Of a DNA stretch of 40,501 nucleotides, positions 1 through 40,501 are shown in pieces (position 1 is the stretch's first letter; each line of letters begins with the position of its first letter). The notes below the pieces were generated by a model. It worked only from the letters and a program-made list of their open reading frames with translations, was not told the origin of the DNA and made no database searches. The position numbers and the translations under genes were made by a program. This stretch comes from Deltaproteobacteria bacterium (GTDB taxonomy: Bacteria; UBA10199; SPLOWO2-01-44-7), in the NCBI GenBank assembly GCA_016213065.1, contig JACRBV010000059.1, positions 1 through 40,501 on the forward strand, written 5' to 3'.

Positions 1-199
1 ATGGGAGCTCTTTGGGTTTTTCTTTCGCGTTGGTGATTTCTTCCGAGACGCTCATTTTGCCTTCGGGCAGGGCCATCAAAATCATCGTCATTCCCGATTC
101 GGTTTTAATCCGATGATAGGTTCGATACGAAGCATCACCAAAAAGTTTTTGAATGTCCGTCACTTTTTGATTGAGAAGATGGGAGAGACGGTCTTGCAT
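1..199 (-). CDS. Aminoglycoside-phosphotransferase-like kinase (AmgK-like), N-terminal fragment
   Basis: Reading the minus strand from the ATG at 199-197 gives 66 residues with no stop before the window edge, so only the N-terminus is present. It contains a DASYRTYHRI segment followed by MTMILMALPEGK. This matches the opening strands of phosphotransferases of the AmgK (cell-wall sugar-1-kinase) type, whose N-terminus reads ADASFRRYFR...LMDAPPE. By family, such enzymes phosphorylate N-acetylmuramate/GlcNAc at the anomeric position for UDP-sugar recycling, or act on related substrates. The catalytic Brenner motif and DFG-like motif lie outside the window, so substrate and activity cannot be judged. 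No Shine-Dalgarno is visible upstream; the leader is an AT-rich repeat. Confidence 0.6.
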   Translation of the reverse strand, partial: MQDRLSHLLNQKVTDIQKLFGDASYRTYHRIKTESGMTMILMALPEGKMSVSEEITNAKEKPKELP

Positions 200-204
200 A
201 GAAA

Positions 205-319
205 CCCAAACAAAATTTAAAATTTAAAAATCAAAATGAAAAATGACAATTTCAAATTCAAAATTTTTAAATTTTGGTTTGTCATTTTGATTTTTGCATT
301 TTGAATTTTGATTTTTTTC
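205..319. repeat. AT-rich dispersed repeat with inverted halves
   Basis: A low-complexity stretch built from words such as AAATTTAAAA, TCAAAATG, TGTCATTTTGA and TTTTGCATTTTGAATTTT. The left half is roughly the reverse complement of the right half. Similar sequence recurs before aspS (19497-19556) and before mfd (26829-26922). All three lie just upstream of, or between, gene starts. Function is unknown. Confidence 0.7.
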
Positions 320-322
320 CTC

Positions 323-718
323 CTATGGGGTTACTGTAAACTGTACATCGGCGTTGCTCGTCAACTCAAAAACGGTGACAAAGATACCACCGGCGCCGGC
401 CGTGGCTCCGGATGGTACGGTGAATGTGATGGATTCAACAGCACCATTTGTGGGTGGATTCAAAAGTGCCCAACTAACCGCCTGAGTGGCGGCATTACCC
501 ACGCTGACAATATTGGCGGGGGCATTGATAGAAAATCCGATTCCGGAAATAGTAATGGCGTCTCCCGCTTTACCGCTGGTGGGTGCGACTGAAATGACAA
601 TGGGAGAAACGCCGGAAACAACGGAAGAGTCTGTGGAAAGACCGGCAGGTGAGTCCGCGCCACCACAACCACTTAAAAAAGGAACAATCAGAAAAATTCC
701 CAACAAAACTCTCTTCAT
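323..718 (-). CDS. Small lipoprotein with an IPT/TIG domain
   Basis: 131 residues from the ATG at 718. The N-terminus MKRVLLGIFLIVPFLSGCGG is a lipoprotein signal peptide: basic n-region, hydrophobic core and lipobox LSGC, with lipidated Cys at about residue 18. From about residue 45 onward the sequence VISVAPTSGKAGDAITISG starts an immunoglobulin-like IPT/TIG fold, with the typical PxxGxxGxxxxIxG pattern. It continues to the end with predicted beta strands. IPT domains are found in secreted adhesion or carbohydrate-binding proteins, so an envelope or surface role is inferred. An upstream ATG at 805 would read through a dispersed repeat and mask the signal peptide, so I reject it. No Shine-Dalgarno precedes the chosen start; the repeat at 721-806 occupies the leader. 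Confidence 0.8.
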   Translation of the reverse strand: MKRVLLGIFLIVPFLSGCGGADSPAGLSTDSSVVSGVSPIVISVAPTSGKAGDAITISGIGFSINAPANIVSVGNAATQAVSWALLNPPTNGAVESITFTVPSGATAGAGGIFVTVFELTSNADVQFTVTP

Positions 719-720
719 AA

Positions 721-806
721 TATCGGGGTGAACGACTCGCCACTTCGTGCCTCCTTCCCCCCGTACCCCTTTCATTCGCACCGGCAAAGCCGGATGCTCA
801 TTCACA
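721..806. repeat. Approximately 85-bp dispersed element, copy 1 (leader of the IPT lipoprotein)
   Basis: It begins TATCGGGGTGAACGACTCGC, includes the hairpin CCGGCAAAGCCGG, and ends at ATGCTCATTCACA. A close copy lies at 10038-10122. Both copies sit 2-4 nt upstream of a minus-strand ATG (this lipoprotein and gatC). A fragment is at 5023-5060. Confidence 0.85.
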
Positions 807-844
807 TAAGGAGGCGACCATAAAGAAAACTCAGATAGGTGTAA

Positions 845-868
845 AGAAAGTAGCGGCTACATTCTGGT
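845..868 (+). repeat. GTAGCGGCTAC repeat near the lexA promoter
   Basis: AGAAAGTAGCGGCTACATTC followed by TGGT. The same word recurs at the end of dinB (2712-2738), and its inverted half occurs before uvrC (2766-2782). The core GTAGCGGCTAC is palindromic around a central base. It may be a REP-like element or an operator shared by the repair genes. Confidence 0.7.
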
Positions 869-890
869 CAATTTTTAAATAGACTTTCGA

Positions 891-908
891 TTTATATTCG
901 AATATAAA
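891..908. promoter_or_regulatory. Perfect 18-bp palindrome upstream of lexA, candidate LexA operator
   Basis: TTTATATTCGAATATAAA is a perfect palindrome ending 13 nt before the lexA ATG, next to the ribosome-binding sequence AAAAAGGA. LexA genes are normally autoregulated and LexA boxes are palindromic but differ strongly between phyla. Its position fits an operator; its identity as one is inferred. TATATT inside it could double as a -10 box. Confidence 0.45.
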
Positions 909-921
909 AAGGACATTCCCT

Positions 922-1524
922 ATGTTAACCAAACGTCAAAAAGAAGTATTTGATTTTATTCAGAAATTTATCAGAAAACACGACTATCCCCCAAGTTTGG
1001 AAGAAGTGGCCGGTCATTTGGGTCTCTCGGCCGTTTCCACCATTCACTATCATATTGGAGAACTCGTGAAGAAGGGTCTCTTGGAAAAAGAGTGGAATGC
1101 CAATCGCTCTTTGCGCGTGGTGGGACATACAGGCACTTTGGCGGTGGTGGTTCCTCTGTTGGGAGTCATCGCCGCAGGCAAACCCATTGAAGCGGTGGAA
1201 CAAGAAGAGACAATTGAACTTCCTCCCTCTCTGATGGGACGCAAAGATACCTACGTGTTGCGGGTGCGAGGGAATTCCATGATCGAAGAACATATTCGCG
1301 ATGGCGATTATGTCGTGGTGGAAAAACGCAACAGCGCCAACGATGGAGAAACGGTGGTCGCCCTTCTTAATAACAGTGAAGTCACATTAAAGAAGTTTTA
1401 TCGCGAAAAAAAAGGGATGATCCGCCTCCAACCGGCCAACCCCAACATGTCCCCCATTTATTGCCATGAAGAAGAATGTTTGGTGCAAGGCGTCGTGGTC
1501 GCAATTTTAAGGAAATTCAGATGA
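922..1524 (+). CDS. lexA: LexA, SOS-response repressor and self-cleaving protease
   Basis: 200 residues. LexA represses DNA-damage genes, and activated RecA triggers its self-cleavage. The N-terminal winged helix (about 1-66) starts LTKRQKEVFDFIQKFI and carries the recognition-helix region STIHYHIGELVKKGLL. The S24 protease domain follows. The scissile Ala-Gly is A85-G86 in VIAAGKP. The nucleophile is Ser119 in GNSM, and the general-base Lys is K157 in VTLKK, so the full self-cleavage machinery is present. A Shine-Dalgarno (AAAAAGGA) lies about 8 nt before the ATG. The gene overlaps dinB by 4 nt (ATGA), so the two are translationally coupled. An upstream palindrome at 891-908 is the likely autoregulatory site. 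Confidence 0.95.
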   Translation: MLTKRQKEVFDFIQKFIRKHDYPPSLEEVAGHLGLSAVSTIHYHIGELVKKGLLEKEWNANRSLRVVGHTGTLAVVVPLLGVIAAGKPIEAVEQEETIELPPSLMGRKDTYVLRVRGNSMIEEHIRDGDYVVVEKRNSANDGETVVALLNNSEVTLKKFYREKKGMIRLQPANPNMSPIYCHEEECLVQGVVVAILRKFR

Positions 1525-2723
1525 AAAACTTCTCTCCTTTCCAGTGCGAAAAAAAATTAAACATTCGCCCGCGCGCGGTAGCAGGAACCAAACCCGGCGA
1601 ACATCTTTTTTTGCATGTTGATTTGGATGCCTTTTTTGCTTCTGTCGAACAGATTAAAAATCCGCGGTTGAAAGGGAAACCGGTTGTTGTCGGTGGCCGG
1701 AGTTCCAAACGGGGCGTTGCTGTGGCCGCTTCTTATGAAGCGAAACGTTGCGGTGTTACAACCGGTATGCCGTGGATGCAGGCAAAACAAAAATGCCCCA
1801 ACGCCGTTTTTTTGCCGGCCGATTTTAGCGCCTACGCCGATTATTCCCGTCGCGTCCAAAATATTTTGGAGAAAATGGTTCCCATTGTGGCGCAGGCTTC
1901 CATTGATGAAGCCTATCTTGATTTGATTGATTGCCATCATCTCTACAAAACGCCGAGACAAGCGGCGGAAAAAATTCACGGCACGATCAAAAAAGAAACG
2001 GGTCTGAATGTTTCCATCGGTATTGCCTCTTCCCAGTCGGTGGCAAAGATGGCCTCCAAATTGGCAAAACCCTGTGGCATGATGGAAGTCCCGAAAGGCG
2101 CGGAGGTTTTTTTCCTCTCTCCCTTGCCCGTGGAGACAATGCCCGGCATCGGTCCCCAAATCGGAAATCGCCTGCGTCAGATGGGAATTTTTACACTGGG
2201 TCAACTGGCGGCCATGTCCCCGCAAATTCTCAGAGCGTCGTTTGGTATTTACGGACCTTATCTAAGGGCTAAAGCCCGAGGCGAAGATACTTGGAAACTT
2301 GAAGTGACTGAAGTGATCAAATCGCTCGGAAAAGAAAAAACTTTGGAGAAAAACACGAAGGATGGGTCTCTCCTTGAAAAAGAATTGTTGGTTTTGACGG
2401 CGGAAGTAGGACACGGGCTTCGCGCGCAGAATCTCTACGCCCGTTCTGTCGCCGTGAAGGTTCGTTACGCCGATTTCACCAGTGAATCCGCTTCCAAACA
2501 ATTTGCCGAAGCCACCTGCTTCGACCGCATTCTATTTGAAGTGGCCAGAAATTTACTCAAACCTTTGATCGAAGGGAAACAGTCCATTCGCCTTATCGGT
2601 ATCTCTGCACAAAATTTGGTCACCAAAACACCCCAGATGGATTTATTTAATTCCCAAACCAACGAACGTTGGGAACGCTTTTACAAAAGTGTCGATTGTG
2701 TTAGGCAATTGACCAGAAAGTAG
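1521..2723 (+). CDS. dinB: DNA polymerase IV (Y-family translesion polymerase)
   Basis: 400 residues from the ATG at 1521, which overlaps the lexA stop (ATGA) and has AAGGAA at 1509-1514. An earlier in-frame start at 1476 would overlap lexA by 49 nt and is unlikely. The metal-binding DLDAFFASVEQ motif lies near residue 35. The second catalytic site SIDEAYLD lies near residue 125. A helix-hairpin-helix thumb (PGIGPQIGNRLRQMG) and a little-finger domain follow. It performs error-prone bypass of lesions. The C-terminus lacks an obvious beta-clamp peptide of the QLxLF type, although QMDLFNSQ near residue 370 is a good clamp-binding candidate. The TAG stop lies within the palindromic repeat at 2712-2738. 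Placement directly behind lexA makes it SOS-controlled. Confidence 0.95.
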   Translation: MKNFSPFQCEKKLNIRPRAVAGTKPGEHLFLHVDLDAFFASVEQIKNPRLKGKPVVVGGRSSKRGVAVAASYEAKRCGVTTGMPWMQAKQKCPNAVFLPADFSAYADYSRRVQNILEKMVPIVAQASIDEAYLDLIDCHHLYKTPRQAAEKIHGTIKKETGLNVSIGIASSQSVAKMASKLAKPCGMMEVPKGAEVFFLSPLPVETMPGIGPQIGNRLRQMGIFTLGQLAAMSPQILRASFGIYGPYLRAKARGEDTWKLEVTEVIKSLGKEKTLEKNTKDGSLLEKELLVLTAEVGHGLRAQNLYARSVAVKVRYADFTSESASKQFAEATCFDRILFEVARNLLKPLIEGKQSIRLIGISAQNLVTKTPQMDLFNSQTNERWERFYKSVDCVRQLTRK

Positions 2724-2782
2724 CGGCTACATTCTGGTAAGCGCATTAAATGGTGAACCAAAATATAGCCGCTACTTTCTGG
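2712..2782. repeat. Palindromic GTAGC-GGCTAC repeats between dinB and uvrC
   Basis: 2712-2738 is a 27-bp imperfect palindrome with arms ACCAGAAAGTAGC and GCTACATTCTGGT around a central G (one mismatch). An inverted half copy, GCCGCTACTTTCTGGT, occupies 2767-2782 and ends 3 nt before the chosen uvrC ATG. The first copy contains the dinB stop codon. Together with 845-868 there are three occurrences, all within the repair cluster. Confidence 0.8.
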
Positions 2783-2785
2783 TAT

Positions 2786-4426
2786 ATGTTACAAGAAAAA
2801 ATAAGAAACTTTCCGAAAAGTTGCGGCGTTTATTGGATGAAAGATGCCGCGGGTCATGTTTTGTATGTGGGGAAGGCAAAAAATCTTCGAAGCCGCGTTA
2901 AGTCTTATTTTAAGAAGGAATCAAAATCCCGTTTTCAGATCGATTTTTTGATGCGTCGCACAGCGGACATTGAATTTCTCGTCACCGACAATGAAAAAGA
3001 AGCCCTGCTTCTGGAAAATACGCTGATCAAAAAGCACAAACCCCGTTACAATTTTCTTCTCAAAGATGATAAAAGTTACGCGAGTCTCAAATTAACCCAT
3101 CACCCTTTTCCCGCCCTGTTTATCACGCGGGATGTTGTCAAAGATGGCTCTCTTTATTTCGGTCCGTATTCTTCCGCGGGAGCTTTGCGTCAGACGGTTG
3201 ATTGGTTGACCAAACATTTTCAACTCCGCACCTGTTCCGATCATGAATTTGCCAACCGTTCCCGACCCTGTTTGGAATTTCATATCGGACGTTGTACGGC
3301 CCCCTGTGTTGGAAAAGTATCCGCGGAAAAATATGCTTCACAAGTTGAAGAGACAAAACTTTTTTTAAGCGGTCAGAAAAAGGAACTCATTCAAAAATTG
3401 AAAAACAGAATGCTCCATGCGTCGGAAGGTCTTCGGTATGAAGAGGCGGCGCATATTCGTGATCTCATCGCTCACGCCAAAGAAACTTTGGAAAAGCAAA
3501 AGGTGGTGCATCACGGAGGGAAAAATTACGATTGTCTCGGATTCGCCACCACAAAAAAAGAATCCATCATTTGTATTCTCGTGGTGCGCGGCGGAACGCT
3601 CATAGATCGCCTTCGATTTGATTTGCCCCTGACCCCAACACTGTCTCCAATCCTCTCGCAATTTATTTTGCAATATTACGGTGCACTGCTCGATCTCCCT
3701 TCCCAAATCCTTCTGCCATGTAAACTGGAAGACCTTGCGAGTCTCGAAGAAATTCTGGAAGAAAAATCGGGACACGCTGTTTCTTTATCAATTCCGCGTC
3801 GTGGAGAAGCCGCCAAAATGACGGCTATGGCGATGCAAAATGCAAAACATTGGGCCGAATCAAAAATCAAAACGGAAGAGACGGTGATTGAGCGCCTGCA
3901 AGTTAAACTTTCTTTGCAACAAGTACCCCACATTATTGAATGCGTCGATATTTCGAATTTGCAGGGCGAACACGCGGTTGGTTCACTGGTTTGTTTCGCC
4001 GACGGCAAACCTTTTAAGAACCGTTATCGCAAATTCAAAATTCAGATCAACGAAGGTCCCAACGATTATGCCATGATGTATGAAGTTCTTTTGAGACGAT
4101 TTCGGCGCGCCCTCGAATGGCCTGCACCGGATTTGTTACTCGTTGATGGCGGCAAAGGGCAACTCCAGATTGCTCTGAAAGCCTTGGCGGATTTAGGTCT
4201 GCATCAACAGGCCGTGGTAGCGATTGCAAAAGCAAAAGGGGAAGAGAAGACTGACAAGATTTTTATTCCCGGGCAAAAAAATCCGATTTCTTTTCATTCC
4301 AATGCACCGGAACTTCTTTATCTCATGCGCATCCGCGACGAAGCCCACCGTTTCGGAATTACCTATCATCGCTCCCTCCGCTCGAAAGCAATGTTCGCCA
4401 CTTCTTCAAAAAATCCAAAAATTTGA
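2786..4426 (+). CDS. uvrC: UvrC, nucleotide-excision-repair endonuclease subunit, without C-terminal HhH domain
   Basis: 546 residues from the ATG at 2786. An ATG at 2750 would add 12 residues read through a repeat. Domains in order: GIY-YIG nuclease (GVYWMKDAAGHVLYVGKAKN, about 12-90); four cysteines at C150, C162, C170 and C174 with the spacing of the E. coli iron-sulfur ligands; a UVR UvrB-binding motif near 200-235; and a UvrC RNase H-like domain (ECVDISNLQG, LLVDGGKGQL, DEAHRFGITYHR) to about residue 535. UvrC makes both incisions around bulky lesions together with UvrB. The protein stops soon after RSLRSK, where family members continue with a tandem helix-hairpin-helix. No HhH was seen in other frames downstream. 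It is therefore shorter than the usual 600 or so residues. Confidence 0.93.
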   Translation: MLQEKIRNFPKSCGVYWMKDAAGHVLYVGKAKNLRSRVKSYFKKESKSRFQIDFLMRRTADIEFLVTDNEKEALLLENTLIKKHKPRYNFLLKDDKSYASLKLTHHPFPALFITRDVVKDGSLYFGPYSSAGALRQTVDWLTKHFQLRTCSDHEFANRSRPCLEFHIGRCTAPCVGKVSAEKYASQVEETKLFLSGQKKELIQKLKNRMLHASEGLRYEEAAHIRDLIAHAKETLEKQKVVHHGGKNYDCLGFATTKKESIICILVVRGGTLIDRLRFDLPLTPTLSPILSQFILQYYGALLDLPSQILLPCKLEDLASLEEILEEKSGHAVSLSIPRRGEAAKMTAMAMQNAKHWAESKIKTEETVIERLQVKLSLQQVPHIIECVDISNLQGEHAVGSLVCFADGKPFKNRYRKFKIQINEGPNDYAMMYEVLLRRFRRALEWPAPDLLLVDGGKGQLQIALKALADLGLHQQAVVAIAKAKGEEKTDKIFIPGQKNPISFHSNAPELLYLMRIRDEAHRFGITYHRSLRSKAMFATSSKNPKI

Positions 4427-4594
4427 CGCTTTAATGATAATTTAGGTTTAAAAACACCCACCCCAGAGGCTTTCGCAGTCTTTCCGTCAAAAAAATAAAA
4501 AAATTAGCATAATAATTTCAATGAGTTAGAGTTTTTTATCGTTGAGAGGGTCACTTGGTATGTCTCTTGCAGAAATAGTCCTCAGGAGGGCCCA

Positions 4595-4852
4595 ATGATA
4601 AAAGAAATCTCATCGATCAGCAGGTTGATTTTGGAAAGAGCGGCTACCGAAGGAACGCGGCTCTCCGAACATAAAAAGACAACCATATTAAGTTGCGGCG
4701 GTATGTATCTGGCGCGCTCCAGTCACATTCCTCCAATTATTTATCACGTTTTGAATTTGGCGAACGAAAAAGAGCCGATCAAAATTTATGTGGGTCGACG
4801 CGGGCCGGTGAATCAATTGCACCGGGCGCTGGTAAAAGAAGGCTTGAATTAA
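4595..4852 (+). CDS. Hypothetical 85-residue protein
   Basis: Not recognised. A very strong Shine-Dalgarno (AGGAGGG at 4584-4590) stands 4 nt before the ATG, which strongly supports translation. The product is basic and probably cytosolic, with no signal peptide or membrane segment. The N-terminal third looks helical (ISRLILERAATEGTRLSEHK). The middle has CGGMYLARSSH and IKIYVGRRGPVNQLHRALVK, suggesting a compact alpha/beta fold. There is no visible catalytic motif. It stands alone between uvrC and the convergent mtnA. The 168 bp upstream after uvrC is AT-rich and holds nothing else I recognise. Confidence 0.75.
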   Translation: MIKEISSISRLILERAATEGTRLSEHKKTTILSCGGMYLARSSHIPPIIYHVLNLANEKEPIKIYVGRRGPVNQLHRALVKEGLN

Positions 4853-4882
4853 AAATTCCTTCCTCTCCTTATACTACAGTCA

Positions 4883-4990
4883 ATTAACTTTTAGTATGTC
4901 ATCCCCGCGAAAGCGGGGACCCAGAAAAGCTTATAAACACATGGATTCCTGCCTTCGCAGGAATGACAGATATCCCAATGAAAAGTTAAT
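4883..4990. repeat. Paired-hairpin dispersed element with extended inverted arms, copy 1
   Basis: Two hairpins, CCCCGCGAAAGCGGGG and CCTGCCTTCGCAGG, are separated by about 30 bp. GTCAT on the left and ATGAC on the right enclose them. Outside these, ATTAACTTTT (4883-4892) and AAAAGTTAAT (4981-4990) form a further perfect inverted pair. It lies between the convergent 85-residue gene and mtnA, where it could end transcription from both sides. Related copies are at 19372-19493 and 33342-33418. Confidence 0.85.
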
Positions 4991-5062
4991 TTGCTATAGG
5001 GTGGCGTTATTTGGGTGACGCCGCCTATTCGCTCGCGCCGGCAAAGCCGGACGCTCGCTAAA

Positions 5063-5097
5063 GTTGGGGAGAGTGCCCAAAAACAACTCCCCCCAAC
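5063..5097 (-). terminator. Hairpin downstream of mtnA
   Basis: GTTGGGGAGAGT (5063-5074) pairs with ACTCCCCCCAAC (5086-5097), a 12-bp stem with one G-U pair in the minus-strand transcript, beginning 17 nt after the mtnA stop. It is followed by only a short U run, so termination is likely but not certain. The adjacent 5023-5060 holds a fragment of the 85-bp element (GCCGGCAAAGCCGG). Confidence 0.5.
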
Positions 5098-5113
5098 ACC
5101 CCCCATGGCCTGT

Positions 5114-6151
5114 TTATTTCCAGTTTTTTAGAATTAGATCGAAAGGGGGGGTGGCGATTCCTTTTTCGGTGATGATGGCGGCGACAAATTCGTGCGGAGT
5201 GCGGTCAAAGACCGGGTTGAAAACTTTGCTGTGGGATGGGGCAATTTGTTGATCTCTAATGTGAGTGACTTCAGTGATGTCTCTTTCTTCAATCGGAATT
5301 TCGAAGGCATCTTTTTTGGTGATGTCGATGGTTGACAACGGAGCGGCAACATAGAAGGGAATGTTGTGTTGTTTTGCGAGGACGGCCACGGAGTAGGTTC
5401 CTATTTTGTTGACGACATCGCCGTTGGCGGCAATCCGGTCGGCTCCCACAATCACGCAATCGATTTTTTTTTGTTGCATGACCGTTGCGGCGACATTGTC
5501 ACAAATGATCGTGACATCGACGCCATGTTTCTGCAGTTCCCATGCGGTTAGTCTCGCTCCTTGAAGTGCGGGTCTTGTTTCATCGGAATAAACCCGAATT
5601 CTTTTTCCCTCTTCCTCGGCGGCGTAAATTACTCCGAGGGCGGTTCCAAAATCGGCGGTGGCGAGGGCTCCGGCATTGCAATGGGTAAGTACCGTCATCC
5701 CGTCTTTCAACAATTGTGCTCCATGCCTGCCCATGGTCCGGTTTGATTCGATATCTTCATAATAAATTTTGAGAGCTTCGTCTTTTAAACGTTTCTGAAG
5801 TTTTGCGATGGGGAGGTCTTTATTTTCCAGTGTGACTTTTTTCATCCGGTCAAGTGCCCAGAAAAGATTGACTGCGGTGGGACGCGTTTGAGCCAGTCGA
5901 TTGATGATGTTTTCAATTCTTTTATAAAAATCATTAAAACTTTTGGAGGCGAGACCCAAAGATCCCAGTGCAACGCCAAACGCGGCGGTAACGCCGATTG
6001 CCGGAGCGCCGCGAATCACCATCGTTTCAATCGCGCGGGCAACACCCATGTAATCTTCATAGGTATTGTAAACCTCTTCCGCCGGCAAAAGCCGCTGATC
6101 CAGCATCACCACCTTGTCATTTTTCCATTCTATAGTTTTAAAATTATACAT
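5114..6151 (-). CDS. mtnA: S-methyl-5-thioribose-1-phosphate isomerase
   Basis: 345 residues, full length for the eIF2B-alpha/MtnA family. The enzyme converts methylthioribose-1-phosphate to methylthioribulose-1-phosphate in the methionine salvage pathway. The N-terminal helical part has MVIRGAPAIGVTAAFG (about 45-60). The catalytic Cys is in THCNAGALAT (near 157), and the catalytic Asp is in VGADRIAANGDVVNKIGT (near 240). These motifs separate MtnA from translation-factor relatives. A Shine-Dalgarno (GAAGGAA) lies upstream of the ATG. The gene stands after gatB on the same strand, separated by a 220-bp repeat-filled gap, so it probably has its own promoter. No other methionine-salvage gene is in the window. 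Confidence 0.94.
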   Translation of the reverse strand: MYNFKTIEWKNDKVVMLDQRLLPAEEVYNTYEDYMGVARAIETMVIRGAPAIGVTAAFGVALGSLGLASKSFNDFYKRIENIINRLAQTRPTAVNLFWALDRMKKVTLENKDLPIAKLQKRLKDEALKIYYEDIESNRTMGRHGAQLLKDGMTVLTHCNAGALATADFGTALGVIYAAEEEGKRIRVYSDETRPALQGARLTAWELQKHGVDVTIICDNVAATVMQQKKIDCVIVGADRIAANGDVVNKIGTYSVAVLAKQHNIPFYVAAPLSTIDITKKDAFEIPIEERDITEVTHIRDQQIAPSHSKVFNPVFDRTPHEFVAAIITEKGIATPPFDLILKNWK

Positions 6152-6194
6152 TGGGAGGTTCCTTCTCTAGAGCATATCTCATAAATTATTTTGC

Positions 6195-6352
6195 ATGTTT
6201 GTCATTCTGAGCCCTTCGCTTTGTCATTCTGAGCGAAGCGAAGAATCTGCTCGGGCTCAGGGTAAACTCCGCGAAGAATCCATTTTGTTATCAAGTAGAG
6301 CCTTCACGGAGTTTACACTGAGTGAAGCGAATGTGTTCAGGATGACATCCAT
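6195..6352. repeat. CATTCTGAGCGAAGCGAAG-type dispersed repeat, copy 1
   Basis: Contains TCATTCTGAGCGAAGCGAAG, then GGCTCAGGGTAAACTCCGCG, then TTGTTATCAAGTAGAGCCTT, then CACGGAGTTTACACTGAG, ending with GTTCAGGATGAC. CTCCGCG/ACGGAG and GTCATTCTGA/TCAGGATGAC are internal inverted pairs, so the unit can fold into a long cruciform. A second copy is at 13940-14070. It fills the gatB-mtnA gap. Confidence 0.85.
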
Positions 6353-6370
6353 TTGTGAAATATGCTCTAT

Positions 6371-7801
6371 TCAATCCAGCTTTTTTTTCAATAATTCATT
6401 TACCATTTTCGGATTTGCTTTTCCCTGCATTTCTTTCATTACGGCACCGACAAAAAACCCGAAAACATTGGTTTTACCTGATTTGTAGCGGGTCACATTT
6501 TCTTTTTCTCTGGCGAGAATTTTGTCAATGCACGCTTCGATGGGAGAGGTATCGCTAATTTGTTGCAAACCTTTGGCCGCCACAATTTTATCGGGATCTT
6601 CTCCGCTATCCATCATTTCCATAAAAATAGTTTTGGCGATGGCCCCGCTAATTGTTCCCTGATCGATCAGTTCCACCATCCGGGCCAATTGTTTGGGTTG
6701 AAGGCGAATCTGACTGATATCCTGTTCTCGCTGTTTTAGTTCGCGCAACAATTCCGCCATAATCCAGTTGCTCAATTTTTTGGGTGCATTGTAACAGGAG
6801 ACGCACTCTTCAAAATAATTTGCCAGCGCTTTTTCAGCAGTCAAGACATTGGAATCATATTCCGGAATTTTGTATTGATCGACAAAACGTTTTGCTTTGG
6901 CGGTTGGCAATTCAGGAAGATCTGATTTAATTTTTTCGATCCAGAGTTGATCAACCACGAGCGGCAAAAGATCGGGGTCCGGAAAATAACGGTAGTCATG
7001 AGCCTCTTCTTTACTGCGGAGGGATTCGGTCTTTTGTTTTTCCTGATGCCAGAGTCTTGTTTCCTGCAACACTTTGCCGCCACTCTCCAACACTTCGGTC
7101 TGGCGTTTGATTTCGTAGTGAATGGCGTTTCCCAAAAATTTGAAGGAATTAAGATTTTTAATTTCGGCCCTTGTCCCTAATTCTTTTGTCCCTTTGGGTT
7201 TGATTGAAATGTTGGCGTCACAGCGCAGACTTCCTTCCTGCATATTGCCGTCGCAAATTTCCAGATAGACCAAAATGTTGCGTAATTTTTTCAAATATTC
7301 CGTCGCTTCGGTGGCAGAAAAAATATCAGGACCGCTCACAATTTCGATCAGTGGAGTACTGCAACGGTTGAGATCAACATGACTGACCTTGGGGCTACCC
7401 AAGTCATGCACCAATTTGCCGGCATCTTCTTCAATATGAATTCTTTGAATGGGAATGCGTTTTGTCTTGCCGTCAGTTTGAATATCCAGATAACCGTTTA
7501 GGCAAATTGGTTTTTCGTATTGGGAGATTTGGTAACCTTTGGGGAGATCGGGATAAAAATAATTTTTTCTCGCAAAAATACTTTTCTCCTGAATGGTGCA
7601 ATTAAATCCCAAACCCGCCTTGATTGCCATCGTAACCGCCGTTTTATTTAAAACGGGAAGTGTTCCGGGTTGGCCCGTGCAAACGGGGCAAACATGGGTG
7701 TTGGGAGGGGAACCAAATTGCGTGGAACAGGCGCAAAAGAGTTTACTCTTTGTTAACAATTGCGCGTGAACTTCCAAACCGATGACGACGTCGTATTTCA
7801 T
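6371..7801 (-). CDS. gatB: Aspartyl/glutamyl-tRNA amidotransferase subunit B
   Basis: 476 residues from the ATG at 7801; a TTG at 7810 would add only MLL. GatB is the kinase/tRNA-binding subunit of GatCAB, which amidates Glu-tRNA(Gln) and/or Asp-tRNA(Asn). The family signature MKYDVVIGLEVHAQLLTKSK starts the protein. It is followed by zinc-site cysteines (FCACSTQ and CPVCTGQPG), the ARKNYFYPDLPKGYQISQYE block, and DLNRCSTPLIEIVS. A helical YqeY-like tail forms the C-terminus. No Shine-Dalgarno is visible: the leader is a purine-poor simple repeat on this strand. The gene is separated from gatA by an IVP gene, an unusual interruption of the operon. Confidence 0.95.
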   Translation of the reverse strand: MKYDVVIGLEVHAQLLTKSKLFCACSTQFGSPPNTHVCPVCTGQPGTLPVLNKTAVTMAIKAGLGFNCTIQEKSIFARKNYFYPDLPKGYQISQYEKPICLNGYLDIQTDGKTKRIPIQRIHIEEDAGKLVHDLGSPKVSHVDLNRCSTPLIEIVSGPDIFSATEATEYLKKLRNILVYLEICDGNMQEGSLRCDANISIKPKGTKELGTRAEIKNLNSFKFLGNAIHYEIKRQTEVLESGGKVLQETRLWHQEKQKTESLRSKEEAHDYRYFPDPDLLPLVVDQLWIEKIKSDLPELPTAKAKRFVDQYKIPEYDSNVLTAEKALANYFEECVSCYNAPKKLSNWIMAELLRELKQREQDISQIRLQPKQLARMVELIDQGTISGAIAKTIFMEMMDSGEDPDKIVAAKGLQQISDTSPIEACIDKILAREKENVTRYKSGKTNVFGFFVGAVMKEMQGKANPKMVNELLKKKLD

Positions 7802-7845
7802 AAGAAGCAAGAAGCAAGAAGCAGAGAGGCAGAGAAGCAGAGATT
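7802..7845. repeat. AAGCAGAG simple-repeat array between gatB and the IVP gene
   Basis: On the plus strand this is a run of AGAAGCA units that changes to GAGAGGCA/GAGAAGCA 8-mers. It is the inverted counterpart of the CTCTCTGC array at 8225-8316, so the two arrays bracket the IVP gene as inverted repeats. Confidence 0.8.
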
Positions 7846-8317
7846 AAAAAATCTGCCACTTTTGGGCTAAGCTTGATAGCATTGCCCCTATTTCTGCATA
7901 TTTCCCCGTTAATTTAGTGTATTTGTCCTCTTCAATATAATTAAACTTCATTCCAAATTCCAACCATATCTTCATTTCTTCACAGGAACCGAGGCAATCA
8001 ACAAGATGGCGTTTGAATATTTTTTCGTGTCTTCTTTTAGCCCATCCTTCTGCCAAATTTGCAGGAATGGAACGAGAGGCCCTTCGCATTTGATCAACGA
8101 GAGAATAGCGTTCTTCTTCCGGGAATGTTGTCGTGATTTGATAGATTTCCAAGGCTAGATGAAATGATTGTTGATAGACATTGAGATCACGATAAGTCTT
8201 GATCGGTTTTTTTTCAAATTTTGTCACCTCTCTGCCTCTCTGTTTCTCTGCCTCTTCTCTGCTTCTCTGCATCTTTGCCTCTCTGCATCCCTGCCTCTCC
8301 GCCTCTCTGTCTCTCAT
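7844..8317 (-). CDS. Four-helix-bundle protein (23S rRNA intervening-sequence / S23 family)
   Basis: 157 residues if it starts at the ATG overlapping the gatA stop (ATGA). The family domain begins near residue 38 with [20 protein letters not shown]. It continues with the hallmark [20 protein letters not shown] and [10 protein letters not shown], and two further helices to the end. Such proteins form pentameric helical barrels and are often encoded in 23S rRNA intervening sequences or beside diversity-generating elements; their cellular role is poorly known. Residues 1-33 (rich in R, E, K, Q) are encoded wholly by the octamer repeat. The real start could therefore be a later GTG near residue 31. 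The gene is embedded in the gatCAB operon and flanked by inverted arrays, which suggests it arrived as a unit. Confidence 0.85.
8225..8316. repeat. CTCTCTGC octamer array (N-terminus of the IVP gene)
   Basis: G residues recur every 8 bp, with one 11-bp interval, through about 88 bp of CTCTCTGC-like units. On the minus strand the array is open and encodes the R/E/Q-rich N-terminus of the IVP protein. It ends exactly at the gatA stop codon. Confidence 0.85.
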
Positions 8318-9759
8318 AAAGAAGGTTCCCTCAAGTGCCAGTCGGTTGCTTGTTCATAGGCAAACCCAAATTGCAAAAGGCATGCCTCATCCAGATGTTT
8401 GCCAATCAATTGCATGCCGATAGGAAGACCCGCGTTGGAAAAACCGCAGGGAAGCGACAATGCCGGCAGTCCCGCCAGATTCGCGGGGATTGTGAAAATA
8501 TCCGAAAGATACATTTTTAAGGGATCATCGGTTCTTTCTTTTAAGCGAAAAGCGGGAGTGGGTGCCGTGGGAGTTATGATGGCATCCACTTTTTGAAAAG
8601 CATTTAGAAAATCGTTTTTGATGCAGGTGCGTACTTTTTGCGCTTTTAAATAATAGGCGTCGTAATAACCGGTTGATAAAACATAAGTGCCGATGACAAT
8701 TCTCAGTGTGACTTCCGCTCCAAAACCCTGCGTGCGCGATTTTTCGTAAAGATCGAGAAGGTCTTCGGGATCTTTGGCGCGCCTGCCATAGCGTACCCCA
8801 TCGTAACGCGCGAGGTTGGCGCTCGCCTCGGCCGGCGCAATAATATAATAGGTGGGAACCGCATAGCGCGTGTGGGGGAGGCTAATCTCTTGAACCTCCG
8901 CGCCCAATTCCTCAAATTTTTTGGCGGCAAGTCGAACGGCATCGGCCACTTCAGAATCAATGCCGTCGATAAAATATTCTTTGGGGATTCCCAGTTTCAA
9001 TCCTTTGATCGATTTTCCCAAATTTTTTGTGTAATCGGGAACCGGCTCGTTCAGAGATGTTGAATCTTTTGCGTCGAAACCGGAAACAGCATTCATCATC
9101 AACGCAGAGTCGGTGATATCTTTGGTCATGGGTCCCGCCTGATCCAGCGAGGAAGCAAACGCGATGATGCCATAGCGCGTGATTCTGCCGTAGGTCGGTT
9201 TGAGTCCCACAATATTGCAGAGACTGGCGGGTTGACGAATCGAACCACCGGTGTCGGTTCCCATCGTGGCCGCGCAAAGATCAGCCGCTGTGGCGGCCGC
9301 GGAACCGCCGCTGGAACCGCCCGGGATATATTCCAAATTCCACGGATTGTTGACGGGACCGAAGGAGGAGAACTCATTGGAAGAGCCCATCGCAAATTCA
9401 TCCATATTCAATTTTCCAAGCAACACGGCACCCGCGTTTTTAAAAGCTTTGGAGGTGCTTCCATCAAAAGGGGGAATATAATTTTCAAGAATTTTGGAGG
9501 CGCAAGTTGTTTTGATTCCTTCGGTGATAAAAATATCTTTCAGAGCGATGGGGATACCATCGAGGGAACTGAGAATTTTTCCGTTGGTGCGTCTGGCGTC
9601 GGATTCTTTGGCTTGTTTCAAGGCCGCTTCTTCGCACAGGGTGATGTAACAATTAAGTTGGGAATTAAATTTGTGAATTCTTTTGAAATAGTTCTGCGTC
9701 AACTCAAGGGATGAAATTTCTTTTTTTGCCAATTTTTCGGAAAGCTCTTTAAGCTTCAT
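8314..9759 (-). CDS. gatA: Aspartyl/glutamyl-tRNA amidotransferase subunit A
   Basis: 481 residues, normal length. GatA is the glutaminase that frees ammonia for GatB. The amidase-signature Ser-cisSer-Lys triad is complete. The Lys is in [10 protein letters not shown] (near 74), the Ser-rich loop is [11 protein letters not shown] (near 150), and the nucleophile region is [13 protein letters not shown] (near 173). The start overlaps gatC by 11 nt and the stop overlaps the following IVP ATG, so all three are translationally coupled. The C-terminal LREPSL is at the family's normal end, so the octamer repeat downstream has not altered this protein. Confidence 0.96.
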
Positions 9760-10033
9760 CGATCACCTGCGGGACTTCAAAAAGATTATGATCATGTACC
9801 GGAGCGATATCAATTATTTTTTCCGGTTTCTCAAATTTTTGAACCTGATCTTCGCGAAAAGCATTCACAGTAAAGGTTGCGTGGGAGGTGGGTTCCATTT
9901 TGGTTGTGTCAATTTCTTTGAGTATTTCGATATATTCCAGAATATGTTCCGCTTTTTTTGTAAAACGATTGAGCTCTTCTTCCGGAAACTTGAGTCTCGC
10001 CAGATGCGCCATTTTTTCGATGGTTTTTTTCAT
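9749..10033 (-). CDS. gatC: Aspartyl/glutamyl-tRNA amidotransferase subunit C
   Basis: 94 residues from the ATG at 10033. GatC is a small belt-like protein that stabilises the GatA-GatB contact. It begins [20 protein letters not shown] and has the family's [19 protein letters not shown] and central PTSHA segment, ending with [10 protein letters not shown]. An upstream in-frame start at 10060 would add nine residues encoded by the dispersed element, which I consider non-native. The leader (10038-10122) is a copy of the same 85-bp element found before the IPT lipoprotein. No Shine-Dalgarno is visible. Confidence 0.93.
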
Positions 10034-10037
10034 TTTA

Positions 10038-10122
10038 TATCGGGGGGAACGACTCGCCACTTCGTGGCTCCTTCCCCCCGCACCCCTTTCGCTCGGACCG
10101 GCAAAGCCGGATCCTCACTCAC
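10038..10122. repeat. Approximately 85-bp dispersed element, copy 2 (leader of gatC)
   Basis: Nearly identical to 721-806: CGGGGGGAACGACTCGCCAC, TTCGTGGCTCCTTCCCCCCG and the hairpin CCGGCAAAGCCGG. It fills the gap between the zinc-ribbon gene and gatC and ends 4 nt before the gatC ATG. Confidence 0.85.
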
Positions 10123-10124
10123 AA

Positions 10125-10433
10125 TCATTTATATTCAAAAATGGACAAAAGCCGCGTGAGGACATTGTTGTCCTGTCCGCAAAGAGTTTCAAAGGCCTCT
10201 TTATTCAAAAAAACTCCGTCACAGTGAAAACATTTGTTGATGGAAATTCCCTTGAAAACGATTGTATCGAGTTCAAAACCGCAGTTGGCGCACCGCATCT
10301 GGTGCGTCTCTTTCAAGGTTTCAATTTCTTTTGTTTTTAATTCGGAGCGCTTTTTTTCGGCCAACTTTCGTTTCTTTTCGGCCTCCAATTTTGCAAAATA
10401 TTCTTCTTCCGCTTCGTGAGGTTTTTGAATCAT
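10125..10433 (-). CDS. Zinc-ribbon protein (zf-TFIIB-like)
   Basis: 102 residues from the ATG at 10433. A start at 10484 would add 17 poorly conserved residues. The N-terminal half is a charged helix or coiled coil rich in E and K (AEEEYFAKLEAEKKRKLAEK). The C-terminal part holds two cysteine pairs, CANCGFELD and CFHCDGVFLN, in the arrangement of the transcription-factor zinc-finger family PF13453. Function in bacteria is not established for these proteins. It lies upstream of gatC on the same strand, separated only by the 85-bp element, and may be the first gene of that operon. Confidence 0.75.
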   Translation of the reverse strand: MIQKPHEAEEEYFAKLEAEKKRKLAEKKRSELKTKEIETLKETHQMRCANCGFELDTIVFKGISINKCFHCDGVFLNKEAFETLCGQDNNVLTRLLSIFEYK

Positions 10434-10487
10434 GCGACGCCCATAACATACGCCCCAAAAGATGACAAGATTAAGGTGCCGCAAAGG

Positions 10488-13007
10488 CTATTTTTGGAGG
10501 CCGCCGGCAAGGGCTTGATACAGCGACAGTTCGGCTTCGACACCGTCTTGATCTTTGCGGGGGAAGGTGCGCGGGTCGATTTGTCCGATGGGTTTGCCGT
10601 ATACCGCTTCCAATTTCAGACGGAGTTTTTCAGCAATGGCAGGGACATATTGCGCCAGCCAATCCGGCAAAGGACCTTGCGATTTTACTAAAAGCTTCAC
10701 GGCTTGTGCGCGTGTTGAAAAAGAGTAACGGAAATCTTTTGCACCGCCGGCATTAATCACATAATCAGCCCAGTGAGCTAAGGCCTGTTCTACCTCTTCA
10801 ATCGAATCAAACGGGGCATAATTGGCTTTCGCTAAGGCTGAAGTTATATGGAGCACTAATTTTTCTTCCGTTGCTGGGAAAAGTTCATCAGCCCTTTTTA
10901 AGATATAGCTTATTTCGGATTTATTAAATTCTCCTTCTCCTCCCTCAGGAAAATTGATTTTAAGAAATGTTTCTGAGGTAACAATTATTTTGAATTGTGT
11001 CAGAAATTCAGCAGTCGATTTTTGAAACCAGCCAGGATCGATAATTTTTAGGACATTTTTGATGCCCCCGGCATTTTTAATCTCTTTGTTGAGCCAATCC
11101 AGATGGTCGAAATCAATTTCATTTCTATCGATATCTGTAGCATCGGGATGTTTGCGCAAAATAGACACCAGTGTGGTTTCTCCGCTTAAAAGATCCAATA
11201 ATTTTTCAAAAGATTGCATAACGGAAGAGCTGAGATATTCTGTAGAGGGAGTCGATTCTTCGACAGGATTTCGAGATTTGGGATCAAAACCGACTTTTGC
11301 ATCCAAATAAGTTTCCGAAGCAAGCCATGGTATTTTTTCCAGACTTCGGTTTGCGTTAAACACCGTTCTCTCAATGAGATGCTTTCCGGAATCTTGTCGT
11401 TCGCAATCAGCAAAAACTCCAACCTGACTGTCTGTGCAAAATGTTATGCCTTCTTCATATTTTGGGAGTTGTTTAAAATTAAAATAACCCCATTGGATGG
11501 CGTACAAGTCATAAGGAAGAGGTTTTGTTTCGGGTTGATTGATATAACTTCCCAGCAAGATGCGGGGAATAAAACCGCCGTAATCCATGACAGAAGAAAA
11601 AATTGGTTCTAGTTTGTCTGGCAATTTGCCCGATGATAAGTATTCGCGAATAATTTTTTCTTCAGTGTCTCCATCCCAAACATTATACAAACTGCCTGCA
11701 AAGTTGTGTCTAAGCCCCAATGTGTGTCCCACTTCATGTGAAATGACCCTTCTTAAAATATCTTTGGTCATAGTTTGAAGGCGCTCATCTGGAAGTTTTT
11801 CCAGAACATCCCGATATTGATAAAGCTCACCTGCAATATCCGAAAACTGAAGCTGGCAGAGGGGGGTCTCTTCGAAAAAATTTGCAGAAGTTTTTGGTGA
11901 GATAATCTTTGGGGCAATCTTTCTTTCAAATTTTGGAAGATTATGCAAAAGCACCGGCGTTGTCCAACCGCTTGCAATGAAAATCTGGGCATGCAAAATT
12001 TCGCCTGTACGTGGATCCATTTGTGCATCGGCGATGCCGCCGTCATAGTGATCTGTGTGCCATTGGATAATGTTATGTTCAAAATCGGGGGCGGTCATTC
12101 CTTCGGGTGCATCGGCAACTTGCAGAACTTCTTTCCCAAAAACTTTGTTCCAATACAAAACGCCTTCGCGGACTGTGTCTCGATATTCTTTGGGAATGGC
12201 GCTGGAAAGATAATAAATCACAGGTTTCGAAATGTCGAAACGGGTAATATATGTAAATGGAGTTCCAAAACTTTCTTCCACAATTGGGTTCGATTCAAAA
12301 TAACCAAGATAGTTGAACCCTGGCGAATCAACGGGAATGTAATTCGAATTTTGCTTGTAGGGGCTAATATAATAAGTCATTTCAAAGGGAAGTAACGCGT
12401 CTAAATATCTTGCCGCAACGGTTTGTACAATGGTCATTGCACTAGCTCCAATTTTGGTGTCTCGGAGGTAGGAACTGTCTATGGAAAAAACAAAATTGGG
12501 TTCGATCGATTTTCCGTAGTCAGAAGAATACCAGTCACTATTAAGCAGAAGATTTTTCATCCCCTCATTAAAGTCGAAGGTAATAGATGTCTTTTCATTT
12601 TTTTTGATGGGGAAAGAAGCGAGCAGAAGGTGAGCAGGAATTTCTTTGCCGGGTTGATGACCTTGGGTGACATCCAGCATCAAAAGAGTGTTTTCTTGTT
12701 CCTGAAAACTGACAATATGACTTTTTGCATTTCGTGATTTTGGATTTTCAATTTGTGTGCCGTAATATTGCTGTTCCGCGAGAGATCCCTGCAATAAAAA
12801 TTCCTGTCCCAAAGCGGACTTCTGAATCGTGATTAAATTACTCTTGGTTCCATCTTCCGAAGTGGGAACTCCGAAATAAGTGGAGATGGGTGTGGAGGTT
12901 GATGGATTGATTTCGTTGTTCCCCTTTTTGGAAGAACTGCCGCCGGAACAATGACTCAACAACAGAATTGCAAAGCCAAGGGATAATGCGCGAAGAGTCC
13001 GTGACAT
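10488..13007 (-). CDS. Lipoprotein zinc metalloprotease (metzincin-type, DUF4953/DUF5117-like)
   Basis: 839 residues. The signal peptide ends with the lipobox LLSHCSGG (Cys about residue 20), followed by a Ser-rich linker. The zinc site is HEVGHTLGLRH, near residue 424: two His plus Glu, then the third His of the extended HExxHxxGxxH motif. A candidate Met-turn, SVMDY, lies about 50 residues later. This arrangement and the size match the zinc-dependent metalloproteases annotated as DUF4953/DUF5117, in which these domains flank the catalytic core. It probably degrades or processes proteins in the periplasm or at the outer membrane. A strong Shine-Dalgarno (AAGGAGGA) precedes the ATG. It is divergent from the prepilin peptidase gene, and the 90-bp gap holds both promoters. 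Confidence 0.88.
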   Translation of the reverse strand: MSRTLRALSLGFAILLLSHCSGGSSSKKGNNEINPSTSTPISTYFGVPTSEDGTKSNLITIQKSALGQEFLLQGSLAEQQYYGTQIENPKSRNAKSHIVSFQEQENTLLMLDVTQGHQPGKEIPAHLLLASFPIKKNEKTSITFDFNEGMKNLLLNSDWYSSDYGKSIEPNFVFSIDSSYLRDTKIGASAMTIVQTVAARYLDALLPFEMTYYISPYKQNSNYIPVDSPGFNYLGYFESNPIVEESFGTPFTYITRFDISKPVIYYLSSAIPKEYRDTVREGVLYWNKVFGKEVLQVADAPEGMTAPDFEHNIIQWHTDHYDGGIADAQMDPRTGEILHAQIFIASGWTTPVLLHNLPKFERKIAPKIISPKTSANFFEETPLCQLQFSDIAGELYQYRDVLEKLPDERLQTMTKDILRRVISHEVGHTLGLRHNFAGSLYNVWDGDTEEKIIREYLSSGKLPDKLEPIFSSVMDYGGFIPRILLGSYINQPETKPLPYDLYAIQWGYFNFKQLPKYEEGITFCTDSQVGVFADCERQDSGKHLIERTVFNANRSLEKIPWLASETYLDAKVGFDPKSRNPVEESTPSTEYLSSSVMQSFEKLLDLLSGETTLVSILRKHPDATDIDRNEIDFDHLDWLNKEIKNAGGIKNVLKIIDPGWFQKSTAEFLTQFKIIVTSETFLKINFPEGGEGEFNKSEISYILKRADELFPATEEKLVLHITSALAKANYAPFDSIEEVEQALAHWADYVINAGGAKDFRYSFSTRAQAVKLLVKSQGPLPDWLAQYVPAIAEKLRLKLEAVYGKPIGQIDPRTFPRKDQDGVEAELSLYQALAGGLQK

Positions 13008-13098
13008 AAAATTCCTCCTTTTATTAAGTTCGCCTTAGTTATCGTCGGAACTTCAATTTAGTTGCTTAAAAAGTGCAAAAAAGTTAATTTTTTTCGCG

Positions 13099-13905
13099 AT
13101 GACGGTCCTATTCATGACAGCACCCATTTTGACCCTTACGTTTGTCGCCATTTTTGGACTCTGTGTTGGGAGTTTTTTGAATGTGGTGATTTGCAGGCTT
13201 CCTCAGGAAAAATCGATTGTAAAGCCCCGCTCTTATTGCCCCCAATGTCAGCACCCGATTGCGTGGTATGAAAACATTCCCCTGCTCAGTTTTTTACTCC
13301 TGCGAGGAAAATGCCGCCACTGTCATAAAGCCATTTCATTTCAGTATGTTATCGTTGAGCTCCTTAGCGGCATTTTATCGGTCATGACTTTCCTTTATTT
13401 TCAAAATTGGCTTCTTTATTTCGCTTGGTTTTGTCTTTTTATAGCTCCTTTGCTTGCCATCATTTTTATCGACTTGGCCCACCGAATTATTCCCGATGCG
13501 ATTTCTTTGCCCGGAATTGGGGCCGGCATTTTGGTCCACTATTTGGACAACTCCCCACTGTTCGGCAAACAGGCCCTTATGGAATCTGCGTTAGGAATTT
13601 TGATGGGGGGAGGCTTCTTATTTTTGGTGGCGTGGGGCTATGAAAAAATGAAGAAAAAAGAGGGGTTAGGTGGTGGCGATGTGAAATTGGCCGCCATGTT
13701 GGGTGCCTTTTTTGGTTGGCAACCTATTTTAATGATTTTACTTGTTGCTTCTGTTTTAGGGACAATTATTGGACTTATTGTCGTTTCTTGTAAGAAAAAC
13801 TGGCAATATGCCCTCCCTTTTGGTCCTTTTTTAGCTTTTTCTGCCTATTTACAGCTCTTCTTCGGTTCCCAAATCCTCAATTGGTATCTTTCGTTACTTC
13901 ATTAG
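13099..13905 (+). CDS. pilD: Type IV prepilin peptidase / N-methyltransferase
   Basis: 268 residues with about eight membrane helices. It cleaves leader peptides of type IV pilins and type II secretion pseudopilins and methylates the new N-terminus. The N-terminal helix carries GSFLNVVICRLP. The cytoplasmic zinc-binding loop has two CxxC pairs (YCPQCQHP and GKCRHCHK), typical of bifunctional enzymes. The two catalytic aspartates are in FIDLAHRIIPD and in GGGDVKLAAMLGA, the GxGD signature of this aspartyl protease family. The start at 13099 gives MTVLFMTAP; the ATG at 13114 is equally possible. No pilin or secretion gene lies beside it, as is common for pilD. Confidence 0.93.
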   Translation: MTVLFMTAPILTLTFVAIFGLCVGSFLNVVICRLPQEKSIVKPRSYCPQCQHPIAWYENIPLLSFLLLRGKCRHCHKAISFQYVIVELLSGILSVMTFLYFQNWLLYFAWFCLFIAPLLAIIFIDLAHRIIPDAISLPGIGAGILVHYLDNSPLFGKQALMESALGILMGGGFLFLVAWGYEKMKKKEGLGGGDVKLAAMLGAFFGWQPILMILLVASVLGTIIGLIVVSCKKNWQYALPFGPFLAFSAYLQLFFGSQILNWYLSLLH

Positions 13906-13906
13906 G

Positions 13907-14100
13907 TGTCCGACACCTACGAAGGCGTTAAAACCACAATTTGTCATTCCTCGCTGTGCTTCGAATCCAATTTGTTATCAAGCAGATCCTTCACGGAGTT
14001 TACACTGAGCGCGAGCAGATTCTTCGCTCCGCTCAGAATGACAATGATGGCGAAGGGGTCAGGATGACAAGCGGGGTTTTTTAGATGTACCCTCAACAAG
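13907..14100. repeat. Repeat-filled intergenic region after pilD
   Basis: The gene-free stretch 13906-14342 starts with GGTGTCCGACACC (13907-13919), a small palindrome also seen as AGTGTCCGACACT at 22129-22141. Copy 2 of the CATTCTGAG-type repeat follows (about 13940-14070), sharing TTGTTATCAAGCAGATCCTT and CACGGAGTTTACACTGAG with 6195-6352. Beyond 14100 it is AT-rich promoter-like sequence, then another repeat at 14228-14303. No gene is seen. Confidence 0.8.
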
Positions 14101-14111
14101 ACTACCTATCT

Positions 14112-14222
14112 TTCCGATACTTGCATAATTAACATATAATTTAGTTTAATTATAGGTGATATAACATTAAATTTTAAAAATTTTTAAAAATACTTGACTA
14201 TCCGGCCATTTTTACAGATTCT
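14112..14222 (+). promoter_or_regulatory. Candidate promoter region of the xre-aroK operon
   Basis: A perfect -10 word TATAAT is at 14135-14140, with only a weak -35 (TTCCGA at 14112-14117, 17-bp spacing). A second possibility is TTGACT at 14194-14199 with GATTCT 17 bp downstream. The surrounding sequence is strongly AT-rich, unlike its neighbours. Start-site mapping would decide. Confidence 0.35.
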
Positions 14223-14227
14223 ATCTG

Positions 14228-14303
14228 TAGGGGCAAGCAAAGCCCCCTCCAATGGCAAAGCCATTGGAGCCTCCCCTTCACGCTCGCTCTGCTCGCTGAG
14301 CAG
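14228..14303. repeat. Dispersed element bracketing xre-aroK, left copy
   Basis: AGGGGCAAGCAAAGCCCCCT, then the hairpin CCAATGGCAAAGCCATTGG, then AGCCTCCCCTTCACGCTCGC. The reverse complement of 15046-15125 matches it closely, so the two copies are inverted around xre and aroK. Confidence 0.8.
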
Positions 14304-14342
14304 AAATTTCTACGAGCGACGGGGGTTTTTGAATGCGATTCT

Positions 14343-14540
14343 ATGAAAATGAATAACTTACGTGCTGTTCGCGAATCCCTTTTAATGAGTAAAGCCGAGT
14401 TGGCCAGAAAAGCCGGACTCTCGAGTTTGACCATTGACCGAATCGAAAAAGGGATGGAATGTCGGATGGATACCAAAAGAAAAATCCTGCTGGCTTTGGG
14501 TTTTGCCATCGCTGAAAAAGACAAAGTATTTCCCGGATGA
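14343..14540 (+). CDS. Small XRE-family helix-turn-helix protein
   Basis: 65 residues, almost entirely one HTH domain. The helices are NLRAVRESLLMSKAELARKA, then GLSSLTIDRIEKG as the recognition helix, then a C-terminal helix (KRKILLALGFAIA). It should bind DNA as a dimer. Its stop overlaps the aroK ATG (ATGA), so it is co-translated with shikimate kinase and is probably a local regulator rather than a prophage repressor. Its target is unknown; the AT-rich region upstream would be the first place to look. A second ATG two codons downstream (MNNLR) is possible. Confidence 0.85.
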   Translation: MKMNNLRAVRESLLMSKAELARKAGLSSLTIDRIEKGMECRMDTKRKILLALGFAIAEKDKVFPG

Positions 14541-15130
14541 AACATCTTATCCTGACCGGTTTTATGGGGGTGGGTAAATCAACAGTGGGCCCTCTTGTTG
14601 CCTCTCAACTTAAACTTCCATTTGTCGATTCAGATCAGCATTTTGAAAAAGAGTTTGGACTTCACTCGTCCTCCTACATTCGCCGTTTTGGAATCCGGGC
14701 TTTTAGAAAATGGGAAAAACAATTCTTAAGAAAAATTTTGAACAAGCAGACCCTTGTCTTGGCAACAGGGGGTGGAATGGTTTTACAAAAAATCAATGTG
14801 AACCGGATGAACAACGAGGGATATGTTGTTTGGATTGACGTCCCACTTCCTTTGCTTCTTGCACGCATCAAAAACACGGATTCAAGACCTCTACTACCAA
14901 CTCCTTTGACTCTGAAACATTTAAGAGAAATTTTTCAGGAACGGAAAGATTTCTATAAAAAATGCCATTTGAAAGTCTCTTCCACTTTTGAGAAACCCGA
15001 AAAGATTGCAAATCAGATCTGTCAGCATTATAAGGAAGCGGTTACCCCCTTCAGTGAGCAAGGCGAACGTGAGGGGGAGGCTCCAACGGCTTTGCCGTTG
15101 GAGGGGGGCGACGCAAGCCCCTTTAAATAG
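14537..15130 (+). CDS. aroK: Shikimate kinase with repeat-encoded C-terminus
   Basis: 197 residues; most family members have about 170. It phosphorylates shikimate in aromatic amino acid biosynthesis. The Walker A loop is GFMGVGKST (8-16). Substrate residues are visible as the Asp of VDSD (near 33), the Arg of FRKWE (near 58) and the GGG loop (ATGGGMVL, near 80). The lid Arg is in TDSRPLL (near 117), and the ERKDFYKKCH motif follows near 137. The native fold should end near residue 172. The remaining 25 or so residues (about SEQGEREGEAPTALPLEGGD onward) are encoded by the dispersed element at 15046-15125, which also shifts the stop. It starts within the xre stop. Confidence 0.94.
   Translation: MKHLILTGFMGVGKSTVGPLVASQLKLPFVDSDQHFEKEFGLHSSSYIRRFGIRAFRKWEKQFLRKILNKQTLVLATGGGMVLQKINVNRMNNEGYVVWIDVPLPLLLARIKNTDSRPLLPTPLTLKHLREIFQERKDFYKKCHLKVSSTFEKPEKIANQICQHYKEAVTPFSEQGEREGEAPTALPLEGGDASPFK
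15046..15125. repeat. Dispersed element bracketing xre-aroK, right copy, inside the aroK 3' end
   Basis: CCCCCTTCAGTGAGCAAGGC, then GAGGGGGAGGCTCC, then the hairpin CCAACGGCTTTGCCGTTGG, then GGGGGGCGACGCAAGCCCC. It is the inverted partner of 14228-14303 and stays open in the aroK frame to just before the stop. Confidence 0.85.
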
Positions 15131-15144
15131 AAACTGGAGCCATC

Positions 15145-15639
15145 ATGCATCCTGATCTTCTGAACAACTCCCATTTTTTGCGCTACTACAATCTGTGGCA
15201 GGAGGATCCTGCTTCTATTGTCTTTGCGCCGATTGCCGAATATCTGCTTTCGTATGGTCTCGTAGATGAAGCACTGAAAGTTTGCCTCGCAGGTTTGCAA
15301 TATCACCCCCAACTGGTGAGTGGTCATCTGATTTTGGCAAAAATCTATCTGCGGCAAAAAAAATGGGACGAGGTCAAAAAGGAAACCCAAATCGTTTTGA
15401 ATTTGGTCCCCAATCATGAAAAAGCTATGGAGTTGCAAAATAGTTTAGAACAACCACCGCCACTACCACCCGTTCCAAAAAAAGTGGCAAGTTGGGAAAC
15501 GGTCACCATGGCAAAAATTTACGCGGCACAAGGGCATGTTGCTCAGGCTACAGAAGTTTATCAGACTATTTTATCCAGAGAACCACACAATGAAGAGGCG
15601 AAAAGGGGTTTAAGTGAATTGCAATCTGACAATCGTTAA
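15145..15639 (+). CDS. Small TPR protein
   Basis: 164 residues with tetratricopeptide-like helices. One pair is YLLSYGLVDEALKVCLAGLQ and YHPQLVSGHLILAKIYLRQ (about 26-70). A second copy starts at VTMAKIYAAQGHVAQATEVY (about 120-140) and ends with PHNEEAKRGLSELQ. A Pro-rich linker (QPPPLPPVPKK) separates the two halves. TPRs bind partner proteins; the partner is not known. Its 3' end overlaps aroQ by 26 nt. It has no signal peptide, so it is cytosolic. It lies in the same operon as a second, larger TPR protein (16047-17417), and the two may work together. Confidence 0.85.
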   Translation: MHPDLLNNSHFLRYYNLWQEDPASIVFAPIAEYLLSYGLVDEALKVCLAGLQYHPQLVSGHLILAKIYLRQKKWDEVKKETQIVLNLVPNHEKAMELQNSLEQPPPLPPVPKKVASWETVTMAKIYAAQGHVAQATEVYQTILSREPHNEEAKRGLSELQSDNR

Positions 15640-16069
15640 CGGACCCAATCTCAACATGTTGGGAAAAAGAGAAGTGCATCACTACGGTGCGAAAACGTGG
15701 GATATGATTTGGACCGGTCTTGAAAAGTGGGGGATGAAGCACGACATTCCATTAAACTATTTTCAATCTAACAGTGAAGGTGCGTTGATCGATTATTTGC
15801 AGGAGACGACGACGAAAACATCCGGTGTTCTTTTTAATCCGGGTGCCTACTCCCACACGAGTATTGCTCTTAGAGATTGCGTGGCGGACATGTCCATTCC
15901 CGTGGTGGAGGTGCATCTCTCCAAGATTCACAAACGGGAAGCGTTTCGCGCCCATTCCTATATTGCAGAAGTGGCCGAAGCCTGTATAGTGGGCTTCGGC
16001 GAACAGGGCTATTTGCTTGGTTTGGAACTTTTAAAACATTTAACCCATGACGGTACTCAACAAAGATAA
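15614..16069 (+). CDS. aroQ: Type II 3-dehydroquinate dehydratase
   Basis: 151 residues, family length. It dehydrates 3-dehydroquinate to 3-dehydroshikimate, two steps before AroK in the shikimate pathway. The signature IVNGPNLNMLGKRE opens the protein, with the active-site Tyr in the following HHYG. SNSEGALIDYLQ, FNPGAYSHTSIALRD (catalytic Asn and His) and PVVEVHLSKIHKREAFRAHS are all present. The start is a GTG inside the 3' end of the upstream TPR gene, preceded by AAAAGGGG as Shine-Dalgarno. Its 3' end overlaps the next TPR gene by 23 nt. Having aroK and aroQ in one transcript supports a shared aromatic-biosynthesis operon. Confidence 0.95.
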   Translation: MNCNLTIVNGPNLNMLGKREVHHYGAKTWDMIWTGLEKWGMKHDIPLNYFQSNSEGALIDYLQETTTKTSGVLFNPGAYSHTSIALRDCVADMSIPVVEVHLSKIHKREAFRAHSYIAEVAEACIVGFGEQGYLLGLELLKHLTHDGTQQR

Positions 16070-17417
16070 AATTCTGGATACGATCAAGGATTTCATCACT
16101 CAGGGAAAGTTTGATAAAGCAACCCGTGAGTATGAAAAACTTTTGGCCCTTGATCCGCAAGATATGCGGATCAAACTGCGGATTGCCGAACTTTACGCCA
16201 AGTGCCGCCAGATTCCGGAGGCCATCAAGTCCTACCGTGAAGTAGCCGAACATTACGCCGCGGATGGTTTCTATCTGAAGGCCGTGACTGTTTATAAAAA
16301 TATTCTGCGTCTTAATCCATCGTTGATGGATATCAACAATGCTCTGGCCGATCTTTACGAAAAAATGGGACTCAATAAAGATGCTGTCCACCAGTTTGAA
16401 ATTTTGGCTCAAACTTATGATCAAAAGGGACTCTTTCAGGATTCTCTCAAAATCCGGCAAAAATTGGTGGAGTTAGCGCCCAGCGATGCCGGACACCGCG
16501 TTCGTTTGGCGGAAGCGTATCAGCGGGAAGACAAAAAAGAAGAAGCGATCGAACAATACGAAGTTTTGGCGAAACAATTTCGGGAACAAAAAAAAGAAGC
16601 GCCGCGTCTTATCGAACTTTATGAACGCATTCTGCCGCATAGGCCAAAAAATAAAGAGATGCTCGCGGATCTTGTTAAAATTTATTATGACAAAAAAGAT
16701 TTCAAAATGGCCCTTAAGTGGCTGGAGCAATCCAAACAACATGTTGCGAGTGATTCTTTTTTACTAGCCCTGCAGGCCGAAATGTATGGATCACTCAATC
16801 AACTGGAAACAGCGCGCTCAAAATATGAGGAATTGGCAGAACTTTATCAAGCCAATGGTGAAACGGAAAAGGCATTGGAAGCCTATGAGCAAATTCTGGT
16901 TTTGTTGCCTGAAGAAATAGAAAATATGCGTCCCATGATTGAAGCGGTTGAAGAGGGTTCCTTTGAGAGACTTCTCAAAAATGCCAATGAAAAACGCCAA
17001 AAGAAAGCCGAAGCCGTTCAGCGTGAAGAAGAAGCTAAAGAAAAAGAAAAAGAAGAAAAAGAAAAAGAGAGAGAACTGCAAAAAGCGGGTAAGGGGCAGG
17101 CAAAAACGCAGGCAAAAACACAAGCAAAGCCGCAATCTGCACAAGCCACACCCGTAATGACAACCGGGAAAAAATCAGAAGTTAAACCATCTGCCGGGCC
17201 TGTTGTCGGAAGCAAAGAACTGGCGCAGTGGCTAAAAGCCGCCAACAGTTCCTTGGCGTTGGTCAAAATGTATCAGGCGACGGGACTCGATAGCGAAGCC
17301 AAACAAGAAGAGAATATCGCCAAAGAAGCGCTGAAAAAGATTTTGGCGGTGGATAAAAATCACACCGAGGCGTTGGCTCTTCTCGCAGAGCTGGATAATC
17401 TTTCTTCCAAAAAATAA
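16047..17417 (+). CDS. Large TPR protein with charged linker
   Basis: 456 residues. TPR motifs run from residue 10 to about 290, for example KFDKATREYEKLLALDPQD, QIPEAIKSYREVAEHYAADG and QLETARSKYEELAELYQANG. A very charged K/E-rich helix follows (about 312-350), then an AKTQ repeat linker (about 352-375). A final helical segment (SLALVKMYQATGLDSEAKQE, KKILAVDKNHTEALALLAEL) resembles another TPR pair. There is no signal peptide, so it is cytosolic. It is probably a scaffold; the partner is unknown. The ATG lies within aroQ and the stop overlaps the next ATG by one base (TAATG), so translation is coupled on both sides. Confidence 0.85.
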   Translation: MTVLNKDKILDTIKDFITQGKFDKATREYEKLLALDPQDMRIKLRIAELYAKCRQIPEAIKSYREVAEHYAADGFYLKAVTVYKNILRLNPSLMDINNALADLYEKMGLNKDAVHQFEILAQTYDQKGLFQDSLKIRQKLVELAPSDAGHRVRLAEAYQREDKKEEAIEQYEVLAKQFREQKKEAPRLIELYERILPHRPKNKEMLADLVKIYYDKKDFKMALKWLEQSKQHVASDSFLLALQAEMYGSLNQLETARSKYEELAELYQANGETEKALEAYEQILVLLPEEIENMRPMIEAVEEGSFERLLKNANEKRQKKAEAVQREEEAKEKEKEEKEKERELQKAGKGQAKTQAKTQAKPQSAQATPVMTTGKKSEVKPSAGPVVGSKELAQWLKAANSSLALVKMYQATGLDSEAKQEENIAKEALKKILAVDKNHTEALALLAELDNLSSKK

Positions 17418-18070
17418 TGAGGGAACTTCCCATTGAAATTTTTTCTCGCATTTTGGGAGGTGGCTTTTTCTTTGGTTATGTCGTTTATCACGTCCTCCAG
17501 AGAGTCAATAAATATCAGCAACTGCCGCAGGGCTTTACTTTTTCCAACTGGATGAATTGGTCTCTGATCATGGTGTTGTTTCTTCTTTTTGGGGTAAGTT
17601 ATGTGATCCGAAGAACACCAATTGCGGCGGCTTCAAGACCGCGCGAGATTTTTTTGCCGCTCCTTTGCGCCATAATGCCTCTTGGAATCAACGAATCGGT
17701 TCGATGGATCAAACCCTACAATATAGGTGCGTGGAACGATATCGCCCCATTTTTTATTTTATTCGGCGACTGTCTCATGGTGCTGTCGATGGTTTATTTG
17801 AAAAATTCCTTCAGCATTTTAACCGAGGTAAGAAATTTTGTGCGGTCCGGTCCTTATCGATGGGTGCGGCATCCTCTTTATGTGGGCGAAATCACCGCCA
17901 CAATCGGATTTTGCATTTTTCTTTTTTCGTGGGTCAATGTTTTTTTGACCCTTGCCTTTATTGTCTGCCTATGGCTCCGCGCCTCTTTCGAAGAAGCAAA
18001 AATCACCCCCATTTTTCCGGAATATGCAGAATACAAAAAGACAACAGGCATGTTTTTCCCGAAATTTTAA
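17417..18070 (+). CDS. Isoprenylcysteine carboxyl methyltransferase-like membrane protein
   Basis: 217 residues with about five membrane helices. The C-terminal SAM-binding core has the family motif VRSGPYRWVRHPLYVGE (near 140), a HPLYxGE signature. It then has RASFEEAKITPIFPEYAEYKK (near 190), which contains the EExxL-like and YxxY elements of ICMT/PEMT-type methyltransferases. Bacterial members methylate lipids or small molecules; the substrate cannot be told from sequence. It begins in the last base of the preceding TPR stop codon and is the last gene of the xre-aroK-aroQ-TPR run. A 40-bp gap then separates it from hisS, so hisS could be part of the same transcript. Confidence 0.85.
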   Translation: MRELPIEIFSRILGGGFFFGYVVYHVLQRVNKYQQLPQGFTFSNWMNWSLIMVLFLLFGVSYVIRRTPIAAASRPREIFLPLLCAIMPLGINESVRWIKPYNIGAWNDIAPFFILFGDCLMVLSMVYLKNSFSILTEVRNFVRSGPYRWVRHPLYVGEITATIGFCIFLFSWVNVFLTLAFIVCLWLRASFEEAKITPIFPEYAEYKKTTGMFFPKF

Positions 18071-18110
18071 GTCCTTGGAATTTGGACCTTTATTTGTTAG
18101 TTAGCGCAAA

Positions 18111-19355
18111 ATGAAAATCACCGGAATTAAGGGGATGAGCGATTTGTTGCCGCCGGAGTCGGAGAGTTGGCAGAAGGTGGAAGCTTTCGCCCGCAAGATT
18201 TTTGCCACGTATGGTTTCAAGGAAATTCGCACACCTGTTGTAGAACCCACCGAATTATTTGTCCGCAGTGTTGGCGAAACTTCCGCCATTGTCGAAAAAG
18301 AGATGTACACATTTGAAGACCGCAAAGGCATATCTTTAACACTTCGCCCGGAAGGAACCGCTCCCGTGGTGCGCGCTTACATCGAAGCGGGGCTTCATGC
18401 CAAAGAATCCATTGCCAAACTCAGTTATTTTGGGGCTATGTTTCGTTACGAACAGCCTCAGAAGGGACGCTCCCGTCAATTCTACCAAATCGGTGCCGAG
18501 CTAATCGGTGCGGAATCCCCATTAGCCGATGCCGAGCTTTTGATGATGCTCCAACAATTGTTTACAAGTCTGAAAATCGAAGACACCCGTCTTGAAATCA
18601 ATTCCATCGGTTGTTTTGAATGTCGTCCAAGATATCTGGAAGCCTTGAATCAATTTCTGAAAGGGAAATCGCTCAAACTCTGCGAAGAATGCAAAAAGAG
18701 AATCGCGCGAAATCCTTTGCGCGTGCTGGACTGCAAAAAAGAGGCGTGCCGAAAAATGACGGAAGACATTCCTTTGATGAATGATTTTTGGTGCGAACCT
18801 TGTCATCAACATTATCGTGAAGTGCGCGGACTTTTGTTGGCAGGGCATGTGAAGTTTAAGGAAAACCCGCGCATTGTGCGCGGACTCGATTATTATTGTC
18901 GCACCGCTTTTGAAGTTTTGTGTGACCGCTTGGGTGCGCAGAATGCGGTGGCGGCGGGGGGGCGTTATGATGGTCTGGTCAAAGATTTGGGCGGTCCCGA
19001 TATTCCCGGAGTTGGTTTTGCGATTGGAATGGAAAGGTTGATGCTTATTCAGCAATCAGCTGTCAGCGATCAGCGGTCAGCCGAAAAACTGATTTATTTT
19101 GCGTTACTTGGCAATGAGGCCCAGCAGAAATCATTGTCTCTGATTCAGGAATTGAGGGCCAAAGGATTGGTCGTAGAATGCTCTTATGGAGGTTCGCTCA
19201 AAAGTCAAATGCGGCGTGCCGATAAACTGGTGGCACAGCACGTTGTGATTCTTGGAGAAAATGAATTGGCTAAAGGGATTGCCGTTGTCAAAGAAATGAC
19301 AACAGGCAAACAACAAGAAGTTTTGTTGGGACGATTGGTGGAGCAACTATCATGA
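18111..19355 (+). CDS. hisS: Histidyl-tRNA synthetase with a repeat-derived linker
   Basis: 414 residues. Class II motifs are all present: motif 1 around YGFKEIRTPVVEPTELFVRS, motif 2 FRYEQPQKGRSRQFYQIGAE (near 110), the histidine-specific VRGLDYYCRTAFEV (near 260), and motif 3 VGFAIGMERLML (near 302). The C-terminal anticodon domain begins at LIYFALLGNEA (near 325) and includes the SLKSQMRRADKL motif. Between motif 3 and this domain, residues 314-324 (QQSAVSDQRSA) are encoded by five 7-bp CAGCNNT units at 19050-19084. The array thus sits exactly in the interdomain linker and keeps the frame. The enzyme charges tRNA(His). Confidence 0.96.
   Translation: MKITGIKGMSDLLPPESESWQKVEAFARKIFATYGFKEIRTPVVEPTELFVRSVGETSAIVEKEMYTFEDRKGISLTLRPEGTAPVVRAYIEAGLHAKESIAKLSYFGAMFRYEQPQKGRSRQFYQIGAELIGAESPLADAELLMMLQQLFTSLKIEDTRLEINSIGCFECRPRYLEALNQFLKGKSLKLCEECKKRIARNPLRVLDCKKEACRKMTEDIPLMNDFWCEPCHQHYREVRGLLLAGHVKFKENPRIVRGLDYYCRTAFEVLCDRLGAQNAVAAGGRYDGLVKDLGGPDIPGVGFAIGMERLMLIQQSAVSDQRSAEKLIYFALLGNEAQQKSLSLIQELRAKGLVVECSYGGSLKSQMRRADKLVAQHVVILGENELAKGIAVVKEMTTGKQQEVLLGRLVEQLS
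19050..19084 (+). repeat. CAGCNNT heptamer array inside hisS
   Basis: Five consecutive 7-bp units: CAGCAAT, CAGCTGT, CAGCGAT, CAGCGGT, CAGCCGA. It encodes 11 residues in the linker between the HisRS catalytic and anticodon domains. Confidence 0.85.
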
Positions 19356-19371
19356 CGATTGAAAATTTATA

Positions 19372-19493
19372 CTTTCCCACTTGATTAAGGTTTTCATGTC
19401 ATCCCCGCGAAGGCGGGGATCCAGATGTACTTAAAATGACTGGATTCCTGCCTTCGCAGGAATGACAAACCTAACCTTAATTAAATGGGAAAG
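19372..19493. repeat. Paired-hairpin dispersed element with extended inverted arms, copy 2
   Basis: Inner hairpins CCCCGCGAAGGCGGGG and CCTGCCTTCGCAGG are enclosed by TGTCAT and ATGACA. Outer 21-nt arms CTTTCCCACTTGATTAAGGT (19372 on) and ACCTTAATTAAATGGGAAAG (to 19493) are inverted with two differences. The outer arms differ in sequence from those of copies 1 and 3. It lies just after hisS and may terminate its transcript. Confidence 0.85.
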
Positions 19494-19496
19494 CAT

Positions 19497-19556
19497 TTAG
19501 AAATTTTTAATTTTGGTTTGTCATTTTGATTTTTGCACTTTGAATTTTACATTTTT
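19497..19556. repeat. AT-rich dispersed repeat upstream of aspS
   Basis: Shares TTTGGTTTGTCATTTTGATT and TTTGAATTTT with 205-319. It runs directly to the aspS ATG, leaving no recognisable Shine-Dalgarno. Confidence 0.75.
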
Positions 19557-21398
19557 ATGACAAATTTTGTAACTCAAAAAAAACGCACTCACAACTGTGG
19601 GGAGTTAAGCAAAAAACAGATTGGCAAAAAAGTGATGTTGATGGGGTGGTGTGATGTGCGACGCGATCATGGTGGGCTTATTTTTGTGGACTTGCGCGAC
19701 CGCTGGGGAAAAACACAGATTGTGTTTGATCCTCAACTCTCTCCCAACACACAAAGTGTGGCAAAAGAAATTCGCTCGGAATTTGTTGTCGCGGTGGAAG
19801 GGGCGGTTCGTCATCGTCCAACAGGAATGGAAAATAAAAAAATTCCGACAGGTGAAATTGAAGTCGTTGTCAAAGAATGCGCGATTTTAAATAGCTCTCC
19901 AACACCTCCATTTGAAATTTCTTCCGACACCGATGTTGCTGAAGAGGTGAGACTTCGTTACCGCTTTCTGGATTTGCGTCGTCCGGTAATGCAGAGTTTC
20001 ATGGAGCTTCGCCATCGCACAGCGCAGGTGGTACGCAATCATTTATCCAAAGAGGGTTTCATCGAAGTGGAAACACCGATGCTTACTCGCTCCACTCCTG
20101 AAGGAGCGAGAGATTATCTGGTTCCCTCCCGTGTCCATCCCGGCAGTTTCTACGCTTTGCCGCAATCACCGCAACTTTTTAAACAGATGTTGATGGTGGC
20201 GGGTCTCGATAAATATTTTCAGATTGTGAAATGTTTCCGGGACGAAGATTTGCGGGCCGACCGCCAGCCCGAATTCACTCAAGTTGATATCGAAGCCTCT
20301 TTTGTCAATCAGGGCAATGTTCTGGAAATACTGGAAGGATTGATGTCGACGATATTTAAGGAAATTTTAAAGGAAAAAATAAAAACCCCGCTCGATAAAA
20401 TTGATTTTTTTCAGGCCATGAATGAATACGGTTCGGACAAACCAGATCGTCGTATTCCATGGAAGTTGGAAGACGTCTCAGATATTTTTAAAAATTCCAA
20501 TTTCAAGATTTTTGCCGCAACCGTTGCATCTGGAAATGTGGTCAAGGCCCTCAAGGTGACACCCGCGGAAAAGCTGTCGCGCAAAGATTTTGAAACGCTG
20601 GAGCAGGAGGCCAAAGGACATGGGGCAAAAGGATTGGGATGGGCGAAACTAACTACTGAAGGATGGCCCCACCACCTGCGCGCAGACAACATGTCTGCTT
20701 CGCAGATAGCGCAAGTGGTGGGGTGGCAATCTCCAATCGCAAAGAATTTTTCCGAAGAAGAAAAAAAAGCGTTGATCAAACAACTCAAACTCAAAACAGG
20801 GGATGCCATTTTGTTCGTGGCTGACAAATGGAGTCTGGCCTGTCAGGTGTTGGGCAGTTTGCGCGTTTCATTGGGAAAAAAATTGAATGTCTTGGACGCT
20901 TCCCGAAACGATCTTTTTTGGGTGGTCGATTTTCCGCTCTTTGACTGGAGCGAAGAAGATAAAAGATTTGTCGCGGTCCATCATCCTTTTACCGCGCCTC
21001 ATGTTGAAGATTTGGAGTGGCTTAAAAAAGATCCAAAGAAAGTGCGCTCACAAGGATATGATCTTGTTATGAATGGATATGAAGTGGGTGGTGGCTCCAT
21101 CCGTATTCACAATCGTGATCTGCAATCGCGCATCTTTGAAATTTTGAATATCTCGGCGGAAGAGGCGAAACAACGTTTCGGTTTTTTACTTTCCGCTTTG
21201 GAATATGGAGCGCCCCCGCACGGAGGGTTTGCACTTGGTTTTGACAGACTCGTTATGTTGCTTTCCGGCTGTACAAATATTCGTGACGTGATCGCCTTCC
21301 CAAAAACAACCTCCGCAACATGCCTACTCACCGAAGCTCCATCTTTTGTAGATGAGGCCCAACTCAAAGAACTGCACATTATGGTCCATGGTCCGTAG
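19557..21398 (+). CDS. aspS: Aspartyl-tRNA synthetase with a palindrome-encoded insert
   Basis: 613 residues from the ATG at 19557; a start at 19533 would read the AT-rich repeat. The N-terminal OB-fold anticodon domain has [20 protein letters not shown]. Class II motif 2 is [20 protein letters not shown] (near 225). A bacterial GAD insertion domain runs roughly 290-420. Motif 3 is [19 protein letters not shown] (near 560). Residues 371-389 ([19 protein letters not shown]) are encoded by a 57-bp palindrome lying in the GAD domain, between LTTEGW and QSPIAK. The last residues MVHGP and the stop come from the GTCCATR array. With GatCAB in the same genome, it may be a non-discriminating enzyme that also charges tRNA(Asn); that is inference. 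Confidence 0.95.
20667..20723. repeat. 57-bp palindromic element inserted in frame in aspS
   Basis: Outer arms CCCCACCACCTGCGC (20667-20681) and GCGCAAGTGGTGGGG (20709-20723) are inverted with one difference. Inner arms GCAGAC (20682-20687) and GTCTGC (20693-20698) are perfect. Length 57 is divisible by three (19 codons). GGATGG and GGGTGG lie immediately on either side, like an imperfect duplicated target. Confidence 0.9.
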
Positions 21399-21438
21399 TC
21401 CATAGTCCATAGTCCATGGTCCATGGTCCATGGTCCTT
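21380..21438. repeat. GTCCATR heptamer array at the aspS 3' end
   Basis: About eight tandem 7-bp units GTCCATA or GTCCATG. The first units encode the last residues and stop of aspS. The far end runs into the stop of the minus-strand orphan gene. It is inverted relative to the array at 24271-24306. Confidence 0.9.
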
Positions 21439-21952
21439 ACGCCTGTGTATATTGTTTCATCGCGAGGGCATTGAGAATGTCTTCCTGAACAATTTTGTAG
21501 GTATCTTTGGCAAGCTTGCCCGTATTTTCCATGCGCTTCAAAAATTTATCCCCATCATTGCCGGCGAGATTAATTTTCTCACGCACATAAAGGGCATTTT
21601 GTCTGGTTTGAGCATCCAGTTTGCACCCCGTTCCCGTGGGGTCCTTCATATGAAGCGTCAAATCCCGCATGATGACACAACCTTTAAGATTATTTTGAAT
21701 CTGATTGTGGGAGGGATGCGGTGTGATGTGATTTTTTGAAACAAATAAATGATGCAAAGAACCATTAATCTCAATGGGTCTGTTGTTGCTATTATGTTTG
21801 GCAACTTTATCTGCTGGTCCGATGATTACCTGATAATGCCCGTAGGCCGCATGTACATTAAAAACATGAACCTCATTGGGATTTAAATTTGGATCCAGTT
21901 TGACCCTCTCCATTAGTTTTTTAACGAACGATAGAACCTCGTGGTGTCTCAT
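21437..21952 (-). CDS. Hypothetical 171-residue protein
   Basis: Not recognised. The chosen ATG at 21952 follows GAAAGGG as Shine-Dalgarno; an in-frame start at 22072 would add 40 residues with no support. The product is hydrophilic and probably cytosolic, with no signal peptide or membrane helix. It opens with a basic helix (VLSFVKKLMERVKL). A His-rich central part follows (HVFNVHAAYGHYQVIIG, SLHHLFVSKNHITPHPSHNQ), which might bind metal. The C-terminal half is helical (RENINLAGNDG-like, KFLKRMENTGKLAKDTYKIV). The unusually many His residues are the only distinctive feature. It lies convergent with aspS and downstream of the lipoprotein gene, beyond a terminator, so it is transcribed separately. 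Confidence 0.7.
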   Translation of the reverse strand: MRHHEVLSFVKKLMERVKLDPNLNPNEVHVFNVHAAYGHYQVIIGPADKVAKHNSNNRPIEINGSLHHLFVSKNHITPHPSHNQIQNNLKGCVIMRDLTLHMKDPTGTGCKLDAQTRQNALYVREKINLAGNDGDKFLKRMENTGKLAKDTYKIVQEDILNALAMKQYTQA

Positions 21953-22083
21953 AAATATATTCCCTTTCCACAGAGTAGAGACTGCAAATAAGATGCCAGA
22001 AAATTTGCGAGACCACTTTTTGTAACGCCTTGTTTTTATTGTGTATTTTTTGATTGATTTTTGAGTGTGCAAGAAAAAACCGT

Positions 22084-22146
22084 CAAAAAAGACACTCCCC
22101 TGTCATGGTTTTGACGACCATGCGTGTAAGTGTCCGACACTTGTGG
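22084..22146. repeat. REP-like hairpin region between the orphan and the lipoprotein gene
   Basis: Holds the palindrome AGTGTCCGACACT (22129-22141), the hairpin ATGGTTTTGACGACCAT, and AGACACTCCCCTGTC. GTGTCCGACAC also occurs at 13908. Such palindromes recall REP sequences spread by single-stranded (Y1-type) transposases; no transposase is in the window. The rest of 21953-22213 shows nothing else except the terminator at 22157. Confidence 0.55.
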
Positions 22147-22156
22147 AAGGGGGAAT

Positions 22157-22186
22157 AAAAAATCCCCCGCCAAGGACTGGCGGGGG
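22157..22186 (-). terminator. Rho-independent terminator of the large lipoprotein gene
   Basis: On the minus strand CCCCCGCCAGTCCTTGGCGG GGG folds into a 9-bp GC stem (CCCCCGCCA/TGGCGGGGG) followed by ATTTTTTA, starting about 28 nt after the stop of the 22214-24250 gene. Stem and U-run are both clear. Confidence 0.85.
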
Positions 22187-22213
22187 GTTTGTAAAACAAG
22201 ACGAAACGATAAT

Positions 22214-24250
22214 TTACAACTTTGTATGATTCACCGTGCAGGTTCCGCTTAACCCCCCTCCCAGAGCACAAGTTCCTGTTAAGGTTGATCCAGACAGACC
22301 AAGCGTTGTGGATCCGCCGGATCCATCACACCGTATGGTTCCAGAAGCGCCAGCAGGGTTGCCAACAGTGCATGAACCGATGGAAAATGGAGTACTTGTT
22401 CCGCTGAATGTACATCCCCCACCAAACACCGTGTTGGTGGCGGGATTGGTGGGATCGTTGGCACCAAAGGCCGCAAAGGCTGTTCCGGATATTCCATCGA
22501 CATTTAAAGAAAACACGCAAGTGGCACCTGCATTTTTCTTATAGAACCCCGCAAAGGAAGCACTTCCTGCGTTGACGAGACTGGCACATACACCGCTTGA
22601 ACAAATTCCGGAACAACATTGTGTGTTGTTAGTGCAAGTAGCATTAAGCGTGGCACATTGTGCGAGTGGATCGACCCCGGATACAGTCGTGTTATAGGAA
22701 CAGAATCCGCTCGTACAAACACCTGAAGCACATTGACCATTGGTTGTGCAGGGGGAACCAAAAACACAGTTTGACGAGCAGGTGGAGGAGATACAAAACA
22801 TCCCATTCGTATTGCAGGACTGGCCGGTCGGACAATCTGAATTTGAAGAACAGCCAGTGGCCCCTGTAAAGGATGTCGGGTTTTGCACGTACGTGACAAA
22901 CTGGTTGTCAAAGGCTGTCTGGCCCGCCGTTCCCGTATAGGCTTCCGGTCTGTCAAAAATTTTGCCGGCAAAAGCTCCCGGATTGGCTTTGAGCGCCGCG
23001 ATTTCCGTGGCGGAATTAGCCGCTTTCAACTGATTGTAAAAAGCCTCGCCCATTGCGGCATATTTACTGGAGGCTACGGAATCAAAGCTGTCTTTCTGTG
23101 CATCCATCAACTTTTTAAGGGCTTCCCATTGACTGCTGGAGAAAGTATCTCCACTTCCGAGTTTTCCGGCAAATTGGCCCATAATGCGGGCGGCCCCAGT
23201 TTTTTTCATTGCGTCAAAAGCTGTTGGGTCGCCGTTATTAAAGGCGGTTGCGTTCTGAGCCAAGTATCCTTGAAACACCTCGGGATGAGTGATGCCATTA
23301 GCCAAATCGTCTTTGGTTTGTTTTGCGAAGTACTGTGCCGCCGCGGCCCATCCGGTATCTCCGGCTGTCTTGTATTTGGTGGCGGTGGTGCTGTCCTGAA
23401 AAGTTTTGGCGCAGGCGGGAATGAAACTTTGAATTTGTTGCATAGCTGTGCTCATATCCACACCGCTCAGTGTGGAATCAAGCCCCTTCCATGTGTTGAC
23501 GATGCTTCCTCCCTGAAGTGCCGAATTGATGTCGGCGAAAGAAGGGGCGCCGTTGGCCATGGCCGCCCTGAAAGCCTTGCTTATTGCCTGCATGGCGCCT
23601 GCCGCATCGCTTGAACCTGCCGTCGTCGTGACATCAAAACTACTTTTGAAAGTTTTGAAAAGGGCAAGCGGATCAATTTCACCGCTGGCTATTTTTGCGG
23701 CAAGGGCTGACGGACTATCGGGTGTCGCGCTGGCAGAGGCTTGAAAATAGACCTGTTGCACGGCCAGTGTGGAATCCGTATTGACGGTCCCCGCGCTGGC
23801 TGTTTGTCCGGCCGCTTTTCCTGTGAGATCAACGAGACTTGTCACTTTTTTTGATCCAACGGTGGCTTCAAGAAGTACCTGACTGGTGGAATCCAAACTG
23901 GAGGGACTGACAACAAGACCGCTCAAACTTCCGTCACTGCCGATGATGCCGGTATCCAAAACAGTGCCATCCAGCTTTTTACAGGTTACGGTGCCGGTTG
24001 TGGCGGCAACATCGCCTATCGCTTTGGAGGTAATAATGCGTTTGCCCACTCCTCCCTTGGAGAGACTTGCACCAACACTAATGCTGGCGCTTGTTGTGGA
24101 AGGCACCGTGACAGTGCCGCTAATGCCAACACCCGTGCTAGTTCCGGCACCGGAAGTTGTGGATGGGTTGCCGGCCGTGCCGCAATAAGTGAGAAGCACT
24201 GGTCCCGCGAGGACTGCAATAAAACTGGACAAAATCTTTTTTACTTTCAT
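22214..24250 (-). CDS. Large secreted or lipid-anchored Cys-rich protein
   Basis: 678 residues from the ATG at 24250, which follows a strong Shine-Dalgarno (GGGAGGT). An upstream ATG at 24382 would read through the heptamer array. The signal peptide is MKVKKILSSFIAVLAGPVLL followed by TYCGT. The Cys near residue 23 could be lipidated, but Tyr at -1 is not canonical, so I am unsure. A Thr/Ser/Gly-rich stretch follows, then an Ala-rich helical middle (about 190-470). A cysteine-rich module (about 490-600) has repeated patterns such as CSSNSDCPTGQSC and CTTNGQCASGVC, reminiscent of Dickkopf-like disulfide repeats. A Gly-rich beta-type C-terminal domain ends in GTCTVNHTKL. A surface role is inferred; no enzyme motif is seen. 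Confidence 0.8.
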   Translation of the reverse strand: MKVKKILSSFIAVLAGPVLLTYCGTAGNPSTTSGAGTSTGVGISGTVTVPSTTSASISVGASLSKGGVGKRIITSKAIGDVAATTGTVTCKKLDGTVLDTGIIGSDGSLSGLVVSPSSLDSTSQVLLEATVGSKKVTSLVDLTGKAAGQTASAGTVNTDSTLAVQQVYFQASASATPDSPSALAAKIASGEIDPLALFKTFKSSFDVTTTAGSSDAAGAMQAISKAFRAAMANGAPSFADINSALQGGSIVNTWKGLDSTLSGVDMSTAMQQIQSFIPACAKTFQDSTTATKYKTAGDTGWAAAAQYFAKQTKDDLANGITHPEVFQGYLAQNATAFNNGDPTAFDAMKKTGAARIMGQFAGKLGSGDTFSSSQWEALKKLMDAQKDSFDSVASSKYAAMGEAFYNQLKAANSATEIAALKANPGAFAGKIFDRPEAYTGTAGQTAFDNQFVTYVQNPTSFTGATGCSSNSDCPTGQSCNTNGMFCISSTCSSNCVFGSPCTTNGQCASGVCTSGFCSYNTTVSGVDPLAQCATLNATCTNNTQCCSGICSSGVCASLVNAGSASFAGFYKKNAGATCVFSLNVDGISGTAFAAFGANDPTNPATNTVFGGGCTFSGTSTPFSIGSCTVGNPAGASGTIRCDGSGGSTTLGLSGSTLTGTCALGGGLSGTCTVNHTKL

Positions 24251-24270
24251 ACTACCTCCCTTTTTTCTTC

Positions 24271-24306
24271 TGGACCAAGGACTATGGACCATAGACAATG
24301 GACCAA
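24271..24306. repeat. ATGGACN heptamer array upstream of the lipoprotein gene
   Basis: Tandem TGGACCAAGGACTATGGACC units, oriented oppositely to 21380-21438, so the orphan plus lipoprotein pair is bracketed by inverted arrays. Confidence 0.85.
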
Positions 24307-24395
24307 AAAAGTTTTTATAATTTCTATTGATTGATGCCTCAACGGCGTGTCTTAAATAAAGCATTTCTGAAACAAATTTCAAGCATAGAATTTTA

Positions 24396-25544
24396 ATGAA
24401 CCCTCTTGCCCTTTATATTCACATCCCATTCTGTCTCGCGAAATGTCCTTATTGTGATTTTCATTCCATCGCGATGAAAAAAGGGGACGTTCCCCATTCG
24501 ATTTACGCCAAAAATTTAATCCAGCAGTTAGAAAACGAGGTAAAACGGCTGGAATTGGAAAATCGTCCATTACTTTCCATTTTTTTCGGCGGAGGGACGC
24601 CTTCGCTGATGCCGCCTCAATTTTTTGAAAAAATTCTTAGCGAAATTTCCAAAGTTTTTGTTTTGGATTCCCGAACGGAAATTACTGTTGAAACAAATCC
24701 CAAAACGGCGACAAAGAGTGATTTTAAAAAATGGCTTGAGCTTGGGATCAACCGCGCCTCCATTGGTGTTCAGTCTTTTCAGGATCCCTTGTTAAAAAAA
24801 CTTGGAAGAATTCATTCGGCGAAAGAAGCCAAGGACGCTTTGCAAAATTGTTTGTCCGCGGGTTTTGAAAATATCAACATGGATTTGATTTTTGGTATTC
24901 CCACACAAACTTTCAAAAATTTGGAGGCGGATTTGGAGACGGCCATGTCTTTTCAAATCCCTCACATTTCCGCTTATCAGTTAACCGTGGAACCCGCGAC
25001 ACCTTTGGCTGGACAGGTATCGCGAGGTGAAGTTGAAATGCCTCCCGAAGAAAATTTGGTGAAAATGATTTCCATGGTTGTTCGACTGCTCGAATGCGGC
25101 GGTTGGTGCCGTTATGAAATTTCTAATTTTGCAAAACCGGATTTCGAGTGTCGCCATAATCTCCAGTATTGGCGTTATGGGGATTATTTAGGGTTGGGTG
25201 AGGGCTCTGTTTCCTGTGTTGAAAAAAAGAGATGGCGAACGATGCGCAATTTTAAAAAGGAAGAAGAAGAAATAATCGATGACAAAACGGCGTGGAAAGA
25301 AAGATGGATGATGGGATTAAGACTTAAAGAAGGAGTGATTTTAACAGAGAACGAAGCACAACTTTGGGGGCCAAATCTTGTCCAATGGAGCGAAGAAGGC
25401 TGGATTCGCCGCTTTTCGAATCCGGATCGGGTGACACTGACTTCCAAAGGATTTCTTTTTTGTAATCAGATTGTGAGAGCTGTTTTTGATCTTATTGACA
25501 AAGAGAAAAAATATGATAGGTGCGCCTCGCATTCATCAAAATGA
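24396..25544 (+). CDS. hemW: HemW-like radical-SAM protein
   Basis: 382 residues. The radical-SAM cysteines are in IHIPFCLAKCPYCDF (CxxxCxxC, near residues 13-20) and bind a [4Fe-4S] cluster. GGGTPSLMPP, ETNPKTA and GVQSFQDPLLKKLGRIHS follow in the usual order. The HNxxYW motif (ECRHNLQYWRYGDYLGLG, near 255) marks HemW rather than coproporphyrinogen dehydrogenase HemN. HemW is a heme chaperone that delivers heme to respiratory proteins. The C-terminal winged-helix region (LTSKGFLFCNQIVRAVF) is present. Its stop overlaps the next ATG (ATGA), coupling it to gdh. It is divergent from the lipoprotein gene. Confidence 0.9.
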   Translation: MNPLALYIHIPFCLAKCPYCDFHSIAMKKGDVPHSIYAKNLIQQLENEVKRLELENRPLLSIFFGGGTPSLMPPQFFEKILSEISKVFVLDSRTEITVETNPKTATKSDFKKWLELGINRASIGVQSFQDPLLKKLGRIHSAKEAKDALQNCLSAGFENINMDLIFGIPTQTFKNLEADLETAMSFQIPHISAYQLTVEPATPLAGQVSRGEVEMPPEENLVKMISMVVRLLECGGWCRYEISNFAKPDFECRHNLQYWRYGDYLGLGEGSVSCVEKKRWRTMRNFKKEEEEIIDDKTAWKERWMMGLRLKEGVILTENEAQLWGPNLVQWSEEGWIRRFSNPDRVTLTSKGFLFCNQIVRAVFDLIDKEKKYDRCASHSSK

Positions 25545-26824
25545 CAACACCCAAACACCAACATCAGGCCGAATGGGGAAGCACCTTTTTCAAGGAAATG
25601 CAGGCCAATTTTGAACGCATCGCACACGCAATCAATCTCGATGAAAATATTGCTTTGCGGCTTCGTGTTCCGGAAAAAGCCCTCATCGTCAGCGTCCCTT
25701 TTAGAATGGATGACGGGCATGTGGAGTTGGTGACCGGTTATCGTGTTCAACATAATGATACTTTGGGTCCCTGCAAAGGCGGAATTCGCTACAATGCACA
25801 TGTGAATCTGGGCGAGGTTTCCGCTCTTGCCATGATGATGACGTGGAAGAGCGCCATCATTGGTTTGCCTCTTGGCGGCGCCAAAGGGGGAGTGGCTATT
25901 GATCCAAATCCTCTCTCGCGCCAGGAATTGCAACGTCTGACTCGCCGCTTTACAATTGAAATTTTGAATTTTATCGGTCCCGAATCCGATATTCCCGCAC
26001 CGGACATGGGAACCAATGAACAGGTGATGGCTTGGATCATGGATACCTACAGTCAACAAAAAGGGCACTCCATACCGGGTGTGGTGACCGGAAAACCAAT
26101 TGATATCGGGGGTTCCCTTGGTCGCAAAGAAGCGCCGGGGCGCGGAGTTGTTTACACCATCATCAGCGCCGCCGAAAAAATGAAAATGAAACTGGATTCC
26201 AAAACGCGAATATCGGTTCAGGGATTCGGTCAGGTGGGAGGCGCGGCCGCTCGCAAGCTGGAAAAAATTGGCTGCAAAGTTATTGCGGTCAGTGATGCCT
26301 CCGGCGGAATTTATAATGCAAATGGTCTTCACTACGATTCTCTGACGGCCTATTTGAATCAGAATAAATTTTTGAAGGGTTATCCTGAAGGAGATTTTAT
26401 CAGCAATGAAGATTTGCTGGAGGTTGATTGCGATATTTTGGTTCCGGCCGCCATTGAACGCGTGATTCACAAGGACAATGCCGGAAAGTTGAAGTGTAAG
26501 ATTTTGGCGGAAGGAGCCAACGGTCCTACCACCAATGAAGCCGATCAAATCATTCGCGAACGCGATGATATTTTTGTCATTCCCGACATTCTTGCCAACG
26601 CGGGTGGTGTGGTAGTTTCCTACTTTGAATGGGTGCAGGATCTTCAAAATCTTTTCTGGAAAGAAAAAGAAATCAACCACCGTTTGTGGGAGATGATGTC
26701 GGATGCCTTTGAAAGAGTTTATCAAACGTCTCTTAAGGAAAAAGTTGACATGAGAACCGCGGCCCTGATGACAGCCATCCGTAAAGTCTCCACTTCCATG
26801 CTCACGCGCGGACTCTATCCTTGA
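25541..26824 (+). CDS. gdhA: Glu/Leu/Phe/Val-type glutamate dehydrogenase
   Basis: 427 residues from the ATG at 25541 that overlaps the hemW stop; an ATG at 25520 would be inside hemW. It carries out oxidative deamination of glutamate to 2-oxoglutarate, or the reverse. The N-terminal substrate domain has GPCKGGIRYNAHVNLGEVSA and the catalytic-Lys region AMMMTWKSAIIGLPLGGAKGG (near 105). The NAD(P) Rossmann fold begins at VQGFGQVGGAAARKLEKIG (near 230). AEGANGPTT and LANAGGVVVSYFEW are family signatures near the C-terminus. The length fits hexameric small GDHs. Coenzyme preference cannot be decided with certainty. Confidence 0.95.
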   Translation: MTTPKHQHQAEWGSTFFKEMQANFERIAHAINLDENIALRLRVPEKALIVSVPFRMDDGHVELVTGYRVQHNDTLGPCKGGIRYNAHVNLGEVSALAMMMTWKSAIIGLPLGGAKGGVAIDPNPLSRQELQRLTRRFTIEILNFIGPESDIPAPDMGTNEQVMAWIMDTYSQQKGHSIPGVVTGKPIDIGGSLGRKEAPGRGVVYTIISAAEKMKMKLDSKTRISVQGFGQVGGAAARKLEKIGCKVIAVSDASGGIYNANGLHYDSLTAYLNQNKFLKGYPEGDFISNEDLLEVDCDILVPAAIERVIHKDNAGKLKCKILAEGANGPTTNEADQIIRERDDIFVIPDILANAGGVVVSYFEWVQDLQNLFWKEKEINHRLWEMMSDAFERVYQTSLKEKVDMRTAALMTAIRKVSTSMLTRGLYP

Positions 26825-26828
26825 AATA

Positions 26829-26922
26829 TCTTGAAATATCAAAATTTAAAAATCAAAAATCAAAATGACATTTCAAAATTTAAAATTTTACATTGTCATT
26901 TTGCATTTTGCATTTGGATTTT
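26829..26922. repeat. AT-rich dispersed repeat upstream of mfd
   Basis: Words such as TCAAAATTTAAAAATCAAAA and TTGTCATTTTGCATTTTGCA with inverted halves, as at 205-319 and 19497-19556. It reaches to 2 nt before the mfd ATG; no Shine-Dalgarno is visible. Confidence 0.75.
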
Positions 26923-26924
26923 AA

Positions 26925-29900
26925 ATGTTCTCTCTCAATCCCCCTTATCCTCAATCCATCGTTGGTCTTGATTTATCCTCCGAGGCTTATTTCCTTGCGC
27001 GTTTTTTTGAAGCGTCAAGGGCAGGCCTTGCCTGCCCGCGAAGCAAACTCGCAGAGTTTGCGGAGTTTAATAGTCTTGGGAAAAGTTTTATTCGCGTCAC
27101 TTCTGATTTAAAATCAGGCATCACTCTCAAACAAAATCTGGAATTTTTTTTGGGACCCCAAAATGCGCATTCGGTTCTCTGGTTTCCTCCTCACGACTCG
27201 CTTCCCTATACCGGACTTGTCTCCGGAACCGATACGATGGCTGAAAGAATGAAAACATTGTCGACTCTTCTTTCAAAAGAGCCGCATATTCTCGTGGTCC
27301 CATGGCCTGCATTATCAAGAAAAATGATTCCGCCTTCTGTTCTGCGCCATTATCAGAGGACACTTTTTTTGGTCGACGAGGTGCATAGAGAAGAGCTGGT
27401 CTCTTGGCTCATTGATGCGGGGTATACCGAGGAAGTTGTTGTGGAGTCTCCCGGTGATTTCGCTCTGCGCGGGGCCCTGATCGATATTTTCCCTCCGCAG
27501 GAGGAATATCCGTTCCGTTTGGAGTTTGAAGGAGATTATTTAATGGGAATTCGCCAATTTGATCCGGCAACTCAAACTTCATTAAAAATAAAGGACCGTG
27601 GACCGTGGACTATGGACCATGGACCAAAGACTAAGAACCGTGATTCGCGAGTTACACTTATCCCCGCTAATGAAATTGTTTTCAATGAAGCTTCTGTGAG
27701 TCATGCCGTCAAACAAATTAAAATGTGGAGTGATGCAGAGGATCTTCCGGCAACACTTCGAAGAGAGGTCGTGGAGCGGATTGAACAAAAACGGGGCTTC
27801 GCAGGGCTAGAAACTTTTCTTCCCACCTTTTATGAGAAATCGGCAACCCTTTTTGATTATCTTGATCCCGAAACCATTTTGTTTCTCCCGGACACGGATG
27901 AGTTGAAAGATATTTACAAAAAAAATCTGGAGGAGATGAAGGGGCTTCATCAAAACACAAAAAGTCTGGAAAAAATTGTGCCGCCCGAGGAGTTGTTAAA
28001 CTCTTTTGAAAAGTTGGAGGAAGAAAGAAAAAAATATTCCACCATTTTTATCAATCCGCTTTTTACCGCTCAAGGAAAAGAGCCTCACCGAGTGCGTATA
28101 GAAAATTCTCTTCATCTCAAAAACCAATGGAGTTTTGACAAGCTTAAAGAGTGGCAGAAATTAAATTTTAAAATCCGTCTTGTCTGTCACACACCGATTC
28201 AAGCCGAACGATTACAGGATCTGCTTCGAAGCCATGGTATTTCAGGGATTCCGGTTGAAGTGGGTTCTTTATCTTACGGTTTTGAATGGCCCGATGAAGG
28301 ACTTATTGTTTTGACGGAAGAGGAAATTTTTGGTCACAAAATGGTTCGTCGGACAAAATCGTCAAAAGAAAATCTTCCGTTTGTATCTTTTCAAGAGCTT
28401 AATGCCGGCGATGTTTTGGTTCATGAAGAACAGGGTGTTTGCCGTTATCAGGGACTCGTGCATTTGAAAATTCACAAAGAGGTTGGAGATTTTCTGCATC
28501 TTGAATTTTTCGGTGGGGATAAATTGTATCTTCCCATTTACCGACTCAACGCCGTGCAACGCTACATCGGCGGTTCCACGCCGCATCTGGATAAACTGGG
28601 AGGAGTGCGTTGGCAGCAGATTAAAAAGAAGGCGGGCATTCAGATCGAAAAAATCGCCTCGGAGTTGCTCAAAATTCATGCCCAGCGGGAATTGCATCCG
28701 GGTTTGAGTTTCCCGTCCCCGGATACTCTCGACGAAGAATTCGCCGCGCAATTTCCTTTCGATGAAACTCCCGATCAGGCAAAAGCCATCGCGGATGTAT
28801 TGCGAGATATGCAAAATCCAAAACCCATGGACCGCCTGATTTGCGGCGATGTGGGCTATGGAAAAACGGAGGTGGCGATGCGGGCCACCTTCAAAGCGGT
28901 CAATGCCGGCAAACAAGTTGTCTTTTTGGTGCCGACAACTATTCTGGCGCTTCAACATTTTGAAACATTTCAGGAACGCTTTTCCAAATTTAGTGTTTCG
29001 GTAGAGATGCTTTCAAGATTTCGCTCCCGCGCGGAACAAAAACAAACGCTGAACAATCTGGCCGAAGGCAAAGTGGATATTGTTATCGGCACACACCGCC
29101 TTTTGGGAAAAGATGTGAAGATAAAAAATCTGGGGCTTTTGATTATTGATGAAGAGCATCGTTTTGGAGTCAAACATAAAGAAAGAATTAAGAATCTCCG
29201 TCCCACGGTGGATGTGGTGAATCTCTCCGCAACACCAATTCCCAGAACGCTTCACATGTCTCTAATCGGTCTCAAAGATTTGAGTATCATTCACACGCCG
29301 CCCGTGGATCGCCTTGCCATCCGCACCTTTGTGGCACGGTGGGATGATGCGGTGGTTCGTTACGCCGTGGAACAGGAACTCGCGCGTGGGGGACATGTCT
29401 TTTTTGTTCATAACCGTGTTGCCACCATTGAAGGGATGCGCAAAAGATTGTCGGGTCTTTTTCCCAACGCCTCCATTGCCGTGGCTCATGGTCAGATGGA
29501 TGAAGAGGAACTTGAAAAGGTCATGATCTCCTTCCTACACCAAAAAACACAGATTCTCCTGACCACCACCATTATTGAATCGGGGATTGATGTGCCGACG
29601 GCAAACACCATGATTATCAATCGCGCCGATACGTTTGGGTTGGCGCAGTTGTATCAGCTGAGAGGGAGAGTGGGTCGCTCCGATGTTCAGGCATTCTGTT
29701 ATCTTTTGGTCCCCGATGAAGAAATGGTGACGAAAAATGCAAGACAACGTCTCAATGCGCTGACCCGCTACACCGAGTTGGGTGCTGGTTTTCAGATTGC
29801 TTCGCATGATTTGGAAATTCGCGGATCGGGAAATCTTTTGGGGGCGGATCAATCCGGTTTCGTGGAAGAAATCGGCTATGAGCTTTATACAAAATTACTC

Positions 29901-30362
29901 GCAAGAACGATTCGAAAATTAAAGGGTGAAAAACTTGATGAGGAGATCGATCCTGAAATTCAACTCGGGAGTCCGGCATTTATTCCGGAAGAATATATCG
30001 CCGGTGCCTCTTTGAGAATGGAACTTTACAAACGCATATCGCATTTGGCGGATGAAGAAGCGATTCAATCTTTTCGACAAGAGCTTGTGGACCGCTTCGG
30101 CCCTTTTCCCGCGCCCGTGGAAAGTCTGCTTGAAGTTATTGCCCTCAAACAATTGGCGATTCAGCTCTCTCTGAAATCACTGAAATTCGATGGCGAGCGT
30201 TTTTCTCTGGTTTGGGATTCCTCCACTTCGGTTTCTCCCGCAAAACTGGTGGCGTTGGCTCAAAAAAATCCGGCACGATATCAATTAAAACCCTCGGGAC
30301 TTTTTCTCGTGAAAGTCCCGTTGGAAGAAGCGAAAAAGGCATTGAGGGCGCTGGCTGAATAG
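26925..30362 (+). CDS. mfd: Mfd, transcription-repair coupling factor, with two repeat-encoded inserts
   Basis: 1145 residues, family length. Mfd removes RNA polymerase stalled at lesions and recruits UvrA. The N-terminal UvrB-homology part has GALIDIFPPQEEYPFRLEFE (near 185). The RNA-polymerase-interacting CarD-like domain begins at AGDVLVHEEQGVCRYQGLV (near 490). The RecG-like translocase has Walker A GDVGYGKTE (near 642) and DEEHRFG (near 742). It also has LSATPIPRTLH and QLRGRVGRS, and the TRCF C-terminal domain ends the protein. Residues about 31-50 are encoded by two hairpins (27019-27061). Residues about 223-240 (DRGPWTMDHGPKTKNRD) are encoded by a heptamer array (27591-27645). Neither segment belongs to the normal family sequence. 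Confidence 0.96.
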   Translation: MFSLNPPYPQSIVGLDLSSEAYFLARFFEASRAGLACPRSKLAEFAEFNSLGKSFIRVTSDLKSGITLKQNLEFFLGPQNAHSVLWFPPHDSLPYTGLVSGTDTMAERMKTLSTLLSKEPHILVVPWPALSRKMIPPSVLRHYQRTLFLVDEVHREELVSWLIDAGYTEEVVVESPGDFALRGALIDIFPPQEEYPFRLEFEGDYLMGIRQFDPATQTSLKIKDRGPWTMDHGPKTKNRDSRVTLIPANEIVFNEASVSHAVKQIKMWSDAEDLPATLRREVVERIEQKRGFAGLETFLPTFYEKSATLFDYLDPETILFLPDTDELKDIYKKNLEEMKGLHQNTKSLEKIVPPEELLNSFEKLEEERKKYSTIFINPLFTAQGKEPHRVRIENSLHLKNQWSFDKLKEWQKLNFKIRLVCHTPIQAERLQDLLRSHGISGIPVEVGSLSYGFEWPDEGLIVLTEEEIFGHKMVRRTKSSKENLPFVSFQELNAGDVLVHEEQGVCRYQGLVHLKIHKEVGDFLHLEFFGGDKLYLPIYRLNAVQRYIGGSTPHLDKLGGVRWQQIKKKAGIQIEKIASELLKIHAQRELHPGLSFPSPDTLDEEFAAQFPFDETPDQAKAIADVLRDMQNPKPMDRLICGDVGYGKTEVAMRATFKAVNAGKQVVFLVPTTILALQHFETFQERFSKFSVSVEMLSRFRSRAEQKQTLNNLAEGKVDIVIGTHRLLGKDVKIKNLGLLIIDEEHRFGVKHKERIKNLRPTVDVVNLSATPIPRTLHMSLIGLKDLSIIHTPPVDRLAIRTFVARWDDAVVRYAVEQELARGGHVFFVHNRVATIEGMRKRLSGLFPNASIAVAHGQMDEEELEKVMISFLHQKTQILLTTTIIESGIDVPTANTMIINRADTFGLAQLYQLRGRVGRSDVQAFCYLLVPDEEMVTKNARQRLNALTRYTELGAGFQIASHDLEIRGSGNLLGADQSGFVEEIGYELYTKLLARTIRKLKGEKLDEEIDPEIQLGSPAFIPEEYIAGASLRMELYKRISHLADEEAIQSFRQELVDRFGPFPAPVESLLEVIALKQLAIQLSLKSLKFDGERFSLVWDSSTSVSPAKLVALAQKNPARYQLKPSGLFLVKVPLEEAKKALRALAE
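27019..27061. repeat. Two adjacent hairpins inside mfd
   Basis: GGGCAGGCCTTGCCTGCCC (27019-27037) and GCAAACTC/GAGTTTGC (27043-27050/27054-27061) are perfect inverted pairs within the coding frame and encode RAGLACPRSKLAEFA-like residues. Confidence 0.75.
27591..27645 (+). repeat. ATGGACN heptamer array inside mfd
   Basis: About seven 7-bp units: GACCGTG twice, GACTATG, GACCATG, then degenerate GACCAAA, GACTAAG, AACCGTG. Encodes residues about 223-240 of Mfd, placed between TSLKIK and RVTLIPANEI. Confidence 0.9.
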
Positions 30363-30535
30363 ACTATGGACCATGGACTATGGACAAAGGACCTGAAAAT
30401 ATGACTATGGACAATGGACAATGGACCGTGGACCTAAAAAAAATCCGTAATGAGTCCCTGTCTATAGTCCATAGTCCATGGTCTATAGTCCATGGTCCAT
30501 TGTCTATAGTCCATGGTCCATGGTCCATGGTCCTT
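30361..30535. repeat. Inverted pair of heptamer arrays between mfd and ppiC
   Basis: ATGGACN units fill 30361-30433 and GTCCATR units fill 30464-30535, separated by about 30 bp. The two halves are complementary and could form a long cruciform. The second half supplies the ATG and preceding frame of ppiC. The first half contains the mfd stop. Confidence 0.9.
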
Positions 30536-31438
30536 CTCCTTCTGCTTCTTTCCTGTTCCCCTTCCAAACCCTCTTCCCCCACATTGGCCTTGGTGAATGG
30601 TGAAAAAATGCCCTTGTCCGATTTTCAAAAGGCGCTTGATTGGGAACAGTGGAAATTTGGAACTGAAGTCAGTTTAAGCGATTCCCGCTCGCAACAGCTC
30701 AAAACAAAGGTGATGGATTCACTGCTCAAAGACCGGCTTCTTTTGCAGGAGGCAAAAAAAAGAAACATCACCGTTTCTGATTCGGAAGCTGAAAAAAGTG
30801 TGGAGAGTGTGCGCAAAAATTATCCCAATCAGGATGACTTTGAAAAACTCCTTCGTTCAAAAGAATTAACGGTGGAAGATTTTCGACAACAGAGAATTCA
30901 GGAATTAACCATCAAAAAATTGATGGAGGCGGTAACCAAAGAGCAATTGACCCTCACAGACGGCCGACTCAAAAGATATTATGAGGAATATCTGACCGAA
31001 TTCCAGCATCCGGATCAGGTGAGGGCGCGTCAAATTGTGACCGACTCGGCAGAGAAAGCTGAAAGTGTACGAGCGATGATTACCAGTGGAACTTCCTTTG
31101 AAGAAGCGGCTAAAAAATATTCTTTAAGTCCTGACCGGAAAAAAGGCGGGAATTTGGGTTGGTTTGGAAAGGGAGAAATGCCTTTGGAATTTGAACAGGT
31201 TTGTTTTCATTTGAATAACCTCGATCTGAGTCCCGTGGTAAAGACACCTTATGGCTATCATCTTTTTGAGGTGTTGGAAAAGAGGGGGGCTGGACAGCTT
31301 CCATTTGATGAGGTAAGGGAGTCCATCCAAACGAAGATTATGGAAACAGAGGGCCGAACGGCATTTCAGAAATGGTATGAGCAGATTCGCTCTCAGGCCA
31401 AAATAGAGGTCCACACGGAATTGCTGGAGGAAAAGTGA
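30527..31438 (+). CDS. PpiC-type peptidyl-prolyl isomerase lipoprotein
   Basis: 303 residues from the ATG at 30527. The N-terminus MVLLLLLLSCSPSKPSSP is a very short lipoprotein leader with lipobox LLSC but no basic residue before the hydrophobic run. The ATG itself is part of the heptamer array. A longer start at 30380 would add 49 repeat-encoded residues. A SurA-like helical N-domain covers about 30-130. The parvulin PPIase domain (about 170-265) has VRARQIVTDS and the GGNLGWFGKGEMPLEFEQ motif, and ends with TPYGYHLFEVLEKR. It should act as a periplasmic folding catalyst or chaperone. Its stop overlaps a GTG at the surA end and lies 14 nt before the surA ATG. Confidence 0.88.
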   Translation: MVLLLLLLSCSPSKPSSPTLALVNGEKMPLSDFQKALDWEQWKFGTEVSLSDSRSQQLKTKVMDSLLKDRLLLQEAKKRNITVSDSEAEKSVESVRKNYPNQDDFEKLLRSKELTVEDFRQQRIQELTIKKLMEAVTKEQLTLTDGRLKRYYEEYLTEFQHPDQVRARQIVTDSAEKAESVRAMITSGTSFEEAAKKYSLSPDRKKGGNLGWFGKGEMPLEFEQVCFHLNNLDLSPVVKTPYGYHLFEVLEKRGAGQLPFDEVRESIQTKIMETEGRTAFQKWYEQIRSQAKIEVHTELLEEK

Positions 31439-31452
31439 GAAGAAGAGGGCAA

Positions 31453-32454
31453 ATGATGACAGAAGTCAGAGTACAGAAGACAGCAAACAGATGTCAGAAA
31501 ACAGAAGACAGAGGTCAGAAGCCCAGTTTTTCTGTCCTCTGTTTTTCTGTCCTCTGTCTTCTGACTTCTGACATCTGTCTCCTGCCTCTCTTCCCCTCCC
31601 CCCAACCTGCCCATGCAAAGGTCATTAACAAGGTGGTGGCTGTTGTTAATAATGATGTCATTACAGAGTATGATTTGGACAGGGCCATGGCATCGAAGGG
31701 TGTCGGTAAAAAATCACGCAGGCAGGTGCTGGAGGATTTGATTGACCAGACACTGCTCAAACAGGAAATGGAAAAGACCGACATCGAAGTAACCGATGAT
31801 GATTTAGTGCGCGCGATTGCGGGTGTTTTGGATCGCAATAAAATCAACATTGAAATTTTACGTGCCGAGCTCGCGTCCAAAGAAATTCCTTTTGAAACTT
31901 ATAAAGAACAGCTCAAACAGCAAATCAAACAGACCAAATTTATTCAGCAAAATGTGGGCTCCAATGTTTCCGTGCAAGATGCCGATGTAAGCGCCTACAA
32001 ATTTGAACGGGCGGAGGTCGTTAATCCCAGTGGAACTGTTCATATTGGTTGGATTTTTTATTCCCTAGACGACGACCATTCCGAGAAAGAAATTAAAAAA
32101 GTATTTATTAAAGCGCGGAAAGTGGCTGACAAAGCCCGTCAGAAAGGCGCCGACTTTAAAAAGATTGCCAAAGAGACCGGCGATCTGGGTGAAAAAAGTC
32201 TCAGCGATCTACCTCCGGCGATTTCTTCCGAGGTGCGTCGAATGGAAATAGGAGAGGTGAGTGATCCCATTGTATCCCCGCAAGGAGTTTATGTAGTGAA
32301 GCTGTATGAAAAAGCACTTCAAAATGTTTCGGAAAAAGAAAAAGTGGATGACATGCAGATTCGGCAGACAATTTACAATAATCGCATGGAACAGGAAATT
32401 CACAATTACGCTTTGAAACTCAGAAGGAAGGCCTTCATTGATGTCCGGGAATAG
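31453..32454 (+). CDS. surA: SurA-type periplasmic chaperone/PPIase with a repeat-encoded signal peptide
   Basis: 333 residues from the ATG at 31453; a GTG at 31435 overlapping the ppiC stop is an alternative. Mature sequence begins near AKVINKVVAVVNNDVITEYD, the typical SurA N-domain start. A single parvulin domain follows (about 195-285; VHIGWIFYS, LSDLPPAISSEVRRMEIGEV, GVYVVKLYEK). The signal peptide consists of a basic hydrophilic part (KTEDRGQKPS-like) and a hydrophobic part FSVLCFSVLCLLTSDICLLP, ending PSPQPAHA. Both are encoded by complementary CAGANNN / CTGTNNN heptamer arrays (31459-31590). SurA escorts outer-membrane proteins. It lies between ppiC and pdxA; the surA-pdxA order is common in proteobacteria. 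Confidence 0.9.
   Translation: MMTEVRVQKTANRCQKTEDRGQKPSFSVLCFSVLCLLTSDICLLPLFPSPQPAHAKVINKVVAVVNNDVITEYDLDRAMASKGVGKKSRRQVLEDLIDQTLLKQEMEKTDIEVTDDDLVRAIAGVLDRNKINIEILRAELASKEIPFETYKEQLKQQIKQTKFIQQNVGSNVSVQDADVSAYKFERAEVVNPSGTVHIGWIFYSLDDDHSEKEIKKVFIKARKVADKARQKGADFKKIAKETGDLGEKSLSDLPPAISSEVRRMEIGEVSDPIVSPQGVYVVKLYEKALQNVSEKEKVDDMQIRQTIYNNRMEQEIHNYALKLRRKAFIDVRE
31459..31590. repeat. Inverted CAGANNN / CTGTNNN heptamer arrays forming the surA 5' end
   Basis: Nine 7-bp units starting CAGA or CAGC (CAGAAGT, CAGAGTA, CAGAAGA, CAGCAAA, CAGATGT and so on). The complementary units follow (CTGTCCT, CTGTTTT, CTGTCTT, CTGACTT, CTGACAT). The two halves can pair. Both remain open in the surA frame. Confidence 0.9.
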
Positions 32455-32459
32455 GAAGA

Positions 32460-32492
32460 ATGGACCATGGACAATGGACTATGGACAATAGA
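32460..32492 (+). repeat. ATGGACN heptamer array at the pdxA start
   Basis: Units ATGGACC, ATGGACA, ATGGACT, ATGGACA, then ATAGACT. The array begins 5 nt after the surA stop and supplies all possible pdxA start codons. Confidence 0.9.
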
Positions 32493-33341
32493 CTTGTCAT
32501 TGGAATTACAACCGGCGATCCCAAAGGGATTGGTCCGGAAGTTGTTTCCAAGGCGTTAAGCGATCCCGAAATTCAATCGCTGGCACAATTCAAAATTTAC
32601 GGCCCCACTATTTCCGATCCCCGATTGCCCGACATCCATTCTGCGCAAACAGCCATCAGTTCTTTGGAAGCGGCGTTGATCGATGCGCTCAATAAAAAAA
32701 TCGATGCGTTGGTGACGGCTCCGGTGAACAAGGCGCGTCTTCGTTTGGTGGATAAAAATTTTATCGGACACACCGAATTTTTTGCCACTCGTGTGAATGC
32801 AAATGTTTGCATGATGTTTGTGGCGAAAAATTTGCGTGTCTCTTTGGTAACACGGCATTTGCCTCTCTCTCAAGTAGCGATGCGTCTCAACGCGGTTGAA
32901 ATTTTGCAGACGATTCGTCTGACTTATGAGGGACTTCAGCAATATTTTCATATTCTATCACCCTATCTGGCCGTGGCGGGGTTAAATCCGCACGCTGGTG
33001 AAGGGGGGATGTTGGGGGATGAAGAAACGAGAATAATCCATCCCGCTCTGATGCAAGCCAGAAAAGAGGGGATACATGTGGATGGTCCCATTTCCCCCGA
33101 CACCCTTTTTTGGGAAGCTTCGCAAAGTAAATGGGACGGAGTGATTGCGATGTATCACGATCAGGGGTTGATTCCGGTTAAAACGCTGGCTTTCAAAGAG
33201 GCGGTGCAAATTACCTTGGGACTTCCGTTCTTGAGAGTTTCCGTTGATCACGGAACAGCGGAAAATATTGTGGGAACTGGGAAAGCCGACGCCACCAATC
33301 TCAAATCAGCCATTCGTTTGGCATGTCGGTTGAAAGATTAG
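32460..33341 (+). CDS. pdxA: 4-hydroxythreonine-4-phosphate dehydrogenase, short form
   Basis: 293 residues from the ATG at 32460; the ATG at 32481 (MDNRLVIGI) is equally plausible, and both belong to the heptamer array. AGGAAG at 32453-32458 is too close to the first ATG to be ideal. The enzyme oxidises 4-phosphohydroxythreonine in pyridoxal phosphate synthesis. Motifs are ITTGDPKGIGPEVV, VTAPVNKARL, GHTEFFATR and VTRHLPLSQVAMRL. They continue with GLNPHAGEGGMLGDEE, MYHDQGLIPVKTLAF and SVDHGTAENIVGTGKAD. The metal-binding histidines are present. The stretch between the N-terminal motif and VTAPVNK is about 35 residues shorter than in typical 330-residue members. It is the last gene of the mfd-ppiC-surA-pdxA series. 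Confidence 0.92.
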   Translation: MDHGQWTMDNRLVIGITTGDPKGIGPEVVSKALSDPEIQSLAQFKIYGPTISDPRLPDIHSAQTAISSLEAALIDALNKKIDALVTAPVNKARLRLVDKNFIGHTEFFATRVNANVCMMFVAKNLRVSLVTRHLPLSQVAMRLNAVEILQTIRLTYEGLQQYFHILSPYLAVAGLNPHAGEGGMLGDEETRIIHPALMQARKEGIHVDGPISPDTLFWEASQSKWDGVIAMYHDQGLIPVKTLAFKEAVQITLGLPFLRVSVDHGTAENIVGTGKADATNLKSAIRLACRLKD

Positions 33342-33418
33342 TATTGTCATTCCTGCGAAAGCAGAAATCTAGAAAATCTGAAAAACACTGGATCCCTGCC
33401 TTCGCAGGGATGACAATA
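33342..33418. repeat. Paired-hairpin dispersed element, copy 3
   Basis: CCTGCGAAAGCAG and CCCTGCCTTCGCAGGG hairpins are enclosed by TATTGTCAT (33342-33350) and ATGACAATA (33410-33418). The element starts right at the pdxA stop and ends 22 nt from the tRNA-Asp 3' end, between convergent transcripts. It probably acts as a two-way terminator. Confidence 0.85.
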
Positions 33419-33440
33419 ACATTGAAGTAGATTGATTTAG

Positions 33441-33514
<74 letters not shown>

Positions 33515-33534
33515 ACTCAACCAACCCGGGCTTC

Positions 33535-36500
33535 TTACACCATGTTTTTCTTTATTTTGTCAACCAAAGGAGTTCTTAAGACGATTAAAGATAAAGCGAA
33601 CACCATAAGCAAAATATATCCGATGATATTGTTGCTTTCACTCCCCTTCACCAACGAACAACCTCCTGAAATTTTGTAACCCATCGGGGTCCCTGCATCT
33701 GTTTCTCCTGTGACGGCAACGGCCACTTCCCCCGGAATTTCCGCCACACCTCCCACCACAGCGACGGCTTTGCTCAGTTGAAAGCTGTTACAACCCGAGG
33801 CATTCCCGGGGTCGCTGGCGCAAACAACCATCGTGAGCGGTTCTTTCCCAACACCACTGTCAGCCGCTTTTGCCGCAGATAAAGAGTGAGCCGTTGACAC
33901 GGCAGGAGGGAGAGCATTGAGCGTTATGTTTGCCGCGCCGGACTGGCAGGAACCTTTTTTGGTGAAGAGAACCTGCTTTTCTTCAATCTTGTCGACCCAG
34001 CAAGAGATATCATTGCCGCTTGCATCTTTGAAAGATTTGACCGAATTTTTCAGAGCATCGTGCGCCACATCGGAAGCCTCAAATTTGACGTACCCATTGG
34101 TTCCGTCCCATACAGAATCTTTCGGTTCCAATTTCGGTTTTTCGTTGATGTTGAAAAAGAAGGAAAGCGCAAAGCCCGCGGCTCTGGGATTATCGGCTAT
34201 GGAGGTGTCGAACACTTCAAAAATTGCGGCCAGATCAGTGCCACCATAGTTTTTGCGCGTCAGAGGAACAAGATATTTTGGATGGCACAAACGCAACATC
34301 GGATCATTGAGTATGTTGTTCTGGCTGGAATCGGCCGTGAGATTTTCTTCCTCCAAAACGGCGACTGCAGGATTGTTGTTGGCATCCAGTGTGATTTGTT
34401 CCCCCATAATACCGCAGTCTTTGTCTCCATAAACGTTCCAAGCATTATCGTCCGGCGCGAAACGCGCATCGGTCGTTTCCCTTATATCTACAAAGAAACC
34501 GTGAACACGATCGTGCCGTTCAACGCGGGATTGCGCGTGATCTTCTTTCATTTCCTGCACCTCACCGGATTCCGTGATGAAAATTTTATTACCGCTGACT
34601 TCGGAAGCAGGAAGGTCTCTCTTGATTTTGTCTTTGCTGATGATGACACCGGGTATTTCAGAAATGTCTCGCGCCACGGGATTCCATCCGGACGCGTCTT
34701 TGCTGACTTCTATGAGTTTCTTGAATAAATTATTTCCATCTTTTATCACCAAGATCGCGTAAAATTTACCTTCCTTGTCGGAAGCGACCAATCGAAAATA
34801 GGTTACCTTTTCTTGGGCCGACAATTTTTGCAATGTTACGAAAGAACATTGGAAATGATCTTCCTCGGCGGTTTTGTTGCAAATGTCGAGACCCGCAACA
34901 TTGGCGGACTCACTGCCACACTCAACTCCACCGACAAGATAAGAGGTGTTGCCGAAGGCGAATCCCTTGAAGGTGTCTATCTTGGAGACGTCACAGTATT
35001 CTCCTTGCCAAATTCTTGTGGGGTTTCCCGCCTCATCCGTTGGAAAGCAGATTGGCGCCGGGAGTATGGTGGCGGGCTGGAGAATTTGATTGATATCCGC
35101 GTAATAACAATATTCACGTTCGGATACTCCAACCAGCGCGTTTTTTCCGCTAATCTGTGTAACGGCAATTTTCTCAAGAGGACCTCGGGATAAATTACGA
35201 TATTGGATTTTGCTTCCCAAATCTGTGCAATTAGTGCCCAGCTCTCCCATGGCTTTGGGAGGAACTAGCGCCAGCAGGCCTTTGCCCACATCGTTCGCGC
35301 CAGTTACAATCAAAAATTGTTTTTCAAAATCTCCGGAATAAAAGAGAGCCGAACCATTAACGCTGTCAAAGGAATTCAAAAGAACCGTGCAGGTTCTGTT
35401 GTCCGAATCGGGATCGTCTGCCCTCTTGGCAACGTCGAAAATTTTGGAACTTGCCGCTGATCCTTCCGGCAAAACAATCGCCTTAATGATACACTCCGGT
35501 TTCTCAACGAGAGCCCAGCCTGTAGCACCGCATTGAAGAGTATGACATTCGTCGCCTTTTAGTTTGGTGAGTTTGTCGACAAGCGCCCATTGGCCAGCAC
35601 GGCAAATTATACTTTGGCAGGCACTGGGAATAGGTTTTCCTCCAATTTCCGTTTCAGGAGAACATTGTCCTTGGGCGTTGCAAGTTCCCGCTACATGACA
35701 GGTATCCGACGCCTCTGGACAAAGAATGGGTTTGAAACCTGTGCAAACGCCGCTTTGGCAAGTATCAACGGTGGTGCAGAAATTTCCATCGTCACAGCGA
35801 GTATTGTCGGCAACATTGACGGCGGTACAACTGCCCCAAGCGCCACTTGCCGAACAGATCTGTTGTCCCTTTTTGCAGTCGTTAGTGTTGCCCTGAAGCA
35901 CACAATTCTGCGTGGCACCGGGTGCGCAATTAACAAGATTACCGTCGAGACAGAATCCGTCACCTGTGGGAGCAGGTCCATTGGCAAGGTTGGTATGGTA
36001 ACATCCCGCAAGAAATTTAACAGAGCACCCGTCTCTGGTGCAGGGGTTGAAATCATCACAGTTACGCGGGGCTCCGGTACAAACTCCAGACCGGCAGGCG
36101 TCACCGATGGTGCAGACATCTTCATCATTGCACACGGAACCATTTGCTTTGAAAGTGGTGGCACTGCAAACTGAGTTGCATCCAACTGTGCCCACTCCGC
36201 GGCAATCTCCGGTTCCGAAATAACAAGGTTGTCCATAATTGGCTGGATCGGATTGACCGCAAACACCGCAAATGTTTTTGGTGGAGGCGGCGCTACAGGC
36301 ACCCCATGCATTGTTGATGCCGCAAGTTTGGGTGCCGGTACAGCCATTTGCGTTTGAGCAGGGTTGGGAATCACCGCTGAGGCACGCAACAGAAGTTCCA
36401 CGGCAAACACCATCGGTGCAAACATCATTTGTTGTAAGTCTAACAGCGTCATCGCATGCAGTACCGTTAGGAACCGGTGTTTCTTGGCAACTCCCATCTT

Positions 36501-37359
36501 CTTTGCAAACGCCATGCTCCATGCAAACGTTGCTCGTACTGCAAGTAATGGCTCGTCTATAATCCCACCCAATAGTAGTACTTGCGACACAGGCCCCCCA
36601 TGCATCCCCGCTTGTATTGCAAGTTTGATAACCGGAAGAACAGGCCGAGTTTACATTGGCACCAGAAAGGGTGCATGTTTTTAGTTCGTTAGGAGTGCAA
36701 AGAGAGGTTACCGTGACTGTTTTTGTTTGAGAAAAAGCATTAGTTATTGGGAGACCATTTTTGACTAAAGTTGCTTGGAGTCCTATCGTATGGTTTCCGA
36801 CGGTTGAAAAACTACAGGTAATGATGTTGGGTGTTGTGGACGTAGATCGATAAATTTTGTGGGTGTCATCTGAATAAAGCGTATCATCGCATTTTGGATA
36901 GATATAAGTCCAAACGCCATTCGGCACTGTCCCATTGTTCAAATTATTATATACTTCGCATTGGAAAGTAGCTTTACCGCTTGCAGGATCTATTGCTTGT
37001 ATGGTCGGAGTGCATGCGCCGATGGCTGGAGGAATGACAACTTCGGTACGGCATTCCCAATCACAACCGTCCCCGCTGGTATTATTCCTGTCATCGCATG
37101 TTTCTCCGCTATTATAATCCACAGTACCATTTCCACAACAGTAGGGCCGGATGTCTCTTACACAGAAATGGCTGATGCACATTCCTGTGGTTTGTTCACA
37201 AATTCCCGGGGGAGTCGATGGCGTGCAGACAGAACCATTGATGGCACAATAATCATCTGCAACAACTACCGCGGCTTTGACGGGCGTAGAAAAAAGCAGA
37301 ATTCCTAAGAAACTGCCCAAGAAGAAAAGCCTTACAAATAATTTAATAGAAGTGTCCAT
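33535..37359 (-). CDS. Giant Cys-rich surface protein with C-terminal GGCSL-transmembrane tail (paralog A)
   Basis: 1274 residues. A Sec signal peptide (about 1-29, ending TPVKA) is followed by a Myxococcus-type Cys-rich repeat, CGNGTVDYNSGETCDDRNN (near 75). A long region of disulfide-type repeats follows to about residue 590 (CDDGNFCTTVDTCQSGVCTG and similar). Residues about 600-1200 form a domain without recognised family, shared with the next gene: FNINEKP, FKDASGNDISCWVD, and CASDPGNASGCNSFQLSKA. The C-terminus has GYKISGGCSL, a single membrane helix (IIGYILLMVFALSLIVL) and a basic end. This is the layout of C-terminal sorting or anchor signals. Surface exposure and anchoring are inferred; no enzyme motif is seen. 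No Shine-Dalgarno precedes the ATG. Confidence 0.85.
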   Translation of the reverse strand: MDTSIKLFVRLFFLGSFLGILLFSTPVKAAVVVADDYCAINGSVCTPSTPPGICEQTTGMCISHFCVRDIRPYCCGNGTVDYNSGETCDDRNNTSGDGCDWECRTEVVIPPAIGACTPTIQAIDPASGKATFQCEVYNNLNNGTVPNGVWTYIYPKCDDTLYSDDTHKIYRSTSTTPNIITCSFSTVGNHTIGLQATLVKNGLPITNAFSQTKTVTVTSLCTPNELKTCTLSGANVNSACSSGYQTCNTSGDAWGACVASTTIGWDYRRAITCSTSNVCMEHGVCKEDGSCQETPVPNGTACDDAVRLTTNDVCTDGVCRGTSVACLSGDSQPCSNANGCTGTQTCGINNAWGACSAASTKNICGVCGQSDPANYGQPCYFGTGDCRGVGTVGCNSVCSATTFKANGSVCNDEDVCTIGDACRSGVCTGAPRNCDDFNPCTRDGCSVKFLAGCYHTNLANGPAPTGDGFCLDGNLVNCAPGATQNCVLQGNTNDCKKGQQICSASGAWGSCTAVNVADNTRCDDGNFCTTVDTCQSGVCTGFKPILCPEASDTCHVAGTCNAQGQCSPETEIGGKPIPSACQSIICRAGQWALVDKLTKLKGDECHTLQCGATGWALVEKPECIIKAIVLPEGSAASSKIFDVAKRADDPDSDNRTCTVLLNSFDSVNGSALFYSGDFEKQFLIVTGANDVGKGLLALVPPKAMGELGTNCTDLGSKIQYRNLSRGPLEKIAVTQISGKNALVGVSEREYCYYADINQILQPATILPAPICFPTDEAGNPTRIWQGEYCDVSKIDTFKGFAFGNTSYLVGGVECGSESANVAGLDICNKTAEEDHFQCSFVTLQKLSAQEKVTYFRLVASDKEGKFYAILVIKDGNNLFKKLIEVSKDASGWNPVARDISEIPGVIISKDKIKRDLPASEVSGNKIFITESGEVQEMKEDHAQSRVERHDRVHGFFVDIRETTDARFAPDDNAWNVYGDKDCGIMGEQITLDANNNPAVAVLEEENLTADSSQNNILNDPMLRLCHPKYLVPLTRKNYGGTDLAAIFEVFDTSIADNPRAAGFALSFFFNINEKPKLEPKDSVWDGTNGYVKFEASDVAHDALKNSVKSFKDASGNDISCWVDKIEEKQVLFTKKGSCQSGAANITLNALPPAVSTAHSLSAAKAADSGVGKEPLTMVVCASDPGNASGCNSFQLSKAVAVVGGVAEIPGEVAVAVTGETDAGTPMGYKISGGCSLVKGSESNNIIGYILLMVFALSLIVLRTPLVDKIKKNMV

Positions 37360-37376
37360 AGACGAAGCTTTGTAAG

Positions 37377-37392
37377 TGCAATCGCTATGCCA
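37377..37392 (-). promoter_or_regulatory. Candidate sigma-54 promoter of paralog A
   Basis: On the minus strand TGGCATAGCGATTGCA has GG and GC 12 bp apart, as in the -24/-12 consensus TGGCAC-N5-TTGCA, with one mismatch. The implied transcript start would leave a leader of only about 8 nt, which weakens the call. Confidence 0.3.
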
Positions 37393-37445
37393 GAATGCGT
37401 GTTTTTAAGTGATTGAAATTACTTGTGAAAAATGGCGGACAAAAC

Positions 37446-37473
37446 AAAAAAAGGGTGTTTTATAACCCCCTTA
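37446..37473 (-). terminator. Rho-independent terminator of paralog B
   Basis: On the minus strand AAGGGGGTTATAAAACACCC TT forms a stem (AAGGG/CCCTT with internal pairs) followed by seven T. The stem includes the stop codon of the 37460 gene. Confidence 0.75.
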
Positions 37474-40400
37474 TCTTTCCTGCTCTCATTTTGATAAGGG
37501 CAGATAAACTTAAGAGTGCGAGGAAAATTTTACCCAGTTTTTCTTTTAGAGAACCCGTTTCATTTTTATTCAGAGAACAGCCGCCCGAAATTTTGTAACC
37601 TTGCGGTGTTGATTCCTCGCCGCCTTGTGCAACGGTTACACCTTCTTCCTGTGTTTGCGCCGCGGGTGTGATGGGAGGAATGACCGCGGCTTTGCTCAAC
37701 TGGAATGTCTGGCAGGCTGAAGCATCGCCCGGATCTTTTGCGCAGACTTCACCTTGAACAGGCCATGCCACACCTTTCGCCGCGTCAGCCTCTTTGCCGG
37801 TGACAACCAACCCCTTTGCCGCCACATTGACCGTTACATCCTGAACGGGCGGCAAGCCCCTGTTGGTAAGGGTTGCTTCATTGCAGTCGGACGCGTCAAT
37901 CCAGTGATCCAGAATGACCCCATTCGCGTCTTTCAAATGAGTGGCACAGTTAAGTTTGTCTTCCATAATGTCGCTCGCCTCAATGGAAACCTTGCCCGTC
38001 TTGCCGTCGAACTGAGGTTCGATTTTTACCTCGGGCTTCTCATTAATATTATAGAAGACGACCAGACGCGTTCCGAGTGGTTTGGAATCTTTAGCATCAA
38101 CAACTTTGCAGAAAGCGGCCAAATCTTTTCCGCCGAAATCTTTTCGCGATAAGGACAAAAGATAAGAGAAATGGGTGCATTGCCAGACGTCGTCATTGTG
38201 GAAATTGTTGAGCGTGGAGTCGGCGGTATAGATTTCCTTGGGAAGTGCCGTCATCTGAATCTGACCCTTTTCGTCAAGGTTTGTTTCGTAGGCCTTCAAA
38301 GTCTGTTCTCCGCCAACAACAACCGTCCACGCATTTTTGGGCTGGAACCACGCGTCTATGGCTTGTGCTTTGTCTTTCAAAGGATTGAAGGCGTCATCAT
38401 TATGAACTTTGCCGGCGTCTTTTTTGCCTTTCGCTCCGCTTGCTTCCTCCGCCAGTTCCTCGATGGTTCCGCTAGTACCGATCCACAGAGCTTTTGGCGC
38501 TTCTTCAGGTTTTTCAAAACGGACGTGTTTTTGCCAATCCTGATTCAACGCAAGTAAAACGGGTTCTTTGGATGTGATCAGAGGCAAACAGTTCCACGCA
38601 TTGCCTGTCTGTCCGCATTCATAAATTTCTGTTACGGCGTCTTTATCGTTTTCATTTTTAGCGGTGACAAAAATGCGAAGACTTGAGTTGTTCTCATCTG
38701 CGCTCTCTATTTTAACAGAACTGATTTCCGTTTTGTCCGTCAGTTCTTTTGGCAGAGCGACAAAGGTAAGTTTGAAGCCATTTTCCGCGGTTATGTCGGG
38801 AGTTAGGAGATCAATACCCAACTTGTGATCGAGATATTCAGCAACGGCGGCGAGTGTGCCGGACATTTGTTTTATTCCATAAATCTTGATTCTTGCAGAA
38901 TCTTTGAAAAGAGTTTTCGGTTCAAAATTCGTTTTTTCATTTGCCACATTTTGGAACCATGCTTCGGCATTTTTGAAATAGAAATAATCCTTGTCGGAAG
39001 CCGCCATGAGCGCATCTGGGAAAGTCGCGAGGAATTTCAGAGGCTCCGAAGTCACAGGATAGCTGTTGACATCAAACTTGCAGTCGGGGGCCATGGCCTT
39101 TGAGGCAATGGTGGCAAGCGCGGAAGAGTCATTATTGTTACAGATGAAGATCAGCCGCTGATTGGCGTAATCATTGGGGGAGACAAGCGTCGCAGAACCG
39201 ACATCACCGCATGGCAGAGAGATGGAGCAAGTTTTGCTGAGATCAAAAATCTCGGAGGACGATGGCGCAACTGTAATGGCCTTGGTTTTTTCAGGCGGCA
39301 CGATCCCTAAGCAATCTTTTTTGCAAGCGCCAACCACCGTGTCGCTGTTATCACTGCCGTTGTCGCAAGCTTCGCCATCATCAACCACGCTATTGCCGCA
39401 GACGGGGGGTTTACCAATTTTCGTTGCGATGATCTGACAGCTCACGCATTTCTGATTTTCCGTCAATGCCGTGACGCCGGGCTCGCAGGTTTCGTTTTGT
39501 CCGGAGTCGTTTGGTGTTTGAATAATGCCGTCGCCGCACCGAGTTTTATCAACCAGCCTGCAGTCGACACATTTTTTGTTGGAATCGGCAGACGAGCCGT
39601 CGCATTGTTCCTCTGCCTCTTGGGTGCCATTACCGCAAACCGCTTTTGCGACTCTTTGGCAATTGGCACAATCCTCCGTTGCCGAATTAAAGGAAGCGGC
39701 GACGTCTGTTTCACAGGCTTCTCCTGTTTCAAGAACATTGTCACCACAAGAGGGAGGTGTGGGGCCGTTACAGATCAAGTTGCAATGGTTTGGCTTGCCG
39801 TTAAGCAAAGTTCCATCATCGCAAGTTTCTGGTGTCTCGATTTTGCCATTGCCGCAAACGGGAGGTGGTGGGTCGCATTGGTCTGGCACGCCGTTGTTAT
39901 TAGTATCGGCGTAAACAAAGGGGAGGCATTCCAGATTGCTGGAGATGCACTGCATGTTGCCATTAACGTCGCACCCGCTGATTGTTTTTTTGCAAGTAAC
40001 ACCGGTTGGTTTTTCCGGATTGGAGCAGACACCGGTTTGAGTATTACAAATTCCAATATCATGACAACCGTCTTGGACACTACAAACTACTGGGGAACCG
40101 CTACAAACTCCAGCATTACAGGCATCAGCTTTTGTGCAGAGATTGTGATCGTCGCAGAAAGTGCCATCAACTTTGGATGTTGCGGCTTCGCAATAAGTGT
40201 TTTTGTTATCATCAGTACATTTATATAGCCCCACCTGCATGCAGTCATTGGCAGAAGCCGGGCAAGTACTACCCGGAGGATTAATCAAAACCGGGCCACC
40301 GCAAAGGCCGCAGGTGTTTTTAGAAAATTGGTTTTTATAAATCCATTGATTGTTTTCACAAACAATGCTGACAGGGTCATCGCAAGCACCCGGGGGTGGT

Positions 40401-40501
40401 TTCGGAATCGAAGTAACAACCCAACCTTTGGCGATGTCACAAGTAGAGCTAACGGAAGTGCATTGATCGCCCGCAGGTTTCACGACAGGATCAAAAGCCC
40501 A
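37460..40501 (-). CDS. Giant Cys-rich surface protein with C-terminal GGCSL-transmembrane tail (paralog B), N-terminus outside window
   Basis: At least 1013 residues; the frame stays open to the window edge, so the start and any signal peptide are missing. The visible part begins with disulfide repeats. At least five Myxococcus-type Cys-rich repeats follow, for example CGNGKIETPETCDDGTL, CGDNVLETGEACETD and CGNSVVDDGEACDNGS, at about 220-400. A large domain shared with paralog A follows, including FYNINEKPEV, LKDANGVILDHWIDASDC and CAKDPGDASACQTFQLSKA. The tail is GYKISGGCSL, a spacer, a membrane helix (LGKIFLALLSLSALI) and a basic end. The two genes are tandem paralogs on one strand, separated by a terminator. 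Adhesion or predator-style surface roles are possible but unproven. Confidence 0.85.
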   Translation of the reverse strand, partial: WAFDPVVKPAGDQCTSVSSTCDIAKGWVVTSIPKPPPGACDDPVSIVCENNQWIYKNQFSKNTCGLCGGPVLINPPGSTCPASANDCMQVGLYKCTDDNKNTYCEAATSKVDGTFCDDHNLCTKADACNAGVCSGSPVVCSVQDGCHDIGICNTQTGVCSNPEKPTGVTCKKTISGCDVNGNMQCISSNLECLPFVYADTNNNGVPDQCDPPPPVCGNGKIETPETCDDGTLLNGKPNHCNLICNGPTPPSCGDNVLETGEACETDVAASFNSATEDCANCQRVAKAVCGNGTQEAEEQCDGSSADSNKKCVDCRLVDKTRCGDGIIQTPNDSGQNETCEPGVTALTENQKCVSCQIIATKIGKPPVCGNSVVDDGEACDNGSDNSDTVVGACKKDCLGIVPPEKTKAITVAPSSSEIFDLSKTCSISLPCGDVGSATLVSPNDYANQRLIFICNNNDSSALATIASKAMAPDCKFDVNSYPVTSEPLKFLATFPDALMAASDKDYFYFKNAEAWFQNVANEKTNFEPKTLFKDSARIKIYGIKQMSGTLAAVAEYLDHKLGIDLLTPDITAENGFKLTFVALPKELTDKTEISSVKIESADENNSSLRIFVTAKNENDKDAVTEIYECGQTGNAWNCLPLITSKEPVLLALNQDWQKHVRFEKPEEAPKALWIGTSGTIEELAEEASGAKGKKDAGKVHNDDAFNPLKDKAQAIDAWFQPKNAWTVVVGGEQTLKAYETNLDEKGQIQMTALPKEIYTADSTLNNFHNDDVWQCTHFSYLLSLSRKDFGGKDLAAFCKVVDAKDSKPLGTRLVVFYNINEKPEVKIEPQFDGKTGKVSIEASDIMEDKLNCATHLKDANGVILDHWIDASDCNEATLTNRGLPPVQDVTVNVAAKGLVVTGKEADAAKGVAWPVQGEVCAKDPGDASACQTFQLSKAAVIPPITPAAQTQEEGVTVAQGGEESTPQGYKISGGCSLNKNETGSLKEKLGKIFLALLSLSALIKMRAGKIRGL

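Follow-up and report, generated by a model that had tools for sequence, protein, structure and literature searches.

Heptanucleotide repeat DNA occupies the same interdomain linker of histidyl-tRNA synthetase in six related bacterial genomes, with a different heptamer in each

How does a tandem heptanucleotide repeat come to lie within the gene for histidyl-tRNA synthetase (HisRS), and why does it fall between the two domains of the enzyme? The question is raised by a stretch of 40,501 nucleotides of a deltaproteobacterial genome (contig JACRBV010000059.1; the genome is called G000 here), referred to as the window, the features of which are collected in Table 1. The hisS product carries both the HisRS catalytic core (Pfam tRNA-synt_His, residues 8-310) and an anticodon-binding domain (HGTP_anticodon, 333-413), and matches E. 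coli HisRS (1kmm) with E=3e-109. The array within the gene consists of five TCAGC cores separated by four 2-bp spacers (AA, TG, GA, and GG) or, read as units, of CAGCAAT, CAGCTGT, CAGCGAT, and CAGCGGT, followed by CAGCCGA. An earlier note on this DNA had described five exact 7-bp units at 19050-19084: the 7-bp periodicity and the place in hisS were right, but only four units are exact CAGCNNT, the fifth keeping CAGC alone, and the extent is better given as in Table 1. With at least three 7-bp units head to tail, the array belongs to the bacterial heptanucleotide tandem repeats. The two-unit pattern CAGCNNTCAGCNNT has three matches in the window, all in the hisS array, compared to 0.05 expected from dinucleotide shuffling; three matches were not reached in any of 100 such shuffles. 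Genome-wide in G000, the three-unit CAGCNNT pattern has many dispersed copies (49 matches vs. 6 for a reversed control).

Table 1. Arrays and the hisS gene in the window (positions in the window; protein names of the two opposed arrays by sequence reading)
Feature	Position	Strand	Basis or remark
hisS, histidyl-tRNA synthetase, 414 aa	18111..19355	+	Pfam domains and E. coli HisRS match
Heptamer array, 33 bp, codes for QQSAVSDQRSA (HisRS residues 314-324)	19049..19081	+	
ATGGTCC array over the aspS 3' end and the next gap	21381..21436	+	
GGAC(C/T)(G/A)T array in mfd, residues 223-237	27593..27634	+	
Periodic array of about 8 bp, N-terminus of a short helical-looking protein	8227..8315		Period unlike that of the other arrays
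Opposed GGAC/GTCC arrays	30359..30533		Encode N-terminus and signal-peptide-like stretch of a peptidyl-prolyl isomerase-like protein
Opposed GACAGAA/TTCTGTC arrays	31458..31588		Encode signal-peptide-like stretch of a SurA-like protein

The encoded residues fall between the two Pfam matches, which confirms the claimed position between the catalytic core and the anticodon-binding domain; the core element preceding the linker is presumably the one named motif 3. In an AlphaFold model built on 24 aligned sequences, a coil (316-326) lies between a helix (307-315) and a strand (327-332), and segment 318-324 is the only one with pLDDT <50. According to this model, the array encodes a predicted disordered or flexible stretch that joins the catalytic core and the anticodon domain.

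The hisS locus was compared in G000, in 29 of 55 matching relatives, and in 80 named genomes. Five of the relatives form, together with G000, the family considered here (G000-G005), within which HisRS identity is 68-78%. The linker has a lag-7 score of at least 9 in all six family genomes, in each case the best of the gene, and in none of the 104 other loci, where the maximum is 5.5. Of the lags from 4 to 15, the family linkers attain 9 at 7 and 14 only. Each family genome is a draft in some 20 to 180 contigs, which might point to an assembly artefact; however, there are six separate assemblies with frames open throughout, the other loci are empty, and unrelated lags are silent, so that an artefact, or chance codon usage, is practically negligible as an explanation. 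The linker heptamers are CAGCNNT in G000, GGACCGT in G001, CGGACAT in G002, CGAACCC in G003, GATTCAC in G004, and CAGGTAC in G005; G004 and G005 share a genus yet differ. There is no evident common motif among the six peptides and no consensus among the six heptamers. Given different heptamers at one site, inheritance therefore concerns the site and its rough length, and not the actual residues or DNA of the linker.

The array had initially been regarded as an insertion at the safest place. Measured from the L of GMERL to the F of FALL, the linker comprises 19 aa in G000, which is also the commonest length outside the family (10 of 24 relatives examined); it ranges from 16 to 20 aa within the family and from 15 to 23 aa across all 104 non-family loci (24 relatives and 80 named genomes), and in a pairwise alignment with the HisRS of the window, the E. 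coli linker is slightly longer, if anything. Because the linker is as long as in array-free relatives, the hisS array is not an insertion, and simple insertion into hisS can be ruled out. Nor do relatives without repeat-like DNA have a linker of the same residues: family linkers have other residues and other heptamers, and non-family linkers have other residues and non-repeat DNA at similar length.

The hisS pattern, i.e., the same site with another heptamer or on the other strand, is repeated in DnaG, Mfd, CarB, an M16 peptidase, and PBP1a. All sites were picked for having an array in G000, which was therefore left out of the tallies of relatives. In these, arrays occur in 15 of 32 site-genome pairs: hisS (5/5), dnaG (4/5), mfd (2/4), PBP1a (1/5), M16 (1/4), CarB site 1 (1/5), and CarB site 2 (1/4). 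Non-family genomes of the same class have an array at the remaining six sites in 0 of 37 cases, two of which are short alignments. With G000 included, the DnaG linker has an array in five of six family genomes and in none of 6 outgroups, Mfd in three of five (outgroups 0/8), the M16 peptidase in two of five (0/8), and PBP1a in two of six (0/7); CarB site 1 has arrays in G000 and G001, and the array at CarB site 2 is of the GGACC family in both G000 and G005 but lies on opposite strands in the two. G001 was left out of the Mfd and M16 comparisons and G043 out of that of PBP1a (fragments only); at CarB site 2, G002 was left out, its match ending there, and the short-aligned G009 and G019 are counted among the four outgroups.

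Most of these sites are neutral in length as well. The compared segments within the family measure 62 and 62 aa with an array vs. 62, 62, and 61 aa without one in M16, 57 and 54 vs. 57, 56, 56, and 58 aa at CarB site 1, and 57 and 59 vs. 57, 57, and 57 aa at CarB site 2. The Mfd loop homologous to that of the window is occupied by arrays of CGGACAT in G002 and of AGGACCA in G005 but is free of them in G003 and G004; here, segments with an array measure 65, 56, and 57 aa vs. 51 and 50 aa without, a gain of 5-14 aa, and some arrays therefore do insert. Length is thus neutral at hisS, M16, and both CarB sites and raised at Mfd, the one counter-example among these in which the idea of insertion holds. 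Among three RHS paralogues of G003 that align well on both sides, one has a TGGAAC(A/T) array in the place of a shorter stretch without repeats in the other two, a net difference of +15 nt. RHS-type genes also form a cluster in the same genome (L160, G003:C3:1-20000), where GAACTTN-type arrays are numerous, nine of them in one frame of 3357 aa.

Site sharing is also seen between genes. In G003 and G005, the gap homologous to that at the aspS 3' end holds 7-bp arrays of other kinds, and in 148 homologous gaps of family genome pairs, arrays coincide above expectation (odds ratio 4.3, P=0.0046), in a test whose pairs are non-independent, for which some G000 contigs were chosen for their CAGC arrays, and in which hisS is one of 11 shared gaps. 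Such sharing might reflect vertical inheritance of an ancestral array at each site, with heptamers that diverged by point mutation and homogenization of units. Occupancy of 6/6 at hisS and 5/6 at dnaG, compared to a chance of about 2e-9 for a given site, fits this explanation; the chance figure is crude, as it assumes 15% permissive sequence and uses the sampled densities, which are too low for G002 with its short arrays. However, G004 and G005 differ at hisS in spite of their common genus (GATTCAC vs. CAGGTAC), and gradual change would hardly yield the GGACC family on opposite strands at CarB site 2. Vertical inheritance of the arrays themselves is therefore unlikely in our judgement; an inherited site with a rewritten sequence is possible and forms part of the best explanation.

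Exact heptamer dimers were counted in twelve whole genomes (CAGCNNT in G000 only). All 26 CGGACAT dimers are in G002, where they are spread over 15 loci, hisS and mfd among them; none of the eleven further genomes has any. GGACCGT occurs 26 times in G001, twice in G000, and three times in G005 (0 in G002, G003, and G004), and CAGGTAC 12 times in G005, at 5 loci, and 10 times in G003 (0 in G000, G001, G002, and G004). GATTCAC is found three times in G004 (3 loci, one of which is hisS) and three times in G003 (0 in G000, G001, G002, and G005) and, outside the family, 21 times in G026, three times in G019, and once in G031. CGAACCC is found three times in G003, always at hisS, and once each in G002 and G026; related CGAAYCC/CGAACCT units occur at dnaG. 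In five of the six genomes, the hisS heptamer has further copies in its host, with G003 excepted for the exact unit. The outgroup G026, in which dimers of its own heptamer have 21 matches, has no array at its hisS locus (L015), and abundance alone therefore does not fill the site. The reversed control CATGGACCATGGAC counts the GGACCAT family (45 in G000, 48 in G005, 4 in G001, 1 each in G004 and G011, and 0 in G002 and G003).

Lag-7 arrays were further sampled in 86-361 kb per family genome (193 kb for G000) and in 383 kb from 20 non-family genomes. G000 to G005 yielded 19, 14, 1, 33, 2, and 17 arrays, corresponding to 9.8, 13.2, 0.8, 9.1, 1.2, and 19.7 per 100 kb, and the non-family sample yielded 8 (2.1 per 100 kb). 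Lags 5, 6, and 8-11 gave 0 to 5 arrays each in the same seven samples; for G002 and G004, lag 7 is not outstanding among lags. In G000, 24 of 40 TGGAC arrays have 5 cores, and the 22 TCAGC arrays include 12 with 4 cores and 6 with 5. AAAAATC-type arrays mostly have 3 units, so that a rule of 4-5 units is not general. Variation among units of the G000 CAGC arrays concentrates at positions 5 and 6, as seen in a scan that used a consensus and counted near-palindromic arrays, e.g., GGACCAT, on both strands; random point-mutation decay as the sole source of this variation was rejected on these grounds.

These distributions bear on the possibility that each site invents its own heptamer, by slippage or by templated mutation with a 7-nt step (e.g., through polymerase contacts). 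Indeed, the unit length stays 7 across all sites, irrespective of sequence, the hisS heptamer of G003 occurs at hisS only, and a polymerase-footprint basis for heptamers is proposed in the accessible parts of two studies (PMC4692102; PMC4679880). However, local slippage would cover the constant 7-bp unit and not the genome-wide families: five of the six hisS heptamers also occur elsewhere in the host, often at many loci, and are mostly rare or absent in relatives, and the unit number is narrow, with 4-5 in the main families. We thus regard a purely local origin as rather doubtful.

From the position of the hisS array, the earlier note had concluded that selection removes arrays which hit structured regions. 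Six samples contain 132 lag-7 arrays, 90 of them within an open frame of at least 150 aa; in the G000 stretches, where the coding fraction is 0.86, 25 of 65 arrays lie wholly inside a called gene. For a comparison with domains, 17 arrays from 16 Pfam-annotated proteins were used, RHS genes and protein ends being excluded and three proteins dropped (L197 and L124, no Pfam hit; L202, short C-terminal hit only). Five of the 17 arrays lie inside a Pfam domain, compared to 10.8 expected (P=0.0019). For Pfam families that match in several stretches, the best stretch was used except in the rescanned M16 and PurL, and domain coverage is understated because only the best stretch was counted per two-stretch family. 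Depletion in Pfam domains implies that arrays in structured regions appear to be removed or avoided, which supports the idea of selection in a weaker form: the rule is not absolute, given the five in-domain arrays in M16, PBP1a, CarB site 2 (two genomes), and GltX.

Many of the intergenic CAGC arrays begin with A5-7GCNN, a conserved A-rich flank, and they form opposed pairs with the CAGC arm first and a spacer of a few to about 360 bases. Examples between genes are L131 12552-12706, L133 14203-14289, L135 1457-1535, and L136 9540-9630, with the order A5-7GC, heptad arm, spacer (often TGTGAAA(T/C)GATT-like), opposed arm, and T-run; this arrangement is reminiscent of hairpins or bidirectional terminators. 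A terminator-like preference for convergent genes was considered and rejected, since non-genic arrays show neither a gene-orientation bias nor an excess at convergent genes (P=0.34). More generally, selection might retain the repeat at the linker for a function of its DNA, RNA, or peptide, as complete hisS occupancy in the family and the conserved flanks and inverted pairs between genes could suggest. However, the hisS copy has neither an A-rich flank nor a partner arm, peptides and heptamers lack any evident motif or consensus, and non-genic arrays are indifferent to gene orientation, which makes a selected function very unlikely.

The resulting hypothesis, which we consider fairly probable, is that short heptad elements spread by copying within each genome and persist at places that are free in sequence yet constrained in length, the same sites being repeatedly overwritten. 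It starts from what is directly established: the array and its place, family-wide sharing of the site with different heptamers, other copies in five of six hosts, and length neutrality at most of the sites. The HisRS linker array would then be one of the copies of a heptad element dispersed in the genome, usually of 4-5 units and, in G000, with TCAGC cores and 2-bp spacers. Such elements might move within the genome mostly through replacement rather than simple insertion, and copies would last only where the protein accepts any sequence at about constant length, so that interdomain linkers, surface loops, termini, and intergenic gaps would be the tolerant places. As a compact genome has few of these, the same places would be overwritten again and again, and the HisRS and DnaG linkers of each lineage would end up with its own heptamer. 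Copying might occur via ectopic replacement, e.g., by repair synthesis with another array as the template, and a site may become more prone to rewriting once it has an array. Replacement by a heptad family carried by the host would probably account for site sharing, different heptamers, opposite strands, and lengths alike; the confinement of the exact heptamer CGAACCC to hisS in G003 speaks against a dispersed donor in that genome, and no recent pair of donor and recipient arrays was found. With low probability, a dedicated copying system may be at work, with a template that would fix both the step of 7 nt and the size of the block, about five units; it would put species-specific heptad blocks in the place of an equal length of DNA. 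If real, such a mobile element would spread through overwriting instead of insertion, with its target sites inherited and its sequence not.

Dispersed heptamer repeats are already known, while site-faithful, family-switching replacement was not found in print: the literature searched, with few subscription journals and, among others, the accessible parts of PMC8161180 and PMC9879509, yielded no case of one protein site with different heptamers in related species. According to the accessible part of one report, Geobacter metallireducens has four tandem heptanucleotides with the consensus GGACCGG at 49 places between and within genes, and another class of five tandem MTYCTGA units in opposed pairs (PMC2700814). 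These units resemble GGACC(G/A)T of G001/G000 and TTCTGAC of the window, the latter, at 31458-31588, being similar to the class 3 consensus MTYCTGA. The hisS array, with its CAGCNNT units and five cores, differs from the four GGACCGG units of the Geobacter H4 element, to which GGACCNT arrays elsewhere in G000 are similar, not identical. Regulator sites or regulatory RNA were proposed for the Geobacter elements, and a cross-species comparison of one protein site is not described in that part of the report (PMC2700814). The GGGNATC/GGGGAYT repeats of Xanthomonas and Nostoc are likewise dispersed heptamers, with a preferred unit number of four, and most of them have the same flanking genes in two related species (PMC4692102, accessible part). 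In contrast to the arrays considered here, they are mainly intergenic (intragenic 7-11% in two xanthomonads), G-quadruplex forming, and of one family across the compared species, and the hisS array lacks their G-tract consensus. TAACTGA repeats of marine Beggiatoaceae form heptamer arrays in ORFs, which were argued to survive at the protein periphery or between modules; they differ in being one mostly intergenic family, and the accessible text does not describe a shared site with a different heptamer (PMC4679880). A TAACTGN-type array resembling them was observed in the same-class genome G007 (L138 13414-13447). Tandem repeats of Borg elements lie in genes and encode disordered stretches, like the hisS array, but vary in unit length and number, at loci rarely conserved among relatives (PMC9879509, accessible part).

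One linker with repeat DNA in all six examined family species, and a different heptamer in each, is a natural experiment in which the past of the site can be told apart from that of the letters written there. It suggests that a small number of tolerant spots in genes are overwritten with repeat DNA time after time. Array sites may thereby serve as a readout of the parts of essential enzymes that accept any sequence, with the warning that linkers overwritten by heptamers carry no phylogenetic signal. The pattern also bears on the preference of bacterial genomes for 7-bp repeats and on the way in which these spread. Palindromic elements of Rickettsia are another case of repeats tolerated in frame in proteins, as insertions that add tens of residues. 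While those elements add length, heptamer arrays here mostly leave it unchanged: no length is added at hisS, the Mfd array being the exception, and sites of the hisS type show replacement with little length change.

Follow-up and report, generated by a model that had tools for sequence, protein, structure and literature searches.

The surA-like gene of a 1.8-Mb draft genome (G000, 155 contigs) carries, within the code for its signal peptide, two heptamer arrays that are complementary and inverted. We consider it likely, with a probability of about three in four, that an inverted heptamer element landed inside the surA signal-peptide code and was kept as signal peptide. The gene lies on contig C59, the 40,501-nt stretch of DNA that was analyzed and is called the window here; all surA features below are on its + strand.

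The ORF at 31435–32454 was identified as SurA-like by a domain search, which returned SurA_N (E = 1e-12) and PpiC rotamase (Rotamase, E = 1.4e-6). The two domains in an exported-type protein are those of SurA; a single rotamase domain was found. The mature protein (31618–32454) shared 46–57% identity with its counterparts in five genomes of the same family. A Shine–Dalgarno motif, GGAGG (31426–31430), lies within the 3′ end of the upstream gene, 4 nt 5′ of a GTG start. The codon table places this GTG and the basic MRRRGQMM at 31435–31458, with the GTG overlapping the upstream stop as GTGA. The surA gene of G003 starts at the same overlap (ATGA); those of G002 and G004 start at or within the end of the upstream gene. 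These features indicate that the native surA start was probably kept and that the basic MRRR is not array-derived. Before the mature domain, the only in-frame ATG, GTG or TTG codons are GTG 31435, ATG 31453, and ATG 31456, all of which precede the first arm. Since the codon table gave none from 31459 to the beginning of the mature part, any normal start must lie 5′ of the arrays. A start 3′ of the arrays, which would have undercut the sequence-only reading, was ruled out, as the in-frame candidates ahead of the GTGs in the mature part are limited to CTG, ATC, and ATT.

Repeat scan, codon table, and autocorrelation delimited the two arms. Arm A (31459–31521) consists of nine (A/T)CAG(A/C)NN heptads, eight of them with CAGA, and encodes the hydrophilic TEVRVQKTANRCQKTEDRGQK. 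After a 6-nt spacer (31522–31527, encoding PS by the codon table), arm B (31528–31587) is an inverted TCTGNNN array that encodes the hydrophobic FSVLCFSVLCLLTSDICLL. Its seven TCTG units start at 31531, 31538, 31546, 31553, 31560, 31567, and 31574; an extra T makes a single 8-nt step, where the phase shifts, and the arm ends near 31587. The lag-7 autocorrelation was 0.66 in each arm versus 0.16–0.39 at the other lags from 4 to 13. The best local complementarity between the arms was 31, whereas the maximum among 500 shuffles was 17. The sequence-only reading had placed two heptamer arms here and read their codons; both points were correct, and the arms were re-found within 31459–31587. RNA folding predicted a long mRNA hairpin with the two arms paired (31439–31590); the fold of 31435–31620 had −79.8 kcal/mol (z = −7.83), and none of 200 shuffles was as good. 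The array units in surA have diverged from one another, and this speaks against slippage being frequent. There was no support for the idea that the element avoids stop codons, with 5 stops in six frames versus 5.7 expected.

The translated N-terminus reads MRRRGQMM-TEVRVQKTANRCQKTEDRGQK-PS-FSVLCFSVLCLLTSDICLL-PLFPSPQPAHA/KVINK (the slash marks the predicted cleavage site), with both arms in the surA frame. It has a basic n-region, a hydrophobic core, and small residues at −3 and −1, the layout of a Sec-type signal for signal peptidase I. Residues 1–31 have a net charge of +6, and FSVLCFSVLCLL has a mean hydropathy of 2.72. The whole hydrophobic stretch has 22 residues with a mean hydropathy of 2.15 and one Asp; such a long, Asp-containing stretch could act as an uncleaved anchor. 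Export and cleavage are predicted because the frame is intact, the cleavage site aligns with those of relatives, and the mature protein is conserved. The earlier claim that the arrays make up the signal peptide held insofar as both arms are read in the surA frame, but the native start, ribosome site, MRRR, and cleavage tail flank the array. Likewise, arm A had been called the basic n-region; it is hydrophilic with a net charge of +3, but the strongly basic MRRR lies outside the array, and arm A is better described as a long hydrophilic extension. Arm B does encode the hydrophobic part, and the array-encoded stretch continues to the L at 31584, past the 12 residues originally quoted. The proposed PQPAHA cleavage site also agreed with the alignment: the non-array tail ...LFPSPQPAHA/K (31588–31617) aligned with the putative sites LHA/K, LQA/K, AQA/K, and ALA/K of relatives.

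The 5′ ends of surA were compared among relatives. G002, G003, and G004, which belong to the same family and lack arrays, have ordinary SurA signal peptides of ~20 residues at exactly the same place (MKNKNALGLFVVFMLGSFPLHA/K, MKRNISLLVFLFFPLLLQA/K, and MKVISVIFLILFSMVAQA/K, respectively). The 3′ end of the upstream gene aligns with relatives as far as GAGGAAAA; in the G000–G003 alignment, homology breaks off there and picks up again close to the cleavage site, the array lying in the gap. The homologous flanks are the upstream gene end with the overlapping start on one side, and the AHA/K cleavage site with the mature domain on the other. The ordinary signals of relatives and this flanking homology indicate, at the sequence level, that the array replaced or split the native signal peptide. 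In G005, which is placed in the same genus as G004, the surA signal has 48 residues, and the corresponding interval holds an inverted array from a different family, GGACCAT/GTCCATG. The surA signal of G001 has one GTCCGTA-type arm, i.e., half an inverted array. Heptamer arrays with differing sequences thus occur in this interval in three of the six genomes. The signal region of surA from G007 (L048), of a different family of the class, is FFLTPYTLHLTPLLPSLHA and resembles a (TTACACC) heptamer array. The surA genes of G019, G039, and G008 (L040, L043, and L051) and lolA of G004 (L194) have signals seemingly with other dispersed repeats (SLRAQRSNL...LAMT, CHCEAKPKQSQ, and TMSGYQKRTMSGYQKR), suggesting that other repeat families also enter signal peptides.

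Heptamer arrays were surveyed in about 0.6 Mb of sampled stretches of G000, approximately one third of the genome. There were 59 period-7 arrays versus 5–9 for each other period from 4 to 13, about a ten-fold difference, a count in which a few all-N contigs added the same small number to every period. The families include GGACCAT, CAGANNN, TCAGCNN, AAAAATC, and others, and three of the 59–71 rows in the type lists consist of N or are A-rich. GGACCAT-type patterns numbered 95 in G000 and 33 in G005, whereas the 44 further genomes from the class had 0–2 each. Inverted pairs had a single polarity in 39 of 40 cases (19:1 and 20:0), with a median spacing of 23–27 nt. Translation of 39 elements gave 234 arm-frame comparisons, and in 231 of these the second arm read was the more hydrophobic one. 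Three units of seven make seven codons, and every frame of a perfect array gives the same heptapeptide, rotated. The window also contains an array with an 8-base unit at 8227–8315 (CCTCTCTG, about 11 copies, 73% match).

Arrays recurred in other exported proteins of G000 and G005. In G000, they were found in CtpA, LolA, LppC, a secretin, GspH/I/J-type pseudopilins, a YaiO protein, a PpiC lipoprotein, and SurA, and also in a pseudopilin that is of GspK type by position. In G005, they were found in a porin, a pilin, a BamA-type Omp85 protein, CtpA, LppC, LolA, and SurA; the non-exported PdxA, GrpE, Rieske, XseA, and 23S-IVP proteins of G005 carried them too. The arrays make up much of the N-terminal signal region in CtpA, LolA, LppC, BamA-type, SurA, PpiC lipoprotein, and several pseudopilins across two genera. 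The recurrence of intergenic-type repeats as signal-peptide code in many exported genes of G000 and G005 bears out the idea that a signal peptide can come from non-coding repeats. The PpiC lipoprotein is encoded upstream of surA, and its signal (30380–30550, +) has an inverted GGACCAT/GTCCATG pair followed by an LLLLLLSC lipobox. It reads MNLKLLILLLLVASC in G003 versus ...SIVHSPWSIVHGPLSIVHGPWSMVLLLLLLSC in G000; the orthologues in G001 and G005 are also array-built, and those in G002 and G003 are not. The CtpA signals are MKKVLILFLLMVSPAFA/L in G004, MKKIIITLLLVLSPWSMVHGPALA/L in G005, and ..FLVLVLGLWSIVHSPAFA/L in G000. As the ctpA array code has equal length and phase in G000 and G005, the array may have been inherited and then lost in G004, or gained twice. 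Downstream of surA, a GGACCAT array (32460–32493, +) provides pdxA with its ATG and initial codons. Further downstream, a Cys-rich ORF of 1274 residues (33535–37359, −) has a hydrophobic N-terminal segment and may encode a surface protein.

Palindromic repeats of this kind were inserted in frame within unrelated genes of G000 and G005, including the bodies of the cytosolic proteins encoded by mfd, valS, and dnaG, so their retention need not mean usefulness. The window mfd (26925–30362) has an in-frame GGACCAT array at 27593–27634 (KIKDRGPWTMDHGPKTKNRDSRV), and mfd of G005 (L155, 4404–7859) has one at apparently the same place. In a valyl-type tRNA synthetase, a CAGA-family array lies just 5′ of LVVATTRPETMLGD in G000, and a GGACCAT-family array occupies the same site in G005 (L111:190-2526 and L150:5192-7966).

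Array density was compared among compartments, with signal peptides called by hydropathy. In G000, codons 10–60 of ORFs that have a single hydrophobic segment at the N-terminus held 10.2 arrays per 10 kb, intergenic DNA 4.4, and protein bodies 0.45. The corresponding values for G005 were 24.5, 7.6, and 1.36; this sample was drawn from array-bearing contigs, which inflates its densities overall and leaves the compartment contrasts unaffected. Of the G000 ORFs with one such segment, 12 of 87 had deep N-terminal arrays, as opposed to 4 of 438 among the remaining ORFs (p = 2e-7); the G005 figures were 10 of 35 and 10 of 221 (p = 5e-5). This classification is partly circular, as the arrays themselves add hydrophobicity. 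With array residues masked, the enrichment was weak in G000 (p = 0.02–0.07) and absent in G005, giving no independent support, because masking deletes the hydrophobic part itself. A check free of this circularity used protein families. Among deep N-terminal-array genes of assignable family, exported families accounted for 11/13 in G000 and 7/12 in G005, 18/25 together. The excess has p of about 1e-6 against an exported background of 25%, which is an assumption, and several of the type II secretion genes share one operon. The ratio of hydrophobic to hydrophilic arms was 23:16 in N-termini versus 16:32 in bodies (p = 0.02), a modest excess. The predominance of the hydrophilic arm in bodies (32/48, p = 0.03) is consistent with surface insertion. 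We infer that selection could be the cause of the signal-peptide enrichment.

These observations fit a mechanism in which scattered elements, each with a left arm rich in purines (CAGANNN or GGACCAT) that is followed, after a spacer of roughly 10–50 nt, by its complement, would spread by slippage, by template switching at the hairpin, or through a mobile element. Seven being coprime to three, a perfect heptamer array spells the same seven-residue repeat in every frame; and with complementary arms in a fixed order, either strand reads hydrophilic first and hydrophobic second, as an export signal does. Whatever its orientation or phase, an insertion would then give the n-to-h order, provided that the downstream frame still fits. 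Signal peptides would tolerate nearly any sequence with this layout, and for that reason insertions there would be kept far more often than in protein bodies. For surA, one element would have inserted after the native start and before the native cleavage site, where it would have been retained as signal peptide.

The simplest competing explanation is neutral tolerance, by which arrays expand or insert everywhere, signal peptides are the least constrained code, and a native core elsewhere still works. Many array-bearing signals do retain a native Leu-rich core beside an arm (LLLLLLSC, FLLLLVLG), and the arrays in enzyme bodies point the same way. However, surA has no native hydrophobic core outside the array, its sole non-array remnant being about PLFPSPQPAHA, and the over-representation of the hydrophobic arm in N-termini, modest as it is, also runs against tolerance only, which we judge unlikely. 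Still less probable is that the array is chiefly a regulatory mRNA hairpin or protein-binding element between operon genes that tunes surA translation or mRNA stability, its coding being incidental. The very stable predicted hairpin just 3′ of the surA start, the density of arrays in intergenic DNA and at gene starts, and similar paired heptamers of Geobacter metallireducens, proposed as global-regulator binding sites (PMC2700814), would suit such a role. Yet the arrays concentrate within the translated signal region and not just in untranslated leaders, and they also lie inside protein bodies, mostly as the hydrophilic arm. A metagenome assembly or binning artefact, with repeats misjoined into surA, is very improbable. 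The genome is a draft in many contigs, and a long near-perfect CAGAAGA array ends contig C138 (L121:9994-10131) and begins contig C90 (4–105), showing that arrays do break assembly; the shared unit run is probably one locus split in this way. Nevertheless, the surA frame is intact across the insert, both flanks match relatives, and the same situation recurs in many genes and in a separate genus.

The insertion reading of surA can be extended. Inverted arrays of fixed polarity may be ready-made, strand- and frame-independent donors of export signals. Within one family, they would have repeatedly overwritten the signals of envelope-biogenesis and secretion proteins in two genera or more, and a repeat that looks selfish would have become a main source of signal-peptide sequence; we put this forward tentatively, at a little under an even chance. 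The candidate targets, namely SurA, LolA, LppC, CtpA, BamA-type proteins, and type II secretion pseudopilins, are proposed with the same reserve. As sequences, these cases suggest that spreading repeats may be reused as working protein-export signals. Because signal peptides are short and change rapidly, their origin and turnover are poorly documented. In the present cases the donor sequence is recognizable, and relatives with native versions exist for surA, ctpA, lolA, and the PpiC lipoprotein. A simple rule emerges: a unit coprime to three, combined with a purine-to-pyrimidine inverted layout, yields a peptide that is hydrophilic first and hydrophobic second whatever the frame or strand. The rule predicts which repeats of other genomes can become export signals.

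No prior report of signal peptides built from dispersed inverted repeats was found in the literature searched, which, as an absence, is weak evidence. Several known systems share parts of the pattern. Beggiatoaceae and cyanobacteria have genome-wide short heptamer arrays, the TAACTGA repeats, many of which adjoin start codons (PMC4679880). Unlike the surA arrays, these are direct, almost all intergenic, and proposed as translation regulators. In Geobacter metallireducens, paired heptanucleotides include class 3 (MTYCTGA, five tandem units, in pairs on opposite strands) and GGACCGG x4 (PMC2700814). The likeness lies in paired opposite-strand tandem heptamers with a unit close to TTCTGAC, and in a GGACCGG type that also occurs within genes; the consensus overlap of class 3 with the surA arrays is partial (TTCTGAC/TTCTGTC) and unit numbers differ. 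The Geobacter elements are described as putative regulator-binding or RNA elements, in passages that make no mention of signal peptides. In Borg ORFs, young tandem repeats add new segments to proteins, many of them extracellular or membrane proteins (PMC9879509). The arrays here also make new protein segments; the Borg repeats are described as perfect amino-acid repeats, commonly disordered, in contrast to the frame independence of a unit of seven and an export signal as product. In Neisseria opa, a single direct CTCTT pentamer array in the signal-peptide code mediates phase variation in one gene family (PMC3960869, PMC4534519). As in opa, surA has a tandem repeat within its signal-peptide code whose unit is not a multiple of three, and a change of unit number shifts the frame. 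The difference is that imperfect inverted heptamer pairs, known from sequence alone, occur here across numerous unrelated genes for exported proteins. Rickettsia palindromic elements and similar coding palindromes are dispersed, both intergenic and in frame in unrelated proteins (PMC10969869, PMC2996958). The arrays here are likewise dispersed palindromic repeats between genes and in frame inside unrelated proteins. Unlike the Rickettsia elements of about 150 bp, they are heptamer arrays of variable length, belong to more than one sequence family, and are concentrated in export signals.
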